From Nevskiaceae bacterium (GTDB lineage: Bacteria; Pseudomonadota; Gammaproteobacteria; Steroidobacterales; Steroidobacteraceae): a stretch of DNA of 64,000 bases. The notes under the pieces are model-generated. The model made no database searches and was not told where the DNA came from. It saw only the letters and a list, made by a program, of their open reading frames with translations. The position numbers and the translations under genes were made by a program. The stretch spans positions 62,001 through 126,000 of the forward strand of contig VEQP01000001.1 of NCBI GenBank assembly GCA_018883185.1. Direction: 5' to 3'. This document shows positions 1 to 64,000 of the stretch, piece by piece; positions within the stretch are counted from its first letter, which is position 1, and every line of letters begins with the position of its first letter.

Positions 1-360
1 GGCGTCGGTGAAACCGGTACGGACGGCTTGCGGTTGGAACGCCGGTCGCGCCGCACGCTTGTAGCGGGCGTGCTGCTCGCCCTCTGCCGAGAGCATCTGC
101 ATGCCGAAGGTGCCGCGGATCACCGAGGCCGGCGACGAGGTGGCAAAGCGCGCATCGTCGAGCAGGATCTCCGTGACCTGCCCATGACCCACCACCCACC
201 ACATGCCGAGTTCTTCGACCCAGGTGACCGGCTCCCGCTCTTGGAGAGACCGGTAGACGGGATAGGGATCGTTCAGCAGTTGCTGCTCCGTGATCGTCGC
301 ACCGATCGGATAGCGCCCTGCCGAGCGGATGGGGGCTGCGGGGTCGGTTACAGGGTCCAT
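1..360 (-). CDS. Cytochrome P450, N-terminal part (runs off window edge)
   Basis: The reverse strand is open from an ATG at 360 to the window edge, giving 120 residues and no stop. The protein has the N-terminal pattern of soluble bacterial P450s: DPYPVYRSLQ near residues 31-40, a beta-rich stretch, then the C-helix motif EQHARYKRAARPAF near 95-108. The His and Arg of that motif normally contact the haem propionates. It should be a cytoplasmic haem-thiolate monooxygenase needing ferredoxin and a reductase. The substrate cannot be told, because the I-helix and Cys loop lie outside the window. No signal or membrane anchor is visible. The tRNA-like sequence at 373-449 lies just upstream on the same strand. 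Confidence 0.88.
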   Translation of the reverse strand, partial: MDPVTDPAAPIRSAGRYPIGATITEQQLLNDPYPVYRSLQEREPVTWVEELGMWWVVGHGQVTEILLDDARFATSSPASVIRGTFGMQMLSAEGEQHARYKRAARPAFQPQAVRTGFTDA

Positions 361-372
361 GGGAGTGAGGGG

Positions 373-449
373 TGCCGGGAACAGGACTCGAACCTACACC
401 CGCCCATTATGAACGCGCCACTCTAGCCGGGCGACAGTGCCGTGGCGCC
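373..449 (-). tRNA. Degenerate tRNA-like sequence, anticodon CAT
   Basis: Read on the minus strand, the 3' half is tRNA-like: an anticodon loop TTCATAA (CAT, Met or Ile2), a four-base variable loop, a T arm with TTCGAGT between five-base stems that include G-U pairs, then TCCCGGC and a discriminator A. The 5' half is poor. The acceptor strand pairs at only about five of seven positions, the anticodon stem has a G-G mismatch, and CCA is not encoded. It may be a tRNA pseudogene, an unusual tRNA, or a tRNA fragment left by integration. A covariance-model scan would decide. Confidence 0.4.
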
Positions 450-492
450 AATCCTCGCGATAAAATAATCGTTTGGCCAGAGGAGATTTTTT

Positions 493-1164
493 GTGTCTAC
501 CCAACGACTGAGTTATGAAATAGCCCCGCTCGATGACGAGTCTCGCATCCAGCGCGCACGAGAATTCGCGGCCACACTGTCGAAACGACGTACCGTCCGA
601 CACTTCGACTCGAAACCCGTCGCCTGGGAGGTTATTGAGGCGGCGCTCGAGGCGGCCTGTTCAGCGCCATCGGGCGCGAATCAGCAACCTTGGCGTTTTG
701 TCGCCGTCGAAGACCCGGCGGTGAAGAAGCGTATTCGTGAAGCAGCAGAAGCCGAGGAGCGAGAGTTTTATTCGCATCGAGCCAGTGATGAGTGGCTTGA
801 CGCATTGCGGCCCCTTGGGACTGACGCTGAAAAACCGTTTCTCGAGACAGCGCCGTGGTTGATTGCCATTTTCGTTGAGCGTTTTGGCACCGGGCCCGAT
901 GGGAAAAAGCAGAAACGGTACTACCCGGATGAGTCCGTCGGCATCTCGACCGGCCTTCTGATCGCAAGCCTTCACCTCGCGGGCCTTGCCACGCTGACGC
1001 ACACGCCGAGTCCGATGAAATTCCTCAATGATATCCTCGGCCGACCGCGTGACCTGGAGCGTCCTTTTCTGCTACTCGTGGTCGGTCATCCGGCGCCGGG
1101 ATGTACCGTGCCGGATATCACGCGTTTGCCCGCATCGACCACCGTCATGTACATGCGAGCGTGA
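493..1164 (+). CDS. Nitroreductase-family flavoprotein, iodotyrosine-deiodinase-like
   Basis: This 223-residue protein belongs to the FMN-dependent nitroreductase superfamily. The phosphate-binding motif [14 protein letters not shown] lies near residues 30-43 and the flavin-contact motif [12 protein letters not shown] near 58-69. The C-terminal strand [10 protein letters not shown] closes the fold. The pattern, including the long lid region rich in charged residues (about 85-105), is closest to the iodotyrosine deiodinase/BluB-type branch. Such enzymes reduce or dehalogenate small aromatic substrates with NAD(P)H. The start is a GTG preceded by AGGAGA at about 481-486. There is no signal peptide, so it is cytoplasmic. 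The exact substrate cannot be deduced. Confidence 0.85.
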
Positions 1165-1236
1165 CCCGAGCCGGCTTCGAGCCTGCCGGTCACCTGCGTG
1201 CCGACACTATCGATCACAGTAACTCAGGGAAAGCCG

Positions 1237-2364
1237 ATGCGTCCGACCAGAGTCGTAACCAAGCTACTGACGATACTCACGTGGAGTTTGTTGTCGCCGT
1301 CATCTTGGGCGGAAGACGCAAGCATCACCGATGGCTGCCGTGGCGACCTAAACTATCTCCCCGGATTTTTACTCGCCAACGACACGGGCGCCGCCGACAA
1401 CCGCAGATATCGTGGTGAGGCGGTAATCGCCGCGGCCTATGACGAGGCGGACCGCGAAGCTGCTACCGTCAAGAGTGAAAGTGACTGTCTTGCCGTGATC
1501 TCGACTTATCTGAAGGCGTGGCGTGAGAAGCATCTGGCCATCGTCCCGGCGGACTGGTCGCCGCTCGATGATGCGAAGAGTTCCGCAGAAAGCACCTCGT
1601 CCGCCGCCGCGCCTCAGGCGCGCATTCACTGGCTGTCAAATGAAACAGTGGTTCTCACATTCCCCACTTTCTATGCGACGGCAGCTGAGGACATCGCAAC
1701 GATGATGACCCACAACCAGCGCCGACTCGCCCGTACGCCGAATTGGATCATCGACGTGCGAAACAACGATGGCGGCGACGATGGCACTTACGCACCGATC
1801 GCCGCCGCCGTAATCGGCAACCCCATCTTGATGGCCGGCGTTGAGTTTCTATCGACGCCGGCCAACATCGAGGGCACAGCAGGTATTTGTGATCTTTATG
1901 CTCCCGGGGATGCCCGTTGCGCGGCCCAGGTTGGATCGCTGGTGGCACTGATGCGGGCGGCCAAGCCCGGCACCTACGTGCCGCACCCGCGCCTCGGCAA
2001 TGTCGTGACTAAAGTGGATCCCAGTGAGCCTCGGCGGAGGCGTCCGGCGCGTGTCGCGGTACTCACTGATCAAGGATGCGGCAGTTCGTGCGAGCAGTTC
2101 GTGTTGGAAATGAAGCAGGCCTGGAACGTCAAAATCTTTGGTCGCCGAACCGCCGGGGCGCTCGACTACTCCAACCTCCGACCGCATAAACTGCCGTCGG
2201 GTAGGCGCATCGTTCTCTATGCAACCTCACGATCGAAGCGGCTGCCCTACATGCCTGTCGACGCGGTAGGCATTGCACCAGACGTTTTCTTGCCACCGCC
2301 CGTCGACGAGGCCGCCCGCGCGATCGAGATCGATACCGTGCGTGCACTCATGGAGCAGCGTTAG
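1237..2364 (+). CDS. Exported S41-family (tail-specific-type) peptidase-like protein
   Basis: The protein is about 375 residues from the ATG at 1237, chosen because AGGGAAAG precedes it and it opens a clean signal peptide (Arg-rich start, hydrophobic core, cleavage near SSWAEDA). The C-terminal half has the S41 fold: IIDVRNNDGGDDG, then VLTDQGCGSSCEQF holding the expected nucleophilic Ser, then GRRTAGALDYSN, which resembles the family's G-x-x-T-x-G loop. No PDZ domain is evident, so it is nearer to the short periplasmic S41 proteins than to Prc. It probably acts on peptides in the periplasm. Substrate and partners are unknown. Confidence 0.72.
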   Translation: MRPTRVVTKLLTILTWSLLSPSSWAEDASITDGCRGDLNYLPGFLLANDTGAADNRRYRGEAVIAAAYDEADREAATVKSESDCLAVISTYLKAWREKHLAIVPADWSPLDDAKSSAESTSSAAAPQARIHWLSNETVVLTFPTFYATAAEDIATMMTHNQRRLARTPNWIIDVRNNDGGDDGTYAPIAAAVIGNPILMAGVEFLSTPANIEGTAGICDLYAPGDARCAAQVGSLVALMRAAKPGTYVPHPRLGNVVTKVDPSEPRRRRPARVAVLTDQGCGSSCEQFVLEMKQAWNVKIFGRRTAGALDYSNLRPHKLPSGRRIVLYATSRSKRLPYMPVDAVGIAPDVFLPPPVDEAARAIEIDTVRALMEQR

Positions 2365-2376
2365 CACGAAGACTCT

Positions 2377-3696
2377 TTACTGAAAACACAGGTAGGCCCA
2401 AACGCCATTGGCATCGAACAAGGGAATGCCGGTGGCATCCACGGGCGTTGAGGTATCTACCACCGTGACGCCATGGTATTTCAGAGCGGCAGTGAGCGCA
2501 GTGCTGGAAGGGTTGAACGGCTGGCGAGTGCGTAGCTGTCGCGATTCGGAGTAGGGCGGGGCGTTACCGTCGACGAGCACGGGACCCGCCGCGGGTTTCA
2601 CCAATCCCAGATTGTCCCAATGCGTGAACGCATGCGAATTCGGCACCAAGGTGTCGTCGTCGGATCCGAACCCGAATTGCTGATTGCTCGGCGTGACATT
2701 CGCTCGAGTGCGAGGCCAGCTCGCCGGCGTATTGGTGTTTTCGTACCAGTCTTCAGGCGCCGAAAAATACACGGCCCGGTTCAACGCCACGGACTTCGCC
2801 AACACGCCAACGTGGCCACCGCCTTGCGAATGCCCCGCTAAAACGACCTTGCTCCAATCAACCGTTCCATTGGCTAATAGGAACTGACTCCAGTTTTCGA
2901 AAGGGTAGGTGAGCTGCATCCAACTGAGCAGTTTTTCGAGTCGATTGACGATGGAATCTGCCTTCGTGACGGGACTCTGGCTCGCGACGGGTGCTCCCGC
3001 GCCAAAGATAACGACATTTCTCGCGTTCCAATAACACTCTGGGTCGGCACTGACTTGGCAGAGCGTGCCCATGGCGGTTTGGTTTGGGTAATTGAGACCG
3101 ATCGCGTGAAAACCGCGGGATGCCCCGGCTCTCAAAATATAGGTGTATTGCGTGGGACGACCTTGCGTACCCGGTAGAAAGACCAGCAGCCTACCTTTCG
3201 AAGCGACGGCGGGAGACGGATTGATCGTGACATGCGGCGCTTCGCCGCTAATAGGCGCAGCCGTCATGGCACTGTCCGTAGTGGTCGCATTGATTTGTCG
3301 TTCGGTCGACGCTGCAGGAGTCACCGTCAACGTCGCCGCATCGCTAGTGATTGACCCTGCCACGTTCGAAATCACGACTCGGTATCGATAGCCACTGAAC
3401 GCGCTCGTCGTGACCGATGTCGTGTAGTTGCTGGCCGTCGCAGGGCCTGACGCGCCTGCCCACGTCGCACCGCCATCCGTGCTGAGCTGCCATTGATACG
3501 ACAGCGGCGTCGTCCCTGCGGCCGTTACTGCAAAGGACGCCGTCGTTCCTGCTCTCACGCTGACCGCTAACGGTTGGGTCGTGATGTTTGGAGGAGTTGG
3601 TGAGGGTGGTGGTGGCGGTGCGGATACCCCGCCACCGCCGCCACACCCGTATGTCGCGAGAGACATCGCGCAGAGCATGATTATGGAACGCCTCAT
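2377..3696 (-). CDS. Lipoprotein with Ig-like domain and alpha/beta hydrolase domain
   Basis: The 439-residue product begins with a lipoprotein-type signal (LATYGC followed by a Gly run), then a Pro-rich tether. An immunoglobulin-like domain (about residues 38-128) follows, carrying YQWQLSTDGGATW and SGYRYRVVISNVAGS, typical of surface adhesion modules. The rest is an alpha/beta hydrolase with the nucleophile elbow GHSQGGGH. The sequence around PSNQQFGFGSDDDTLVPN could supply the acid residue. The arrangement suggests a surface-anchored serine hydrolase or esterase held away from the membrane by the Ig domain. The gene is convergent with the S41 gene, 12 bases away. Substrate unknown. Confidence 0.75.
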   Translation of the reverse strand: MRRSIIMLCAMSLATYGCGGGGGVSAPPPPPSPTPPNITTQPLAVSVRAGTTASFAVTAAGTTPLSYQWQLSTDGGATWAGASGPATASNYTTSVTTSAFSGYRYRVVISNVAGSITSDAATLTVTPAASTERQINATTTDSAMTAAPISGEAPHVTINPSPAVASKGRLLVFLPGTQGRPTQYTYILRAGASRGFHAIGLNYPNQTAMGTLCQVSADPECYWNARNVVIFGAGAPVASQSPVTKADSIVNRLEKLLSWMQLTYPFENWSQFLLANGTVDWSKVVLAGHSQGGGHVGVLAKSVALNRAVYFSAPEDWYENTNTPASWPRTRANVTPSNQQFGFGSDDDTLVPNSHAFTHWDNLGLVKPAAGPVLVDGNAPPYSESRQLRTRQPFNPSSTALTAALKYHGVTVVDTSTPVDATGIPLFDANGVWAYLCFQ

Positions 3697-3818
3697 GGGT
3701 CACTCCAAAAAATCCACGCTCCGAATATATTGGATACAAAGTCTCGACCGTGTGAAGAAAGGTTAGCCGGCGCCAAGACTAATTAAGGTCGACCACACGC
3801 CGAGTATCTCGCGCAGGC

Positions 3819-4517
3819 TCAAAAGCGCCAGCCAAAAGACACGGTGACAGCCAGCGGTTCGTAGTCCGCAGTGATGCGACCCACGGTTCCGGCCTCGCCG
3901 TCGAGATCGACGTTTGATGCGAGCAGATAGCGAACTCCCGCGTCGATGAAGGCGCGCTCACCAAGCGAATAGCGTGCGCCGAGGAGCGCCTGGAACCCCG
4001 TCCCCGAGCCGCTGAACGAGCGCTCCACTCCGGCGTTTTCGAAATCGACGTCCACTTCGGTGAGGTACACGGCGCCGACGCCCGCATACGTTCGGGCGCG
4101 CGAAGAACCGAGAAGATCAAACTCACGCAGCGCGTTCACCGCGATGCTGGTCGAGGCATAGTTGCCATCGCCCGAGGGGCCGCCCGTCGCGAGTGTGAAC
4201 ACCGGGTGGTCAACAGACTGATACGCGAACTCGGCTTCAACGCGCCACCTGTCACCGAGATAGCGACCGAACGAGCCTCCGGCGAGAAAGCCGGTATCGA
4301 GGGGGAGAGTGGGCGATGTCACCCCCGCGACGCCGTGCCGCGAGTAGCTGAGTGTCTGGTCTGATTGAGACACGACGCCGGCCGTACCCGTCGCGTACCA
4401 CCCCTGCGCCCCAGCGACCATGCTGGCGCTGCCTGCGGCCACCACGGCGATCACTCCCCATCCTGCCCTCCGCAGAGCCTTCGCGGACACCGAACCCGAC
4501 ACCGAATCACTGAACAT
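3819..4517 (-). CDS. Small outer-membrane beta-barrel protein
   Basis: The start at 4517 is chosen because GGAGTGAG stands seven bases upstream and a signal peptide follows (Arg-Arg, then WGVIAVVAAGSASMVAGAQG). The longer upstream reading has no domain and low-complexity composition. The mature part of roughly 200 residues alternates polar and aromatic residues in short strands and ends in the typical barrel-closing FGWRF, with a C-terminal Phe. It fits the OmpA-like or outer-membrane-protein beta-barrel superfamily with eight strands. A role in membrane integrity or binding is possible, but no specific function can be read. It is divergent from the LytTR gene. Confidence 0.75.
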   Translation of the reverse strand: MFSDSVSGSVSAKALRRAGWGVIAVVAAGSASMVAGAQGWYATGTAGVVSQSDQTLSYSRHGVAGVTSPTLPLDTGFLAGGSFGRYLGDRWRVEAEFAYQSVDHPVFTLATGGPSGDGNYASTSIAVNALREFDLLGSSRARTYAGVGAVYLTEVDVDFENAGVERSFSGSGTGFQALLGARYSLGERAFIDAGVRYLLASNVDLDGEAGTVGRITADYEPLAVTVSFGWRF

Positions 4518-4645
4518 AAACTCACTCCATGTGACTTGATTGATCCAAACGACATCGCCGCACCATGCGAACGATGCGGCGATAGACCGCGACCTTAGGG
4601 TTGGGGTTGCGGGTTGTCGCGCAGGTATGAACGAGTGGTCGCGTC

Positions 4646-4673
4646 GGTGAACGAGCGGCGGTGAACGAGCGGC
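4646..4673. repeat. Two perfect 14-bp tandem copies in an intergenic region
   Basis: GGTGAACGAGCGGC occurs twice head to tail (4646-4659 and 4660-4673), and a decayed copy lies at about 4624-4638. It sits in the 223-base gap between the barrel gene and the LytTR gene. LytTR proteins often bind direct repeats, but those usually have two 9-bp copies spaced by about 12 bases, so the link is only a possibility. Confidence 0.5.
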
Positions 4674-4740
4674 GATGGTGGAACGGCTTGACGATCGGTT
4701 GATACACTGCGCGCCCGCTGCAGTAGTCGGTTGAGAAGAC

Positions 4741-5571
4741 GTGGGCACCGAAGATAAGTCACTGATTCGTTTTGATTTTTTGGAGCCGACGTACCTGTTC
4801 GCCGTGGGTGTAGTGCTGCTGGGTGCGGTGATCTCCTTGGGCGGTGATCTCGGTCTGACGGCGCCGCTGCTGTTGATCAGCATCATTTGGGCGCTGCATC
4901 TGTCGGTGGGCCTTATGGCCCTTCGCCTCGGCGTGATCGGTCTGTCGCGCTGGCGGGTGACGGCGGGATGGTCGGATCCGCCGTTGTTGGCGATGGCAGG
5001 CCTGCTCACCTCATTCGTACTGGCACCCTTTTCTCTGGCGATTGATCAGGTGCTGACGGCTCGTGGCGTTGTAACCGACGACCCTCCGCTCGCCGATCTC
5101 GCCCAATGGCCGATCGGAATCTTCGCGGAATGGGCCCGGGTTCTGGGTCCGTCCCTGCTGGTGGCGCTGCTGCTCGGATTGCCGGCATGGTGGTCTCGCC
5201 GGAACGCGCCGCCGACACCGAACATCGACTTGCAGCCAGCGCTTGCCATTGGGTCGTGTCTGCAGCGCTTGCCGCCTGCCCTCGGGACCGACTTGATCGC
5301 TGTGCGATCAGAGCTTCAGTACGTTCGCATCTACACCACGCGCGGTAATGCGCTAGTGCTCGGAGCCCTGAAGGATATCGCCGAGCAGTGCGGGGCCGAT
5401 GGTCAGCTGGTGCATCGGTCGTGGTGGGTGGCGAATCGACACGTGCGGACCCTGCGACGGCGGGGTGCGCGTTACCTGCTCACGATGACTAACGATCTCG
5501 AGGTTCCCGTCAGTCGCCGACGTCAACCGGCATTGATCAGTCAGTTCGGTTCGAGCACGACCTTGAACTGA
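4741..5571 (+). CDS. Membrane-anchored LytTR-family transcriptional regulator
   Basis: The 276-residue protein has four predicted membrane helices in the first 165 residues (FLEPTYLFAVGVVLLGA, APLLLISIIWALHLSV, LLAMAGLLTSFVLAPF and GPSLLVALLLGLPAWW). A LytTR DNA-binding domain occupies about residues 178-270: LIAVRSELQYVRIYTTRG, HRSWWVANRHVRTLRRRG and LEVPVSRRRQPAL. This single-component TM-LytTR design lacks a receiver domain. It probably senses a membrane or envelope signal directly and binds repeats near its own gene. The start is GTG with a weak GAGAAG upstream. The targets may include the divergent barrel gene, which is inference. Confidence 0.85.
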   Translation: MGTEDKSLIRFDFLEPTYLFAVGVVLLGAVISLGGDLGLTAPLLLISIIWALHLSVGLMALRLGVIGLSRWRVTAGWSDPPLLAMAGLLTSFVLAPFSLAIDQVLTARGVVTDDPPLADLAQWPIGIFAEWARVLGPSLLVALLLGLPAWWSRRNAPPTPNIDLQPALAIGSCLQRLPPALGTDLIAVRSELQYVRIYTTRGNALVLGALKDIAEQCGADGQLVHRSWWVANRHVRTLRRRGARYLLTMTNDLEVPVSRRRQPALISQFGSSTTLN

Positions 5572-5582
5572 TATCAATGGCA

Positions 5583-6638
5583 CTACTGCGAGATCGGTGA
5601 GATCGCCTTCAACAGCGTATCGAGATCGTAGAAGTGAAAAGTCTTATCCGTCGACATGGCCACGAGCAATCCACCCGGAAATCCTGGAAGGGAGGTAGTC
5701 GTCAGGTCTATGCCATCGGTTTCCAGGGCGGTGATGCGGACGCGCCCTACCGGTTTTCCGTCCAAGCCGAAAATCCGTAACTCGCCCGCTTGCTGATCCG
5801 AGACGAACAACAGCGGGCGCTCCTTGCCGCGCCGAAACACGGCCGAACCTTCCTGATCACGCGCAAAACCCGTAAGGCCGAATTGAGCGATCTCGTCATC
5901 CGCGTCTTCGACGGATGGATCGGCGTGGTATTTACGTAGCCCGAACGTTTCGTCGCTCGCGAACACCATCGCTTCGATCGGATCGACCGAGAGGGCCTCG
6001 ATTTCTTTACGTCCGCTCCAGCTGCCGAATGCGCGGACCTTCAAGCCACGCAAGGTTCCCGTTCCATCGTCGGTGAGGCGGTACTGATGAAGATAGCCGT
6101 TCGTGGGTGCGAACTGGTCGGATCGGCTAACGATGGCGAATAGGGCGCCATCGGTTGCGCGCGTGTACAACGCCACGCCCATGACGTCGCGCGCCCGCTC
6201 TTGTTCGAAAACGGGTATGCCACCGCCATCAATGGGACGCATGTCCGGCAACGAGTAGACCCGCAGGCGGTGAGCGTAACGCTCGGTTACCACGGCCACA
6301 TCGACCTTGCGCCCGCCGAGTTGCACTCCGTAGGCCACATCGACGTTGTTGGGCCGCAGCAGGCCGCGCATCGTCAAGTCATGGCGGATCTTTCCGTCCA
6401 GTCCGAACAAGAACAACGCCCCATCGGCGTCTTTGTCGGTGCCGAGGATCAAACTCTTTGAGGGGTCGGTCTTGTTGATCCAAATCGCTGGATCGTCGGC
6501 ATCGTATCGAACGGGCTCAGACACCCACTTGGGTGCGATGACGCCGACGTTGTTGTTTTGCGCCCAGCCTGCGGCACTTGCGAGCGTACTGGCTAGGGCC
6601 GCCATGACGAGTTTCAGGATGATGGAGGGCGTACGCAT
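5583..6638 (-). CDS. Beta-propeller phytase (3-phytase), secreted
   Basis: The start at 6638 gives a 351-residue protein with a signal peptide (LKLVMAALASTLASAAGWAQ). The hallmark of calcium-dependent beta-propeller phytases is present: RYDADDPAIWINKTDPSKS near residues 42-60, then LGTDKDADGALFLFGLDGK, and several later blades (VVTERYAHRLRVY, ALSVDPIEAMVFASDETFG, LFVSDQQAGELRIFGLDGK). These enzymes remove phosphate from phytate in the periplasm or outside the cell. A Pho box lies 49 bases upstream, which predicts PhoB control. The divergent TonB receptor and phosphatase fit the same task. The reading frame is open further upstream, but that part has no signal peptide or domain. Confidence 0.92.
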   Translation of the reverse strand: MRTPSIILKLVMAALASTLASAAGWAQNNNVGVIAPKWVSEPVRYDADDPAIWINKTDPSKSLILGTDKDADGALFLFGLDGKIRHDLTMRGLLRPNNVDVAYGVQLGGRKVDVAVVTERYAHRLRVYSLPDMRPIDGGGIPVFEQERARDVMGVALYTRATDGALFAIVSRSDQFAPTNGYLHQYRLTDDGTGTLRGLKVRAFGSWSGRKEIEALSVDPIEAMVFASDETFGLRKYHADPSVEDADDEIAQFGLTGFARDQEGSAVFRRGKERPLLFVSDQQAGELRIFGLDGKPVGRVRITALETDGIDLTTTSLPGFPGGLLVAMSTDKTFHFYDLDTLLKAISPISQ

Positions 6639-6686
6639 ATCAGGCTCCGCGGATTGAGCGACCGGCGCATAGCAAAACGGGTCCGT

Positions 6687-6704
6687 ATGACCGAATGATG
6701 ACAG
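6687..6704 (-). promoter_or_regulatory. Candidate Pho box upstream of the phytase gene
   Basis: On the minus strand the bases read CTGTCAT-CATT-CGGTCAT. This is two 7-bp direct repeats separated by four bases, matching the PhoB consensus at all seven positions in the first repeat and six of seven in the second. It ends 48 bases before the phytase ATG, with a TATGCG-like -10 between. This is the expected layout of a PhoB-activated promoter that lacks a -35 box. Confidence 0.75.
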
Positions 6705-6857
6705 ACGTCGCGGTCTGCAAGTCGGATGTCGTAACAAAAACTCAATGAAATAGAAATACTCACGACATCCTGACAAGAGAACCTTGCACGGTGCGCCGGG
6801 CGATCGCCCTGCAGCGCACCCATACAAGGCAATTTCGGTAACCCAGGGAGGGTTGTC

Positions 6858-9635
6858 ATGAGTCATTTCACCCGAATCATCGGAATGGGCGCCTCTGCGC
6901 TGCTTGCTGCTGGAACCCAAAGCGTGATGGCGGACCAGGCGGCGCCCGCCGGTGCCAATGAGCTGACGGAGGTTGTGGTGCTGGGGTCACGCCCGATCGC
7001 CGAGTCCGAAGCTGCTGCGCTGCGGATCCAGAGAAATTCCGACAACCTCATCGCGGTTGCGGCGGCTGATGCGGTCGGTCGTCTTCCGGACCAGAACATC
7101 GCGCAAGCTGCCAGCCGCGTACCGGGCGTTGCTGTCGAGCGTGATCAAGGACAAGCCCGATACATCAGCCTACGCGGTGCGCCGAACTATTGGACCACGC
7201 TCAGCTTCGATGGCATCAACGTGGTCAGCCCGGAGGGCCGGGATGCGCGGTACGACTCTGTTCCCTCGGCGATCGCCTCGCAGATTATCGTGACCAAGGC
7301 TGTGACGCCCGATATGCCGAGCGAAACGATCTCCGGTAACGTCAATATCGTCACGCGTTCCGCGTTTGACTTTGACGGACAAAAAATTTCCGGCAAGGCC
7401 GGCTATGGTAAAGCCTCGCTCGGTGATCGCCCGCAGTACGAAGGCTCGGCCGTGTTCTCCAATCGTTTCGAGACCGGTGGCGGCGAAGTGGGTGTTGTGT
7501 TTTCAGCGACCTATTTCGAACGTGAGATGGTGACGGACAACTTCGAGACCGACTACGAGCGCGTCTCGCAGGACCAACGACCCGACAATCAGACTCGCTT
7601 TTGGGCTCACGAAGCGGAAAACAAACTGTACCGCCTGACTCGGAAAAACTGGTCCGCCTCGGGTCGCATGGACTGGCGTGATGGCGGTAACGAAGTGTCG
7701 CTACGCTCGATTTACACGATATTCACAGACGATGAAGCGCGTGATAACTACCGGTTCGACTTGGACGATCGGCAATCCGATCTCGTCGCCCAAACGGCCA
7801 GTTGCACGCCGACCTTGAACACGACGCCGACGACCTCGGGGTACGCAGACCTCTGTATCGGCAACACCCCGCAAAAAGGCACGGTGTACGGCATCGACAT
7901 TCGCCAGCGTTCGACGCTGCGGGCATTTCGTCAGTCGATCTTCACCAACACCCTCGAGGGCAAGCACTCGATCGGTGAATCGTGGAGTTTGAACTGGCTC
8001 GGCAACTACACCGAGTCGAAGGATGATCGTTCGGTGGTCGGTGAGGCCAGTTGGGAGAGCCCGAGCACGCGGACCCTGCGCCCGACGGTCAGTTACGACT
8101 TCAGCGATATCAATCGTTCACGATTGCAGTTGTTCACCACGCTGCAACTGGCTTCGCCGACGCGTTTTCAGGCTGGAATCCCCGTCTCGGCCATCGACAC
8201 CTTCACCAAGCCGCTGGTGTCATTGACGGCTTTGGACGCGATCGACACGACCAAGGCGTATACGGGTCGGTTGTACGTGTCGAGGGATCTGCAAGCACTC
8301 GGCGGCGATGCGACCGTCAAGCTTGGTGTGCAGTTCGATCAGCGCACCAAGGTGGTTGACGAGAAGAACTTGGTGCTTAACACGGCTGCGCAGTTCACCA
8401 CGATTGGTCTGTCTACCGACTACAACCAGTTCTCGCTGGATAAAGCCTTCCTCGGCAAGATCCCGATGGACTACACCTTCCGGTATTTCGATCCAGCCAA
8501 GATGCGTACGGCCGTGAGCGCTGCCCGAAACAGTTTCACCTTGCAGCCTGTGCCTGCCAACTTCTACGACGTCCGGGAGCAGGTGCTCGCGGGTTACCTC
8601 ATGGGAACGGTGAAGTGGGACTGGGGCTCTGCCGTAGCCGGCGTTCGTGTGGAGAAGTTGGATAACCGCGGCATCGCCAACGGCACGGTAGCTGGAGCAT
8701 CTCGGCTGATCACGGCGGAAGCGAGCGATACGCAGATTTTCCCGAGTCTGCACGTCAACTACAACGTGGACGAGAGTAAGAAACTGCGTTTTTCATTGAC
8801 CAGTGGTGCAGCGCGCGCGGACTATGACCAGATCCGGCCGAACGTGGTGGTCAACGATGCCAACTTGACGATCTCCGGCGGTAATCCGGCCGTCAAGCCT
8901 GAACAAGCGCGCGGTGCCGATGCGTACTTCGAGTGGTATGTGGAGCCGCAGGGTTATCTGATGGCGGGCGTGTTCTACAAGCGCGTCAGTGATGTGCTCT
9001 ACCGTCAGTCACGGGTCTTTAACTCCGATGCGCTAAACAGCAACGGGATTGATCGTTCCGGTTACGTTTATTCGGGTATCACCAACGGTGGCGATGGCTA
9101 CCTGAAGGGGTTCGAGGTTGCTGCCCAGTTGCAGCTTGAGCCGTGGATCGGTTCAATCGGTCTGCCCGAGTGGATGGGTGGCTTCGGGTTTCGCGCGACG
9201 GCAACGTTCAATGACAGTGAGGTCACGAAGCCTGCCGTTGGCACGGTTCCGGCGCGCAAGCTCCGGCTTCCGGGTACCTCGGACGAGGTGTACAACGTCG
9301 CGCTGTATTACGAAAAGTACGGCGCCTCGGTACAGCTGAGCTATCAGCAGCGTTCCTTGTGGCTCGATTCCTTCGCGGATGATCTGGCCGATGCCGGCGA
9401 CACCTACTGGGCCGCCGACGACGAACTCGATTTGTCGGCTCGGTATGCCGTCAATAAAAACTTCGAGATTTACTTCGATGCAACCAATCTGCTGAACAAC
9501 TCCGGTCGGCGTTTTTCGGAGCCGGGTAACTTGCTCACGGCCACCGGAGTTCCCTCCGGATTCATTAGCAAGCAGACGATCGAGTGGGAGAGTTTCGGTC
9601 GTCGGTATGCTGCCGGGGTGCGATTCACATTCTGA
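6858..9635 (+). CDS. TonB-dependent outer-membrane receptor, phytase-linked type
   Basis: The 925-residue protein has a signal peptide, a TonB box region (ELTEVVVLGSRP, residues about 35-46), a plug domain (VGRLPDQNIAQAASRVPGVAVERDQG, ISLRGAPNYWTTLSFDGI) and a 22-strand barrel ending in YAAGVRFTF. The N-terminal plug signature RLPDxNxAEAxxRxPGV-type is shared by receptors of the Caulobacter/Xanthomonas TonB family often found beside phytases and other hydrolases. A good Shine-Dalgarno (GGGAGGG) precedes the ATG. The stop overlaps the start of the phosphatase gene (TGATG), so both are cotranscribed. The probable cargo is phytate, inositol phosphates or another organic phosphate. The ligand is inference. 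Confidence 0.9.
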   Translation: MSHFTRIIGMGASALLAAGTQSVMADQAAPAGANELTEVVVLGSRPIAESEAAALRIQRNSDNLIAVAAADAVGRLPDQNIAQAASRVPGVAVERDQGQARYISLRGAPNYWTTLSFDGINVVSPEGRDARYDSVPSAIASQIIVTKAVTPDMPSETISGNVNIVTRSAFDFDGQKISGKAGYGKASLGDRPQYEGSAVFSNRFETGGGEVGVVFSATYFEREMVTDNFETDYERVSQDQRPDNQTRFWAHEAENKLYRLTRKNWSASGRMDWRDGGNEVSLRSIYTIFTDDEARDNYRFDLDDRQSDLVAQTASCTPTLNTTPTTSGYADLCIGNTPQKGTVYGIDIRQRSTLRAFRQSIFTNTLEGKHSIGESWSLNWLGNYTESKDDRSVVGEASWESPSTRTLRPTVSYDFSDINRSRLQLFTTLQLASPTRFQAGIPVSAIDTFTKPLVSLTALDAIDTTKAYTGRLYVSRDLQALGGDATVKLGVQFDQRTKVVDEKNLVLNTAAQFTTIGLSTDYNQFSLDKAFLGKIPMDYTFRYFDPAKMRTAVSAARNSFTLQPVPANFYDVREQVLAGYLMGTVKWDWGSAVAGVRVEKLDNRGIANGTVAGASRLITAEASDTQIFPSLHVNYNVDESKKLRFSLTSGAARADYDQIRPNVVVNDANLTISGGNPAVKPEQARGADAYFEWYVEPQGYLMAGVFYKRVSDVLYRQSRVFNSDALNSNGIDRSGYVYSGITNGGDGYLKGFEVAAQLQLEPWIGSIGLPEWMGGFGFRATATFNDSEVTKPAVGTVPARKLRLPGTSDEVYNVALYYEKYGASVQLSYQQRSLWLDSFADDLADAGDTYWAADDELDLSARYAVNKNFEIYFDATNLLNNSGRRFSEPGNLLTATGVPSGFISKQTIEWESFGRRYAAGVRFTF

Positions 9636-11071
9636 TGTCGACTCTTCGCCGTTCGGTGCGATCCCGTCGGGGTTGGATGGTGGCGAGCGTCGCGGTGGCG
9701 CTCGCCAGCCTCGCGGGTATCGCTGCCGGGCACACTGAGCACGGCAATACGCTCACTCGACCGGGAGATGCTCGCTACCACCCGACGCGTCATCCCGATC
9801 GCATCGTGCTCATTCCAGGTGCGGACGCGGCACGGCAGGCGGCCGTCAGTTGGCGGACGGGCGCGCGAGTGCGACAGTCGCAGTTGCAGTGGACTCGGGC
9901 CGTTGACTCCCCGGGCTTGCAGCTGTCCGCGATCACCGTGATGGGGCAAACGCGGCCATTGAAGAGCGGTAACGGGCTTGCGCATCACCACTCTGTCAGG
10001 CTGTCCGGTTTGGAGCCCGATACGCTGTACGCTTACCGCGTGCGGGGCGATGACACTTGGAGCGAATGGCTGCAGTTCAGGACGGCGGCAGACGCCTTTA
10101 AACCGTTCTCTTTCCTTTACTTCGGGGATGCCCAAAACTCGGTTCGCTCGCATTTCTCGCGGGTGATCCGCGGCGGTTTTCGTGCCTCTCCGGACGTCTC
10201 ATTGCTACTTCACGCAGGTGATCTCGTGAATCAGCGAGAAGGAAATCACGACGATGAGTGGGGCGAATGGTTCGAAGCGGGCGGATTCCTGCATGGCATG
10301 GTGGCGACGCTACCGGTAGCCGGCAACCACGAGTACCTGACGATCGAGACGCCCGGTAAACCGGAGCGACGGGTTCTAGGTCCGCACTGGACTAGTCAGT
10401 TCAGCCCTCCTCGCAACGGGCCCGCTGGCTTTGAGGATACGGTGTATTTCGTACGTTACTCAGGCGTGCTGTTTGTGGTGCTGGATTCGATGCGCGCTCT
10501 GGATGAGGACGGGGCCGCTGCGGTCCAAGGGAGGTGGCTCGATGATGTGCTCACTCGTGACCAGTCCCGCTGGGTGATCATCAGCCATCACCATCCCGTA
10601 TTCTCGGTAGCGTTGGGCCGGGATAATCCGGCCCTGCGCAAGCATTGGATGCCGATCTACGAGCGGCACGGTGTTGATCTGGTGCTGCAAGGTCACGACC
10701 ACGCCTACGGACGCGGACACAATGTCGCCGAAGGCCGCAATACGGTCGGCGACTCGGGCGGTCCGGTGTATGTCGTCTCTGTTGCCGGCCCCAAACAGTA
10801 CATCGCCGCGGATAGCGCGCGAGGGGGTCTTGAGCGTATCGGTGAAGACATGCAGCTATATCAATTGATTCGTCTCGAAGTGGATCGGCTGCACTATCAA
10901 TCGCTGACCATGAGCGATCGCGTGTACGACGCCTTCGAACTCGCGTATCGACCGGGGGAGCCGAAGAGGTTCATTCCACGGCTTGCCCCCGGTCTCAACG
11001 AAACACGCTGCGCCAATCCGACTCCACCCCGAAAAACGCGTTGTTGGGAAGGCGACGAACTCACTCGTTGA
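9635..11071 (+). CDS. Exported purple-acid-phosphatase-like metallophosphatase
   Basis: Starting in TGATG overlap with the receptor gene, this 478-residue protein has an Arg-rich signal (WMVASVAVALASLAGIAAG). An N-terminal fibronectin III-like domain (about 45-150, ending TLYAYRVRGDDTWSEWLQF) follows, then a calcineurin-type phosphatase domain. Metal ligands are visible: FLYFGDAQ, HAGDLV, VAGNHEY, ISHHHPVFS and QGHDHAYGR. This two-domain order is that of purple acid phosphatases. It likely releases phosphate from organic esters outside the inner membrane and works with the phytase and receptor. Its dedicated substrate is not evident. Confidence 0.9.
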   Translation: MSTLRRSVRSRRGWMVASVAVALASLAGIAAGHTEHGNTLTRPGDARYHPTRHPDRIVLIPGADAARQAAVSWRTGARVRQSQLQWTRAVDSPGLQLSAITVMGQTRPLKSGNGLAHHHSVRLSGLEPDTLYAYRVRGDDTWSEWLQFRTAADAFKPFSFLYFGDAQNSVRSHFSRVIRGGFRASPDVSLLLHAGDLVNQREGNHDDEWGEWFEAGGFLHGMVATLPVAGNHEYLTIETPGKPERRVLGPHWTSQFSPPRNGPAGFEDTVYFVRYSGVLFVVLDSMRALDEDGAAAVQGRWLDDVLTRDQSRWVIISHHHPVFSVALGRDNPALRKHWMPIYERHGVDLVLQGHDHAYGRGHNVAEGRNTVGDSGGPVYVVSVAGPKQYIAADSARGGLERIGEDMQLYQLIRLEVDRLHYQSLTMSDRVYDAFELAYRPGEPKRFIPRLAPGLNETRCANPTPPRKTRCWEGDELTR

Positions 11072-11086
11072 CTGCCAGCGTCACTG

Positions 11087-12085
11087 CTACCACCGCTCGA
11101 TGACCCACAGGTACAGTGGCAGTCCGAGCAGAATGTTGAACGGGAAGGTCACGGCCAGCGACATCGTGAAGTAGAGACTCGGATTGGCCTCGGGGATTGC
11201 GTAGCGGACGACCGCTGGTACCACGATGTACGAGGCCGATGCAGCGAGCACGGTAAGCAGGAAAGTATCCCCCAGAGACAGCCCAAACAGTTTCGCAAGC
11301 CCCATCGCGACCGCTGCGTTGAAGAGCGGCATGAGAATGCCGAAAGCACCCAAGAACACGCCGTTGCTGCGCACGTCCTTCGCCCGCTTGGCGACGAGCA
11401 GACCCATATCGAGCAGGAAAAACGCTAGCACGCCTTTTTGCAGATCCGTGAACGGCTTCATGGCCTGCTTGCCCTCATCGCCCGTCAAGAAGCCGATCAA
11501 CACGCCGCCCAGCAACAGCAGGTGGGCGCCGTCGGTGAAGGCTTCATGCAACACATTGCGCAAGCTCAGAGGCTCGGTTCCCGTTCCAGCGGGTGCGGCA
11601 TGGGTGACGGCGTTTGAGTTCGCTCGCGAGCGTACGTAACTCGCCAACAGCACCGCCATGATGATCGCGGGGGACTCCATCAGCACGAGCGCGACCGCCA
11701 TGTATCCGCCGGTGGCAATGGCTTGCTGTTCGGCATAGGCCGTCGCCGTGATGAATGTCACGGCGCTGACTGAACCATAAGTGGCTGCTACGGCGGCGGC
11801 GTCGAAGGGACTCATCCGCCGTCGCAGCACCATGAATGACCACGCGGGTACCGCCAATGCCAGCAGGGCCGCAGCGAGCAGAGCCCAGCCCATAGCGGGT
11901 GTGAAGCCTGTCGCTGCGAGACTCGTCCCGCCCTTGAAGCCGACTACCAACAACAGGTAGAGCGAGCAGAATTTCGCGGCCGCGGCCGGAACTTCGAGAT
12001 TGGATCGCAGGGCGCCGACGAGGATACCAAAGAAAAAAAGCAGGATCTCCGGATCGATGAGACTGGCAAAGAGCGAGGAGTTCAT
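11087..12085 (-). CDS. SbtA-like sodium-dependent bicarbonate transporter family (DUF897)
   Basis: The 332-residue hydrophobic protein has about ten membrane helices in two halves and matches the SbtA/DUF897 family: IDPEILLFFFGILVGALRSN at the N-terminus, KFCSLYLLLVVGFKGG, and in the second half GVLAFFLLDMGLLVAKRAKD and LTVLAASASYIVVPAVVRYA. SbtA takes up bicarbonate with sodium in cyanobacteria. Homologues are common in proteobacteria with no proven substrate. The partner SbtB (a PII-like protein) is not next to it. The divergent LysR gene is the likely regulator. Bicarbonate supply would suit anaplerotic carboxylation in a photoheterotroph, which is inference. Confidence 0.88.
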   Translation of the reverse strand: MNSSLFASLIDPEILLFFFGILVGALRSNLEVPAAAAKFCSLYLLLVVGFKGGTSLAATGFTPAMGWALLAAALLALAVPAWSFMVLRRRMSPFDAAAVAATYGSVSAVTFITATAYAEQQAIATGGYMAVALVLMESPAIIMAVLLASYVRSRANSNAVTHAAPAGTGTEPLSLRNVLHEAFTDGAHLLLLGGVLIGFLTGDEGKQAMKPFTDLQKGVLAFFLLDMGLLVAKRAKDVRSNGVFLGAFGILMPLFNAAVAMGLAKLFGLSLGDTFLLTVLAASASYIVVPAVVRYAIPEANPSLYFTMSLAVTFPFNILLGLPLYLWVIERW

Positions 12086-12123
12086 GGCGCAGAAATTTAG
12101 GGTTAAATATAAATTCCGTCTAA

Positions 12124-12136
12124 TTCAAATATTGAA
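12124..12136. promoter_or_regulatory. Palindromic T-N11-A site, candidate LysR operator
   Basis: TTCAAATATTGAA is a perfect inverted repeat with T at one end and A at the other, the T-N11-A form bound by LysR-type regulators. It lies in the AT-rich 84-base gap between the SbtA-like gene and the divergent LysR gene, 33 bases before the LysR start. Confidence 0.55.
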
Positions 12137-12169
12137 CACAAAAGTTAAAGTAAATTAAATTGATACCCT

Positions 12170-13048
12170 ATGAGCTCTCTGAACTACCACCACCTGCGCT
12201 ACTTCTGGGCCATTGCCCATGAGCGCAGCGTGACGCGTGCCGCTGCACGGCTGCACGTGTCACCCAGTGCCTTGTCGATCCAGTTGCGCCAGCTCGAAGA
12301 TCGGCTCGGACAAACGCTTTTCGAGCGCAAGAACCGCCAGATCGAACTCACCGAGGCGGGTCGGTTGACGCTCGAATACGCCGACACCATTTTCCGCACC
12401 GGCGAGGAGCTCGTGAGCACACTGAAGGGTGGCGCGCGCCCCGGCCGCGCCGTGCTGCGCGTCGGTGCAGTCGCCACACTATCCAGAAACTTTCAGCTCG
12501 GATGGTTGAAGCCACTGCTGCCGCGCGATGACGTCGAGCTCGTGCTTCGCTCAGGCACGTTACGAGAGTTATTGCCGCAGCTCGCCGGCCATTCTCTCGA
12601 TGTTGTGCTCACCAACACGGCTGTGCCGCGCGACAAGACGACCCCATGGCGAATTTCCAAGATCGGGGAGCAGGATGCGAGTCTTGTTGGGCACCCGCAC
12701 AAAGCTCGCAAGCGTTTTGTTTTTCCTGAAAGCTTGAGGGATACGCCCATCGTGCTACCAGGTCCCGAGAGCAGTCTGCGTGAGTCCTTCGATACGCTGA
12801 TGGAGCAGGCTGGTGTACGACCCCTGGTAGCCGCCGAGGTGGACGATATGGCCATGCTGCGCTTGATGGCCAGAGAAACCCGCGGGGTGGCGCTGGTACC
12901 GCCGGTCGTGGTTAAAGACGAGTTAGAACGGAAAGTACTTGTCGAGTGGGCGCGTGTGCCGGGCTTGAAAGAAACGTTCTACGCCGTAACCGCCTCCCGT
13001 CGGTTTGCTAACCCATTGCTGAAGTTACTGATCGCCGGCTCTGCCTGA
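12170..13048 (+). CDS. LysR-family transcriptional regulator, NhaR-like
   Basis: The 292-residue protein opens with the LysR winged helix (LNYHHLRYFWAIAHERSVTRAAARLHVSPSALS, residues 4-36; QLRQLEDRLGQTLFERK). The NYHHLRYFW form is typical of the NhaR branch, which answers sodium or ion stress. The effector domain (about 90-290) is complete. NhaR-type control would suit a neighbouring sodium-coupled transporter such as SbtA. The last 24 bases overlap the convergent NUDIX gene. Confidence 0.9.
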   Translation: MSSLNYHHLRYFWAIAHERSVTRAAARLHVSPSALSIQLRQLEDRLGQTLFERKNRQIELTEAGRLTLEYADTIFRTGEELVSTLKGGARPGRAVLRVGAVATLSRNFQLGWLKPLLPRDDVELVLRSGTLRELLPQLAGHSLDVVLTNTAVPRDKTTPWRISKIGEQDASLVGHPHKARKRFVFPESLRDTPIVLPGPESSLRESFDTLMEQAGVRPLVAAEVDDMAMLRLMARETRGVALVPPVVVKDELERKVLVEWARVPGLKETFYAVTASRRFANPLLKLLIAGSA

Positions 13049-13597
13049 GGTCAACCGCCGTGCTTTCGCGAGTAAACGCCTGAGCGCCTCGTCATCAACG
13101 AGCGCATTGGCCTCGTCGAAACTGAACCATGCAATCGCCGCGGACTCATCGACGTTGATTGTGAGACGCCGCGGCTCCTCGGCCACCATTAAAAAGCGTA
13201 GATCAAGATGGTGATGGGCAGGCTCGTCGCCGCGCGCAGGGATGAGATGGACATCCACATCGAGCAAGGTCGGCATCGCCTCGTGCAGGCGGACCTCGCA
13301 GCCTGTTTCCTCGCGCGCCTCGCGCAGGGCGGTTAGATGCATGAACCCACCATCGCCCGGTTCGGCATGACCGCCTGGTTGCAGCCAGCGACGTAACTTA
13401 CGGTGATGCAGTAGCGCAACTTTACCTGCGTCAACATCGACTACGACGGCGCTCGCGGTGAAGTGTGCGACGGCCTGGTGTCGCGAAAACGGCTGCTCGA
13501 GTTGCGGCCAGAGTCTGCGCATTTCAGCAAGGCTGCGCGCCTCGTCGACATCGGCCGCTTGGTGTTGATCGAGCAGTTGTTGCAGGGTGCGCGGCAT
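13025..13597 (-). CDS. NUDIX hydrolase
   Basis: From the ATG at 13597 (GGCGAGG just upstream) the protein has 190 residues. The NUDIX box is present: GGHAEPGD near residues 75-82 and REAREETGCEV near 92-102, holding the metal-binding Glu residues. LHHRKLRRWLQPGGH before the box resembles the YfcD/ADP-ribose pyrophosphatase-like group. It hydrolyses a nucleoside diphosphate linked to another group, probably as house-cleaning in the cytoplasm. It lies 26 bases after the BNR-protein gene on the same strand and may be its cotranscribed last gene. Specific substrate unknown. Confidence 0.87.
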   Translation of the reverse strand: MPRTLQQLLDQHQAADVDEARSLAEMRRLWPQLEQPFSRHQAVAHFTASAVVVDVDAGKVALLHHRKLRRWLQPGGHAEPGDGGFMHLTALREAREETGCEVRLHEAMPTLLDVDVHLIPARGDEPAHHHLDLRFLMVAEEPRRLTINVDESAAIAWFSFDEANALVDDEALRRLLAKARRLTSGRAGDQ

Positions 13598-13623
13598 GGC
13601 CTCGCCGAGTATTAACGCGGACG

Positions 13624-14901
13624 CTACGGTCGCCAGCGTAGTGTCATGACGGAGCGGTCTTGTTGCCACGCGACTTGAATCGATCCATCGGGGTGTGCTG
13701 CGAGGGCCGGTAGTCGTGCGATGCCGGGTGGGATCGGCAGCATCGTGGGGTCCGAAAAAGTTTGCCCGCCATCGTCGGAGACGCTGGCGAATAGACGATA
13801 GTCGTCGGTATTGAGCCGTGCTTGCCAAACGACAAACAGTCGACGCCCGGCGAAAGCCAAGGCGGGCGCGTCAGAGCGCTTTGCTGCGGGGTGCAGCGCG
13901 CGCGGCGCAGACCAACTCTTTCCGCTGTCGTCTGACCAGGCTGTATAGACCCCATCGGGCTGCTCCGCGCCCGCGTAAAATGCCGTTGCCCACTTATTGC
14001 CTTTGATAGCGATCGCGGTGGGTTTTCGTGGGCATCCCTCCAATTCCCAGCGCGCGCCGGCGACGCGATGACGGGAGTCGAGGTGCCGACCCTGATCCGA
14101 GAATACGACGATTTCGTTGTCGCGGAATTTTCCATCGACCAGTCGCGTGCCCAGAATGAGGCGGCCGCGCGAATCCACTGCAGACGTGAGTTGGCAGCAC
14201 GGACATACCATCGATGGGAGGATTTCGAAGTCCGGTGTGAATGTCTTGCCGTCATCCGAGGATACGGTCAATGCGGCACGCGCAGTTTCTCCGCCCGTCA
14301 TGGTCCTCGTATCGATCCAGGCGACATAAACCTGTCGTTGTGGTCCAGTCGCGATCGTCGCGAAGCTGCCTCCGTCGTCTTTAGTCAGCCCGTCACTCAG
14401 TGCATCAATGTTAAGTCGACGCGGCGTGTCGAAAGCCAAACGATCACCCGTCGCCCGAACATACAAGGCCACCGTTTCGCTTTCGCCGGTCGTGCTGTTG
14501 CGTGCGTTGCCGGGATACACGATATGAACCACGCCATTCTGGCTGACCGCGATGCGTGGCTTGCTGATCGAGAAACCCCAGACGTCGCCATTGCCCGGGT
14601 TGAGTTGTTGCGGCGGTGAAAACGAGCGGCCCCCATCAGTCGATCTCGCGAAGTACAGGTTCGTCGACGAGTCGTGAGAGTGCCCTCGTGCAGCGATCTG
14701 CGCCGCGTTCGGCGGCGCCGTATTTTCGCCGAGCCATACGATATTGACGGACCCATCAGGTCCGATCGCGAGGTCCGGGCTTTGTGCCGCCATGGATGGT
14801 GGGCTAACCGCCGTCCATTCGACGGCGTGGGCGGTCTGTCCTGCAGCCAGTAGTAAGAACACACCCCATGCCCACGCATGGGGGTGTCGGAAAGGCATCA
14901 T
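13624..14901 (-). CDS. Exported BNR-repeat (sialidase-fold) protein with CPCC motif, paralogue A
   Basis: The ATG at 14901 overlaps the previous stop (ATGA) and opens a signal peptide (WAWGVFLLLAAGQTAHA). The 425-residue product has four Asp-box repeats (STDGGRSF, SSDDGKTF, SDDSGKSW, SDDGGQTF), so it should fold as a six-bladed propeller of the sialidase/BNR type. The classic sialidase Arg triad and FRIP motif are not apparent, so glycosidase activity is doubtful. Odd features are MVCPCCQLTSA between repeats, a further Cys in LEGCPRKPTAIA, and a His-containing segment ARGHSHDSS. All are mirrored in the upstream paralogue. A metal-binding or redox role is possible. Function unknown. Confidence 0.72.
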   Translation of the reverse strand: MMPFRHPHAWAWGVFLLLAAGQTAHAVEWTAVSPPSMAAQSPDLAIGPDGSVNIVWLGENTAPPNAAQIAARGHSHDSSTNLYFARSTDGGRSFSPPQQLNPGNGDVWGFSISKPRIAVSQNGVVHIVYPGNARNSTTGESETVALYVRATGDRLAFDTPRRLNIDALSDGLTKDDGGSFATIATGPQRQVYVAWIDTRTMTGGETARAALTVSSDDGKTFTPDFEILPSMVCPCCQLTSAVDSRGRLILGTRLVDGKFRDNEIVVFSDQGRHLDSRHRVAGARWELEGCPRKPTAIAIKGNKWATAFYAGAEQPDGVYTAWSDDSGKSWSAPRALHPAAKRSDAPALAFAGRRLFVVWQARLNTDDYRLFASVSDDGGQTFSDPTMLPIPPGIARLPALAAHPDGSIQVAWQQDRSVMTLRWRP

Positions 14902-16178
14902 CGTCCCGGAACCGCCGTTGCCCAGACGCGATCGGCTTGCTGCCATACCAATTGGAAGTTGCCATCCGGCCTCACGGCCGCTGCGGGGTACTGGGCTACA
15001 CCCGGCGGTGAGTCGAGTTCCTGAATGTCGCCCGTTGGCGTTCCCGAGAGATCAAACAGACGGTAAAACACGCGACGTGGGCCGCTACCGACTTTGGCAT
15101 GCCAGGCCAGCAGCACCTTCGAGCCATTGACGGCGATTGTTGGCGCATCAGACACCGCTGCTGTCGGGTGCACGATCCCGAGCGACTTGAACGACTGTCC
15201 TGAATCGCTCGACACAGAAAAGATCACGCCCGGGGTGGTCTCGCCACCATTGTGAACGGCAGCGAAGACCCGTGAGTCGTGTACCGCCGTGACCGTAGGC
15301 TTCAGCGGGCAGCCGGCTATTTGCCAAGGCTCCCCGCCGATCGCTTGACGTTGGCCACGCGCTTTGTCTTGACGCGTCAGGGTCATGACTGTCGCAGGCC
15401 GGAAGCTGTCCTTCTCGACTCGGCGCGATCCGAGCAGGATCTCTGATCGAGCGTTGGCGACGGCCGTCAACTGGCAGCAGGGGCAGACGCCTGTATCGAT
15501 CAGCTGTTTCTCTGCTGCGAACGTCTTGCCGTCATCTTGCGATGTGGTGCCGTAAAGTGCTCCCGAGTCGCTGTCGGGCTTCATGTGTCGAGTGTCGATC
15601 CAATACACATGCACACTGCCATCGGGGGCCGCGACCAAGGTTCCGAACGCCGCAGCGCTGGCGAAGCCTCCATGGATGACGCCGCTCATATCCTGATCAG
15701 TGATCGCTGAGAGCACCTTCGGCGACTCGAAAGATCGCCCGCCGTCGATCGAGCGGGTGTAATGAGTCGTCAGCAGCGTCTTTTGCAGCTTCGGATGGGT
15801 GTCATTTGCCGCATACGACACGTGCCACGTGCCGTTGGGTGTGCCGACGACTCGCGGGCGACTGACCTGCTGCCCCCACACGGCACCCGCGGTGGAATTC
15901 ACTTTGACGGGAGTAGCAAACGATGCGCCGCCGTCTTTGGATACCGCGACATACACGTCTGTGACAGCCAAGTGGCGATCATGATTGTGCTCGCCTGCAG
16001 ATTTTTCCTGCGGGGCGCGATCGACCCACAGCACCGCGATCTCGCCTTTACTGTTTACCGCGATATCCGGGGCCGCAGCTTTCTGGCCCTCCGGCGATAG
16101 CCCTGTCGAAGCCGCAAAACTCGTGCCACTCAACCCTGTGGCGAGTAACGCCAGCACCCATCGTTTTGTCCTAGTCAT
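14898..16178 (-). CDS. Exported BNR-repeat (sialidase-fold) protein with CPCC motif, paralogue B
   Basis: The start at 16178 is chosen because it directly precedes the signal peptide (TRTKRWVLALLATGLSGTSFAAS). An ATG 18 bases earlier is also possible. The 426-residue protein has Asp boxes SKDGGASF, SIDGGRSF, SQDDGKTF and SSDSGQSF. Like paralogue A it carries GVCPCCQLTAVANARSE, a Cys in IAGCPLKPTVTA, and a His-rich segment SAGEHNHDRH before the first Asp box. The two genes look like a tandem duplication kept as a translationally coupled pair. They lie 25 bases after a membrane-protein gene with its own His cluster. Function unknown; exported scaffold or metal-handling propeller is a guess. Confidence 0.72.
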   Translation of the reverse strand: MTRTKRWVLALLATGLSGTSFAASTGLSPEGQKAAAPDIAVNSKGEIAVLWVDRAPQEKSAGEHNHDRHLAVTDVYVAVSKDGGASFATPVKVNSTAGAVWGQQVSRPRVVGTPNGTWHVSYAANDTHPKLQKTLLTTHYTRSIDGGRSFESPKVLSAITDQDMSGVIHGGFASAAAFGTLVAAPDGSVHVYWIDTRHMKPDSDSGALYGTTSQDDGKTFAAEKQLIDTGVCPCCQLTAVANARSEILLGSRRVEKDSFRPATVMTLTRQDKARGQRQAIGGEPWQIAGCPLKPTVTAVHDSRVFAAVHNGGETTPGVIFSVSSDSGQSFKSLGIVHPTAAVSDAPTIAVNGSKVLLAWHAKVGSGPRRVFYRLFDLSGTPTGDIQELDSPPGVAQYPAAAVRPDGNFQLVWQQADRVWATAVPGR

Positions 16179-16203
16179 GGTTACAACAACCCCCATCTGA
16201 TAA

Positions 16204-16599
16204 TTATATTTTTGCTCGACGCTGCGAAAGCGCGAGGCGCCCTGCTGATAGCAGATAGCACAGAAACCCGATGTTGAAAAAAAGATGATGAATATGTGTG
16301 AGGAGCGGATTGGCTGGCGTCGTCTCATGAGTAGCCATGTCGTGATGTTCAACGCCGACGCCGAGCATGACGAAGAGACCTTTCAACGCAAGACCGCCAA
16401 TACCGAGAACTGCACCTGCAAGGATCAGTCGGTCCGCAGAGGGCGTACTACGCCATAGCGCCAGACCACAAAGAAACGCTGCAACGGCCATTACCTCAGC
16501 AAGGGTGTACTGATTGAATACCCGCGTGAGCAAGACGCTCGATATGGCAAGAGCGTAAGCCCCGACGATGCAGGCCTTCGTTGTGGCGGGAGAACTCAT
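16204..16599 (-). CDS. Small four-helix membrane protein with His-rich loop
   Basis: The 131-residue protein has four predicted membrane helices (about 9-27, 32-48, 60-80 and 103-123). A loop between helices 3 and 4 contains VEHHDMATHETT, followed by LLTHIHHLFFN at the membrane entry. Clustered His in and beside a helix suggests binding of a metal or haem. I do not recognise a named family. The ATG at 16599 is preferred to a TTG one codon earlier. It is the first gene of an apparent four-gene operon with the two BNR proteins and the NUDIX gene, so it probably acts with the exported BNR proteins at the inner membrane. Confidence 0.62.
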   Translation of the reverse strand: MSSPATTKACIVGAYALAISSVLLTRVFNQYTLAEVMAVAAFLCGLALWRSTPSADRLILAGAVLGIGGLALKGLFVMLGVGVEHHDMATHETTPANPLLTHIHHLFFNIGFLCYLLSAGRLALSQRRAKI

Positions 16600-16687
16600 C
16601 AACGCCGAGGCTGCGCGCCGTGAGCCTTCGCGTCAAGGGTGTTAGAGTCGAACGCATCCCCACTTCTGGCAGTGAGATCATGCGCTG

Positions 16688-17596
16688 ATGCGAAATTATC
16701 GATCTATTCGTCGAATCCTTGCCACGGTTACGGTGGCTGCGGCCACGCTAGCCCTATGGGTCTATCCGGTCCACGCCGATGAAGTGCCGAGCCTAAGATC
16801 TGCCGCATTGCCGGATGCAGAGCGGGTCGTACCGCTGCAGGGAGGCGTCAACTTTCGTGACTTGGGTGGTTACACCACATCGGACGGTCGGCGAGTACGT
16901 CGAGGTCTGTTGTACCGCTCTGGCAGTCTCGCGGGACTCACCACAGCCGACTACGGTGTTCTGCAGTCCTTGAATATCAAGGTCATCGTAGATTTACGCT
17001 CTACCGATGAGCGCCTACGCGAGCCGGTGCGCTGGCCTGATGGCCCGCGTATGCCTCGCCGTCTCGAGCGTGACTACGAGTTGCAGTTTGCCGACATCAT
17101 CGCGGTGTTACGCGAGGCGCCCAATGTCGACGCCGCACGGGTGGCCTTTGCCCCGTTTTATAGGAGAATACCGCGCCAGTTTTCTTCGCAGTATCGACAG
17201 ATGTTTGATGAACTGCTGTCGGGGCATGCGCCGCTCGCGTTCAATTGCTCCGCAGGAAAAGATCGCACCGGAGTGGCTGCAGCACTCGTGCTGACGGCGC
17301 TCGGTGTTCCAAGGGATACCGTGATGGACGACTACCTGCTCTCCAATCGCTATTACAAACCTAAACCCCCCTCGGCTGATTCCGCCGATGACCCGACTGC
17401 ACGGCTCTTCAGTCGTCTGCCATCGGAAGTCGTTCAGGTTTTCCAGCGGGTTGCACCGGAATATCTAGATGCCGCATTTGCTGCGATGACGGAAGACTTT
17501 GGCAGTGTCGACAACTACCTTGAGCAGGCCATCGGTCTGGACGCCGCTGACCGCCGACGCTTGCGAGAGCTCTACACCGAGCGAGCGGAACGCTGA
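16688..17596 (+). CDS. Exported tyrosine-protein phosphatase (PTP/DSP fold)
   Basis: The 302-residue protein has a signal peptide (residues about 8-30, ending VHADE). It then has the hallmark of bacterial tyrosine/lipid phosphatases: GGVNFRDLGGYTTSDGRRVRRGLLYRSG near 55-80 and the P-loop FNCSAGKDRTGVAAALVL near 182-199, where CSAGKDR is the CX5R motif with the catalytic Cys. The family (Pfam tyrosine phosphatase family 3) includes LipA- and IphP-like enzymes that can dephosphorylate phosphoinositides or phosphotyrosine. Its location outside the inner membrane would suit inositol phosphate or lipid substrates. It is convergent with the YeeE/YedE gene, overlapping by 25 bases. Confidence 0.88.
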   Translation: MRNYRSIRRILATVTVAAATLALWVYPVHADEVPSLRSAALPDAERVVPLQGGVNFRDLGGYTTSDGRRVRRGLLYRSGSLAGLTTADYGVLQSLNIKVIVDLRSTDERLREPVRWPDGPRMPRRLERDYELQFADIIAVLREAPNVDAARVAFAPFYRRIPRQFSSQYRQMFDELLSGHAPLAFNCSAGKDRTGVAAALVLTALGVPRDTVMDDYLLSNRYYKPKPPSADSADDPTARLFSRLPSEVVQVFQRVAPEYLDAAFAAMTEDFGSVDNYLEQAIGLDAADRRRLRELYTERAER

Positions 17597-17997
17597 TCGA
17601 GCATTTCGTAGATCAACATCCCGGCAACCATGGCGAGTACAAAGAGCGCAGCCTTGGGGATGCCCGCGCCCAGTGCAACGAGAGCAGGACCCGGACAAAA
17701 ACCGGCTAAACCCCATCCGGCACCAAAGGTCAGCGAGCCGAGTATCAGGCGGCGGTCGATATCGCGCGCGGTCGGCAGATGCATCGCTGTGCCCAGGAAA
17801 CTACGGGCGCGCTTCTTGGCCAAAGCAAAACCCACTACGCTGACAAGCACTGCGCCACCCATCACGAAGGCGAGCGACGGATCCCAAGCACCTGTCACGT
17901 CGAGAAAGCCCAGTACTTTGCCGGGATCCGTCATGCCGGATATCAGCAGTCCCCAGCCAAAGATCAAACCAATCAGGAACTCAGACAGTCGGTTCAT
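17572..17997 (-). CDS. YeeE/YedE (DUF6691) membrane protein, half-size subunit
   Basis: This 141-residue protein with four membrane helices contains the motif GWGLAGFCPGPALVALGAG near residues 102-120, typical of the PmpB/DUF6691 half of YeeE/YedE transporters. An earlier GWGLLISGMTDPGKVLGFLD resembles the matching motif of the first helical repeat. The Cys in GFCPGP is the probable route for a sulfur species such as thiosulfate or persulfide. It pairs with the adjacent homologue 12 bases upstream to form a full transporter. The genomic setting next to a BigR-like repressor and persulfide dioxygenase strongly supports sulfide handling. Confidence 0.88.
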   Translation of the reverse strand: MNRLSEFLIGLIFGWGLLISGMTDPGKVLGFLDVTGAWDPSLAFVMGGAVLVSVVGFALAKKRARSFLGTAMHLPTARDIDRRLILGSLTFGAGWGLAGFCPGPALVALGAGIPKAALFVLAMVAGMLIYEMLDQRSARSV

Positions 17998-18009
17998 GAC
18001 TCACTCCTG

Positions 18010-18447
18010 TCACGCGAGAACATGGCGGATGAGATACACCGTGGCAAAGCCCGAGGCCATGAAGGCCAGCGTCGCCACCAGTGAGCGGGGCGAAAGGCGC
18101 GACAGACCGCATACCCCATGACCACTGGTGCAACCTGACCCATAACGCGTACCGAGGCCGACCAATATCCCTGCAGCAACGATGGTGGCGTTGCCCGCAT
18201 CGATTCGCGGTGCGCTGAGAAGTTCGGGTGCCAGCAGTGACAGACTGGTCGGTGCCAGGATCAGGCCGAGCAAAAAGAACACCCGCCAACTCGCGTCGCT
18301 GCGGCGAGGTATGAGTAGGCCGCCGAGGATGCCGCTAATGCCGAGTATTCGCCCGTTCACAAGAATGAACGCCGCCGACGCCACGCCGAGCAAGGCGCCC
18401 CCGGCTAGAGCAGCCCAGGGCGTAAAGTGAGTCCAGTCTATGGTCAT
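18010..18447 (-). CDS. YeeE/YedE membrane protein, half-size subunit
   Basis: The 145-residue protein has four membrane helices and the motif GLGTRYGSGCTSGHGVCGLSR (residues about 96-116), which is the conserved GSGCTSGHG signature of YeeE/YedE sulfur transporters, with two Cys likely on the substrate path. Its ATG overlaps the stop of the repressor gene by four bases, so the three genes repressor, this one and the DUF6691 half form an operon. In Xylella and Agrobacterium the same gene order accompanies BigR and the Blh dioxygenase. The pair is expected to import a sulfur compound or export excess sulfur. The direction of transport cannot be read. Confidence 0.9.
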   Translation of the reverse strand: MTIDWTHFTPWAALAGGALLGVASAAFILVNGRILGISGILGGLLIPRRSDASWRVFFLLGLILAPTSLSLLAPELLSAPRIDAGNATIVAAGILVGLGTRYGSGCTSGHGVCGLSRLSPRSLVATLAFMASGFATVYLIRHVLA

Positions 18448-18782
18448 CGCTTGTACCTCTTTGATTTATTTCCGCAGAAGTGCTGGTACAGGGTGTTGAT
18501 TACGGCCAAGGCCGGTGCACTGCTCAGTGTGTAGAAGATGTTCTTGCCCTCGCGGCGCGTGGTCACGAGCTCTGCGTTACGCAGTACCGTCAGTTGCTGA
18601 GAGAGTGTGGGCTGTACGATGCCGAGCGAGGTTTCGAGATCGCTTACGCATAGCTCGCCTTGCGACAGTTGGCACAAAATCAGCAAACGGTCCGGATTGG
18701 CGAGAACTTTCATCAGGTCACAGGCCTGATCGGCGGCCGCCTGCATGTCCTCAAGCGCCAGGCTGGCAGTATTAGTTTTCAT
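18444..18782 (-). CDS. bigR: ArsR-family persulfide-sensing repressor, BigR/SqrR-like
   Basis: This 112-residue winged-helix repressor has the ArsR core (VLANPDRLLILCQLSQGELCVSDLE; TLSQQLTVLRNAELVTTRREG). The two sensor cysteines of BigR/SqrR are recognisable: one in GELCVSDLE (about residue 44) and one in YQHFCGNK near the C-terminus. In the family they form a di- or tetrasulfide with reactive sulfur and release DNA. There is no metal-binding CVC motif of the ArsR type. A perfect palindrome overlaps its promoter. No Shine-Dalgarno is present, and a -10 TATAGT ends six bases before the ATG, suggesting a leaderless mRNA. Its operon and the divergent dioxygenase gene should be induced by sulfide. 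Confidence 0.88.
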   Translation of the reverse strand: MKTNTASLALEDMQAAADQACDLMKVLANPDRLLILCQLSQGELCVSDLETSLGIVQPTLSQQLTVLRNAELVTTRREGKNIFYTLSSAPALAVINTLYQHFCGNKSKRYKR

Positions 18783-18788
18783 TTTTTT

Positions 18789-18823
18789 ACTATATTGACT
18801 AATAATATATAAGTCAATATAAT
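18789..18823. promoter_or_regulatory. Shared operator and two divergent sigma-70 promoters, bigR/persulfide dioxygenase
   Basis: TATATTGACT (18791-18800) and AGTCAATATA (18812-18821) form a perfect 10-bp inverted repeat with an 11-base AT spacer. On the plus strand TTGACT (18795-18800), 17 bases and TATAAT (18818-18823) form a strong promoter for the dioxygenase gene. On the minus strand TTGACT (18817-18812), 17 bases and TATAGT (18794-18789) form one for the repressor gene. The two promoters lie back to back over one palindrome, so one bound repressor would block both. Confidence 0.82.
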
Positions 18824-18831
18824 ATTGAACT

Positions 18832-19707
18832 ATGAAACAACCAACAATGAAGCCGATAGTTCACGGTATCTTTGACCCGGCCACTTGGACGGTGACCTAC
18901 GTTGTCCACAATGGCCCGGGAACTGCTTGTGCGATCATCGACTCAGTACTCGATTACGACCCTAAATCGGGGCGTACTCGCACCACGTCTGCCGACAAGG
19001 TCATCGCCTACGTTCGGCAGCACGGACTACAGTTGGAATGGATCCTCGAGACACACGCACATGCCGACCATCTCACGGCAGCGCCGTATCTGAAGCGACA
19101 GCTCGGCGGGAAGACCGCTATTGGCGATCAAATCACCCGCGTTCAGCGCGTTTTTAAAGGAGTCTTCAACCTCGAGCCGGAGTTTCGCGAAGACGGATCG
19201 CAGTTCGATGCCTTACTGGGCGATGAGCAGACGTTTCAGATCGGGCAACTGGAGGCGAAGGCGATGGCGGTACCTGGGCACACCCCGGCCTGCGTGGCTT
19301 ACGTCATTGGTGATGCAGTGTTCGTCGGCGATACGCTGTTCATGCCCGATGTGGGAACGGCTCGCTGCGACTTTCCGGGCGGCGATGCGAAGACCCTTTA
19401 CGCCTCCGTGCGAAAGTTGCTAAGTCTGCCGCCGGACACGCGTTTGTTCATGTGTCATGACTACCCACCGTCCCATCGTCCGGTATCCTTCGAGACCACT
19501 GTCGCTGCGCAGCGCGCAGCCAACATCCATGTTCACGATGGCATCAGCGAAGCCCAATTCGTGAAGATGCGTACCGAGCGTGATGCGACCTTGGAGATGC
19601 CGGTGCTGATCTTCCCCGCTGTCCAAATAAATATTCGAGCGGGCGAGCTTCCGCCTAAAGAAGCTAACGGCGCGGCTTATCTGAAGATCCCGCTCGACCT
19701 GCTGTAA
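18832..19707 (+). CDS. blh: Persulfide dioxygenase, MBL fold (Blh/ETHE1-like)
   Basis: The 291-residue metallo-beta-lactamase-fold protein carries the metal motif ETHAHADHLTAAPYLK (residues about 75-90), GHTPACVAYVIGD with a ligand His, and GDTLFMPDVGTARCDFPGG, a signature of ETHE1/Blh persulfide dioxygenases. HDYPP supplies the last His. Unlike human ETHE1 it has the longer C-terminal part seen in Blh of BigR operons, which ends near LKIPLDLL. It oxidises glutathione persulfide to sulfite with O2 and one iron. It is controlled by the divergent promoter, and the -10 box ends eight bases before the ATG. It detoxifies sulfide along with the YeeE/YedE pair. Confidence 0.92.
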   Translation: MKQPTMKPIVHGIFDPATWTVTYVVHNGPGTACAIIDSVLDYDPKSGRTRTTSADKVIAYVRQHGLQLEWILETHAHADHLTAAPYLKRQLGGKTAIGDQITRVQRVFKGVFNLEPEFREDGSQFDALLGDEQTFQIGQLEAKAMAVPGHTPACVAYVIGDAVFVGDTLFMPDVGTARCDFPGGDAKTLYASVRKLLSLPPDTRLFMCHDYPPSHRPVSFETTVAAQRAANIHVHDGISEAQFVKMRTERDATLEMPVLIFPAVQINIRAGELPPKEANGAAYLKIPLDLL

Positions 19708-19727
19708 CGAACTTGCGGTAACCGGTC

Positions 19728-20531
19728 TCAGCGCGATGCCAACAGCCCGCCATCGCAGGTGATGACCTCGCCCACCGTGTAAGCGCCCGCGCGTGAGGCG
19801 AGAAAGATCGCGAGGCCCGCGATGTCTTCCGGTGTGCCCACCCGGCCGCGGGGATTGGTGCGTCCGACTGCCGCCCAATCGACTCCATCGCCTTCCACCT
19901 TGCCGCCAAAGCCGACGCCGGTGCTCAGCATCCATGTCGGAAATGGTCCCGGTGCAATCGCGTTGACGAGAATGTGATCGCGGACCAGCCTCGCAGCCAG
20001 CATGCGCGTCAAATGATGCAGCGCCGCTTTAGAGGGTCCGTAGGAATAGGTGTCGAAGGTCGGCGTGCCAATACCGTCGATAGAGCCGATATTGATGACA
20101 CGCGACGGGGACTCGGCAGTGCCCGCCGCTCGCAAGGCAGGCAGCAACGCTTGGGTTAGAAAGAACACGCCCTTGACGTTGGTGTCCATGACCTTGTCCC
20201 AACCTGCTTCGGGAAACTCGCCGAGTTTGGCGCCCCAGGAAGCGCCCGCATTGTTGACGAGCACGTCGAGTGCGTTCTCGCGAGCAGTGAGGGCGCTCGC
20301 AAGCGCGGCAACGCCCTCGATTTTCGACAGATCCGCCGGTAGGGCGATGCATTGACCGCCGTATTCACGGGCGAGTCGTTCGGCAGTGGCATGGCAACTG
20401 TCCGCCTTACGCGAGCTGATGTACACCCGAGCGCCGTTGGCGAGAAATCCCGCTGCGATCATCTCGCCGATGCCGCGAGATCCGCCGGTGACCAGGACAG
20501 TCATCCCAGCAACCGAAAACAAATTCTTCAT
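19728..20531 (-). CDS. SDR-family oxidoreductase
   Basis: A classical short-chain dehydrogenase of 267 residues. The cofactor motif VTGGSRGIGEMIA is near residues 14-26, with a following SSRKADSC suggesting NADP preference. NNAGAS is near 93-98, the catalytic Ser lies in NIGSIDG, and YSYGPSKAALHHL holds Tyr and Lys. The C-terminal segment CDGGLLASR is typical of the FabG-like branch. The substrate is likely a 3-hydroxyacyl, sugar or steroid-like alcohol; no context narrows this. It is convergent with the persulfide dioxygenase gene. Confidence 0.88.
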   Translation of the reverse strand: MKNLFSVAGMTVLVTGGSRGIGEMIAAGFLANGARVYISSRKADSCHATAERLAREYGGQCIALPADLSKIEGVAALASALTARENALDVLVNNAGASWGAKLGEFPEAGWDKVMDTNVKGVFFLTQALLPALRAAGTAESPSRVINIGSIDGIGTPTFDTYSYGPSKAALHHLTRMLAARLVRDHILVNAIAPGPFPTWMLSTGVGFGGKVEGDGVDWAAVGRTNPRGRVGTPEDIAGLAIFLASRAGAYTVGEVITCDGGLLASR

Positions 20532-20687
20532 CTGTATTGCTCCACCGTTGACGCCTCAGCAGCGTACCGGGATTCGCCTCAGCCGGGTAGTCCGCGGGCC
20601 CGCGAATTCTTTGCCAATCTTGACACCCGTTGAACTGCAACTGTCTTTTAATTGGTCCGGGCGCGGGCAGGTTGTCGCGAGGAATGC

Positions 20688-22703
20688 ATGATGCGTGTGA
20701 GCCGAGCTGGATGTTTGATCACTATCACTGCAATGGCCGCTGTCGTGACGGGTGCGTGCGGTGGCGGTGGAGGCGGCTCGAGTAGCGGAGGCGGTGGCAC
20801 AACGCCGCCTGTAGCGCCACCTGTCAGTACTTCGCCGTATCCGACGGGGCTGAGCGATGCGACGCTGCAAGTGGCCGGTGTGACGCGAGAGTATCGTGTC
20901 CATGTTCCGACGGGCGTCACAACATCACCTGTGGCTGTCGTCTTGGTGCTGCATGGTGGCGGCGGCGAAGGGCTTAACGTGGCCAATACGGGATCCCATC
21001 CCTTGTCGGTGTTTCGCTCGGTCGCTGATCGCGAGGGATTCGTCGTGGTCTACCCCGGCGGGCAGCCAGCGCGCGATGGCAACGCCGGGTGGACCGACTG
21101 CCGCGCTGACAACACGGTCGCGAGCGAGGCGGACGACATTGGCTTTCTCGATGCGTTGATTGAGCGGTTACGAACGCAGTACAGCCTTCCAAGCTCCAAG
21201 ATCTTCATGGCAGGGGGCTCGAACGGGGCGCAGATGACGCTCGCCTATGCCATCAATCGCGCCAGCAATGTCGCCGCGATTGCCACCAGCAGCGGCAATC
21301 TGCCGCAATCGCCGAGACCCGGGGCCTGCAGCGGCACGCCATCCCGTCGTGTCCCGGCCTTGATGACCCACGGCACGGCCGACACGCTCATGCCGTATGG
21401 CGGCGGATGCGTCGCTAATCTCGGCGGCGCCTGTAATCGCGGGCGCGTCGTTGCCGCTGAGGTGACGCGTGACTACTGGCTCGCGGCCAACGGTCTGACG
21501 GGCGTCGCCCCGATGCAGTCCATCGTGGAGCTTGATTCGACCGATGCGGGCCCGGCGAATCGCTTCGTTTACGGTACGTCTACCTCCGCACCGCTCGAGT
21601 GGTGGCGCCTCGATGGCGCAGGGCATACCGCTCCAAGTCGCACCGTGCTCATCAGCAGCAACTCGGATCGGGGGGTACAGAACCGGGATATCGAATTCGC
21701 CGAAGTGGCGTGGAGTTTCTTCAAGCAGCGCTTGAGCGCCGTTACCGCCGCGCCGAGCGCTGCCGCGCTGCAGGCGGCTCGCGAGTACAACCTCTCCGTC
21801 GGTGGGCAGACCCTCATCGTGATGTACAACGGGGCGATTGTCGAAGAGTCCTACGGCAACGGTGGCGCGCCGGATCGAGCTCAACTTTTGGCGAGCGCCA
21901 CCAAGGGATTCACCGGCCTGTTGGGTGCCGTTGCGGCCTCGGAAGGCTTGATCAGCCTCGATGAGGCGGTCGCACAACGCGCTCTGACCGAGTGGCAGGG
22001 TGACGCGCGCAAATCCCGCATCACGTACCGGCACCTATTGACCATGTCGAGTGGGCTTGAGGAGCTCAACGACCTGCGGGGTTGGAATGAGTATCTGGCG
22101 GCGCGCGCCGTCAACGAGCCGGGAAGCACGTTCGTGTACAGCGGTGATCCCAATATCTTTGGCTTGGCGCTGGAGCGACGCCTCGGGGGCGAGTCAGTTG
22201 TCGATTATCTCAATCGCAAGATGCTTCAGCCGCTCGGCATTACCTCGCTGCGCTGGGGCACCAACTTTGCCGACGGCAAGCCGCAACTATCGGGGGGTGC
22301 CTACGTAACGGCGCGCGATTGGGTGAAGTTCGGCGAGTTCATACGCCGGACGATGGAGGGGAGCTGGTCAGGTTCAACCGTGTTGCAGAAATCACTATTC
22401 GATCAGCTGTTCGTCGGGAGTCAGGCGCACCCGGCCTACGGATTTTATTGGTGGCTCAAGCGACCCGTGCCGCCCGCCCTCGCGGCTACCATTGATGCCA
22501 ACAACAAGAATCAATACACCCGTCAGATCAAGCCGATCATCGAAGACGCGCGTATTCCCGATGACTTCGTCATGGCTGCGGGGGCTTTCGATCAGCGGCT
22601 GTACATCATTCCGTCCCGCGGTCTGACGGTGGTGCGCAACGGGCCGACGGGCACCGATGCGTTCGATGATTTACAGTTTCTTGGGCGTCTGCTCGGCAAC
22701 TGA
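20688..22703 (+). CDS. Fusion: LpqC/PHB-depolymerase-like esterase plus beta-lactamase-fold serine hydrolase
   Basis: The ATG at 20688 follows GAGG and opens a lipoprotein signal (MAAVVTGACGGGG). The 671-residue product joins two hydrolases. Residues about 45-335 form an esterase of the LpqC/polyhydroxybutyrate-depolymerase/feruloyl-esterase class (LVLHGGGGEG; nucleophile elbow MAGGSNGAQ; acid region THGTADTLMPYGG; GAGHTAPS). Residues about 350-670 form a class C beta-lactamase-like domain with SATKGF (SxxK) and YSGDP at the YxN position. The usual KTG box is not clear. Both domains probably sit on the outer membrane surface and act on polyesters or ester-linked polymers. The next esterase gene overlaps by one base, so they are coexpressed. 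The fusion order is uncommon. Confidence 0.83.
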   Translation: MMRVSRAGCLITITAMAAVVTGACGGGGGGSSSGGGGTTPPVAPPVSTSPYPTGLSDATLQVAGVTREYRVHVPTGVTTSPVAVVLVLHGGGGEGLNVANTGSHPLSVFRSVADREGFVVVYPGGQPARDGNAGWTDCRADNTVASEADDIGFLDALIERLRTQYSLPSSKIFMAGGSNGAQMTLAYAINRASNVAAIATSSGNLPQSPRPGACSGTPSRRVPALMTHGTADTLMPYGGGCVANLGGACNRGRVVAAEVTRDYWLAANGLTGVAPMQSIVELDSTDAGPANRFVYGTSTSAPLEWWRLDGAGHTAPSRTVLISSNSDRGVQNRDIEFAEVAWSFFKQRLSAVTAAPSAAALQAAREYNLSVGGQTLIVMYNGAIVEESYGNGGAPDRAQLLASATKGFTGLLGAVAASEGLISLDEAVAQRALTEWQGDARKSRITYRHLLTMSSGLEELNDLRGWNEYLAARAVNEPGSTFVYSGDPNIFGLALERRLGGESVVDYLNRKMLQPLGITSLRWGTNFADGKPQLSGGAYVTARDWVKFGEFIRRTMEGSWSGSTVLQKSLFDQLFVGSQAHPAYGFYWWLKRPVPPALAATIDANNKNQYTRQIKPIIEDARIPDDFVMAAGAFDQRLYIIPSRGLTVVRNGPTGTDAFDDLQFLGRLLGN

Positions 22704-23635
22704 TGGCGAATGAGGTGCACCCGATGACCACGCGTTCCGTGAATGCCGTCCTGCTGCTACTGATCACAGCGTTATGGGGCGTGAGTGGTAACGCAGCCCC
22801 AAAACGTGCCGACTGGCTGACGCCGATCGTCGACGCACCCGGCGTGTCGTACCACAGCTTCGAGAGTCGCGCGGCGGGCACGCGCATCAGTTACCACCTC
22901 TACCGGCCTGCGGCTTACGACCAAGACGCCACTCGACGCTATCCGGTCGTGTACTGGCTGCATGGCTCCGGCGGTGGCGTTCGCGGCATTCGCCCGCTTG
23001 CCGCGCAGGTGGATGAAGCGATTGCATCAGGGCGCGTGCCACCGTTCATGGTCGTATTTGTAAACGGACTGCGCCTCGGTATGTACGTCGACTGGAAAGA
23101 CGGCTCCGTGCCGATGGAAACCATCATCGTTCGGGAACTCATCCCGCATATCGACGCCCAGTATCGGACCGTGGCCACGCGCCAAGGCCGAATGCTCGAT
23201 GGCTTCAGCATGGGCGGATACGGCGCGGCGCGATTGGGATTCAAGTACCCCGAACTCTTTGCATCCGTGTCGATCGTTGGCGCGGGCCCGCTGCAGCGAA
23301 CGCTGAAGTATGCGCCGCGGGCGAGTGGTCGGACGGCCGCTGACCTCATGCAAGAGGTCTACGGTGGCGACATCGACTACTTCACTGAAGTGAGTCCGAG
23401 GCAGCAAGCCGTCGCCAATGCCGCACGCATCGCGCAAGGCTCGAACGTGCGAATGGTGATCGGCAGCCGTGACGAGACGCTGCAGAACAATGAAGACTTC
23501 CACCGGCACTTGACCCAACTTGGGATTCCGCACGAGTGGGTCGTTGTCGAAGGCGTCGGACACGACCCGCTCGGCATCCTGCAGACCCTGGGCGATCAAT
23601 ACTGGGACTTCTATCGGCGGGCGTTTGAGCAGTGA
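22703..23635 (+). CDS. Exported esterase of the alpha/beta hydrolase (esterase D-like) family
   Basis: The 310-residue protein starts in TGATG overlap with the fusion gene and has a signal peptide (LLLLITALWGVSGNAAP). Family features are RYPVVYWLHGSGGG near 82-95, the nucleophile elbow DGFSMGGYGAARL near 170-182 and the C-terminal catalytic His in EGVGHDPLG. This matches the putative-esterase group that includes S-formylglutathione hydrolase, mycolyltransferase-like and feruloyl esterase enzymes. It is probably periplasmic and acts on products or ester side-chains related to the fusion enzyme upstream. The substrate is unknown. Confidence 0.87.
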   Translation: MANEVHPMTTRSVNAVLLLLITALWGVSGNAAPKRADWLTPIVDAPGVSYHSFESRAAGTRISYHLYRPAAYDQDATRRYPVVYWLHGSGGGVRGIRPLAAQVDEAIASGRVPPFMVVFVNGLRLGMYVDWKDGSVPMETIIVRELIPHIDAQYRTVATRQGRMLDGFSMGGYGAARLGFKYPELFASVSIVGAGPLQRTLKYAPRASGRTAADLMQEVYGGDIDYFTEVSPRQQAVANAARIAQGSNVRMVIGSRDETLQNNEDFHRHLTQLGIPHEWVVVEGVGHDPLGILQTLGDQYWDFYRRAFEQ

Positions 23636-23662
23636 TTGCCGAGGCTGAAAACAATTTGTCTG

Positions 23663-23690
23663 TTGACACATAGCATACATAGGACATAGC
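23663..23690 (+). promoter_or_regulatory. Candidate promoter of the S33 peptidase-ABC exporter operon
   Basis: TTGACA (23663-23668), 16 bases and CATAGC (23685-23690) resemble the padR promoter at 27211 in sequence and spacing (TTGACA-N16-CATAGA). The segment also repeats CATAGCAT. It stands 48 bases before the chosen ATG, in the only sizeable gap ahead of the operon. Confidence 0.45.
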
Positions 23691-23737
23691 ATTCATCATA
23701 CGTCGACGCCCACTTGTCCCTTTGCGTGGTGCCCGGA

Positions 23738-25231
23738 ATGATGATGCGAACGATCTGTACGACTCTGTTTCTCTGTGCCTCCCTCTGGCTTGTGACCCCA
23801 ACCGCGTCGGCTGCGGGTGGCGCCCAACTCGCCAAGCCCTTCGCAGCATGCCGGCTGACCGACCCGATGCGGCTGAGTTCGATCGAGGCCGAGTGCGCTG
23901 AGATCAGCATCCCCGAGAGCGCCAAACCCGGCAGTCGGCGGATCATGCTCTCCGTCGCTCGTGTGCCCGCCATCAACCAGCGCAAACAAAGCGATCCCAT
24001 CGTTTTGCTGGCGGGAGGCCCGGGGCAGGGCGCACAGTTGGCCTACACCACGCAGTCGTTTGCCTTCGCACGCGCTGGCAGACAGCGAGATATCCTCTTG
24101 CTCGACCAGCGCGGCACCGGCCGCTCCAATCCGCTGATCTGTGATGCCGAGAACGGTGCGGATCGCAGTGGGTCGATGTCCGACAGTGCGGCGTTCCTCC
24201 GACTCGGTGAGGATTGTTTCAAGCGCCTCTCAGCCCGGCACGATCTCGGCGAGTACACCACGAGTCGCGCAGTCGCTGATCTTGAGGCGGTCAGGGCCTT
24301 GCTCGGCTACGACTCACTCAATCTTTACGCCGGGTCTTACGGTACTCGTGTGGCGCAGCACTATGCGAGGCGATACCCCTCGCGGGTACGAAGCATGGTG
24401 CTCGATGGTGTCGTGGCCTCGCCCACGGTGCTCGGACCTACCATGGCCACCGACGCACAGCGGGCTCTCGATGGGATCTGGCAGCGGTGCGCTGCGGATG
24501 CTGCGTGTCGCACGGCGTTTGGTGATATGGCGGCCAAGACGCGCGAGCTGCGAACACGACTACAGCGCAGCCCGCAAAACGTTCAGGTCGCTCACCCGCG
24601 CACTGCCGTGATGGCCTCGGTCGAATTCGGTGTCGAGCAGTTAGCCATCGTGCTTCGATTTGGAAGTTATGAGGCGCACTTTGCGGCCATGCTACCTCTC
24701 GTCGTCAGTGAGGCGGCACGCGGCGACTACCGCCCAATCGCGACGCTGTTTTTGCTGACCAGCGAAAACGTGCAGGAGATGTTGGCGCTGGGGATGCACA
24801 ACAGCGTGGTGTGCAGCGAGGACGTGCCGCGTTTTGCCAACGTCTCGGTGGACCGTGCGGCGCTGACGTCCACATACCTCGGTACGGGTTTCGTCGATGC
24901 ACTGCCGCTGCTCTGCAAGAGCTGGCCGCGGGGACCCGTTGATGCTGATCTGTTCGCGCCGCTCGTCAGCACCGTTCCGACCTTGTTGCTCTCGGGCACG
25001 CTCGACCCCGTTACCCCGCCTGCCGATGCCGACCGCGCTGCCCGAACGCTGCGCAATGCGCGGCATGTCGCTCTGGCGGGCTCGGGGCACGGGCAATTAG
25101 CCGTCCCTTGCATGGACCGCGTCATTGCAGATTTCTTTGCAACACCTGATGTGAAGGCGCTCGATGTGAGTTGCCTTGACCGGCGTATGCAACCTCCGTT
25201 CTGGGTTTCGATCGCGGGGCCGGCACCATGA
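23738..25231 (+). CDS. Exported alpha/beta hydrolase, S33 peptidase (tripeptidyl aminopeptidase-like)
   Basis: From the ATG at 23738 the protein has 497 residues and a signal peptide (TTLFLCASLWLVTPTASA). The S33 pattern is clear: LLAGGPGQGAQLAY, LLDQRGTGRSNPL, nucleophile elbow YAGSYGTRVAQHYA, acid residue in LSGTLDPVTPPAD, and final SGSGHGQ. A C-terminal TAP-like domain follows. Such enzymes cleave N-terminal residues or tripeptides. Its ATGA overlap with an ABC ATPase gene couples it to an exporter, suggesting that the pair handles a peptide-like compound. Three ATG codons occur in a row at the start; the first is chosen. Confidence 0.85.
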   Translation: MMMRTICTTLFLCASLWLVTPTASAAGGAQLAKPFAACRLTDPMRLSSIEAECAEISIPESAKPGSRRIMLSVARVPAINQRKQSDPIVLLAGGPGQGAQLAYTTQSFAFARAGRQRDILLLDQRGTGRSNPLICDAENGADRSGSMSDSAAFLRLGEDCFKRLSARHDLGEYTTSRAVADLEAVRALLGYDSLNLYAGSYGTRVAQHYARRYPSRVRSMVLDGVVASPTVLGPTMATDAQRALDGIWQRCAADAACRTAFGDMAAKTRELRTRLQRSPQNVQVAHPRTAVMASVEFGVEQLAIVLRFGSYEAHFAAMLPLVVSEAARGDYRPIATLFLLTSENVQEMLALGMHNSVVCSEDVPRFANVSVDRAALTSTYLGTGFVDALPLLCKSWPRGPVDADLFAPLVSTVPTLLLSGTLDPVTPPADADRAARTLRNARHVALAGSGHGQLAVPCMDRVIADFFATPDVKALDVSCLDRRMQPPFWVSIAGPAP

Positions 25232-25959
25232 TTACCGTCAATGCCCTCAGCAAACGCTTCGGCAAGGTGGAGGCTGTACGCGGGGTCAGTTTCACGGCGC
25301 CCGATGGCCGCATCACCGGTTTGCTCGGGCCAAACGGCGCCGGCAAGTCTACGACCTTGCGGATGCTCGCTACCTTGCTCCGCCCCGATGCCGGCGAGGC
25401 CGTGGTGGATGGGCAATCCATCGTCGCCTCGCCGATTGAGGTGCGGCGGCGAATTGGCGTGCTCTCGCATGCAAGCGGTCTCTATCCGCAGCTGACAGCA
25501 CGCGAAAACATTCTCTACTTTGCAGAGTTGCATGGCATCGGGCGTCAGCAGGCCCGCAGTCGCGTGGCAGAGCTCGCGGCGCTACTTGAAATCGACGAGT
25601 TCCTCGATCGCAAGACCAAGGGCTTCTCACAGGGGCAACGTCTGAAAACGGCTCTCGCGCGCTCGCTCGTCCATAGTCCGCGCAATTTGATTCTCGACGA
25701 ACCCACCAACGGGCTCGACGTGATGGCGGTACGTAACCTTCGTGCCCTGCTTACCCGCTTGCGCGAGCAGGGACACTGCATTCTGTTTTCAAGCCACGTC
25801 ATGCAGGAAGTGGCACTGCTCTGCGACGAGGTGGTCGTGATTGCACAGGGGCGGGTGGCTGCGGCGGGAACCATTGAGGCGCTGCGCTCGCAAGCGGGTG
25901 AGCCCACGCTCGAAGACGCGTTCGTCAAATTGATTGGCACGGCAGAGGGGTTGAACTGA
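25228..25959 (+). CDS. ABC exporter ATP-binding subunit, NatA-like
   Basis: The 243-residue ATPase has Walker A GPNGAGKSTTLRML (about 34-47), signature FSQGQRLKTALARSL (about 131-145), Walker B LILDEPTNGLDVMAV and a switch His in SSHVMQEV. It is of the DRA/NatA type that partners two-domain ABC-2 permeases in export. The first gene of the operon overlaps it by four bases and the permease by one. It likely energises efflux of a drug, peptide or sodium-linked substrate. Confidence 0.93.
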   Translation: MITVNALSKRFGKVEAVRGVSFTAPDGRITGLLGPNGAGKSTTLRMLATLLRPDAGEAVVDGQSIVASPIEVRRRIGVLSHASGLYPQLTARENILYFAELHGIGRQQARSRVAELAALLEIDEFLDRKTKGFSQGQRLKTALARSLVHSPRNLILDEPTNGLDVMAVRNLRALLTRLREQGHCILFSSHVMQEVALLCDEVVVIAQGRVAAAGTIEALRSQAGEPTLEDAFVKLIGTAEGLN

Positions 25960-27140
25960 TGCGCGGCATATTCACGGTGTTCCGCAAGGAGTTCATCGAA
26001 AACCTGCGGGATCGACGCATCCTGCTCTCGGCGCTGGTGTTTGGGCCCGTGCTCGGGCCCCTGATGCTTGCCGGGCTGTTGCAGCTATCCGTCTCGCGTG
26101 GCGAGGCGACATTCGAGAAGCCGATGACCTTGCCGGTGATCGGAGCGGAATACGCACCGAATCTCATCGCGACGCTCGAGTCGCAGGACATCAAGGTCGA
26201 GCCGCGCAAGTTCAACGAGCAGCAGATCCGCGAGGCGATTGCCGCACGCGAGATCACTCTGGCACTGCGTATCCCTGCGGACTTCGCCGAGCGCTGGGCG
26301 CGCTCCGAGCCTGCCGCGGTCGAAATCTTTGCAGACAGCTCCGATCAGTTCGGGGGCGATGCGAGTGCCGAGCGGGTGTCGCGCGCCGTTCGCGGCTACA
26401 GTCGGCAGATTTCCCAGACACGGCTGCTGCTACGCGGGGTTGATCCGGTCAGCACCATGCCGGTGGTGATCCACGACATCGACGTATCGACGCCAGCGAG
26501 CCGAGCGAGCTTTGCGCTGGGCATGCTCAGTTATCTCGCGATCTTCGCGATGCTGTTCGGCGGCATGTATCTGGCCATCGACGCCACAGCCGGCGAGCGG
26601 GAACGTGGTTCGCTCGAGGCGCTACTGACGGCGCCGATGCCGCGACCGCATCTCATCTACGGCAAGATCGCCGCGACGATGGCCTATATGCTGATTTCCA
26701 TGGCACTGACGCTGACGGCCTGCGCGATCGCCTTGAACTACGTGCGCCTCGAGGAGTTCGGCATGAGCTTATCAATGGGGCCGCTGACGACACTCAAGCT
26801 CTTTGCCGTATCGGCGCCGCTTGCCGTACTGGGCGCAGGCTTGTTGACGGTCGTCGCTTCGTTCACCCGCAGCTTCCGCGAGGCGCAGAGCTACCTGACC
26901 TTCGCCATCAGCCTGCCGACGCTGCCACTGGTGTTCATTGGGCTGCTGCGCGTGGAGCCGTCGCCGCTCATCATGTCGACGCCGTCGCTCAGCCAGCACT
27001 TCTTGATGATGAAGATCCTGCGCGGGGAGACGCTGGCGATGCCCGATCTGCTGTACTCGGCCGGTGCCAGCCTCCTCATCGGCGCCGCCTTGTGCTGGTT
27101 CGCCGGACGTCTGTACGAGCGGGAGGCGATCCTCGGTTGA
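25959..27140 (+). CDS. ABC-2 type permease, NatB-like
   Basis: The 393-residue membrane protein starts with the NatB-type FRKEFIENLRDRRILLSALVFGP helix, has a large extracytoplasmic domain (about 50-175) and then five to six helices in the ABC-2 permease order (LGMLSYLAIFAMLFGGMYLA; ERERGSLEALLTAPMPR; MAYMLISMALTLTACAIA). It is the membrane half of the exporter with the upstream ATPase. The SLEALLTAP coupling motif is typical of the family. Substrate unknown. Confidence 0.9.
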   Translation: MRGIFTVFRKEFIENLRDRRILLSALVFGPVLGPLMLAGLLQLSVSRGEATFEKPMTLPVIGAEYAPNLIATLESQDIKVEPRKFNEQQIREAIAAREITLALRIPADFAERWARSEPAAVEIFADSSDQFGGDASAERVSRAVRGYSRQISQTRLLLRGVDPVSTMPVVIHDIDVSTPASRASFALGMLSYLAIFAMLFGGMYLAIDATAGERERGSLEALLTAPMPRPHLIYGKIAATMAYMLISMALTLTACAIALNYVRLEEFGMSLSMGPLTTLKLFAVSAPLAVLGAGLLTVVASFTRSFREAQSYLTFAISLPTLPLVFIGLLRVEPSPLIMSTPSLSQHFLMMKILRGETLAMPDLLYSAGASLLIGAALCWFAGRLYEREAILG

Positions 27141-27210
27141 GGACACTTGCCGGGGCGATGGGCGCCATCAGGCCATCTCGGGGCGAGCTAGTAGTATTTA
27201 TAAGCCTGTA

Positions 27211-27240
27211 TTGACAAGGTAACAGTACTGTTCATAGACT
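27211..27240 (+). promoter_or_regulatory. padR promoter with internal palindrome, candidate operator
   Basis: TTGACA (27211-27216) is followed by CATAGA (27233-27238, spacing 16) or TAGACT (27235-27240, spacing 18) as the -10. Between them AACAGTACTGTT (27221-27232) is a perfect 12-bp palindrome, well placed for a repressor to block polymerase. The -10 ends six to eight bases before the padR ATG and no Shine-Dalgarno is present. Confidence 0.7.
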
Positions 27241-27246
27241 AACACT

Positions 27247-27633
27247 ATGAACGAAACGCATACCCGGAAATTCCAGAAAGACCTCAATTCTGGTCTCGTA
27301 GCCCTAGTCCTCATGGCGGTGTTAGCCGCCACCGACGAGGACGCCTACGGGTACGACATCGCCAAGCGCCTGCTGCCTCCGGGTGGCGGGGAGCCGCTGT
27401 TCAAGGAAGGCACCATCTACCCGGTGCTGCGATCACTGGCTGCGGAGGGCTGGCTCGCGAGCCGCATCGTCCCCTCCTACTCCGGGCCCCCACGGCGTTA
27501 CTACCGAATCACCCCGGAGGGTAGGGCGGTGCTGGCCGAGTGGAAGGCCACTTGGGCTCATACCCGCGACTTCGTCGACCACTTCATCAACGCCGCCCCC
27601 TCGGCGAGCGAACCCACAGGATCTGCGTCATGA
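27247..27633 (+). CDS. PadR-family transcriptional regulator
   Basis: The 128-residue protein has the PadR winged helix: LVALVLMAVLAATDEDAYGYDIAKRL, FKEGTIYPVLRSLAAEGWLAS and PPRRYYRITPEGRAVLAEW. This is the short subfamily-1 type with one C-terminal dimerisation helix. PadR proteins of this size usually repress a linked membrane-protein or exporter gene and respond to a small molecule. The gene overlaps the next one by four bases (ATGA). The palindrome in its promoter suggests self-repression, and the upstream ABC operon is a likely second target. Confidence 0.92.
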   Translation: MNETHTRKFQKDLNSGLVALVLMAVLAATDEDAYGYDIAKRLLPPGGGEPLFKEGTIYPVLRSLAAEGWLASRIVPSYSGPPRRYYRITPEGRAVLAEWKATWAHTRDFVDHFINAAPSASEPTGSAS

Positions 27634-28583
27634 CTGCCAACACCTACCCCACGATCAACGACTACCTGACCGCGCTTCGCCATGCGCTTCAGGGCGCCGA
27701 CCCCGCGTTGATTCAAGACGCGCTTTACGACGCCGAGCAGCATCTACGAGCCGAACTCGCCGCGCGGCCTCAACTTGCCGAGGCCGCTGCGATTGTCGAG
27801 ATCGTCAATTCCTATGGTGCGCCGGACGAAGTCGCCGCGGCCTACCTCGAGACCGAGTCGCGGGTGCAAGCGGCCATGGCAACGCCGCGGTCCGTAGCCG
27901 CGAAAGCGCAGAGTGCTGGCGGTGCTGCGGCGGATGTGGGCGTGCTGCGTCGCTTCTTCGGGGTGTACGGCGACGTGCGCAGCTGGACTGCGCTGTTCTA
28001 TTGCTTGCTCGCCTTGTTCACCGGCATTTTCTATTTCTCGTTCGTCACCATTGGCCTAACACTCTCGCTCGGTCTATCCATCCTCATCATCGGCGTGCCT
28101 TTTTTCGTAGCGTTTATCGGTTCGGCGCGGCTGCTTGCCCTGGTCGAGGGGCGCATCGTCGAGGCTATGACCGGTGAGCGCATGCCGCGACGCCCCGTCG
28201 CCCCGCCGAGCGAGCCATCGTTTTTGCAACGCGTCGGCATGATGCTTAAGGACTGGCGGACGTGGTCGACGCTCGCCTACGAAGCGCTGATGTTGCCGCT
28301 CGGGGTTGTTTACTTCAGCGTGACGATCACTGGGCTCGCCCTCGGTTTCGGTCTACTGGGCGCTGCGCTCGCCGGTGGCCTGCAATGGTTGGGCCTCAAC
28401 ATCCCTGGCGACATGCAAGTCGAGCTCGGCGGACTGCTCTCGGGGGAGGCCGCCAATCATCCGCTCATGCTGCTGCTCTATGGCGTGTCTGGCCTCATCG
28501 GGGTGACTTTGACGATGCACATGGTGCGCGGCATCGGGCGACTGCATGGCATGCTGGCCAAGCGCATGCTCGTCCGGGCGTGA
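27630..28583 (+). CDS. DUF1700-like (HAAS domain) membrane protein
   Basis: From the ATG at 27630 the protein has 317 residues. The first 90 residues form a helical HAAS/DUF1700-type domain (TINDYLTALRHALQGADPALIQDALYDAEQHL, in a pattern common to PadR-linked proteins). The rest has about six membrane helices with a sensor-like repeated pattern (FYCLLALFTGIFYFSFVTIGL; YEALMLPLGVVYFSVTITGLALGF). The repeated IFYFSFVTIGL and VVYFSVTITGL segments point to an internal duplication. PadR-DUF1700 pairs form a known regulator-antiregulator unit at the membrane. It may sequester PadR or sense the compound exported by the neighbouring ABC system. Confidence 0.8.
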   Translation: MTANTYPTINDYLTALRHALQGADPALIQDALYDAEQHLRAELAARPQLAEAAAIVEIVNSYGAPDEVAAAYLETESRVQAAMATPRSVAAKAQSAGGAAADVGVLRRFFGVYGDVRSWTALFYCLLALFTGIFYFSFVTIGLTLSLGLSILIIGVPFFVAFIGSARLLALVEGRIVEAMTGERMPRRPVAPPSEPSFLQRVGMMLKDWRTWSTLAYEALMLPLGVVYFSVTITGLALGFGLLGAALAGGLQWLGLNIPGDMQVELGGLLSGEAANHPLMLLLYGVSGLIGVTLTMHMVRGIGRLHGMLAKRMLVRA

Positions 28584-28588
28584 TACGA

Positions 28589-29094
28589 CTACAGCGACCT
28601 CGCGAATACTTTGTCGCGCTGACGATCAGTGCCCAGAACAAACGTCTGAGCGCCTACTTCGGCAAATCCCCGCTTGCGATAGAACGCGATCGCACGTGGG
28701 TTCTGTTCCCACACACCTAACCAGGCCGTTTTGGCACCGCGCTCGCGCAGCGCGGCCAAAGCCGTATCCATCAGTGTCGTCGCAACGCCCGCACCGTGAA
28801 ACTCGCTGCGCAGGTAGAAGCGAAGAATCTCGCCGGGGGCCTCGGCGCTCACGCAGGTCGGTGCTGCACCCCATCTCAACTGGGTGAATCCCGCGAGTTC
28901 ATGGTTTACTTCGGCTAGTAACGTCAATCGGTCGTTGGCGGCGATTTCGGCTGCTTGGATAGTTTCGCCGTAACTTTGCAAACAGTGCATCGCCATGTCG
29001 GCTGCGGTATTCATCGTGCCGAAGGCTTCGCGAAAGGTGTATTCCGCAAGCTCCGCCAACGCTTGGGCGTCGCTCCGCTGGGCAGGGCGGATGC

Positions 29095-29101
<7 letters not shown>
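28589..29101 (-). CDS. GNAT-family N-acetyltransferase
   Basis: The 170-residue protein has the GNAT fold: IRPAQRSDAQALAELAEYTF at the start, LRFYLRSEFHGAGVATTLMDTAL as motif A binding acetyl-CoA (usual Q/RxxGxG/A form, here HGAGVA), and WLGVWEQNPRAIAFYRKRGF as motif B. This resembles the group near PaiA and spermidine or protein acetyltransferases. It overlaps the cysteine synthase gene by seven bases (shared ATGGTAA), so it is translationally coupled to it. The acceptor is unknown. Confidence 0.88.
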
Positions 29102-30090
<989 letters not shown>

Positions 30091-30102
30091 TCAGAAAATC
30101 AC

Positions 30103-30468
30103 TCACGGCTCTCTCGGCTCTGGTCTACGCCATAGCCACGTCGCGATAGCGACGAGCAGTACGCCCACGCCCGCCGTCCAAGGCGATATTCCTTGCCACA
30201 CGACGACGATGACCCAGCCCACGGCCATACCCAGTGCTGCCAGGTGCTTGCCACGTCGACTCACGCGGCGACCGTCCTCCCAGTCACGTAGTGCGCGACC
30301 GAATCGAGGATGTGCGAGGAGTTTGGCGCGCCACTCGGGCGAACCCTTGCTGAGCGCCCACGCACCCACGAGCAGAAATACCGTGGTCGGCATCAATGGG
30401 ATAAAGGCGTTGATCATGCCGATGCCGACACTTGTGAAGCCGAGAATTCGCCAGAAAAAGAGCGGCAT
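30103..30468 (-). CDS. DUF454 (YbaN-like) inner-membrane protein
   Basis: The product is 121 residues from an ATG at 30468; a start 36 bases upstream is possible but adds no domain. It matches YbaN/DUF454: FWRILGFTSVGIGMINAFIPLMPTTVFLLVGAWALSKGSPEWRAKLLAHPRFG in order, with the conserved PLMPTT and AHPRFG segments, then two C-terminal helices. Three to four membrane helices are predicted. The family is found in haem and iron contexts but has no assigned activity. It lies 12 bases after the cysteine synthase start, on the same strand and ahead of it, so it may open that operon. Confidence 0.88.
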   Translation of the reverse strand: MPLFFWRILGFTSVGIGMINAFIPLMPTTVFLLVGAWALSKGSPEWRAKLLAHPRFGRALRDWEDGRRVSRRGKHLAALGMAVGWVIVVVWQGISPWTAGVGVLLVAIATWLWRRPEPREP

Positions 30469-30541
30469 GGCGGCCGCAGCATACCCGAAATGGGTGTCAC
30501 CCATCCGGCAATGACAGCCGCCGCTTCGCTATCATGGGGCG

Positions 30542-31321
30542 ATGAGCGCCGGTTCTCTTCGAATACATTCCCTGCACGTCTATCCGCTGAAGTCCTCTCG
30601 TGTGGTCGACCTCACCGAAGTGCGGGTAGGTCCACGTGGTCTCGAGCACGATCGGCAGTGGCTGATCGTCACAACGGCTGGTCGCTTCGTCTCGCAGCGC
30701 AGCCACCCGACGCTGGCCCTGCTCGTGGCACACGCCGATGAGAGCGGTGTCTCGCTCGCACATCCTCGGGCGGGTTCGATTCGACTCGATGCGCCGGGCG
30801 TGATGGGCGCCTCGCCCGATTCCGCTCGACGTGTCACGGTGTGGAAGCGCGAAATCGAAGCGATCGATGCTGGTGACGCCGCCGCCGAGTTCGCCACCAC
30901 TTTGATCGGTGAATCTGCGCGCATCGTCGCCGGCGTTTCTGATCATTTCGCGGATGGGTACCCCCTCTTAGTCTGTACGCTGGCTTCGCTTGAGGATCTG
31001 AACCGTCGTCTCCCCGAGCCCTTGCCTATGAGTCGCTTCCGGCCGAACCTTGTTATCGAAGGTGCGGACCCATGGCAGGAAGACCGAATCCGGCAGCTTC
31101 GTGTGGGTGATTTACGCTTGAAGCTCGTCAAAGCTTGCACACGCTGTGTGATGACCAGTATCGATCAGCTCACCGGCAGAAAGGGATTGAGTCCGCTACC
31201 GGTGCTACGCGAGTTCCGCTTCGACGATAACGTCGGTGGCGTGACCTTCGGGTGGAATGCGCGCCTCGAGGGCGGCGTCGGCGGCAGACTTCGGGTTGGG
31301 GATTTTGTTGAAGCCATCTAG
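30542..31321 (+). CDS. MOSC-domain protein, YcbX-like
   Basis: The 259-residue protein has an MOSC N-terminal beta-barrel (HSLHVYPLKSSRVVDLTEV, GPRGLEHDRQWLIV, residues 7-45) and a C-terminal MOSC domain with ACTRCVMTSIDQLTG. Its Cys is the expected ligand of the molybdenum cofactor. No C-terminal 2Fe-2S domain is present, unlike E. coli YcbX. MOSC proteins of this kind reduce N-hydroxylated compounds with electrons from a partner. It precedes two aromatic-degradation type genes by 31 bases and may be cotranscribed with them. A role in detoxifying N-hydroxylated substrates is the best guess. Confidence 0.88.
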   Translation: MSAGSLRIHSLHVYPLKSSRVVDLTEVRVGPRGLEHDRQWLIVTTAGRFVSQRSHPTLALLVAHADESGVSLAHPRAGSIRLDAPGVMGASPDSARRVTVWKREIEAIDAGDAAAEFATTLIGESARIVAGVSDHFADGYPLLVCTLASLEDLNRRLPEPLPMSRFRPNLVIEGADPWQEDRIRQLRVGDLRLKLVKACTRCVMTSIDQLTGRKGLSPLPVLREFRFDDNVGGVTFGWNARLEGGVGGRLRVGDFVEAI

Positions 31322-31352
31322 CGCCCTACTCACGAATAACATCGGATCATCT

Positions 31353-32054
31353 ATGAACTACGTCATCACCCCGCCAGTCCAAATTTCGCTGCCGGTGCAG
31401 GGCACTGAAGCGCGTTTCCCTGTGCGCCGCGTGTATTGCGTCGGGCGTAACTACGAAGCGCATGCACGCGAGATGGGCACGGACCCAACGCGGGAGTTAC
31501 CGTTCCTGTTCCAGAAGCCGACCGATGCGGTTGTCAGTGGTATGACGTCGATCCCGTATCCACCGCAGACCCGCAACCTGCATCACGAGATCGAACTCGT
31601 GGTGGCGATCGGCAAACGGGGCGTGAATGTGTCGCCCGTCGAGGCGACTACGCTCGTGTTCGGTTATGGGGTTGGCCTTGATCTGACGCGGCGCGATCTA
31701 CAGCAGGCAGCCAAAGATGCCGGCAAGCCCTGGGAGTGGGGCAAGGCGTTTGACAACTCCGCTCCGTGTTCCGCCCTCGTACCTGCGGCGACGATCGGCC
31801 ATCCTGACTCGGGCCGCATCTGGTTGTCGGTAAACGGCGTCATCAAGCAGGAAGCGGATATTTCGGAACTGATCTGGTCGGTTCCCGAGGTGATTGCTTT
31901 CATCTCAGCGTCTATGATCCTGCAGCCCGGCGATCTCATTTTCACCGGCACGCCCGCAGGTGTAGGGCCTCTTGTGCCTGCCGATCGGGTGCAGGGTGGT
32001 ATCAACGGTATCGGAACCCTTGAGGTCATCATCAGTGACAGCGCTCATCATTGA
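31353..32054 (+). CDS. Fumarylacetoacetate-hydrolase family, fumarylpyruvate-hydrolase-like
   Basis: The start at 31353 is supported by the N-terminal pattern of short FAH proteins. The 233-residue product contains RVYCVGRNYEAHAREMG (about 24-40), PFLFQKPTDAVV, LHHEIELVVAIGKRG with the metal-binding E-x-E pair, GYGVGLDLTRRDLQ, and FTGTPAGVGPL. This is the form of fumarylpyruvate hydrolase (NagK type) of the gentisate route or of acylpyruvase. It cleaves 3-fumarylpyruvate to fumarate and pyruvate. The next gene is a zeta-class GST, the usual maleylpyruvate isomerase partner. No gentisate dioxygenase is nearby, so the pathway entry is missing here. Confidence 0.85.
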   Translation: MNYVITPPVQISLPVQGTEARFPVRRVYCVGRNYEAHAREMGTDPTRELPFLFQKPTDAVVSGMTSIPYPPQTRNLHHEIELVVAIGKRGVNVSPVEATTLVFGYGVGLDLTRRDLQQAAKDAGKPWEWGKAFDNSAPCSALVPAATIGHPDSGRIWLSVNGVIKQEADISELIWSVPEVIAFISASMILQPGDLIFTGTPAGVGPLVPADRVQGGINGIGTLEVIISDSAHH

Positions 32055-32067
32055 TCCAAACACGCCG

Positions 32068-32712
32068 ATGCGTTTACACGGCTATTGGCGCAGTTCCGCC
32101 GCGTATCGAGTTCGCATTGCGGTTCGACTCAAGGGGCTCGCGCTTGAAGAAAGCTTTCATGCGTTGCCGAAGGCAGAGCATCGACAAGATGCGTTCCTCG
32201 CACTCAATCCGCAGGGCTTGGTGCCTGCCTTGCAGACCGCGCAGGGCGTGATCACGCAGTCCATGGCGATCATCGAATATTTGGATGAGGTGTTTACGGA
32301 GCCTCGCATGCTGCCTGCGGATCCTTACGCCCGAGCCGTGGTACGCGGCATGGCCGGCATCGTTTGTGCCGACGTTCATCCCCTCAACAACCTCCGCGTA
32401 CTCAATTATTTGCGCGCCGAACTCGGCGCCGATGAACCGCGGGTCAACCGCTGGATCAATCATTGGATCAGCGAGGGCTTTCAAGGCCTCGAGGCACTGG
32501 CGAAACGTCATTCGTCAGCGCAGCGCTTCTGTTTCGGTGACAGTGCGACGCTCGCGGACGTGTGTCTCGTACCGCAGATGTTCAACGCACGGCGCTTCAA
32601 TTGCCCCCTCGATGCGTATCCGACGTTGGTCGCGATCGATAAGCATTGCCGCAGTCTCGATGCGTTTCGTCTTGCGGCACCCGACCTGCAGCCAGACGCG
32701 GTGCTGCAATAA
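32068..32712 (+). CDS. Zeta-class glutathione transferase, maleylacetoacetate/maleylpyruvate isomerase-like
   Basis: The ATG at 32068 gives a 214-residue protein beginning MRLHGYWRSSAAYRVRIAVRL, the zeta-class signature with the SSxxxR active site. LNPQGLVPAL and SMAIIEYLDE, with the usual glutathione contacts, follow. The C-terminal helical domain has GDSATLADVCLVPQ and Pro/Tyr positions typical of isomerases. It would isomerise maleylpyruvate or maleylacetoacetate with glutathione. It starts 13 bases after the FAH gene, so the two enzymes act in sequence. A Val start 33 bases upstream cannot be excluded. Confidence 0.88.
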   Translation: MRLHGYWRSSAAYRVRIAVRLKGLALEESFHALPKAEHRQDAFLALNPQGLVPALQTAQGVITQSMAIIEYLDEVFTEPRMLPADPYARAVVRGMAGIVCADVHPLNNLRVLNYLRAELGADEPRVNRWINHWISEGFQGLEALAKRHSSAQRFCFGDSATLADVCLVPQMFNARRFNCPLDAYPTLVAIDKHCRSLDAFRLAAPDLQPDAVLQ

Positions 32713-32729
32713 CCATCACGCAATCGTTT

Positions 32730-33551
32730 TCAAGGCTCCGCGCCGAGAAACTCCTCGATCAGACTCGCCAATCGCTCGGGTGCAGCTTCCCACATGCCGT
32801 GGGCAAGCTCGGCGAGCTCGATAGTGCGAGCGTCTTGTCGTAGCGCGATTGCGCGGCCCGTCGCCTCCCACAAGTCGTCCTTGGGACGCATGATCATCAA
32901 CGGTTGTTTTATCTGGCTCAGCGCGGCGGTCATCTCGTAGTTGACGATGGCTCTTGCGCCACGCTCGCGAGCGCCCGGACGCATTTTCTCGGCGTAGGTC
33001 CGCAGCACGCTGTCGCGCGACTGCGTGGGTCCACGCCAGTGCCACGAGCGGCGCCATTCTTCCCGTGCCCAGTCGCCGTGCTCGTCGAACGGTATGGGTG
33101 TTTGCGCGCCGAATGAGGCGCGTTCGTCCGCGCTAAACACGGGCACTGCGGCCAGTATGACTCGGCGGATCTGCAACGATGAATCGAGAGCGAGTTGCGT
33201 AGCGACGGCCGCGCCCGTGTGATACCCGAGCACATCGATGCCGACCTTACCGTAACCGAGAGCTGTGATCGCATCGATGATGGCGAGTGCGTAGTGCTCG
33301 ATGTTTTGCGGATCAGGCGCGGGGTCGGACATGCCGAAACCAGGCAGATCCAGCGCGTAGACATCGCGATCCACCGCGAGTAACGGCATGACCGGCTCGA
33401 ATATTTGCCCTGAATTCGGCACATGATGAAGGCAAAACAACGGCGGTCTTCCGGCCGCGGTCGCCGGAGATACCCGGAAGTGGAGTTGCCCGAAGCGGCA
33501 CGGCGCATAGCCTCGAGACACGCTCGGTCTGTCCCGTCGGTCAACAGCCAC
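32730..33551 (-). CDS. Alpha/beta hydrolase with His at the nucleophile position
   Basis: The GTG at 33551 starts a 273-residue alpha/beta hydrolase. The oxyanion loop region is FCLHHVPNSG, the cap and second strand read YALDLPGFGMSDP, and the elbow, normally GxSxG, reads GYHTGAAVA, with a His where Ser is expected. The acid strand is MIMRPKDDLW and the final His is in LAHGMWE. The same replacement occurs in the hydrolase at 38202-39014. Such a protein may use another nucleophile or be a lyase-like or cofactor-free oxygenase type. The substrate is unknown. The convergent GST gene ends 17 bases away. Aromatic context is suggestive only. Confidence 0.8.
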   Translation of the reverse strand: MAVDRRDRPSVSRGYAPCRFGQLHFRVSPATAAGRPPLFCLHHVPNSGQIFEPVMPLLAVDRDVYALDLPGFGMSDPAPDPQNIEHYALAIIDAITALGYGKVGIDVLGYHTGAAVATQLALDSSLQIRRVILAAVPVFSADERASFGAQTPIPFDEHGDWAREEWRRSWHWRGPTQSRDSVLRTYAEKMRPGARERGARAIVNYEMTAALSQIKQPLMIMRPKDDLWEATGRAIALRQDARTIELAELAHGMWEAAPERLASLIEEFLGAEP

Positions 33552-33574
33552 GGGCAGCTGAGCGCGGCAGGTAC

Positions 33575-36448
33575 TCAGTTCGTGCGCGCAACGCGGAAGC
33601 CGCGTGTGCTTGAGCGAGCGCCAACCGCATCTTCAGTCCGCGCCGTGGCACGCACGGCATCAGCGCCATCGAACCACGAGCCGCCGCGTACCACGCGACG
33701 ATCGCAATCGCCCGAAGTGTCTGCGATACCCGAGCTTGGCGCGTTGCGATAGGTGTCGCTCCAGCAGTCGAGGATCCATTCTTCCGCATTACCGAAGAGG
33801 TCGTGCACCCCGAACGGATTCGGTTGAAAGCTGCCGACCGGTGCCGTACCCGCATGTCGATCACGGCAATCAAACGGCGTCTCGAGTCCAAGCGAGCCTC
33901 GGCCTGTGGCGTCCGCTACGTTCGCAAAGCGACAGGCATCGGCGGGGTTTTCACCCCAGAACCGCTCTCCCTCGGTACCTGCGCGAACGGTGTATTCCCA
34001 CTCGGCTTCGGTGATCAGACGATAGTTATGCCCGGTTCGCACGCCTAACCATTCGGCGTAGGCCTTGGCATCGTCCCAACTAATGCAGACGACGGGGTCA
34101 TTCTCGGTTTGCGGAAAGCCGGGGCTGTTCCATCCGGCCTGCGCGTTGACACGGAATTTTTTGGCGTTAAATGTGGCGCAGCCAAGGCCGCCCGCGCGAC
34201 TGGTTTCGCGCACGAACCGCGCGTACTGCGACCAAGTGACCTCATGCTTGCCGATAGCGAATGTTCCCGGGATGGTCACGGTGCGGGCTGGTCCCTCGTT
34301 GGGACGTCGAGCCTTGCGGTAATCGGCAAGACCCATTTCAAAGCGGCCCGGCGGCACCACCACCATCTCGGGGCAGTCTGGGCAATCACGAAACACCGTT
34401 CCAGCGCCGAGTTGCTGTAGGTCACCCACGTTGCTGCCGGAGACTACGGACGTCTGCGTCGGGGCTGGGTTTGCAGTCGCCGGCGCGTTGGCGCGATTGG
34501 GGTTGTTGGCGGTCATGGCCGTGGGCGGCGGGTTCGATCCGCCGCTCTGAATCGAGCGCAAGCGTGCATTGGCGACGCCGGCAAACAGGCCTTGCGGGAA
34601 CGCAGAGAGGTAAGCCTGGATTTCCTCTGGATTCTTTGAGTCGCGGACCGACTCCCACAGTGCGCGATCGTCCGTCGGCAGTGCGGCGACCATCATCTGT
34701 GGTTGCGCGGCCATTTCTGTGGGGCGATTCCCGGCGATCGCAGGGGTGAAATAGAACTCCCCCACGGCCTGGTCGTACAGTGCCGGCACCTGTTCGTGTC
34801 CCACGGACTTGGCGAGTGTTACCACTTCTTGCCGAGTGCGCTTGAGCATCTGATCGACCGGCACTCCCGGACGCGTCATCTCCCGCAAAAGCACTCGCGT
34901 GAAGAGTCCGTTCGGATCCGGGTCGGCCGGCGTCAAATAGTCGAGGGCGGTTTGGCCTGCGCCCGCCGAGAAGAGAATCATCTGTCCTGTCGCGGCGGTG
35001 GTCGGCGCGAGGCCGCGCGTGCCGCCGATGCTGCGCGTGCCCACTTTCGGGAAAGGGTTATCACGACAAGCGTCGACGATGGCGACCGAGAAGCGAACTT
35101 TCTGTTCGGCCAGATCATCGAGCACGCGCTGCAGCATCACAGCGTCATCCTTCACCTGCTCTTCGTTGTCCGCCGAGATATTTGTGGGCAGTAGGTAGTT
35201 GGCGGCACCGAGCTGTACGCCATGCCCCGCGTAGAAGAACACCGCTTCGCTGCCACCATCGAGCCGTGACTTGAAATCACGCATCGCCTGGCGCAGCGCA
35301 CGATCATCTAGATCCATGCGCAACAGAACGTCGAAGCCAAGATTATCGAGCGCCGCTGCCATGGCCTCAGCGTCTGCACGTGAATTGCGCAGGCTCGGGA
35401 CTGTGGCGTAGTTCTGGTTGCCGATAACGAGCGCAACGCGCGAGGGGCCGCGCGGTTCGGGCGCGGCGGACGTGGGCGCGGCGGACGTGGGCTCGCCGGT
35501 GGTCGATGCTGCGATCGGTGCGGGTTGTGCAGCGGGTGAGGTCAGTGACGGCTGTGGGGTCGGCGGTGACGAGGGCGTCGCTTGATTCACCACGGCCGAA
35601 TTGGCGGCGAGCGCAGCAACAATGGATCCCCCCGTTAGGGTCGAGCTTTGTGCGGCAGCCGCGGGTGTGGCCGCCGCAGATGCGGCGACGGCCGGTGCCG
35701 ATGAAACGGGTTCTGCGGGTGGCGACGCCGGTTCCGCCGCGGACAGCGTTCGTGTGCTTTCGCTCGCAACGCTCGCGACGGCAGCCGGCGCGGAGGCAGC
35801 GTCGGCTACGGCCCCCTGAAATCGGTCCTCGCGCCACAACCCTGACTGCAAGACGCGGCCGGCGGCATCGTACAGCGTGCCCGTGCCCCAACGCTTGCTC
35901 TCGCGAAACTCGCCGACATACTTCGAGCCGTCGGGTTGGGTGTCCGACCCCTGACCCTCGCGTTCATCGCCGCGAAATTGGCCGACGTAAACACGACCAC
36001 TCGGCCAGGTGTAGGTGCCCTGACCGTTCTTTTCGTCATCGCGCCACTCGCCCACGTACTTCATGCCGTTGGAGCTCGTGTAGGTGCCAACGCCGTTGAA
36101 CATGCCGTCGCGAAAGTCGCCGGCGTACACGAAGTTCTTTTCCGAGGTGTAGATGCCCTGACCGTGGAACTTGTCGTCGCGGAACTCGCCGACATAACGA
36201 TCGCCGTTCGGCCAAGTGGCCGTGCCTTGCCCGTTGTACTTGCCGTTACGGAATTCGCCGGTGTACAGGGCCCCCTCGGTTGTCGTGTAGTTGCCGATGC
36301 AGTTGTTCCAGCCCACCCGGGAAGTGCCTTTGCAGGGCGGGAGTGGCTTTTTGGCCGCCGTGGGCGCTTGAGCGTGGAGGGGCTGAAGGGTCAGGCACAG
36401 CAGTGCGACTGCCCAAAAAGCCCGATTTTTCACGAAAAGCGAAAGCAT
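33575..36448 (-). CDS. MORN repeats, caspase-like (C14) domain and FGE-sulfatase domain protein
   Basis: The 957-residue protein has a signal peptide (WAVALLCLTLQPLHAQA). Six to seven MORN repeats follow at about 60-195 (YTGEFRNGKYNGQGTATWPNG, then similar units each of about 23 residues). A Pro/Ala-rich linker spans 213-335. A peptidase C14 caspase-like domain spans about 336-570, with catalytic His409 in FFYAGHGVQ and Cys461 in VDACRDNPFP. A formylglycine-generating-enzyme/sulfatase-modifying-type domain (about 682-957) has MVVVPPGRFEMG, KHEVTWSQYARF, WDDAKAYAEWL, TEAEWEYTVRAG and VVRGGSWFDG. Each module is known; the combination in one exported chain is striking. The FGE-type fold may bind rather than convert a substrate. 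Its function is unknown. Confidence 0.9.
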   Translation of the reverse strand: MLSLFVKNRAFWAVALLCLTLQPLHAQAPTAAKKPLPPCKGTSRVGWNNCIGNYTTTEGALYTGEFRNGKYNGQGTATWPNGDRYVGEFRDDKFHGQGIYTSEKNFVYAGDFRDGMFNGVGTYTSSNGMKYVGEWRDDEKNGQGTYTWPSGRVYVGQFRGDEREGQGSDTQPDGSKYVGEFRESKRWGTGTLYDAAGRVLQSGLWREDRFQGAVADAASAPAAVASVASESTRTLSAAEPASPPAEPVSSAPAVAASAAATPAAAAQSSTLTGGSIVAALAANSAVVNQATPSSPPTPQPSLTSPAAQPAPIAASTTGEPTSAAPTSAAPEPRGPSRVALVIGNQNYATVPSLRNSRADAEAMAAALDNLGFDVLLRMDLDDRALRQAMRDFKSRLDGGSEAVFFYAGHGVQLGAANYLLPTNISADNEEQVKDDAVMLQRVLDDLAEQKVRFSVAIVDACRDNPFPKVGTRSIGGTRGLAPTTAATGQMILFSAGAGQTALDYLTPADPDPNGLFTRVLLREMTRPGVPVDQMLKRTRQEVVTLAKSVGHEQVPALYDQAVGEFYFTPAIAGNRPTEMAAQPQMMVAALPTDDRALWESVRDSKNPEEIQAYLSAFPQGLFAGVANARLRSIQSGGSNPPPTAMTANNPNRANAPATANPAPTQTSVVSGSNVGDLQQLGAGTVFRDCPDCPEMVVVPPGRFEMGLADYRKARRPNEGPARTVTIPGTFAIGKHEVTWSQYARFVRETSRAGGLGCATFNAKKFRVNAQAGWNSPGFPQTENDPVVCISWDDAKAYAEWLGVRTGHNYRLITEAEWEYTVRAGTEGERFWGENPADACRFANVADATGRGSLGLETPFDCRDRHAGTAPVGSFQPNPFGVHDLFGNAEEWILDCWSDTYRNAPSSGIADTSGDCDRRVVRGGSWFDGADAVRATARTEDAVGARSSTRGFRVARTN

Positions 36449-36540
36449 GGCGAAACTACCGATATAGGGACGTTGACCAACTTCGAAGTCTGCCCAAAGC
36501 GGGGAAATGTTTAAAGAGTGGGCGTGCTGCCGGTCGCGCC

Positions 36541-36546
36541 TATAAT
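36541..36546 (+). promoter_or_regulatory. -10 box placed for a leaderless mRNA
   Basis: TATAAT ends six bases before the ATG of the ChuX-like gene (36553). The transcription start, about seven bases downstream, would be the start codon itself. No Shine-Dalgarno is present before this ATG. No convincing -35 box is seen at the usual distance. Confidence 0.55.
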
Positions 36547-36552
36547 TCGCCT

Positions 36553-37164
36553 ATGAAATACCTCATTTCGCTGCTTTGGGTGGGTTTCGCGTCCTCGGCT
36601 GCCGTGGCCGCAGACCCGGTCAATTTCTGTGCGACCCCCGCGGAAGTTGCGCGGGTCAGGGCTGAATTAGCGGATAAGCCGCCGGGCCCCTTGGGTGGTC
36701 CGGCGCGGAAACTAGGCTTGAGCGAGGCCGTGGTGGCGAGCGCCCTGCCGGCCGATCAGGCTCACGGCGTGGCCGCCAACCACTTTCCGGCTATCTGGAA
36801 AAGCCTCGAGCAGTGGCAGGACGCGGTGACCCTCATCACCAAAGGGGCCGACGTTTTCGAAGTTCTCGGCCCCGTCGGCGAGGGCTCTCCCTCGACGCGC
36901 AGCAAGTTTTTCAACCTTAAGCGCGAGGGCCCGGGGCTGGCTGGACACCTGCGCCCCGATCTCTATTCGGTCATTTACCTGCTCTCGGTCCCCGGCAAGG
37001 ATGGCGGTCTGCGCGGCGTGAGTTTTCACGCGCAGAGTGGCGAATCGGTATTTGCCGTGTTCCTGCCGGGCGAGGGTGCAACGCCCCCGCCGGCGGTCGT
37101 CAAGCAGTTCGAGGACACCCAGCGACTGATCCGATCTCTGCCGTCGGTCTGTCCGATCAAGTAG
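36553..37164 (+). CDS. Exported ChuX/HutX-like (haem carrier fold) protein
   Basis: The 203-residue product has a signal peptide (KYLISLLWVGFASSAAVAA). The rest follows the ChuX/HutX haem-utilisation fold: PADQAHGVAANHFPAIWKSL near 70-89, then EVLGPVGEG, KFFNLKREGPGLAGHLR, and SFHAQSGESVFAVFLPG near 155-171. ChuX and HutX are cytoplasmic haem carriers or storage proteins, so a periplasmic relative is unusual. Conserved His/Met ligands in the normal position cannot be assigned by eye. It is divergent from the MORN/caspase gene, 104 bases away. A haem- or tetrapyrrole-binding role in the periplasm is my inference. Confidence 0.68.
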   Translation: MKYLISLLWVGFASSAAVAADPVNFCATPAEVARVRAELADKPPGPLGGPARKLGLSEAVVASALPADQAHGVAANHFPAIWKSLEQWQDAVTLITKGADVFEVLGPVGEGSPSTRSKFFNLKREGPGLAGHLRPDLYSVIYLLSVPGKDGGLRGVSFHAQSGESVFAVFLPGEGATPPPAVVKQFEDTQRLIRSLPSVCPIK

Positions 37165-38044
37165 GTTCCTTGAGCGGCGCTGGCGTCTGCTGACGCGCGT
37201 ACAGCTCTAGGCTCGAGTGACTCGGGCCATAGTCCTCGGTCGGCGCGTAGAGCATGTGCGGACAATGCTTCTCCGCGTACTCACGCACGTGTGCGGGTAG
37301 CCGGTCGACACTCGGGAAGGTCGTCATCGTGGCGTTGTAGAGGCAGTGCCCCGCCGCTTGACCCATCAACATCCAAGGTAGCCACGGCGTGATCCGTTGC
37401 CAGGTGCCGACGTAGGGGACGGCCGTCAGCGCGGGGTTTTCGAGGTCCGCGCGCTTGACGAAGTAGCGCATCATTTCGGACACCTGCGCGCGCGGTCCGG
37501 CAGACTCGCGCGGCCAGTGGTCGGGCTGCAGCGGATTTTTATAGTTTAGGTGCATGTCGGTGGAGAGCACCAAGGTCTCGCCATCGAGATCCTGCCAGGG
37601 GAATATCAAGGGGATCTTGCGCAGCGTGCTCGGGTCGCCACCGAAATCCTCGGGCGCCAAAATCAACGTGTCGCTGATGGTGTAGTTGAACGGATCGTTG
37701 ATCGCGTGCACCACACGCACTGACTCGCCGGTGAAGACGTTTTTCCATTCGTCGATGATCGAACCGGGCTGGCCGAGGCGCGTGAGCTCCGTGTAGAAGA
37801 TCACCTCCTTGTTGACGCGACGAATGTTGCCGTCGGGCAGCGGCAGCAGGCGCGTGCAGAGGAAGGTTTGGAAGCCGAGAAACGGTGTTACGGCATGGCC
37901 CGGGCGTACCGCCATAATGATGCCGCTGCAGTGGCAGATGCGCTCTTTGCTGCTGTCGAGGTCAGCCTGAATGCGTGCCCAAGCGTCCCGATTCCAGCGT
38001 GGGCGCATGAAATCGATCTGTGTCTCGAACGGAATGATGGCCAT
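37157..38044 (-). CDS. DUF1838 protein, cytoplasmic form
   Basis: The start at 38044 follows GGGGGAC and gives 295 residues. The protein matches the DUF1838 family. Landmarks shared with the homologue at 42431 are NKEVIFYTELT/CRELIFYRDL, a central ND-PFNY block (NDPFNYTISD here), SSDMHL/SSDIHL-like TDMHLNYKN, and the near-identical RITPWLPWMLMG. The C-terminal segment (SSLELYARQQTPAP) also matches. Unlike its homologue it has no signal peptide. DUF1838 proteins have no known activity but recur in catabolic clusters with hydrolases and Rieske proteins. It lies divergent from the His-elbow hydrolase gene. Confidence 0.85.
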   Translation of the reverse strand: MAIIPFETQIDFMRPRWNRDAWARIQADLDSSKERICHCSGIIMAVRPGHAVTPFLGFQTFLCTRLLPLPDGNIRRVNKEVIFYTELTRLGQPGSIIDEWKNVFTGESVRVVHAINDPFNYTISDTLILAPEDFGGDPSTLRKIPLIFPWQDLDGETLVLSTDMHLNYKNPLQPDHWPRESAGPRAQVSEMMRYFVKRADLENPALTAVPYVGTWQRITPWLPWMLMGQAAGHCLYNATMTTFPSVDRLPAHVREYAEKHCPHMLYAPTEDYGPSHSSLELYARQQTPAPLKEPT

Positions 38045-38201
38045 TGGTGTCCCCCTGTCTTCTGCGCAGCAGCGTAGCGACAGATGGTATGCATCGCCGA
38101 CACTCCGGCCTGCAGTTCCGCACCATGGACATGTCGACCCGCATCTGTGGCGGGGCGCCAGGCCCAAGGTTGGAATGGAATCTCAACTAGGTCTGAAAAT
38201 C

Positions 38202-39014
38202 ATGAACGGTCAAACAATGAAGCGCGGCTACGCCGACGGGCCTTACGGCCAGATTCACTACCACGACAGCGGCGTCGGTCGGCCGCTGGTTTTGATTCAT
38301 CAAGCGCCGATGTCGGCGCGCCAGTACGACAGCGTCTTCCCTTTGCTGATCGCACGCGGCATCAGGCCGATCGCGATCGACTGTCCGGGTTTTGGCATGT
38401 CGGATCCCACGCCCTTCGTTCCGCGCATTGAGCAGTGGGCCTGTATCGTGCCCGCGGTGCTCGATCATCTGGGTGTACGCAGTGCCGTGCAGTCTGGACA
38501 CCATACGGGTGCGCTCGTCGTCACCGAGGTTGAGCAGCAGTTCCCACAATACGTCGACAAGCTCGTGCTGGGTGGCGTTTTGATTTTGAGTGACGCGGAG
38601 CGCGAATTCTTCGACCGCGTCGTCGCCGACGAAAGGGCCATGCGGCATCAGCCCGACGGCTCGCACCTCGTTGATGCGTTCAAATTACGTTACGACATGT
38701 ACGGCAATAACCCGGCGCCTACCCCGGAGTTGATCACTCGATACACGGTTGAGCGTTTCATGGGGCTGGGGCCGTTTTGGTACGGACACCACGCGGCCTT
38801 CGCCTACGATCACGCCGCAGCGCTCATGAAGATCCGTCGCCCGGCCATGATTCTCACGAACACGGGCGATCAGATCTACGAGAACGCGAAGCTCGCGCAT
38901 TCGCTACGGCCGGATTTCGCCTTCGTTGCGATTCCGGGCGGTGGCATCGACATCACCGATCAATGCCCCGACGAGTGGGTCGAGGCCATCGACGCCTACA
39001 TGCGCGAAGACTGA
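38202..39014 (+). CDS. Alpha/beta hydrolase with His at the nucleophile position
   Basis: The ATG at 38202 has AGGT eight bases upstream (an ATG at 38175 is also possible). The 270-residue protein shows LVLIHQAPMSARQYDSV near 30-46, IAIDCPGFGMSDP, and an elbow reading SGHHTGALVV where Ser would be expected, so His occupies the nucleophile site. Later TNTGDQIYENA and PGGGIDITDQ stand at the acid and His positions; the latter lacks an obvious catalytic His. The match to the hydrolase at 32730 in the elbow HTGA suggests one family. Possibly a C-C bond or ester-acting enzyme with unusual chemistry. The convergent TonB receptor gene ends six bases away. Confidence 0.8.
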   Translation: MNGQTMKRGYADGPYGQIHYHDSGVGRPLVLIHQAPMSARQYDSVFPLLIARGIRPIAIDCPGFGMSDPTPFVPRIEQWACIVPAVLDHLGVRSAVQSGHHTGALVVTEVEQQFPQYVDKLVLGGVLILSDAEREFFDRVVADERAMRHQPDGSHLVDAFKLRYDMYGNNPAPTPELITRYTVERFMGLGPFWYGHHAAFAYDHAAALMKIRRPAMILTNTGDQIYENAKLAHSLRPDFAFVAIPGGGIDITDQCPDEWVEAIDAYMRED

Positions 39015-39020
39015 GTCGGT

Positions 39021-41441
39021 TTATTTCCCCCCAAGGGCGTAGGTGGCCGTGAGGCCAAACGTCGCGCGCTCGCCCTGAGACACGTTGGGTACAAACGCCG
39101 CACTCGTGGCGTTCAACGGCGGCTGGAAAATCACCGCCGAGACGAACTGCTTGTCGAATACGTTGCGTCCCCATAGGGCGACATCCAGCGCACCGCGGCG
39201 AACTCCGATGCGTGCATTGACAAGCGTTCGCGACGGGATGGTCGTCAGACCAATCGTGAGGGCGCTGGTCTCGGAGGTGTAGCTTCCGTCCGCACGCGCA
39301 TAGAGCGACCAGTCCCCCGACAGCGGCGTGTCGTAGGCTAAGTAGAGACTGGCGAGACGGTTGGGAGAACGAGGTAACGGTCGTCCCGACACGTCGGGCA
39401 GCGTCGCGCCGCGAAAGACGAGCGATGGGCAGAACCCGACGGCAGCCGCCGGAATGGTGGTGGACGTACCGCCGCAGTAACGCAATACGCCAGCATCGAC
39501 GGTGCCGCTGTCGAACTCAGTCGGGGTGTACGAGTAAGTTCCGCCGATCTGTAGCTTGTCCGTTGCCTGGAAGTTGACGGAGAGCTCAACACCCTTCGAG
39601 GTTGCATCGCCGACGTTCTGAACGAGGTTGCTGATCAGTGGCGCAGGAGGGGTGGCCGGAATCTGGATGCCCGTGTAGTCGATGAAGAAGAGCGCAACAT
39701 CCGTGCTCACGCGCCGATTTAGCCACTCCGCTTTCCAGCCTAGCTCGTAGGTCTTATTCTCTGCCGGATCGTACGCTTGCAGTGCTTCGGGCACCGCGGC
39801 GTTGCCTGCTACAGCATCGGTCTTGCCGTTGAAGTAGCCCGAGATCACGCCCTTTGCGGCGGAGGCGTAGAAGTGCTGAGAAGCCGACCACGTGTAATCG
39901 GCATGTGCACGCCATGTCGTGTAATCAAAGGTTCGCTGCTGATAGGTGCTCGGTCCGACGACGGCGTTGAAGCGCGAACGGTCTTCGCTGTCGCGTCGGA
40001 GTTCAGCACCAACCGTCCAGGCATCGCTAGCCTTGAACTCCAGCGAGCCGAAGTACGCTGTCTGCTTGTCTTCGCCGATGAAGCGCGAGAGGTCCACCAT
40101 CACGTTGGTCGGATCGGTGGAAACAGCCGTGGTCGGATTGCCTTGGATGAAAAAGAAAATGTCCGATTGCGGCCGCTCTCCCGGTGCCAAATTGCGACCG
40201 TCGTAAGAAAGTCGGCCGCGCGAAACAAACTCGTTCTTGCTCAGGAATCCGCCGACACCCCAGCGGACGCGCTCGCCGATATCGCCTTCCAGGCGTAGTT
40301 CCTGTGATTTGGTTTTGGTTGAGCCTCGACCGGATCCCGTAAACGCCGGGACCGCCTGCTGGCGAAGCACAACCGTAGGGGCCGCGTTGTTGACGATGTT
40401 GAAGGTGTAGCCGCGCCCGTTGTTGAAGCCGAGGCCGTTGTCGGAGGCGTTGTCCGTCTTCGCATCGTAGATCGACGTTTGACTCTTCAGTACGACTGCC
40501 CCGAAGTCATAACTGATATCGAGGGCTGCCAAGGTGACTTTGCGTGAGAACGCGATGGCGTCTGGGTTGGCCGCCAAAGTACGCGAGACCGGTACGTCGC
40601 CACAGTAGGCGCTGAGCGGTCGCCCTGCGGGGCCACAGTTGAGCGCCGGGACGATATACGCGGGTGAAGAGTCGCGAAGATCGTCGGTGTAGTAAGCAAA
40701 GAGTCGCGCTGTGAGTTGTTCACTCGGGGTGAGATCGAGGGTCGCGGACAGGTTCTTGGTCTCATAGCCGCCGAGCCCCGCGCTCGGTTCGGCTTGGTTT
40801 TTCCAACTGCCGTCGAACGAGTTGTAGCTTGCAGCAACGCGTGCTCTCAGTACGTCGTTGATTGGGCCGGAGAGCACGATTCGCGCTTCGCGCCGGTTGT
40901 CGGTGCCCACGGTGGCGCCTACCTTACCCTCGAATTCCGCAGTCGGCGCAGCCGGTACGTAATTGATGGCTCCGTTGAAGGCATTGCGGCCATAGAGCGC
41001 CGATTGCGGACCCTTGACGACTTCGATGCGTGCGAGATCGAGCAACTCAACGTTGCTGGCGCTGAGATTGGAGAGATACACACCGCCGTAGAAAACAGCG
41101 ACGTTGCGATCGGGGCTATTGAGGTTCGTTTGCGAGATGCCGCGAATCACCGGCGTGCCAAGTTGGTTCTGAAGGGCATCGAAGTACGTAAGCCCTGGCG
41201 TGAACAGTGCAACGTCGTAAAGACTTTGCACTCCCTTCGCTTCGATGTCAGCTCCGGTAATCACCGATACGGCCACAGGTGTTTCGAGAAGAGTCTCTTC
41301 CCGCTTTCGTGCCGTGACGACGATTTCCTCCAGCGAGGCGGCCGATGCCTCATTGGGCGCGCTGAGCGCTGCCGATGATGCCGAGTAAGCGAGCGCAGCG
41401 GATACCGCTGCTTGGACAAACTTCGTACCGAAATGGCGCAT
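39021..41441 (-). CDS. TonB-dependent outer-membrane receptor of the catabolic cluster
   Basis: The 806-residue protein has a signal peptide, TonB box (LEEIVVTARKREETLLETPVAVS), plug (QSLYDVALFTPGLTYFDALQNQLGTPVIRGISQ, VVKGPQSALYGRNAFNGAINYV) and a barrel closing with GLTATYALGGK. It is of the sphingomonad-style group taking up aromatic, terpenoid or other hydrophobic substrates rather than siderophores. The divergent IclR regulator and the surrounding enzymes suggest it imports the compound degraded by the cluster. Two palindromes lie in the promoter region between it and the regulator gene. Cargo unknown. Confidence 0.9.
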   Translation of the reverse strand: MRHFGTKFVQAAVSAALAYSASSAALSAPNEASAASLEEIVVTARKREETLLETPVAVSVITGADIEAKGVQSLYDVALFTPGLTYFDALQNQLGTPVIRGISQTNLNSPDRNVAVFYGGVYLSNLSASNVELLDLARIEVVKGPQSALYGRNAFNGAINYVPAAPTAEFEGKVGATVGTDNRREARIVLSGPINDVLRARVAASYNSFDGSWKNQAEPSAGLGGYETKNLSATLDLTPSEQLTARLFAYYTDDLRDSSPAYIVPALNCGPAGRPLSAYCGDVPVSRTLAANPDAIAFSRKVTLAALDISYDFGAVVLKSQTSIYDAKTDNASDNGLGFNNGRGYTFNIVNNAAPTVVLRQQAVPAFTGSGRGSTKTKSQELRLEGDIGERVRWGVGGFLSKNEFVSRGRLSYDGRNLAPGERPQSDIFFFIQGNPTTAVSTDPTNVMVDLSRFIGEDKQTAYFGSLEFKASDAWTVGAELRRDSEDRSRFNAVVGPSTYQQRTFDYTTWRAHADYTWSASQHFYASAAKGVISGYFNGKTDAVAGNAAVPEALQAYDPAENKTYELGWKAEWLNRRVSTDVALFFIDYTGIQIPATPPAPLISNLVQNVGDATSKGVELSVNFQATDKLQIGGTYSYTPTEFDSGTVDAGVLRYCGGTSTTIPAAAVGFCPSLVFRGATLPDVSGRPLPRSPNRLASLYLAYDTPLSGDWSLYARADGSYTSETSALTIGLTTIPSRTLVNARIGVRRGALDVALWGRNVFDKQFVSAVIFQPPLNATSAAFVPNVSQGERATFGLTATYALGGK

Positions 41442-41537
41442 GAGAGTTCGACCCTATTCTTTGTTAATGACCCCGTATCAACGTTAGCACCTCGGTTCGT
41501 GACTGAAGCCTTGTGAGTTTTGTAAACGTGCTGCAAT

Positions 41538-41591
41538 ATTCCATTATTGGAATTTTAAGACGGTGCTGTTGTATCCAAGAAACGTCTTGGA
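41538..41591. promoter_or_regulatory. Two palindromes in the TonB receptor/IclR regulator gap
   Basis: ATTCCA-TTAT-TGGAAT (41538-41553) and TCCAAG-AAACGT-CTTGGA (41574-41591) are perfect 6-bp-arm inverted repeats. The first resembles the TGGAA/TTCCA symmetry of known IclR-type operators. They lie upstream of both divergent genes and are the best candidates for the regulator's binding sites. Confidence 0.58.
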
Positions 41592-41603
41592 AACCGCTAC
41601 GCA

Positions 41604-42386
41604 ATGCCTACCAGATCCGACTCATCTCGCGCTACCGCCCGGGTTTTCGCCGTGATGGAGCATCTCAGCGCTGCACCGGTGCCGATGACCAATCTGCAAA
41701 TCGCGCAGGCGCTGCGGGTGCCGGTCTCGAGCATGCACCGTTTGCTACGCAAGCTTTGTGCCTTGGGGTACCTGCACTTTGATGCGGACGATGCGAGCTA
41801 CTCGGTCGCGTGGCGCCTCAGCGACCTTGGCCGCAGACTGGCGGACTTGGGGGGGTACTCGCCGGCATTGCATGCCTCGATGAGCGAGTTGCGACGGGTG
41901 ACCGGCGCCACCGTGACGTTCTGGGTGCCGAGCGGCGCCCACGTTCGTTTATCCGCGCTGTTTCGCGGGCAGGTGCGAGGGCGCAGCTCGCATTCTCCGG
42001 GCGAATTGCGTGAGCCGTTTTCCACGCCGGGTCTCGCCATCGCCACCTCGTACTCGACGTTGCAACTGCGGCAGCTGACCGCGCTGGCGCGACGTCGCAA
42101 CGTGCCGTTTGGCCGCAACCTGCGGACCTTTCGTGATGTCACCCGTGCTGTCGAGCCGGTCAAGCGCCGCGGCTATGCCGTCGGTTTCAACCTGCTCGCT
42201 GACGGTTGGGGTTTGTTGACCTGGCCAATCCCGGTGACGCTGAGTCCCCGCCGGTTCGGGGCGTTGGCAGTGGCCCTTCCGGTCAAGGAACTGCGCCAGC
42301 GTCAGGACGACCTTGTCCCCATCGTTGAACGCCAGATGGCCATATATGCCAAAGCGCTCGACGCCTACTCGGGAAGTGGCCGATAG
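41604..42386 (+). CDS. IclR-family transcriptional regulator
   Basis: The 260-residue protein has an IclR helix-turn-helix domain (ARVFAVMEHLSAAPVPMTNLQIAQALRVPVSSMHRLLRKL, residues 11-50; YLHFDADDASYSVAWRLSDLG) and an effector-binding domain (about 75-255). The terminal part has AVEPVKRRGYAVGFNLLADG, the usual IclR segment for ligand contact. IclR proteins control aromatic-acid and other catabolic operons. It probably governs the TonB receptor and the downstream gene run starting with the Tat DUF1838 gene 44 bases after it. Confidence 0.9.
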   Translation: MPTRSDSSRATARVFAVMEHLSAAPVPMTNLQIAQALRVPVSSMHRLLRKLCALGYLHFDADDASYSVAWRLSDLGRRLADLGGYSPALHASMSELRRVTGATVTFWVPSGAHVRLSALFRGQVRGRSSHSPGELREPFSTPGLAIATSYSTLQLRQLTALARRRNVPFGRNLRTFRDVTRAVEPVKRRGYAVGFNLLADGWGLLTWPIPVTLSPRRFGALAVALPVKELRQRQDDLVPIVERQMAIYAKALDAYSGSGR

Positions 42387-42430
42387 TCGGGAGCTCGAGT
42401 CGACCCAATTACCCCTAAGGAGAATCGATC

Positions 42431-43417
42431 ATGTCGATCCGTCACCAGAGCCCCTCACGCCGCAGTCGCCGGCAGTTTGTTGCAGCCTCCCTCGGCGTGG
42501 GCGCTGCCGCAGCCACGGGCCTCACCGCGGCCAAGCAATCAAGTGGCAAGCGAGTGACGGACGACGAGTTGCGGGCCCTCTTCAAGGATCCGGTTTGGAA
42601 CCGAGAGACCACCGCACGCCTCGAGGGCGACACGGCACCGGGCAAGTTCGTCAATGGGTACGTGACCGGAACGGTCATGGGTGTGCGCGACGGCGAGGCG
42701 GTGAAGCCGCTGTTCGGCTTCGAAGTGTTCTCGGCGATCCGCGTGGTCAAGCAGCCGAATGGCGACTACCAGCGCATGTGCCGTGAGCTTATCTTCTACC
42801 GCGACCTGCGCACCGGCGAGCTCATGGACACGTGGTTGAACCCGTACACCAATGAGCAGGTCCGTGTGGTCGATGTGGCTAATGATCCGTTCAACTACGT
42901 CATCTCCGAGTTTTATCCGGATCCGCCGACCTATGGTGGGCTTAATGCCGTCAAGCCGCCGCGCCGTCCTTTCCTGCGTGATTGGGCCTTCCTCAACGAG
43001 AACACGGTGATCCTGAGCAGTGACATTCACCTCTACTATCGCAACGCGCTCGATCCGGCGATCTGGAAGCGCGAGTCCTCGGGCCCGATGAATCGCGTCT
43101 CCGAGCTCTTTCGCTACCAAATCCGTCGCGACGATCTTGTAAACCCGGAGCTGACGCATCTGCCGCACAGTGGCGTGTGGAACCGCATCACACCGTGGCT
43201 GCCGTGGATGCTGATGGGGACGACGCCGGGTCATATCGTTTACGCCGGCTCGTTCAGTTCAGTCAAAAGCGTCGATGCGGTGCCGGCGGTCGTGCGCAAG
43301 CGGGTGCTCGAGCGATTTCCGCTGTATCAGGTGGCTCCCGAGAAGTGGGTGGATCCGAGCCTCTCGAGTCTCGAGAACTACGCGCGCACTCAGAAGCCTG
43401 CTCCCGCTAAGGAGTAA
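42431..43417 (+). CDS. DUF1838 protein, Tat-exported form
   Basis: The 328-residue product starts with a twin-arginine signal (RRSRRQFVAASLGVGAAAATG, residues about 10-30, matching SRRxFxx), so it is exported folded, perhaps with a cofactor. The body is DUF1838: MCRELIFYRDLRTGELMDTW, NDPFNYVISEF, SSDIHLYYRNALDP and WNRITPWLPWMLMGTTPGH. The Shine-Dalgarno AAGGAG is in place. It precedes the carboxymuconolactone-decarboxylase-like gene by three bases. The family has no proven activity. The cytoplasmic homologue at 37157 belongs to the same cluster, so the two may act on the same compound in different compartments. Confidence 0.87.
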   Translation: MSIRHQSPSRRSRRQFVAASLGVGAAAATGLTAAKQSSGKRVTDDELRALFKDPVWNRETTARLEGDTAPGKFVNGYVTGTVMGVRDGEAVKPLFGFEVFSAIRVVKQPNGDYQRMCRELIFYRDLRTGELMDTWLNPYTNEQVRVVDVANDPFNYVISEFYPDPPTYGGLNAVKPPRRPFLRDWAFLNENTVILSSDIHLYYRNALDPAIWKRESSGPMNRVSELFRYQIRRDDLVNPELTHLPHSGVWNRITPWLPWMLMGTTPGHIVYAGSFSSVKSVDAVPAVVRKRVLERFPLYQVAPEKWVDPSLSSLENYARTQKPAPAKE

Positions 43418-43420
43418 GGC

Positions 43421-44002
43421 GTGATCGGGGATCTGCCGGCACCGTGCATTCCGCCGTTGCCACGTGCGCAGTTGCCGCCGTTCATGCAAGAGGCCTTCGA
43501 TCGCGCGCAGCAGAAGCGAGGGGACGCGACGTTTGTACAGGTCATGGGCCACGCGCCAGAGCTGCTCGAGTGGTATGGGGAGTTCTATCAGCGCGTGTTC
43601 TATGGTGGTCGCGTGCCGGCACGTACCAAAGAATTGCTTCGGCTGCGACTGTCGACTCTGCATGGCTGCGCCTTTTGCAATCGAGGCAATCGGCACGATG
43701 CCCGAGAGGCGGGTCTCAGCGAGACACAGATCCGCTCGATAGAGGATTCTTCGGCGCCGTGCTGGTCGCCTGCCGAGCGGGCGGTGCTGGAGCTGGCGTC
43801 GGCCATGGCACTGACCTCGCCGCGAGGCACGTTGACCGAAGGCAACTACCGCCGGTTGCGCGAGCATTTCGATGATGCGCAGATCGTCGAATTGGGCCTT
43901 ACGATGGCGGTGCTCACGGGCATGGCGAAGTTCCTGTTCGCATTCGATCTTGTCGAGCGCGAGGATTACTGCGAATTTGGTGCTTCCGCGGAGGGCACAT
44001 GA
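43421..44002 (+). CDS. Carboxymuconolactone-decarboxylase/AhpD-family protein
   Basis: The GTG at 43421 (AAGGAGTAAGGC upstream) starts a 193-residue protein of the CMD/AhpD family. The motif CxxC occurs in LHGCAFCNRGNRHDAREAG (about 80-98), with a proton-relay Glu upstream in RTKELLRLRLS. The following helices (LELASAMALTSP, FDDAQIVELGLTMAVLTGMAKF) are typical. CxxC members act in peroxide defence, while decarboxylases lack it, so peroxidase- or redox-type activity is more likely. It is the second gene of the run after the Tat DUF1838 gene, and its last bases overlap the thioredoxin gene, consistent with shared redox work. Confidence 0.87.
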   Translation: MIGDLPAPCIPPLPRAQLPPFMQEAFDRAQQKRGDATFVQVMGHAPELLEWYGEFYQRVFYGGRVPARTKELLRLRLSTLHGCAFCNRGNRHDAREAGLSETQIRSIEDSSAPCWSPAERAVLELASAMALTSPRGTLTEGNYRRLREHFDDAQIVELGLTMAVLTGMAKFLFAFDLVEREDYCEFGASAEGT

Positions 44003-44496
44003 GTAACACCTACCGTCGACTGTGGCTGAGTACGCTGATCTGTCTCATCAGTGGCGCTGCGGCTCTCGCTGAAACGCCTGCGCGGGCGACCGATGCGGCA
44101 GGGTTCAAGGCTGCTTTGCAGGCGGAGCGAGGTTCGGTGCTGATCGTCAATCTTTGGGCAACATGGTGCGTTCCGTGCCTCCGCGAAGTACCCGATTTAC
44201 TCGCTGTGACCAAAGAGTATGAAAAACAAGGCGTCAAACTGATCGGCGTGTCGGTCGATGACCCATCGCCCGGTGCCGCCGTGGTTGAACAATTTCGTCA
44301 GCGGTACTTCCCCGCCTTCGTCACCTTTGCGCGTAGCGGTCCGCAGATGGATGAGCTGGCCAGCGTGATCGACCCGGCTTGGAACGAAGTCGTCCCCACG
44401 ACGTACATCCTCGATCGCCAAGGGAAGGTTGTCGTGCGTGTTCAGGGTAAGAAGTCGTTGAACGAGTTTCGTGAGGCGGTGCGCAAGGCGCTGTAG
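43999..44496 (+). CDS. TlpA/ResA-like periplasmic thioredoxin
   Basis: The ATGA overlap with the AhpD-like gene gives a 165-residue protein with a signal peptide (LWLSTLICLISGAAALAE) and a thioredoxin fold with the active site NLWATWCVPCLREVPDLL (about residues 51-68) and a cis-Pro region VPTTYILDRQGKV. The WCVPC form and periplasmic location match TlpA/ResA, which reduce disulfides in cytochrome or exported proteins. In this cluster it may keep the CxxC protein or another exported enzyme reduced; that is inference. Translational coupling argues for a shared pathway. Confidence 0.9.
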   Translation: MSNTYRRLWLSTLICLISGAAALAETPARATDAAGFKAALQAERGSVLIVNLWATWCVPCLREVPDLLAVTKEYEKQGVKLIGVSVDDPSPGAAVVEQFRQRYFPAFVTFARSGPQMDELASVIDPAWNEVVPTTYILDRQGKVVVRVQGKKSLNEFREAVRKAL

Positions 44497-44500
44497 AGCC

Positions 44501-45835
44501 ATGTGGATCACCCATCGCTGTAGTCGTCAGTTCGTTGGGGTTGTTGCTGCATTCCTGTATCTACTTTTCGCGACCCCTGGTGGTGCGGCCAATGCCGAGC
44601 TACTGATCGTCAACGCCCGTATCTTCAACGGGCGCGATGCACAGCTGTCTGCGCCCAGCACATTACGCATCAGTGAGGGGCGAGTCGTATCGATCACCGC
44701 AGGCGCACCCGTCTCGCTCGGCGGTACGGTGATCGATGCAGGCAATCGGGTGGTTCTGCCGGGGCTCATTGATGCTCACGTGCATCCGAGTATTCCTGCG
44801 AGCTTCGTAGCCTTGCGCGACTTGCAGCCCGACTATGCGGCGCATCGTTCGGCTGCGGAAGCGCGTGGCATGTTGCTACGCGGCTTCACCACCATCCGCG
44901 ACATGGGAGGGCCGAGCTTCGGACTGAAGCAGGCGATCGACGAGGGCGTGCTGGTCGGTCCGCGGATCTTTCCATCCGGCGCCATGATCAGTCAGACGAG
45001 CGGGCACGGCGATTTCCGCCATCGCGCGGCATCCACGGTTTCGAATACCGGCATAGACGTGATGGAGCAGCGCGGCTATGGGCGATTGGCGGATGGCGAG
45101 TCGGCGGTGCTACTCGCCGTGCGCGAGCAGCTTCGCGAGGGCGCTGCGCAGATCAAGGTCGCCGCAGGTGGCGGCCTCTCATCCAACTACGATCCGCTCG
45201 ATAGCGTCCAGTACCTGGATGCCGAGTTGCGCGCGGCGGTGCGTGCGGCAGCTGACTGGGGGACCTACGTCGCGGTGCACGCCTACACCCCAGAGTCGAT
45301 CCGCCGATCTGTAGAAGCCGGCGTGCGCAGTATCGAGCATGCGCACCTCATCGACGAACCGACCATGAAGCTGATCGCGCAGCGCGGCGTGTTCGTATCG
45401 CCGCAGGCGTATCTGTTTTCCGGGAACGCTTTCCCGATGACCGGCAGGGCTGCAGTAATGCCGTCGGGTCTCGATCGCATGATGCAGCTGGCGAAAAAGT
45501 ATGAGGCAAAGATTGCGTTTGGTACCGACGTATTCGGCGGGCCGCGAATGTACGCGCTGCAGTCTAAGGAGTTCACAGCGCGATTGCGTTGGTTCGACCC
45601 ACTGACGATTTTGCGGCAGGCGACCTCAGTCAATGGCGAGTTGCTCGCGCTCAGCGGACCGCGCAATCCCTATGCAGGCGCTGCGCTCGGCGTTCTCGAG
45701 CCCGGTGCTTGGGGAGACTTGCTCGTTGTCGAGGGTAATCCACTCGTTGATATTGGACTGCTTGAGGATCCCGACAAAAACCTTCGGGTGATCGTCAAAG
45801 GCGGCGTGGTCTACAAGAACACGCTGGCGCCCTAG
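44501..45835 (+). CDS. Exported metal-dependent amidohydrolase
   Basis: From the ATG at 44501 (444 residues) a signal peptide is followed by an amidohydrolase domain: LPGLIDAHVHPS holds the HxH metal pair (about 93-104), QIKVAAGGG the region of the bridging Lys, then HAYTPES and EHAHLID supply metal His, and GTDVFGG the catalytic Asp. ALGVLEPGAWGDLLVVEGNPLVDI is the typical C-terminal strand. It belongs to the imidazolonepropionase/exo-dipeptidase-like branch that acts on cyclic or linear amides, dipeptides or lactones. It lies four bases after the TlpA gene in the same run. Substrate unknown. Confidence 0.88.
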   Translation: MWITHRCSRQFVGVVAAFLYLLFATPGGAANAELLIVNARIFNGRDAQLSAPSTLRISEGRVVSITAGAPVSLGGTVIDAGNRVVLPGLIDAHVHPSIPASFVALRDLQPDYAAHRSAAEARGMLLRGFTTIRDMGGPSFGLKQAIDEGVLVGPRIFPSGAMISQTSGHGDFRHRAASTVSNTGIDVMEQRGYGRLADGESAVLLAVREQLREGAAQIKVAAGGGLSSNYDPLDSVQYLDAELRAAVRAAADWGTYVAVHAYTPESIRRSVEAGVRSIEHAHLIDEPTMKLIAQRGVFVSPQAYLFSGNAFPMTGRAAVMPSGLDRMMQLAKKYEAKIAFGTDVFGGPRMYALQSKEFTARLRWFDPLTILRQATSVNGELLALSGPRNPYAGAALGVLEPGAWGDLLVVEGNPLVDIGLLEDPDKNLRVIVKGGVVYKNTLAP

Positions 45836-45865
45836 CAACTTGGGTCTGAGACCCGCGCTGAAGCA

Positions 45866-46978
45866 TCAGCCCGGATTACTTACTAGTGGCACCGTCTCGT
45901 GAACCCAGTTTCCGCTGTCGCGGCGCGCAGGGCTCGGAATCGCCATGGCGACATCGCCCATCTTGGCGCGCAGCGCTTTGACGTCGATTTTCCAGCCGAG
46001 CGCGTCCCATTTCTTCAGCCAGTCTCGATAATGCGCGATGGCGGTGTCTCCGGGCACCAGCACTTCGCGGGTGTTGCTATCCGGCGTGCGAATCGGGTTG
46101 AGGTTCTCGACGATGACCATGTCCTCTTGCACCACTTTGCGGGTGATATCGGCCATGCGTCCCTCGTGCGCGTCCTCAAGGAGCCAGTTACGCATGCTTA
46201 CGAGATAAACCCGCGTATGCGACTCATCCACTGGCGCCTCGAACATGTACTGGTGGAACGAATTGGTGGCCGTCAGATCGATGTAGGTGACGAGTTGGTT
46301 CGGGCCTTGGTGCCATGACCCCGCCGCGCCGATTCTTGGACCCTGACGGACATTGGCCAGCGCCGTGTCCTCGCTCTTCGTCCCGCCGAACTTGATGTAG
46401 TGCTTGCTGCCCCAAGGAATTTCCTCCATCGGCAGCGCCGTACGTTGCTGTTCGGGCGACAACGAGGGTTGCCCTTGCGCCGCGTGGACGAATTGGTTGT
46501 GTATCGGGTCGAGTCCGTTTTCGATCGAGCGCTCGTAGTAGGCGTTGACGTCGAACACGAAGGTTTGGGCACGCCACTCGGGCGTGCCGAATTCATCGAT
46601 GGCGTACAACGGCGGCCGTTCCGTCTCCGGCAGATCGCCAAGGAAGGCGAAGACGATGCCGTACTTCTCGAGTACCGGGTAGCTGTCGACCTTGGCGCGT
46701 GCCGGTAGCTGCGCCCCCTCGCCGAGTGAGGGGATGCGCTTGCAGCCGCCGTCGCCACCGAATTCCCAGCCGTGGTAGGGGCAGGCCACATGGTCACCGC
46801 GGACTTTGCCGAGGCCGAGCGCTCCGCCACGGTGCACACAGGTGTCCGACAGGACTTTCGCTGCGCCCGCGGTATCGCGGAAGATCACAAAAGGGAGACA
46901 CAGAACGGTGACGCGCAGAGGCTTTTCCTGCGTGACTTCCGTGCTGAGCGCCATCGGGTACCAGAAATTGATATACAT
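45866..46978 (-). CDS. Rieske non-haem iron oxygenase, alpha subunit
   Basis: The 370-residue protein has a Rieske centre CVHRGGALGLG ... CPYHGWEFGG (about residues 47-75; the CxH-CxxH ligands are present). The mononuclear iron site is DPIHNQFVHA, where His, His and a distant Asp form the facial triad. An Asp just before the first His relays electrons. It resembles the VanA/phthalate- or steroid-type oxygenase group that hydroxylates or demethylates aromatic or polycyclic substrates using ferredoxin and reductase. No reductase gene is adjacent. It is convergent with the amidohydrolase gene and likely serves the same cluster. Confidence 0.92.
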   Translation of the reverse strand: MYINFWYPMALSTEVTQEKPLRVTVLCLPFVIFRDTAGAAKVLSDTCVHRGGALGLGKVRGDHVACPYHGWEFGGDGGCKRIPSLGEGAQLPARAKVDSYPVLEKYGIVFAFLGDLPETERPPLYAIDEFGTPEWRAQTFVFDVNAYYERSIENGLDPIHNQFVHAAQGQPSLSPEQQRTALPMEEIPWGSKHYIKFGGTKSEDTALANVRQGPRIGAAGSWHQGPNQLVTYIDLTATNSFHQYMFEAPVDESHTRVYLVSMRNWLLEDAHEGRMADITRKVVQEDMVIVENLNPIRTPDSNTREVLVPGDTAIAHYRDWLKKWDALGWKIDVKALRAKMGDVAMAIPSPARRDSGNWVHETVPLVSNPG

Positions 46979-47011
46979 GGCCCGAGCATACTGCGCCCGG
47001 TCGGCGAGGTC

Positions 47012-47581
47012 CTACGGGGCTTTCGCCGCGTGTTCGCGCTGAGGCCACGGACGTAGCCCGACTGCACCGAAGCCGAAGTCGATCTCGAACAGCCGATCAA
47101 AGGTTACGCCCCGTCCGAGGCAGTGCAGCACCCGCAACGGACCTTGGTGGGCCACGACGACGAGGTGGGTTTCGGCATCATGGATTTGCTCGAGCCGACG
47201 CTCGCTGCAAAACGCGGCAACGCGCCGCCACAACTGACTCAGCGACTCGCCATTACCCGGCGCGACATTCCATAGGTCGGCGCCCCAGCGATCAATGTCT
47301 TCGCGTGCAATGTCGTCCCAGGCGCGTCCTTCCCAGTGGCCGAAGTCGAGTTCGAGCAACCGGGCATCCTCGGTGCAGGGTGCGTTCCAGGCCGTTGCAA
47401 TCGCGGACGCAAGGCGCACACAACGATCGGCCGGGCTCGTGAGTACGGCATCGATCTGCGGCAGTCGATCGAGGACTGCCTGAATATCCTCGGTTGCCGT
47501 CGCCGCAAGCGGCAACTCGCTGCGACCGTAACAGATGCCCGGCGCCACAGCAGGGCGGGTGTGTCGGATCAGGTGTACCAC
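47012..47581 (-). CDS. cobC: Alpha-ribazole-5'-phosphate phosphatase (histidine phosphatase)
   Basis: The 189-residue protein has the histidine-phosphatase motif VHLIRHTRPAVAPGICYGRSE (RHT, residues 6-8) and the second catalytic His in VAHQGPLRVL near the C-terminus, plus LTSPADRCVRLASAIA and LDFGHWEGRAWDDI. This order is that of CobC, which removes phosphate from alpha-ribazole phosphate in nucleotide loop assembly. It overlaps cobS by 13 bases and closes the btuB-cobT-cobS-cobC operon. Related broad-specificity phosphatases exist, but the context supports CobC. Confidence 0.88.
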   Translation of the reverse strand: MVHLIRHTRPAVAPGICYGRSELPLAATATEDIQAVLDRLPQIDAVLTSPADRCVRLASAIATAWNAPCTEDARLLELDFGHWEGRAWDDIAREDIDRWGADLWNVAPGNGESLSQLWRRVAAFCSERRLEQIHDAETHLVVVAHQGPLRVLHCLGRGVTFDRLFEIDFGFGAVGLRPWPQREHAAKAP

Positions 47582-48330
47582 GCGGCGAGCATTCCTAGAA
47601 AAAGCCCGAGTTCAGCGAGCTGTTGGGCGGCCCCGAGACAATCGCCCGTGTACCCCTGCAAATTGCGTTGCAGCACGCCGTGCCACCACTTGATCAACAG
47701 CGCTGCCGGCACGATCCCAACGAGTAGTGCCGGCTCAAGCACGGCGCCGATTGCCAGCACGACCGCCGTAGTGGCTGCTGCGACCCAGAGGCCCGCTCGG
47801 CTGAGATTGCGCGACAAGGGTTTGGCTTTTGACTCATCTTCCCGGACGTAGGGCAGGCACCACATCAGGATGACGGCGGCAAATCGGCTACTGGCATGGC
47901 CTGCGACCAGCAACACGCACGCCGTCGCGACCGGTAATGCTGACAACACCGCCACACGCAGACTAATGCCGAGGATGAGTGCAAGCGTGCCGTACGTGCC
48001 AATGCGCGAGTCGCGCATGATCTCGAGAATGCGCTGCTGTCCGTATCCGCCACCGAGTCCGTCCGTTGCATCGGCAAGGCCATCTTCATGAAAAGCGCCG
48101 GTCAACCAGATGGACGCGGCGACAGCAATGATTGCGGCGACTACCGGTGGCCAAAGAAATGATGCCAGCAGCAGTACGGTTGCCGAGACTACGCCGACGA
48201 GCACGCCAACCGCAGGAAAATACCGTGAGGCATCATCGAGCAGTTGCTGTGAGTGACCCACCGATGCCGGCACGGGCAGTCGAGTGAAGTACTGCACGGC
48301 TGCGAAGAACGAGCGGAGTTGATCGTTCAT
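47569..48330 (-). CDS. cobS: Adenosylcobinamide-GDP ribazoletransferase (cobalamin synthase)
   Basis: This 253-residue membrane protein has about six to seven helices. The family motif TGAFHEDGLADATDGLGGGYG lies near residues 79-99, with conserved Asp residues for Mg binding, preceded by YFTRLPVPASVG at the N-terminus. CobS joins adenosyl-GDP-cobinamide to alpha-ribazole to yield adenosylcobalamin, in the inner membrane. It overlaps cobT by four bases and cobC by 13. No cobU homologue is seen in the window, so GDP-cobinamide must be made elsewhere. Confidence 0.93.
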   Translation of the reverse strand: MNDQLRSFFAAVQYFTRLPVPASVGHSQQLLDDASRYFPAVGVLVGVVSATVLLLASFLWPPVVAAIIAVAASIWLTGAFHEDGLADATDGLGGGYGQQRILEIMRDSRIGTYGTLALILGISLRVAVLSALPVATACVLLVAGHASSRFAAVILMWCLPYVREDESKAKPLSRNLSRAGLWVAAATTAVVLAIGAVLEPALLVGIVPAALLIKWWHGVLQRNLQGYTGDCLGAAQQLAELGLFLGMLAAWYT

Positions 48331-49394
48331 TCACTATGACTCTGACTGGCGGTGCTCACGCCCGCGTTACTGAAGGTGGCCATGCCCTGAAAGAGTGCCA
48401 CACTGCTGCGCAACAAAGGTAAGGCGAGCAACGCGCCGCTGCCTTCGCCAAGGCGCAGACCGAGCGACAGTAGTGGTTCGATCCGCAAATGATCGAGCAG
48501 CAAACGATGTGCGGGTTCTGCCGAGCAGTGGCTGACAATGCAGCGGTCGAGCGTACCGGGGTACAGGCGTTCGGCGAGCAAGGCTGCGACTGTTACGGCG
48601 AAACCATCGATCAACGCCACAGCTTTAGAGGCTGCAACCGTACTGATGGCGGACGCGAGCGCGGCGATTTCAAAGCCGCCGTATCGCTGCATCAGGGTCA
48701 GCGTGTGGGTCGGCTCATCACCGTGACGCATAGCGTCAGTGTGCCGCTCGCGCACGCGCTCGAGCATCGCGAGCTTGCGCGAGACTCCTGCTGGGTCGAG
48801 TCCGGTGCCCGGCCCCACACAGGCGGCAAGCGGCAGACCCGTCACTTCAGACATCAGCAGCGAGCTGATCGCCGTGTTGCCGATACCCATCTCACCGAAG
48901 AGGACGACACGGCACCCGGCGTCTAGGGCTTGTTGCGATGCCTCGCGACCCGCCGTCAGAGCGCGTTGTAGCTGCTCCGTGCTCATCGCGTCGGCACGCA
49001 GGATGCTGGCGGTGCCGCGCGCGACTTTGGCCTGCATCAACTGCGGATGCGCATCAAAGTCGGCATCGACGCCCACATCGATGATGCGCAGCGAGCAACC
49101 CGTTTGGGCAGACAGTACGTTCGCCGCTGCGCCACCGCGCAGGAAGTTGAGCACCATCTGCGCCGTCACCGCGCGGGGGTAGGCGCTGACGCCGTCATTG
49201 GCGAGACCATGGTCAGCCGCGAACAGCAGCAGGCAAGCGGGATCGAGCGCTGGTTGTAATGTTTCTTGGATCTCGCAGATTTCGGCTGCGAGATCCTCCA
49301 GTCGACCGAGCGATCCCTGGGGCTTGGTCAATTGATCGAGCCGCTGGTAGGCAGCGCGGCGCCAAGACCCCTCCATGGACGGTGGGGCGCTCAC
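48327..49394 (-). CDS. cobT: Nicotinate-nucleotide-dimethylbenzimidazole phosphoribosyltransferase
   Basis: The start at 49394 is a GTG in GTGA overlap with the btuB stop, preferred over an earlier GTG that overlaps the receptor by 34 bases. The product of 355 residues contains LTKPQGSLGRLEDLA (about 20-34), LLFAADHGLANDGVSAYP, GEMGIGNTAISSLL, VGPGTGLD and LRLGEGSGALLALPLL with the catalytic Glu near the C-terminus. It makes alpha-ribazole phosphate from nicotinate mononucleotide and dimethylbenzimidazole. This and CobS/CobC attach the lower ligand to salvaged or synthesised cobinamide. The operon is under the upstream cobalamin riboswitch. Confidence 0.94.
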   Translation of the reverse strand: MSAPPSMEGSWRRAAYQRLDQLTKPQGSLGRLEDLAAEICEIQETLQPALDPACLLLFAADHGLANDGVSAYPRAVTAQMVLNFLRGGAAANVLSAQTGCSLRIIDVGVDADFDAHPQLMQAKVARGTASILRADAMSTEQLQRALTAGREASQQALDAGCRVVLFGEMGIGNTAISSLLMSEVTGLPLAACVGPGTGLDPAGVSRKLAMLERVRERHTDAMRHGDEPTHTLTLMQRYGGFEIAALASAISTVAASKAVALIDGFAVTVAALLAERLYPGTLDRCIVSHCSAEPAHRLLLDHLRIEPLLSLGLRLGEGSGALLALPLLRSSVALFQGMATFSNAGVSTASQSHSE

Positions 49395-51271
49395 TGCGCA
49401 GCGTACCGCAAGGCCAAGTGCCACTCGCGGCCCGGCTGCGCATAGAAACTCGCCGATTCATAGCGGCGATCAAGCGCATTATCGAGGCGGGCTTGTACGC
49501 GCAGCGCCGAGCTCACTGCCCACTCCGCGCGCAGATCGAGCAGGAACCATGGATTCAGCACACGCGTGTTGGCGAGGTTATCGTAGCGCCGGCCCTGGTA
49601 CTGCGTCCGCGCGCCCAGCGTCACCGTGCCCAGGCTGCGCTCTAGATCAAGGCGCGCTACCTGCTTGGCGCGCCGGGGCAGCAACTTGCCTCGGTTGCTG
49701 CCCGGTGACTCGTTGCGAGGCGTTAGCCACTCCGCTGAGCCGTTGAGGTGCCATGCTCCGAGCGTTGTTGCGCCGGTCAACTCGAGGCCTCGGATACGTG
49801 TCTCATCGACATTGACCGGTGAGAAGTTGGCATCGAAGCCGATCAGATCGTCAATGCGATTTTCGTAAGCAGTGATGCCGAAGGACATCGTGTTGTCGAT
49901 CCAACGCAGCGACGTTTCGACGCTGGTGGAATTCTCCGGTTTTAACGCCGCATTGCTGAACCCCGGAAAGTACAATTCATTGAAGCTCGGCGCCTTGAAG
50001 CCACTGCCTGCGGTAGCGGTCAGATGCCAGCCAGGCTGGAACTTCCAGCCCCAGCCAATCGAAGCGGTGCGTTTACCGCCATAGCGCTGGTTGTCGTCGT
50101 AGCGCAGCCCCGCTTGCACCGTGTGTGTGCCGAGAGTTTGCTGCAGTTCGGTAAACACTCCGAGGTTGCGGCGCGAGGTTTCGGTATAGACGGTCGTGCT
50201 CGACACAGAGTCGCGAAGGTAGTCCGCGCCAATGATGGCAGAGAGCGTAGAAGTGATGGGTTGGTCGGCTTGCACTGACGCCGAATCGCGCGCGGTGTCG
50301 AAGCGTGAAACGAAGCGACTACCCGAGAAGTTCCGGCTCTCATCAATTGTGCGTCCTGCTTGCACCGTGACCCTATGCGTTTCGTCGCGTTGCAGGGCGA
50401 GCGATGCACCCACTCCGCCCTGACGGATTTTCGAGGAATTCTGAAACGAACCATCGAACTCGACGCGTCCGGTGGTCAGCGAGGCGAAGCCCTCGAGCAT
50501 CGAGCGTGCACCCACCTCGAAACCGCCACGCGCGGTGATCGAAGTGTTGCGATAGCCGTCATCATCCGGCTCGTCAGTGAAGCATCCGGCAAAGATCGGC
50601 GCACCGAAGCCACGACAGGAGTTGGTGCCATCTGACTCGAGTGACGAGACGCCGAACTGCCAAAATCCCCGCACGGTGCTGGCGCCTGCGTTGATGGCGA
50701 GGTTGCGTGTCTGCGCGGAACCGTAGCCCGCAAGCGCATCCCAGCGAATCGAACTCGAGTCGGGCGCGCGGCGCGTGAATATCTGCACCACGCCGCCGAC
50801 GGCATCGGCGCCGTAGAGCGATGAGCGCGGACCGCGTACGACCTCCACGCGCTCGATCAGTTCGAGCGGCAGATCCTGCACGGCGGCCGTGCCTAGTGTC
50901 GTTGAACTCCAACGCAGCCCGTTGACCAGAACGAGGTTATGGTCTGCTTCGGCGCCGCGAATGAATAGCGAACTCGCCTTGCCGATGCCACCGTTATTGG
51001 CCACGACCACGCCGGGCAGGTCGGCGAGCAGTTGGGCGAATGTCGCGTACTGCCGGGTTTCGATCGTGCTGCGATCCATCAAGCTTGCCGAGGCCAGGGT
51101 GTCGACCAGACGCTCCGGTCGGCGGCTTGCCGTCACGATGACTTCCTCCAGCGCGTTGACCGGTTGCGCGGCGATGGTTCGAGCCGAGTAGCCGATGCCT
51201 GGTGCAAGTGCGACGCTGATTGCGCCGATAGCTGAGTAAACGGCCCGAGCGGCCCGCGGTAGATGAGTCAT
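49391..51271 (-). CDS. btuB: TonB-dependent cobalamin receptor, BtuB-like
   Basis: From the ATG at 51271 (GGGGAGA upstream) the product has 626 residues with a signal peptide, TonB box region (ALEEVIVTASRRPERLVDTLA) and plug (LLADLPGVVVANNGGIGKASSLFIRGAEADHNLVLVNGLRW, ERVEVVRGPRSSLYGADAVGGVVQIFTRR). The barrel ends with LALRYAAQ. The GADA-IGG-VIQI-type plug signature and size are those of BtuB. It stands directly behind a cobalamin riboswitch and in front of cobT, cobS and cobC. Corrinoid uptake is therefore well supported, though selectivity for B12 over cobinamide cannot be told. Confidence 0.93.
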   Translation of the reverse strand: MTHLPRAARAVYSAIGAISVALAPGIGYSARTIAAQPVNALEEVIVTASRRPERLVDTLASASLMDRSTIETRQYATFAQLLADLPGVVVANNGGIGKASSLFIRGAEADHNLVLVNGLRWSSTTLGTAAVQDLPLELIERVEVVRGPRSSLYGADAVGGVVQIFTRRAPDSSSIRWDALAGYGSAQTRNLAINAGASTVRGFWQFGVSSLESDGTNSCRGFGAPIFAGCFTDEPDDDGYRNTSITARGGFEVGARSMLEGFASLTTGRVEFDGSFQNSSKIRQGGVGASLALQRDETHRVTVQAGRTIDESRNFSGSRFVSRFDTARDSASVQADQPITSTLSAIIGADYLRDSVSSTTVYTETSRRNLGVFTELQQTLGTHTVQAGLRYDDNQRYGGKRTASIGWGWKFQPGWHLTATAGSGFKAPSFNELYFPGFSNAALKPENSTSVETSLRWIDNTMSFGITAYENRIDDLIGFDANFSPVNVDETRIRGLELTGATTLGAWHLNGSAEWLTPRNESPGSNRGKLLPRRAKQVARLDLERSLGTVTLGARTQYQGRRYDNLANTRVLNPWFLLDLRAEWAVSSALRVQARLDNALDRRYESASFYAQPGREWHLALRYAAQ

Positions 51272-51394
51272 TTCTGTCTCCCCGAGGACGCTCTCCCGCG
51301 CCTCGACAACGTGGTCCACCGGGGAGCGAGGGTTTTGAGAAACAAGCAGACCCGGCTTGGGGTCGACCCGTTCCTGTCTGCCCACCGCAGCCCG

Positions 51395-51570
51395 GGATGT
51401 CGTCGAGGCCGGTCTCCGGACTCATGGGTTCGGCTTGATTGACAAGCTCCGACATCGATCGCCTTCCCGCAATCTGGCCTTGCGCCGGATTGCAGTGGCG
51501 GGTTGATCGATATCACCCATTTACCGTTGCGGGGGCAGCGCCGGAATGGAACCTCGAAGGATCGCACCGG
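51395..51570 (-). ncRNA. Cobalamin riboswitch ahead of btuB
   Basis: On the minus strand the leader has the conserved pieces in order: GGTTCC (as GGTGCC-like P2 start), GCTGCCCCCGCAACGGTAA, GCCACTG, CGGGAAGG, and then GAACCCATGAGTCCGGAGACCGGCC, the B12-box region GAGxCCGGAGACCxGCC. It lies about 125 bases before the btuB ATG. In this family B12 binding hides the expression platform and lowers btuB and the cob genes. The remaining bases to 51715 hold the leader and the nagA upstream region, with nothing else visible. Confidence 0.93.
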
Positions 51571-51715
51571 CTTCCCGTTTCACTCCGTCATCCGCAAGAC
51601 GTACCTGCGGACACGGAACACCTCGACGGCCGCACAATGCACCCGGCGTTGCGGTTTTGCAAATGCATCGGGAGCCCGCGTCCATAACTGCGAAGGGCGG
51701 GTGTAGAGTGCTGGC

Positions 51716-52852
51716 ATGAGCGTCGTGGCGTTGCGAGCAGATCGGGTGCTGCTGGCCGAGGGGTTTGTGCCGGCCATGAACGTGCTCGTCGAAAACGGGC
51801 GCGTGACTGATGTCTGCGCCGACGCACAACGGCCACACGCTGTTGCCGTACGACGAATCGAGGGCGATCTCGTACCAGGGTTCATCGACTTGCAGGTCAA
51901 CGGCGGCGACGGAGTGCTGTTCAACGACCGGCCGGATCTCGAGGGTGTACGCCGCATCGCTGCGGCACACCGACGTTTGGGTACGACAGGCCTGCTGCCG
52001 ACGGTGATCAGCGATGAGCTCGATGTGGTGGCCGAAGCGATTCGTGCCACGGACGCTGCGATCGAGGCAGGTGTCCCGGGAGTACTCGGTCGTCATATCG
52101 AAGGACCCTTCATCAACGTCGCAAAGCGGGGCATACACGCCGCCGCAAAGATTCGGACTTTGGATGATCGAGCTCTGGAGCTGCTCTGCTCGGCACGGTT
52201 CGGTCGGACGCTTGTTACGCTCGCACCGGAGCAGGTGCCGTCGGGGGCGATTCGTGAACTCGTGCGCCGCGGCGTCATCGTGGCGGCCGGGCACACTTTG
52301 GCGACTTATGCCCAACTCGAGACTGCGCGGCAGGAGGGGCTCTGCGGGTTTACGCATGTTTTCAACGCAATGTCGCCCCTTGGCAGTCGTGAGCCCGGTG
52401 CGGTCGGTGCCGCAGCGGACTTCGATGAGTGCTGGGCGAGCGTGATCGCCGATGGAGAGCACGTGCATGGCGCTTCGCTGCGCTGGATGCAGAAGGCCAA
52501 GGGAGTTCAACGACTCGCCTTGGTGAGTGACGCAATGCCACCGGTCGGCACCGCCGCGCACTCATTTACCTTGCAGGGAAGCGAGATCACCGTGTCGGAT
52601 GGTCGCTGCACAGACTCTGACGGCACACTCGCTGGGTCAATGCTTGATATGGCTTCGGCTGTGCGGCGTGCGATGGGGTTGATGCGCATCGATCAAGCCA
52701 TCGCCGTGCGTATGGCGACCTCGACACCGGCCACCGTGCTTGGCCTTGAGCACGAGCGCGGGCAGATCGCCGCAGGTTATCGCGCAGATTTGGTGTGGTT
52801 GTCGCCCGAGGGTGCCGTAAGAGAGGTTTGGGTAGCAGGTGAGACCGGTTGA
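51716..52852 (+). CDS. nagA: N-acetylglucosamine-6-phosphate deacetylase
   Basis: The 378-residue amidohydrolase contains LVPGFIDLQVNGGDGV near residues 53-68 (a variant of the usual H-N form), VLGRHIEGPFIN with the metal Glu (about 122-133), AAGHTLATYAQ, FTHVFNAMSPLGSREPG and the catalytic Asp in VSDAMPPVG. These are NagA features. It converts GlcNAc-6-phosphate to GlcN-6-phosphate in the cytoplasm, for murein recycling or chitin use. It belongs to an amino-sugar group with the convergent kinase and the murQ gene, although no nagB is seen. Confidence 0.92.
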   Translation: MSVVALRADRVLLAEGFVPAMNVLVENGRVTDVCADAQRPHAVAVRRIEGDLVPGFIDLQVNGGDGVLFNDRPDLEGVRRIAAAHRRLGTTGLLPTVISDELDVVAEAIRATDAAIEAGVPGVLGRHIEGPFINVAKRGIHAAAKIRTLDDRALELLCSARFGRTLVTLAPEQVPSGAIRELVRRGVIVAAGHTLATYAQLETARQEGLCGFTHVFNAMSPLGSREPGAVGAAADFDECWASVIADGEHVHGASLRWMQKAKGVQRLALVSDAMPPVGTAAHSFTLQGSEITVSDGRCTDSDGTLAGSMLDMASAVRRAMGLMRIDQAIAVRMATSTPATVLGLEHERGQIAAGYRADLVWLSPEGAVREVWVAGETG

Positions 52853-53721
52853 CCGGGTGGTAGTCCGCGAGTGCGCGCGAGATGAATGGCACCGTTCAAG
52901 GCGTCGCCGAGCGGCTCACGCAAGCGACTTCGCACGCTGACCGACAACCACTCGCGAAGGCGAGGCGCGAGTCCGCCCATGAGGCAACACTGCGGAACGC
53001 CGCGCTCGAACAGCGTGTTGATCAAGCGATCAATGCGCTGCGCCGATTCCTGCACAATCGGCTCGGCCACGGTGTCGCCACGTGCGGCATGATCCATCAC
53101 CATGGGGGCAAAGGCCGCAAAGGCGGTGGCGTTGGCCGTGTCCATCCAAGCAATGATCTCGGCTGCCGAATCTGAGAAATACGCTAGCAGTTCATGCGTC
53201 ATCGCCGAGTGGGCGATTCGTCCATCCCGTGCCCACAGGCAACGACGAATGGCTTGCAAGCCCAGATCCGCGCCACTGCCCTCGTCCGAGATCGGAAACC
53301 CATATCCACCGACCACGATGGTTTCGCCGCTCACGCGGCCAAAGCCGATGCTGCCCGTCCCCACGATGACGATGCCGCCGTCGGCGCCATCGTGTGCGCC
53401 GATGCAGGCGATCGCGGCGTCGCTGGCGAAAGCGATGGTCTCGAACGGGAACGGATGTGAGCGCAGGCTGTGCAGCACGCCGCGTCGATTGAGGCCTGCG
53501 ATGCCGAGACCTGCTTGAATGCCGCGTACGGCGGCCTCATCAAGACCAGCCGAGCTCGTAGCGTTCTGCCAGGCGGCATTGATTTCGCGGAACGCGGCAT
53601 CGAGACCCACGCGGGTGTTGGCGGGTCCCGCTTCGCCGGTGCCGATGAGCTGGCCGTGCTGATCGACGAGGCGCGCCCGCGTGTGCGTGCCACCCGCATC
53701 AATTCCCAGAAAAAAGGCCAT
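52777..53721 (-). CDS. BadF/BcrA-type N-acetylglucosamine kinase-like protein
   Basis: From the ATG at 53721 (314 residues) the protein starts FLGIDAGGTHTRARLVD, the phosphate-1 motif of the ASKHA fold, then IVGTGSIGFGRV, VGGYGFPISDEGSGADLGLQAIR and CLMGGLAPRLREW. These match the BadF/BadG/BcrA/BcrD ATPase-like N-acetylglucosamine kinase group. It likely phosphorylates GlcNAc or a related amino sugar released from the wall or chitin and feeds NagA. Its 3' end overlaps nagA by 76 bases in convergent orientation. The divergent murQ gene starts 35 bases away, a short regulatory gap. Confidence 0.87.
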   Translation of the reverse strand: MAFFLGIDAGGTHTRARLVDQHGQLIGTGEAGPANTRVGLDAAFREINAAWQNATSSAGLDEAAVRGIQAGLGIAGLNRRGVLHSLRSHPFPFETIAFASDAAIACIGAHDGADGGIVIVGTGSIGFGRVSGETIVVGGYGFPISDEGSGADLGLQAIRRCLWARDGRIAHSAMTHELLAYFSDSAAEIIAWMDTANATAFAAFAPMVMDHAARGDTVAEPIVQESAQRIDRLINTLFERGVPQCCLMGGLAPRLREWLSVSVRSRLREPLGDALNGAIHLARTRGLPPGQPVSPATQTSLTAPSGDNHTKSAR

Positions 53722-53756
53722 GGCGAAAATGGTAGGCTCGACCTTGCGTTGTGGCA

Positions 53757-54707
53757 ATGGGCCTTTCCGCAGTGACGCGAGCCTCCATCGTGGCGACCGA
53801 ACATCTCGATCCTCGCTCCATCGATCTCGATCTACGTACGTCGATGGATGTCGCCGCCTTGCTCATTGACTCGCAACGCGAGGCCGTTGCCTCATTGTCG
53901 TCGTGCATCGCACCCCTCGCAGCCGCGATCGATGCTGCAGTCGAGCGACTGCGCGCGACCGAGGGGCGCTTGATCTACGTGGGAGCGGGCACCTCCGGTC
54001 GACTTGCCGTACAGGATGGCGTGGAATTGTGGCCCACGTATAGCTGGCCGATGGAGCGGCTCGGATTTGTTCTCGCGGGCGGGCTCGACGCGATGGTCGC
54101 GAGCGTTGAGGGTGCCGAGGACGATGTCTCCGCGGCGCAGGCCGCGATGCATGCCTTACAGCCGGATCAGCACGACGTGGTGATCGGCGTCGCGGCCAGC
54201 GGTTCTACACCCTTCACGGTGGAAGCCCTCCGGGTGGCCCGCGCGTCGCGGGCGCTCGCCGTCGGGCTCAGCAGCAACGAGGCCGCGCCGTTGCTGCTGA
54301 GCGTTGATCACGCGATTTGTCTGCGTTCGGGACCGGAGATCGTTGCAGGCTCTACGCGGCTGGCCGCCGGCACCTTGCAGAAAATTGCCCTCAATACGCT
54401 GTCAACCGGAATCATGGTTCGGCTGGGTCGCGTCTATGGCGGCTGGATGGTCAGCATGCGCAGCTCCAATCAAAAGCTACGGCGGCGTGCCGCAGCGATG
54501 ATTGCCGGCCTCTGCGGGGTGTCGGCGCAGATGGGGCTGCAGGCCGTAGAGCGCGCCGAGGGGGATGTACGGCTGGCGAGTCTGCTGGCCTTGGGAGCGG
54601 ACGAGGTGGCAGCCCGCGATGCGCTGCGTGCCACCGACGGCAATCTTCGCGAGGCCTTTGCGCGGCTGCGGCACGATGGGCTTTTGAGCCGCGACTTTCG
54701 AGTATGA
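53757..54707 (+). CDS. murQ: N-acetylmuramic acid 6-phosphate etherase
   Basis: The ATG at 53757 gives 316 residues of the SIS-fold etherase MurQ. YVGAGTSGRLAVQDGVE (about 76-92) holds the catalytic Glu, although the next residues LWPTYSWP differ from the usual CPPTF form. SGSTPFTVEAL, GPEIVAGSTRLAAGT, QKIALNTLSTGIMVRLGRVYG and the C-terminal ADEVAARDALRATDGNLREA follow as in the family. MurQ cleaves MurNAc-6P to GlcNAc-6P and D-lactate, the substrate for NagA. The gene is divergent to the sugar kinase. Confidence 0.9.
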   Translation: MGLSAVTRASIVATEHLDPRSIDLDLRTSMDVAALLIDSQREAVASLSSCIAPLAAAIDAAVERLRATEGRLIYVGAGTSGRLAVQDGVELWPTYSWPMERLGFVLAGGLDAMVASVEGAEDDVSAAQAAMHALQPDQHDVVIGVAASGSTPFTVEALRVARASRALAVGLSSNEAAPLLLSVDHAICLRSGPEIVAGSTRLAAGTLQKIALNTLSTGIMVRLGRVYGGWMVSMRSSNQKLRRRAAAMIAGLCGVSAQMGLQAVERAEGDVRLASLLALGADEVAARDALRATDGNLREAFARLRHDGLLSRDFRV

Positions 54708-54740
54708 TTCGCTGGCCCGAATGACATAGATGAGGTTGCC

Positions 54741-56348
54741 ATGTCCTTGACGATCGGTGTTCCGCGCGAAATCTTTGCCGGCGAGAAGCGTGTCGCCACG
54801 GTCCCCGAAGTCGTCGAAAAACTCATCAAGCTCGGGTTCAAGGTCGTTGTCGAAAGTGGCGCCGGCGAGGCCGCCAACTTCAACGACGAGGCTTATCGCG
54901 GCGCAGGCGCCACGGTGGTGCCAGCGGATGGTGAGGTGTGGTCGGCCGCCGACATGATTTTCAAGGTGCGCGCGCCGGCGGCGAGCGAGGTCGCGCTGCT
55001 TAAGCCCGGTACCACCGTCATCAGTTTCGTGTGGCCCGCGCAAAACCCGGAACTGATGCAGCAGTTGGCCGATCGCAAGCTCACCGTGCTGGCTATGGAT
55101 AGCGTGCCGCGTATCTCGCGTGCACAGAAGATGGACGCGCTGTCATCAATGGCCAACATCGCCGGCTATCGCGCCGTCATCGAAGCTGCGCATCACTTCG
55201 GTCGGTTCTTCACCGGACAGATCACCGCTGCCGGCAAGGTGCCGCCGGCCAAAGTATTCGTGATTGGCGCCGGCGTGGCGGGCCTTGCCGCACTCGGTGC
55301 AGCCGTAGGGCTTGGCGCGATCGTGCGTGCCAACGATACGCGACCCGAAGTGGCCGATCAGGTTAAGTCGATGGGTGCCGAGTTCGTGCCGGTCGATTAC
55401 CAGGAAGAGGGCACCGGCGTAGGTGGTTACGCCAAAGTGATGAGCGAGGGCTTCCAGAAAGCGCAGCGCGAGACGTTTGCGAAGCAGGCCAAGGATGTCG
55501 ACATCATCATCACCACGGCGCTCATTCCGGGGAAGCCCGCGCCGAAACTGATCACCGAAGACATGCTGCGCACCATGCGTCCAGGCAGCGTCATTGTGGA
55601 TCTGGCGGCCGAGCAGGGTGGCAACTGCGAGTGGACCGTCCCCGGGCAGGTGGTGGTTCGCGAGGGCGTCACCGTCATCGGCTACACGGATTTGCCGAGC
55701 CGCCTGGCCAAGCAGGCTTCGACTCTCTACGCCACGAACCTGCTGCGTCTCACCGAAGAACTATGCAAAACCAAGGATGGGCGCATAGACGTCAATTTCG
55801 AAGATGAGGTCATCCGCGGGGCCACTGTCGTCAAAGAGGGGGCTGTCACGTGGCCGCCACCACCGCCCAAATTGTCGGCAGCACCGCCGCAGGCCAAGCC
55901 CGCCGCCGCTACGCCCGTTGTGTCCCCTGCGGCCACCAAGAAAAGCTCGCATGGTCATGGCCCATCGAGTGAACCGGCATCGGCCAAGAGCCTTGCGATC
56001 ACTTTCGGTGTGGGAGCTCTGCTCTTTTGGCTGATCGGCGCTTACGCGCCGGCGTCGTTCCTCGCGCACTTTACGGTGTTCGTGCTCGCTTGCTTCATCG
56101 GCTACATGGTGGTGTGGAACGTGACGCCGTCACTGCACACGCCGCTGATGAGTGTGACCAACGCGATCTCCAGCATCATCGCGGTGGGCGCACTCATTCA
56201 GGTCATGCCACCTGTCGATAGCGCAACCAGCGATCGTCCGGATCAGCTGATCCTCGCCCTTGCGGTAGTGGCGATTACGCTCACGGCAATTAACATGTTC
56301 GGTGGCTTCGCTGTCACCCGTCGCATGCTTGCGATGTTTCGGAAATAA
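54741..56348 (+). CDS. pntA: NAD(P) transhydrogenase alpha subunit
   Basis: This 535-residue protein has the soluble NAD-binding domain I (about 1-380: IGVPREIFAGEKRVATVPEVVEKL; IGAGVAGLAALGAAVGLGAIVRANDTRPE; GYTDLPSRLAKQAS). A Pro/Ala-rich linker follows (about 365-410), then four membrane helices from about 415 to 520. The full-length alpha subunit, with both soluble and membrane parts, is the enterobacterial-type split. With PntB it couples proton entry to NADH-driven NADPH formation. PntB follows after 12 bases. This fits a need for reducing power in biosynthesis. Confidence 0.96.
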   Translation: MSLTIGVPREIFAGEKRVATVPEVVEKLIKLGFKVVVESGAGEAANFNDEAYRGAGATVVPADGEVWSAADMIFKVRAPAASEVALLKPGTTVISFVWPAQNPELMQQLADRKLTVLAMDSVPRISRAQKMDALSSMANIAGYRAVIEAAHHFGRFFTGQITAAGKVPPAKVFVIGAGVAGLAALGAAVGLGAIVRANDTRPEVADQVKSMGAEFVPVDYQEEGTGVGGYAKVMSEGFQKAQRETFAKQAKDVDIIITTALIPGKPAPKLITEDMLRTMRPGSVIVDLAAEQGGNCEWTVPGQVVVREGVTVIGYTDLPSRLAKQASTLYATNLLRLTEELCKTKDGRIDVNFEDEVIRGATVVKEGAVTWPPPPPKLSAAPPQAKPAAATPVVSPAATKKSSHGHGPSSEPASAKSLAITFGVGALLFWLIGAYAPASFLAHFTVFVLACFIGYMVVWNVTPSLHTPLMSVTNAISSIIAVGALIQVMPPVDSATSDRPDQLILALAVVAITLTAINMFGGFAVTRRMLAMFRK

Positions 56349-56360
56349 GGAGTCAGCGAC

Positions 56361-57773
56361 GTGTCCGAAAGTCTCGCCACGGTTGCCTACATCGGCGCAG
56401 CCATTCTGTTCATCCTGAGTCTCGGCGGTCTCTCCAATCCGGAGACCTCACGTCGCGGCAACTTCTACGGCATCGTCGGCATGACCATCGCCGTGCTCGC
56501 CACGGTGCTAGGCCCGCGGGTCACGGCAGCAGGTGTGCCGTGGATCATCGGTGCACTCGCGGTCGGTGGTGGCATCGGCCTCTACGCTGCGCGTAAGGTG
56601 CAGATGACTCAGATGCCTGAGCTTGTCGCGTTGATGCACAGTCTCGTGGGTCTGGCAGCCTGCCTCGTGGGCTTTGCGAGTTACGTCGATACCTCAATTC
56701 AATTCGAGGGCGCCGAGAAGGCCATCCACGAAGTGGAGATCTACATCGGCATTCTGATCGGTGCCGTGACGTTCTCCGGCTCGATTATTGCCTTCGGTAA
56801 ACTCTCCGGAAAAATAGGCGGAAAACCGCTGCTGTTGCCAGGGCGGCATTGGCTCAATCTACTGGCCTTGCTGGTCGTGATCTGGTTTGGCTATCTGTTT
56901 TTGCAGGCGCATGATCCGGCAGCCGGCATGACGCCGTTGATCGTAATGACGGTGATCGCACTGCTCTTTGGCATCCACATGGTGATGGCCATCGGTGGTG
57001 CGGACATGCCTGTGGTCGTGTCGATGCTCAACAGCTACTCCGGTTGGGCCGCCGCGGCCACGGGGTTCATGCTTGCCAACGACCTGCTGATCGTGACCGG
57101 CGCATTGGTGGGTTCGTCGGGCGCGATCCTCTCGTACATCATGTGCCGCGCCATGAACCGCAATTTCATCAGTGTCATTGCGGGTGGTTTCGGCACGGGT
57201 GGTGGTGCCGCGCCTGCGGCTGCGGGCGGCGCTCAGCCGGCGGGCGAAGTTGTCGCCGTCAGCGCGGCCGAGACTGCCGACATGCTGCGCTCGGCCAAAA
57301 ACGTCATCATCATCCCAGGCTATGGCATGGCCGTGGCGCAGGCGCAGCACACGGTCTATGAAATCACCAAGATGCTGCGCGAAAAAGGCGTCAACGTCCG
57401 TTTCGGGATCCACCCCGTGGCGGGTCGTATGCCTGGGCACATGAACGTGCTGCTCGCCGAAGCCAAAGTACCTTACGACATCGTGCTCGAGATGGACGAA
57501 ATCAACGACGATTTCTCCGACACCGATGTGTCGATCGTCATTGGCGCCAACGACATCGTGAACCCTGCCGCCGAGGATGACCCGACCAGCCCGATCGCCG
57601 GCATGCCGGTGTTACAGGTCTGGAAGTCAAAAACCTCCATCGTCATGAAACGCTCCATGGCCTCGGGCTACGCTGGGGTCGACAACCCGCTGTTCTTCAA
57701 AGAGAACAACCGGATGCTGTTCGGTGATGCCAAAAAGATGCTCGACGAAGTGCTAGGAGCACTGAAGGCGTGA
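56361..57773 (+). CDS. pntB: NAD(P) transhydrogenase beta subunit
   Basis: The 470-residue protein has about nine membrane helices (residues 1-260) and the NADP-binding domain III (about 290-470: [82 protein letters not shown]). These are hallmarks of PntB. A GTG start follows the pntA stop by 12 bases, with GGAGTCAG as its ribosome-binding site. The following SDR gene overlaps by four bases, so the product of pntAB (NADPH) may be used by it. Confidence 0.96.
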
Positions 57774-58522
57774 GACTTGCCGGGCGAGTCGCTCTTGTTA
57801 CCGGAAGCAGTTCCGGAATAGGCCGGGGCGTCGCGTTGGCTTACGCCCGCGAGGGCGCTGATGTCATCGTCAATCATCCGACGGTGGGCGAGGCTGCGGC
57901 GGCTGAGGAAGTGGCGCGCGGGATTCGTGAAGCGGGGCGCCGCGCACTCGTGGTTCGCGCCGATGTGAGCCAAGAGCCCGATGTCGAACGCTTGGTGGCT
58001 GCGGCCCGTGAAGCGCTCGGTCAGATCGACATACTGGTGAACAATGCCGGCATTGCTGCTGCCGCACCGGTTCACGAGATGTCCGTCGAGACTTGGGATC
58101 GAGTGCTTGGGGTGCATCTGCGTGGCACGTTCTTGATGACCCGAGCCGTCCTAGGCGAGATGTATGCGCGCAACTCGGGCCGCATCATCAACACGGCTTC
58201 GCAACTCGCGTACAAGGGCGCAGCCGGCTTCAGCGCTTACACAGCCGCCAAGGGTGCGATCATTTCTTTTACTCGTAGCACGGCCTTGGAGATCGGCGCA
58301 CGCAATATCACGATCAACTGCATCGCGCCGGGCGCAACCTTGACGCCGATTCTCGACGATGTGCCGGCTGATACGCTCGAGGCTATCCGCCTGGCCATAC
58401 CGCTCGGGCGCATCGCGGAGGTGGCGGATATCGTTCCCGCGTACGTGTTCCTTGCAGGCGACGACGCGCGGCACTTCCAAGGGCAGTGCCTCAGTCCGAA
58501 CGGCGGCGACGTTTTTCTTTAA
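57770..58522 (+). CDS. SDR-family oxidoreductase coupled to pntB
   Basis: The GTGA overlap with pntB starts a 250-residue classical [17 protein letters not shown] (about 10-23) is the cofactor site, NNAGIA (about 89-94), the catalytic Ser in NTASQLAY, and YTAAKGAII with the catalytic Tyr and Lys. [15 protein letters not shown] is the typical end. The residue pattern after beta-2 (NHPTVGE) allows NAD or NADP. It resembles 3-oxoacyl-ACP reductase or glucose 1-dehydrogenase-like enzymes. Translational coupling to the transhydrogenase is unusual and suggests NADPH-linked reduction. Confidence 0.88.
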
Positions 58523-58537
58523 TCGTTTGAGTTTAGC

Positions 58538-59638
58538 TCAGCCCTTGGCCGCGAGCACGGTGGTTTCGCGATCGGCTGACAGCCCCGCCTTGAGTTCCTG
58601 TTGCTCCTTGGCCGGGCGTTGCAGATGCCACGCCAGCGTGTCGCGCGCGGTGGAATCGAGTGGGCGGATCGTGAGGCCTGCGCGACGCGCGCGGTCGGTA
58701 CGGGTTGCAGCGAAACCCGCGCCGTCGCCGACCGGCGGAACCCATACCGGCATGTCAGACCACGGTGCGACGTTTTGCTGCTGCAAAAACTCGGCTGAGC
58801 GCCAGATCGGCTTGGCCGGTTGCACCGGTTTTCCGAATGTTGAGGCTGCCGCAATCGAGGCATCGATCAGACGACCCATGGTGAATTGCCCGGGTGCGGA
58901 GACTACATTGAACGTGCCCGACAGCTGCTGCTCGAGGGTATGTATGGCAAACATGGCCAGATCGCGTCCATCGATCACTTGGATGGGGTCTGAGGGGTTG
59001 CCCGGCGCCAGCATGTCACCACCACGGGCGGCGCGAGCGGGCCAGTACGTGAACCGATCCGTGTTGTCCTCAGGTCCGACGATCAAACCGGGTCGCAGCA
59101 CGATCGTTCTCGCCGCGCCGAAGCTGCGTTCCGCGGCGACTTCGCATGCGGCCTTGAGCGGCCCGTAGGTCGATCCGTCTACGGCTTCGGTAGAAGGATC
59201 CTCAAGCGGTGCGACCGGTGACTGCTCATCGTTGGGCGTCGCGAGACTTGCATAGGCCGAAATCGACGACACAAATAGATAACGGTTTGCCCGGGCTTTG
59301 AGCAGCTCGCCGGTCAGCGTCACGTGGCGCGGTACATATCCCGAGTTGTCGATGACCGCATCCCAAGAGCGATTGGCCAGTCCCTCGAGTTGCCCGTTAC
59401 GATCCCCGAGAATTCGCTCGATCTGCGGCAGGCGATCAGTTTTGGTACGTCCACGATTGAAGAACGTCAGCGAATGACCGCGCGCCAGAGCGTATTCGGC
59501 CATGTGCAGGCCGATGAAGCGGGTGCCTCCGAGGATAAGCAAGCGCAGCGGTTTTTTCGCTTTGGTGCTGCCGGCCCAGCTTGATTGCGCGGTGAAGCTG
59601 AGTGCGGCGGTAGCGGCCAAGAAGGCTCTTCGTTTCAT
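58538..59638 (-). CDS. NAD-dependent epimerase-like (CSP41-type) protein with Tat-like signal
   Basis: The 366-residue protein begins KRRAFLAATAALSFTAQSSWAG, a twin-arginine-like signal, then an extended-SDR Rossmann fold: LRLLILGGTRFIGLHMAEYALARGHSLTFFNRG (about 31-63), DNSGYVPRHV, FVSSISAYA, and DRARRAGLTIRPL at the end. This is the CSP41/NAD-epimerase branch, known in chloroplasts as RNA-binding or in bacteria as reductase-like. Export of a Rossmann enzyme by Tat would allow a bound nucleotide cofactor to travel with it. It is the last gene of the bchI-bchD operon and overlaps the methyltransferase gene by four bases. Its role is unknown. Confidence 0.8.
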   Translation of the reverse strand: MKRRAFLAATAALSFTAQSSWAGSTKAKKPLRLLILGGTRFIGLHMAEYALARGHSLTFFNRGRTKTDRLPQIERILGDRNGQLEGLANRSWDAVIDNSGYVPRHVTLTGELLKARANRYLFVSSISAYASLATPNDEQSPVAPLEDPSTEAVDGSTYGPLKAACEVAAERSFGAARTIVLRPGLIVGPEDNTDRFTYWPARAARGGDMLAPGNPSDPIQVIDGRDLAMFAIHTLEQQLSGTFNVVSAPGQFTMGRLIDASIAAASTFGKPVQPAKPIWRSAEFLQQQNVAPWSDMPVWVPPVGDGAGFAATRTDRARRAGLTIRPLDSTARDTLAWHLQRPAKEQQELKAGLSADRETTVLAAKG

Positions 59639-60288
59639 TGGGAATCATCCTTCCATTGGTTTGGCTTTTGGGGTGTGGCGGCACCGCTGGTAAACCAACC
59701 GACGATGCGCGGCAACCTTTCGACATAACGCTCTTCGACGAGTTCCACATCGACTGCGAAACCCGCCTGTTCAATGAGTGTACGAATCGGTCGATCCAAG
59801 TGGCAGCCTCCACCCACGCGCTTCTGCAGCGGCGTCAATCGATGTTGCCACGCTGCAATACGCGGATCGGGCGCTCGGCCGTGCTCGAGGAACAAAAAAC
59901 GGCCGTCAGGATGCAGTATGCGACGAATCTCAGCCAGAGCGAGGTCGGCTTGCGCGATCGAGCAAAGCGTGAACGTGCTGATGACAGTATCGAAACTATC
60001 GCTGGAAAACGGCAGGCGTTCGGCGGATAGCGCATGAGTGATTACATCGCGACCGCTGTCGGCAATGTGTCGCCGAGCGCGTTGCGACAGCATCGCGTCG
60101 GGCTCAACAATATCGATGCGACGCACGTCCGAGGGGTAGTAAGGCAGATTCGCTCCGGTGCCGAAGCCGATCTCCAATATGCGACCTCGTGCGCCGCCAA
60201 CGACTGGAGCACGATGGCGGCCTAGCCTTGGATCGTGCATCGCCGCTTCGAGCAGTCGCGGCAGGACGTGTCTGGCGTAGAAACCCAT
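59635..60288 (-). CDS. Class I SAM-dependent methyltransferase
   Basis: The 217-residue protein has the SAM motif GRILEIGFGTGANLPYYP (about 35-52), motif II VITHALSAERLPF, motif III DTVISTFTLCSIAQADLALAEIRRILHPDGRFLFLEHG, and a final part with HLDRPIRTLIEQAGF. It is of the UbiE/methyltransferase-11 type, not BchM, which has other N-terminal features. It follows bchD by nine bases and overlaps the epimerase-like gene by four, so it lies inside the photosynthesis operon. The substrate is unknown and may be a quinone, lipid or pigment intermediate. Confidence 0.85.
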   Translation of the reverse strand: MGFYARHVLPRLLEAAMHDPRLGRHRAPVVGGARGRILEIGFGTGANLPYYPSDVRRIDIVEPDAMLSQRARRHIADSGRDVITHALSAERLPFSSDSFDTVISTFTLCSIAQADLALAEIRRILHPDGRFLFLEHGRAPDPRIAAWQHRLTPLQKRVGGGCHLDRPIRTLIEQAGFAVDVELVEERYVERLPRIVGWFTSGAATPQKPNQWKDDSQ

Positions 60289-60297
60289 GAGGGTATT

Positions 60298-62040
60298 CTA
60301 TGACGTGGCGACCGCCGTGCGTGCTGCTTGAGCGATGGCCGCACTGCCTGCGCTCGGCATGTAGAGGTATTCGCCGCCCAACCAGCGCGCGAGCTTTTGA
60401 CCCGCCCCGTGGCTCACGAAGCTGCGCTGCGTATCGATCAACAAGGTTTTTAAGCCTTGAGCAGCAACTGTGGCGGCAATGCGCTGCAGTTCGTCATCGA
60501 CCCCGGCGCGCTCGGTGCGTAGCCCGACATTCGCGCGTCCGTCAGTCAGCATTACGAGCACGATGTTGCAGTAGCCCTTGCGTTTGGCCTGCTCGGCCAC
60601 TTCGAGCGTCAGCAGCAGCGTTGCGGCGAGCGGCGTGCCACCACCGGTTGGAATTTGATCAACCGCGCGGCGTAACAATTCCACGCTGCTGGTGGGTGGC
60701 AGCAACAGTTCCGCCGATTGCGCGCGGAAGGACATCAAGGCCACCTTGTCGCGGTTCACATAGGCTTGCGCCAGCAGCGAGTGCACCGCGCCCTTAGCCT
60801 GTCGCATCCGATTCAGCGCCATGCTGCCGCTTGCGTCTACGGCAAATATGAACAAGGCGCCCGCCTTGCTCTTGTAGCGTTTGATGCGAATGTCGTCGGT
60901 ACGCAGCGTCAGGTTGCCATGTCGGCGGGTGCGGATCCGTTGCCACGGGGCGGCGGCGCGCAACGTGGCAATCACGTCGATACGTTGACCTTTTAGCGAC
61001 CCCGGAACACTCGCGACATGACGGCCACGGGTCCCTGCCGTGCTGCCGCGTGATCCTGCGCGGCTACGTCGAGAACGACTGAACGGCATTGCATCAAGGA
61101 CGGCAGGCAGTTCCGTATCGAGTGCCTCGAGGATTTCTTCGGCCATCTCCAGACTGTCGATCTCGGGTGTGGAGGTATCGGCCCCGTTCGGTTCCGGGCG
61201 CTCTTGCGGCGGTGGTGGCGAGTCGGTTGGCGGTGTGTTTTGCTCGGGGTGACGCGTGGCCCGCGGCAACAGCACCAAACGCACGGCGATCTCCACATCC
61301 TCGCGTTGCACATGATCACGCAGCGCGAGCGCTGCGCTCGCACGCGCCGCCAAGCTGGCGAAGAGGTCGGCTCTGTGTCCTTGTACGCCGAGTGCGATAG
61401 CGGTGGCGCAAAGTTCTTCCTGTTGTGCCGAAGTGATCTCCACTGCATCTAACGAAGCGCGCGCGAGTTCGAGCACGCCGCGCAACATCTCAATCTCATC
61501 CTGCCATGCGCGATGGGTGGGGTTGAGATGACGATCAACGATACTGAGGCGCGCCTCACTGCTCGCGGCTTCAGGCATGCGGACGATCAGCCCCATCCGA
61601 TCGAGCAGATGCGCCCTAGGCTGTCCTTCGGCCGGATCGTAGCTGCCAACCAGTCGAAAGCGGGCAGGGACACGGCGACTGATTCCATCGCGCTCGATGC
61701 GCAGCTCTCCTTCCTCAAGCGCTCCCAGCAAGGTATTCGCCGTACCTTCGGTCAACAAATTGCAGGCGTCGACGAGCAGCACGCCGCCATCGGCACGCCC
61801 CAGAACACCGGCGCGGATCACGCGCGTACCGTGCTGCAGGGTTGCTTCGAGATCGAGTCCTCCAAGCAGTGCCTCTTGATCGCAGCCGAGTGGCAGCACG
61901 ACCTGATGGACGCCCGGCAGCAGGTCGGCAAGGCCTTGCATCAACGCGCTTTTGCCGCTGCCCGGTGGGCCGACGAACACACAGCCGCGCAACCGGGGCT
62001 CCAGCGCCAGCATGAGCAGGGCGAGCCGCGGCGTATCCAT
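60298..62040 (-). CDS. bchD: Magnesium chelatase subunit D
   Basis: The 580-residue protein has an N-terminal AAA+ domain with Walker A GPPGSGKSALMQG (24-36) and LLVDACN (89-95) in place of the usual DE Walker B, a Pro/acidic linker (about 265-295) and a C-terminal integrin I domain with MIDAS motif DASGS at 402-406 and TDGRAN near 499-504. With BchI it forms the motor complex that drives Mg insertion into protoporphyrin IX by BchH. It starts 35 bases after bchI. The ATG at 62040 has no clear Shine-Dalgarno; the upstream frame is open but only CTG codons offer earlier starts. Confidence 0.92.
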   Translation of the reverse strand: MDTPRLALLMLALEPRLRGCVFVGPPGSGKSALMQGLADLLPGVHQVVLPLGCDQEALLGGLDLEATLQHGTRVIRAGVLGRADGGVLLVDACNLLTEGTANTLLGALEEGELRIERDGISRRVPARFRLVGSYDPAEGQPRAHLLDRMGLIVRMPEAASSEARLSIVDRHLNPTHRAWQDEIEMLRGVLELARASLDAVEITSAQQEELCATAIALGVQGHRADLFASLAARASAALALRDHVQREDVEIAVRLVLLPRATRHPEQNTPPTDSPPPPQERPEPNGADTSTPEIDSLEMAEEILEALDTELPAVLDAMPFSRSRRSRAGSRGSTAGTRGRHVASVPGSLKGQRIDVIATLRAAAPWQRIRTRRHGNLTLRTDDIRIKRYKSKAGALFIFAVDASGSMALNRMRQAKGAVHSLLAQAYVNRDKVALMSFRAQSAELLLPPTSSVELLRRAVDQIPTGGGTPLAATLLLTLEVAEQAKRKGYCNIVLVMLTDGRANVGLRTERAGVDDELQRIAATVAAQGLKTLLIDTQRSFVSHGAGQKLARWLGGEYLYMPSAGSAAIAQAARTAVATS

Positions 62041-62075
62041 CGCGACCAGCGCAGGCAGAGGCAGTCGGTTGAGGA

Positions 62076-63092
62076 TCAGGCGAGCGCCTCGGCGAGCACC
62101 CGTCGCACTCGCTCATCATCGGCCGCAGGTTCCAGCGGGTCCTTACGTAACCGGTGTGCGAGAGCGAGCGGCGCCACACGCTTGACGTGTTCCGGTAATG
62201 CGGCGGGCGCACCCTCGTAGGCGGCCAGCGCCAACGCGGCGCGGGTGATGGCGAGTTCGCCGCGGTGCCCATCGATTGCCAGCAGATCGCACAGTCGCGC
62301 GGCCAGCAGCAACGCCTCATGCGACACCTCAACCTGCGGGCGTCGGGCAATCGCTGCGGCCAGCGTGCGGCGTAGCTTGGCTTGTGCATTCGCGTAACGC
62401 TTGCCGAACGCGATCGGATCGGTCTCGAAGGCGAGTCGTCGTCGTACGATCTCGACGCGTTGCGTGACATCGGCGACGGTGCGAATACGAGCGTGCAAGC
62501 CAAACCGATCGAGCAGTTGGGGTCGCAGGTCGCCCTCTTCGGGGTTGCCTGAACCGACGAGCACGAAGCGCGCAGGGTGACGGATGCTCAGGCCCTCGCG
62601 TTCGACGACGTTCACGCCGCTCGCAGCAACATCGAGCAGCAAGTCGACGAGATGATCCTCGAGCAGGTTGACTTCGTCGATGTAGAGAAATCCGCGGTGT
62701 GCTGCAGCGAGCAGTCCTGGCGAGAAGGCTTGTACGCCATCAATGAGTGCGCGCTCGATGTCGACCGAACCGACCACACGATCCTCGGTAGCACCGAGCG
62801 GTAAATCAACCACGGGCACCGGGCGGCGAGTTGCCTTCAGCACTGAAGACTTGCCGCTGCAGTGCAAGCACTCGGCTGCGGGTGCGACGGGATCGCAGTT
62901 GTAGGGGCACCCCGCCACTACCGATGTCATGGGCAGCAGCTGGGCCAGGGCGCGTACGGCGGTGCTCTTCGCGGTGCCGCGGTGACCTGTCACCAAGACG
63001 CCACCGATCGAGGGGTCGATGACGCTCAGCAGGATCGCGAGCTTCAACTCTTCCTGACCGACGATCGCTACGAAGGGAAAACTCTGTTGCAC
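62076..63092 (-). CDS. bchI: Magnesium chelatase subunit I (AAA+ ATPase)
   Basis: The 338-residue ATPase has Walker A GHRGTAKST (36-44), Walker B GFLYIDEVNLLEDHLVDLLLD, and the family stretch VVDLPLGATEDRVVGSVDIERAL. GSGNPEEGDLRPQLLDRFGL identifies the BchI/ChlI family. A Cys set (C62, C66, C75, C78 in GCPYNCDP...ECLHC) may bind metal or act as a redox switch. The start is GTG at 63092 overlapping an out-of-frame ATG (ATGTG). GAGGAGG lies four bases before the GTG. BchI hydrolyses ATP in the chelatase complex. It opens the bchI-bchD-methyltransferase-epimerase operon. Confidence 0.94.
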   Translation of the reverse strand: MQQSFPFVAIVGQEELKLAILLSVIDPSIGGVLVTGHRGTAKSTAVRALAQLLPMTSVVAGCPYNCDPVAPAAECLHCSGKSSVLKATRRPVPVVDLPLGATEDRVVGSVDIERALIDGVQAFSPGLLAAAHRGFLYIDEVNLLEDHLVDLLLDVAASGVNVVEREGLSIRHPARFVLVGSGNPEEGDLRPQLLDRFGLHARIRTVADVTQRVEIVRRRLAFETDPIAFGKRYANAQAKLRRTLAAAIARRPQVEVSHEALLLAARLCDLLAIDGHRGELAITRAALALAAYEGAPAALPEHVKRVAPLALAHRLRKDPLEPAADDERVRRVLAEALA

Positions 63093-63113
63093 ATGACCTC
63101 CTCAACCTCGATG

Positions 63114-63131
63114 TGTCAACATAACAAGACA
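63114..63131. promoter_or_regulatory. TGT-N12-ACA motif, candidate CrtJ/PpsR site
   Basis: TGTCAACATAACAAGACA fits TGT-N12-ACA exactly, with outer symmetry TGTC...GACA. It sits in the 65-base gap between bchI and the divergent bchH, where the oxygen- and light-responsive repressor CrtJ/PpsR acts in phototrophic proteobacteria. It overlaps a CATAAC sequence that could serve as the bchH -10. Confidence 0.72.
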
Positions 63132-63157
63132 GTCGCGGGTGTCAATCGGGGTGGGGT

Positions 63158-64000
63158 ATGAGAACGATTACCTTTATCGTGGGCATTGAGCGGTTCAATG
63201 CCGGTGTTTGGACCGAGGTCGAGCGGCGGCTCGCCGAAGCCGGTGTTGCCGTACGCCTCAAGCGCTATCACGACGCACACGTCGATCAGCACGATGCGCA
63301 ACTGGCTGCGGACCTCAAGTCTTCAGATGTTGTGTTCATGAGTCTCATCAACATGCGACCGCAGGCGGACTGGATCGCGGCGCAGCTCGCAGGCTCAAGG
63401 GCTGCTGCTGTGTTTGCCTACGAAAGCATGCCCGAGGTGATGCAGCTGACCAAAGTCGGTGAGCATCGTTTCAAGGAAAAGAAGGGCGAGGCACCGAAGC
63501 CCGTGCAGTTCCTGATGCGTCTGATCACCCGCGGTCGCGACGAGGATGCACTCTACGCCTACACGAAGCTCGTCAAGATCGCCTCGAAGATGTTGCCGCT
63601 AATTCCTGAGAAGCTGGCAGGCTTTCGGACTTGGCTCGGCGTCAACCTGTATTGGAATCAGCCCGACGCGCAGAACATCACCGAGATGGTCAAACTCATC
63701 GTTCGCGACACGTTCGCAGAGAGCATTGCCATCGCACCGGTCAGCATCATTCCGACCATGGGGTGTTGGGATCCGGCAAGCGGCGCGATGTTCGCCGATG
63801 CGAATGCCTATATGAAATGGGCCACTCGCCAAGGCCGATACCGCAAAGGTCAGCCGCTCGTCGCCGTTCTCGGTATGCGCAAGCACGTGGTGCAGCGGCT
63901 AGGGTATCTGCAGGAGCTCATCCAAGGCATCGAAGCGCGTGGGCTCGCCGTGCTGCCGGTGTTCGTGTCAGGTATCGAGGCGCATGTGGCGGTACGCGAG
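63158..64000 (+). CDS. bchH: Magnesium chelatase subunit H, N-terminal part (runs off window edge)
   Basis: The reading frame is open from the ATG at 63158 to the window end (281 residues of the roughly 1,200 expected). FAYESMPEVMQLTKVGEHRF near residues 87-106 matches the SMPEVM-LTK-G motif of the N-terminal BchH/ChlH domain. LPLIPEKLAGFRTWLGVNLYWNQ (about 148-170) and ELIQGIEARGLAVLPVFVSG (about 253-272) resemble the ChlH segments before and in the cobaltochelatase-like region. BchH binds protoporphyrin IX and carries the metal-insertion site. The divergent arrangement to bchI-bchD with a shared CrtJ-like motif supports bacteriochlorophyll synthesis over cobaltochelatase. Confidence 0.88.
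   Translation, partial: MRTITFIVGIERFNAGVWTEVERRLAEAGVAVRLKRYHDAHVDQHDAQLAADLKSSDVVFMSLINMRPQADWIAAQLAGSRAAAVFAYESMPEVMQLTKVGEHRFKEKKGEAPKPVQFLMRLITRGRDEDALYAYTKLVKIASKMLPLIPEKLAGFRTWLGVNLYWNQPDAQNITEMVKLIVRDTFAESIAIAPVSIIPTMGCWDPASGAMFADANAYMKWATRQGRYRKGQPLVAVLGMRKHVVQRLGYLQELIQGIEARGLAVLPVFVSGIEAHVAVRE

Follow-up and report, generated by a model that had tools for sequence, protein, structure and literature searches.

A three-module protein joining MORN repeats, a caspase-fold peptidase and a PvdO-type domain behind an export-like N-terminus in a Nevskiaceae genome

We analysed a 64,000-nucleotide stretch of Nevskiaceae genomic DNA (the window) around a single open reading frame on its minus strand, which fills positions 33575-36448 exactly. 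An earlier reading made from the letters of the DNA (the sequence-only reading) had given this same interval, with no strand, and had described MORN repeats, a caspase-like peptidase and a formylglycine-enzyme (FGE)-type domain joined in one secreted chain. Two orthologues of the protein were found, L007 (Gammaproteobacteria bacterium WB9_1A_092; genome G011) and L008 (a Steroidobacteraceae MAG; genome G018). The features of the locus are as follows.

33575-36448, minus strand: whole gene, 957 residues and stop codon (ORF coordinates, Pfam matches, purifying selection)
36371-36448, minus strand: signal-peptide-like N-terminus, residues 1-26 (cleavage after LHA, by eye)
36281-36352, minus strand: short N-terminal segment with C39 and C50 (common to the three orthologues)
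35831-36280, minus strand: MORN repeat array, residues 57-206 (Pfam E 6.8e-29; PDB MORN1 E 1.1e-32)
35447-35830, minus strand: Ala/Pro/Ser-rich linker, residues 207-334 (evolves fast; disorder predicted)
34745-35446, minus strand: caspase-fold peptidase domain, residues 335-568 (Pfam, MALT1 sequence and fold matches)
35222-35224, minus strand: codon of catalytic His409 (YAGHG motif, alignment)
35066-35068, minus strand: codon of catalytic Cys461 (DACRDNP motif, alignment)
34529-34663, minus strand: helical module, residues 596-640, between the caspase and FGE-type domains (unnamed by Pfam; helices in the model)
33578-34414, minus strand: PvdO-type FGE-sulfatase-fold domain, residues 679-957, lacking the FGE Cys pair (Pfam, PvdO matches)
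32730-33551, minus strand: alpha/beta hydrolase gene, 23 bases downstream (gene order shared with L007 but not with L008)

A Pfam search of the full chain placed the MORN, Peptidase_C14 and FGE-sulfatase families in this one ORF, all far above their curated cut-offs, which confirms that the three-module chain is real. The protein of L007 is 90% identical overall, and its comparison with the window protein gave dN/dS values of 0.010 for the MORN array, 0.012 for the caspase domain and 0.017 for the FGE-type domain against 0.20 for the main linker; this purifying selection indicates a functional protein and not a chance ORF. Towards L008, identity was 78% in the MORN array, 86% in the caspase domain and 84% in the FGE-type domain, against 32-52% in the linkers, and the dN/dS values of the modules were 0.067, 0.050 and 0.054, respectively, which are rough because dS is near 2. 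All three modules are thus kept by strong and similar purifying selection while the linkers drift, the main linker (207-334) being 56% and 38% identical to those of the two orthologues. The orthologue set gives a clean protein, three conserved modules with loose linkers, that lends itself to testing the modules one by one.

The export-like N-terminus that had been read on this chain was also seen by us: by eye, residues 1-26 resemble a signal peptide with a putative cleavage point after LHA and before QA, and the hydrophobic N-terminus is kept in both L007 and L008 (by eye). The array that follows is a MORN-repeat protein segment by the Pfam model (98.4 bits against a cut-off of 22.5, in five stretches), and a pattern search (Y, any residue, G, E/D/Q, F/W) found six repeat starts at a spacing of 23 residues from residue 62, one more than Pfam. 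An AlphaFold model built on a 37-row alignment (mean pLDDT 75.6, pTM 0.43) was confident in the caspase and FGE-type domains and drew the MORN block as beta strands at a pLDDT of about 61-82, a less certain solenoid. The fold matches listed by Foldseek and VIA are to the caspase and FGE-type domains, and the MORN assignment draws on sequence together with the AlphaFold model. Values of pLDDT below 50 were found at residues 21-32, 209-294, 296-326, 572-591 and 638-666, and the low pTM means that the model does not give the relative placement of the modules. Among the papers listed in our literature search, none was usable on the function of bacterial MORN repeats.

We then characterised the protease module. 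It matched Pfam Peptidase_C14 at residues 337-561 (E 9e-31); its best PDB match by sequence was MALT1 (E 1.1e-12), ahead of weak matches to animal caspases (E 0.001-0.008), and fold comparison gave a Z of 27.9 to MALT1 (2.6 A over 217 residues) and of 23.8 to caspase-6. The putative catalytic residues sit at the numbers given by the sequence-only reading, His409 in YAGHG and Cys461 in DACRDNP. In an alignment of 41 caspase rows, all matched at E 1e-5 or better and with one locus (L005/L086) counted twice, His was present in 40/41 and Cys in 40/41, so the pair is conserved among homologues; the row without His (L033) is a contig-end fragment, and the matched stretch of the row without Cys (L134) ends before its Cys. 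A four-gene tandem array of relatives outside these 41 rows (L154) departs from the pattern: its third copy reads FAGYGV where the GHG motif would stand, and its fourth has lost the Asp two residues before the Cys. Since His is lost in one of these four copies, the wider group must include members that are not proteases.

Two acidic residues accompany the dyad, D459 in 40/41 rows and D359 in 39/41 (one gap, one Ser). Both align with Asp residues of MALT1, and we take them to line the S1 pocket. The domain therefore has the His-Cys dyad of C14 orthocaspases in a p20-type domain together with a predicted acidic S1 pocket of the kind that goes with Arg/Lys preference, and the protease probably cuts after Arg or Lys. 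In the available text of PMC5756287, such a pocket is what gives the characterised non-caspase members of C14 their preference for Arg or Lys. The paracaspase motif DxCR is also present (DACRDNP); because, according to the same text (PMC5756287), DxCR alone is insufficient to make a bacterial protein a paracaspase, we call the protein orthocaspase-like with a paracaspase-like pocket. MALT1, its best PDB match by both sequence and fold, shares DxCR at the Cys and Asp at both pocket positions. Unlike this type I paracaspase, the window protein is bacterial and export-like, and no Pfam match to a death or immunoglobulin domain was found in its chain.

The C-terminal domain matched Pfam FGE-sulfatase at residues 692-955 (E 1e-58), and its closest solved relative by both sequence and fold was PvdO of Pseudomonas (5hha; E 4.8e-49; Z 36.2, 2.0 A over 258 residues), which places it in the PvdO-like group of the FGE/C-type-lectin fold. 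PvdO is periplasmic and has in common with the window domain an F-x-DC-x-DCPEM start. It is, however, a stand-alone protein of the pyoverdine pathway, whereas the window domain is fused and reached 197.8 bits against a cut-off of 500 for the NCBIfam PvdO equivalog, far enough below that we do not file it as PvdO. TvpA (2y3c), a C-type-lectin/FGE variable protein of diversity-generating retroelements, has the same fold (Z 29.9). Whether the domain keeps the two catalytic Cys of true FGE had been left as a check, and both are missing: neither stands at the positions aligned with C336 and C341 of human FGE/SUMF1, and two Cys in columns 920-940 occurred in 0/117 related domains (one Cys in six), a set limited to matches of the window domain at E 1e-30 or better and hence without distant true FGEs. 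These results indicate that the domain is not a formylglycine enzyme.

Leaving aside the signal-like segment, we counted exactly 11 Cys in all three orthologues: C39, C50, eight in the FGE-type domain and the catalytic one. Most of the eight are general in the family, with C895 in 111/117 rows, C915 in 100/117 and, among ungapped rows, C757 in 107/108, C689 in 102/105, C692 in 102/107 and C861 in 67/72; C788 (87/117 rows) and C839 (66/117) are less so. Such a pattern would fit disulfides formed in an oxidising compartment plus one free nucleophile. We also considered whether the domain had recently been captured from a stand-alone paralogue within the genus, which the tree did not support: the three orthologues form one group on a long branch (0.8) where the tree is poorly resolved, and 10 of the 13 stand-alone rows from the same genome or genus fall in a supported clade to which they do not belong.

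The design had been called unusual, and this holds for one part of it. Caspase and FGE-type domains in one ORF were found in 21 ORFs among 79 loci of a genome-contig scan (best 80 of 140) that was led by short peptides of the window protein and so finds near relatives; two of the 21 are the MORN-bearing orthologues. In the phylum sample, where 7 regions were opened among many matches, FGE was present in 7/11 caspase ORFs opened and MORN in 0/11. A crude pattern found an export-like hydrophobic stretch before the caspase in 23/29 caspase-FGE ORFs, the two orthologues included; it also fires on the linker of L007 and, in L017, on what is probably not a signal, it misses L009 and L155, which look signal-like by eye, and it gives no verdict on L047 and L117, because their ORFs start just before the caspase. 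The full MORN-caspase-FGE chain occurred in 3/24 genomes of the genus. No other was found among 40 relatives (24 of them of the same genus) or, among the matches listed, in 75 class genomes (20 regions opened), and a MORN-caspase query gave no other among the matches listed for 80 phylum genomes (7 regions opened); up to 21, 11 and 19 candidates were scored per genome in these three sets, so that a remote case could escape. The caspase with its C-terminal module is therefore a common bacterial design, already in print and often with an export-like N-terminus, and only the N-terminal MORN array is unusual, having turned up so far in a single genus and, within it, in few genomes.

The closest caspase stretch elsewhere (best 80 of 140) was that of L033, 72% identical over 144 residues, whose contig-end fragment has no FGE domain after the caspase and whose N-terminal part lies off the contig. 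Next among the matches listed came a caspase-FGE protein with a signal-like start (60%) and, in the best 80 of 140, two Sel1-repeat caspases of Betaproteobacteria (L023 and L012; 59% and 55%), which carry Sel1 repeats in place of the MORN array and have no FGE domain. To judge from these sequences, the modules appear to mix freely, and MORN-caspase-FGE is one rare combination among them. A pattern scan of viral contigs found nothing, and 23 phage records had a match, 10 of which were listed, all to the FGE domain only; a phage origin was set aside on these grounds. Similarly, 274 plasmid records matched, but no match spanned 80% of the query; the 25 listed cover the caspase part only, which speaks against a plasmid-borne MORN-caspase.

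Caspase-FGE fusions have been listed since 2012, and the available text of PMC3501461 counts FGE in 33/671 bacterial metacaspases and speculates that proteolysis and formylglycine modification are combined. Like the window protein, the caspase-FGE proteins that we opened have the caspase followed by the FGE-type domain, often an export-like N-terminus and a mostly kept HC dyad; none carries MORN, whereas in the window protein a MORN array precedes the protease. Table 1 of PMC4933709 gives MORN-metacaspases and metacaspase-FGE proteins from Baltic Sea metagenomes as separate rows. The former, six sequences in all, resemble the window protein in having 1-4 MORN repeats before the caspase, and differ from it in that those rows, some of which may be fragments, show no FGE domain (PMC4933709). 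No account of MORN, caspase and FGE as one chain was found in the open-licence literature among the matches listed. What we add is a C-terminal module without the FGE Cys, strong and similar constraint on all three modules, and the confinement of the MORN version to one genus in the samples examined. As the FGE Cys are missing here and, as a pair, in 117/117 related domains, the formylglycine speculation of PMC3501461 fails for this group, whose C-terminal domain may instead bind something or carry out a PvdO-like reaction.

A divergently transcribed neighbour of the gene encodes a ChuX/HutX domain (haem utilisation), and the others scanned encode FAA hydrolase, GST, DUF1838, MOSC, PALP, GNAT, a second alpha/beta hydrolase, an IclR regulator and a HAAS/'Sensor' protein. 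By eye, this order is kept in L007 and not in L008; we saw no neighbouring gene that all three orthologues share and hence found no conserved operon.

On balance, we narrowly favour an exported, Arg/Lys-specific caspase-fold protease that is positioned or triggered by two tethered binding modules. The gene product would be a periplasmic or secreted endopeptidase of orthocaspase or paracaspase-like type, held on long disordered tethers between a MORN beta-solenoid at the N-terminus and a PvdO-type C-type-lectin-fold domain, probably disulfide-stabilised, at the C-terminus. Through these two modules the protease would most likely reach a target or ligand in the cell envelope, and the binding, or the clustering that it causes, may turn the protease on or aim it. 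From the anatomy of the modules we infer this mechanism and, within it, export, Arg/Lys specificity, disulfides, ligand binding and the control of cutting by binding. A version modelled on MALT1, in which MORN docks on the envelope, the lectin-fold domain reads a ligand and clustering driven by that ligand fires the Arg/Lys protease beyond the cytoplasm, seems unlikely to us as a whole; if true, it would be an envelope-based counterpart of clustered caspase signalling without an NTPase.

Other explanations place the same modules in different settings. The sequence-only reading had proposed a self-cleaving envelope stress sensor, in which stress frees the MORN or C-terminal module by autoproteolysis. 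Predicted disordered linkers flank the protease on both sides, an Arg marks the junction of linker and caspase in each of the three aligned orthologues, and the opposite strand carries, at a distance of about 5 kb, a gene with Pfam 'Sensor' and HAAS domains; yet the poorly conserved linker 1 holds R209, R233 and R333 only, with R233 missing in L008, no sigma or anti-sigma gene was found among the 10 neighbours scanned, and the lack of a neighbour shared by all three orthologues also weighs against such a sensor, which we consider improbable. Equally doubtful is an enzyme pair, in which the PvdO-type domain would oxidise or otherwise modify a periplasmic peptide or siderophore-like product and the caspase would trim that product or its carrier. 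The relationship to PvdO, whose loss leaves the last pyoverdine oxidation undone in the available text of PMC6206403, and the ChuX/HutX neighbour would suit this idea, and by analogy with PvdO, an FGE-type protein needed for an oxidation for which that text reports no cofactor (PMC6206403), an enzymatic role of the domain is possible. Against the pair stand the score far below the PvdO equivalog cut-off, the absence of pyoverdine genes among the neighbours scanned and of the ChuX/HutX neighbour in L008 (by eye), and the finding, in the same text, that purified PvdO was inactive and without detectable cofactor (PMC6206403).

The gene had also been placed in a defence or cell-death setting, which corresponds to a conflict-system (anti-phage or programmed-death) effector whose FGE/C-type-lectin domain senses an invader and whose caspase kills the cell. 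FGE-type domains as invader sensors and caspases as effectors are described in the available parts of PMC8195603, PMC7159879 and PMC10907252, and for one such target at least, DGR 5, secretion is predicted (PMC10907252). In favour there is also a weak PADLOC 'caspase' match of the window protein itself (E 6.8e-10, positions 5-178 of a 453-position model). However, many of the published targets are predicted to be cytoplasmic while the window chain looks exported, and the link to defence in the text available is for chains associated with STAND or MoxR ATPases and with diversity-generating retroelements. No STAND, MoxR or EACC1 partner was found in the chain or in the 10 neighbour proteins, which are mostly metabolic enzymes and differ between orthologues, and PADLOC gave 0/10 hits among them. 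The EACC1-type caspase model gave the window protein 46.9 against a cut-off of 140. The genome (89.6% complete) had 0 matches to the reverse transcriptase model PF00078, and a diversity-generating retroelement was rejected on this basis; in contrast to TvpA-type variable proteins, the FGE domain shows no sign of hypervariation and is under purifying, not diversifying, selection. With no reverse transcriptase, defence partner or conserved operon found, a defence or suicide role is unsupported, and the conflict effector, its known partners not found, is the least supported of the rivals and receives our lowest credence. The earlier interpretation is thus partly supported overall, and we retain the exported protease with two tethered binding modules as our reading.

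Faster evolution of the FGE domain than of the caspase, as a sensor signature, was not consistent across pairs. Among orthologues the FGE domain was only slightly the faster, identity to L008 being 84% for the FGE domain against 86% for the caspase (79% against 87% with 30 upstream residues included). Pair by pair, the FGE domain was less identical than the caspase in 5/6 pairs of one array and, with these residues included, in 3/3 orthologue pairs, whereas in 3/3 Nevskia pairs the FGE domain was the more conserved of the two.

The MORN-caspase-FGE protein of the window carries, between its caspase and FGE domains, a helical module that was found at the same position in many of the caspase-FGE-type proteins compared. 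The module and the other features considered here, with L-numbers denoting loci in other genomes or contigs, are as follows.

Window 34529-34663; L039:6728-9685; L030:5770-8301; L127:472-3657: 37-residue helical module
L154:4775-11805 (genome G114, contig 108): four caspase-FGE genes in tandem, with signal-like starts
L148:4515-8757 (own genome, contig 28): further caspase-domain protein of 690 aa, signal-like start by eye
Window 36553-37164, + strand: divergent neighbour gene with a ChuX/HutX haem-utilisation domain

A Pfam search of the window protein returned no named domain at the module. In tandem, the module occurs 8 times in L039 and 3 times in L030; a kinase-PEGA-MORN protein carries it too.

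In the four-gene array of L154, the catalytic His was lost from copy 3, and the Asp two residues ahead of the Cys was lost from copy 4. The array adjoins genes that by eye resemble nitrogenase cofactor genes. The further caspase-domain protein of the own genome is immediately adjoined by a protein that appears TPR-CHAT-like by eye, so that two caspase-fold proteins would lie side by side.

Matches to the PvdO-type FGE domain were numerous in the genus, for instance in genomes G012 and G017, as well as on contigs 64 and 59 of the own genome; in G012, the FGE domain accounted for 14 of the 16 matches to the window protein. These domains perhaps represent a lineage-specific expansion. Four MORN-repeat ORFs were clustered in L129 (genome G085, contig 168, about 49-54 kb).

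The product of the divergent neighbour gene displays by eye a secretion-signal-like stretch ahead of its ChuX/HutX domain, although ChuX/HutX proteins are generally cytosolic.
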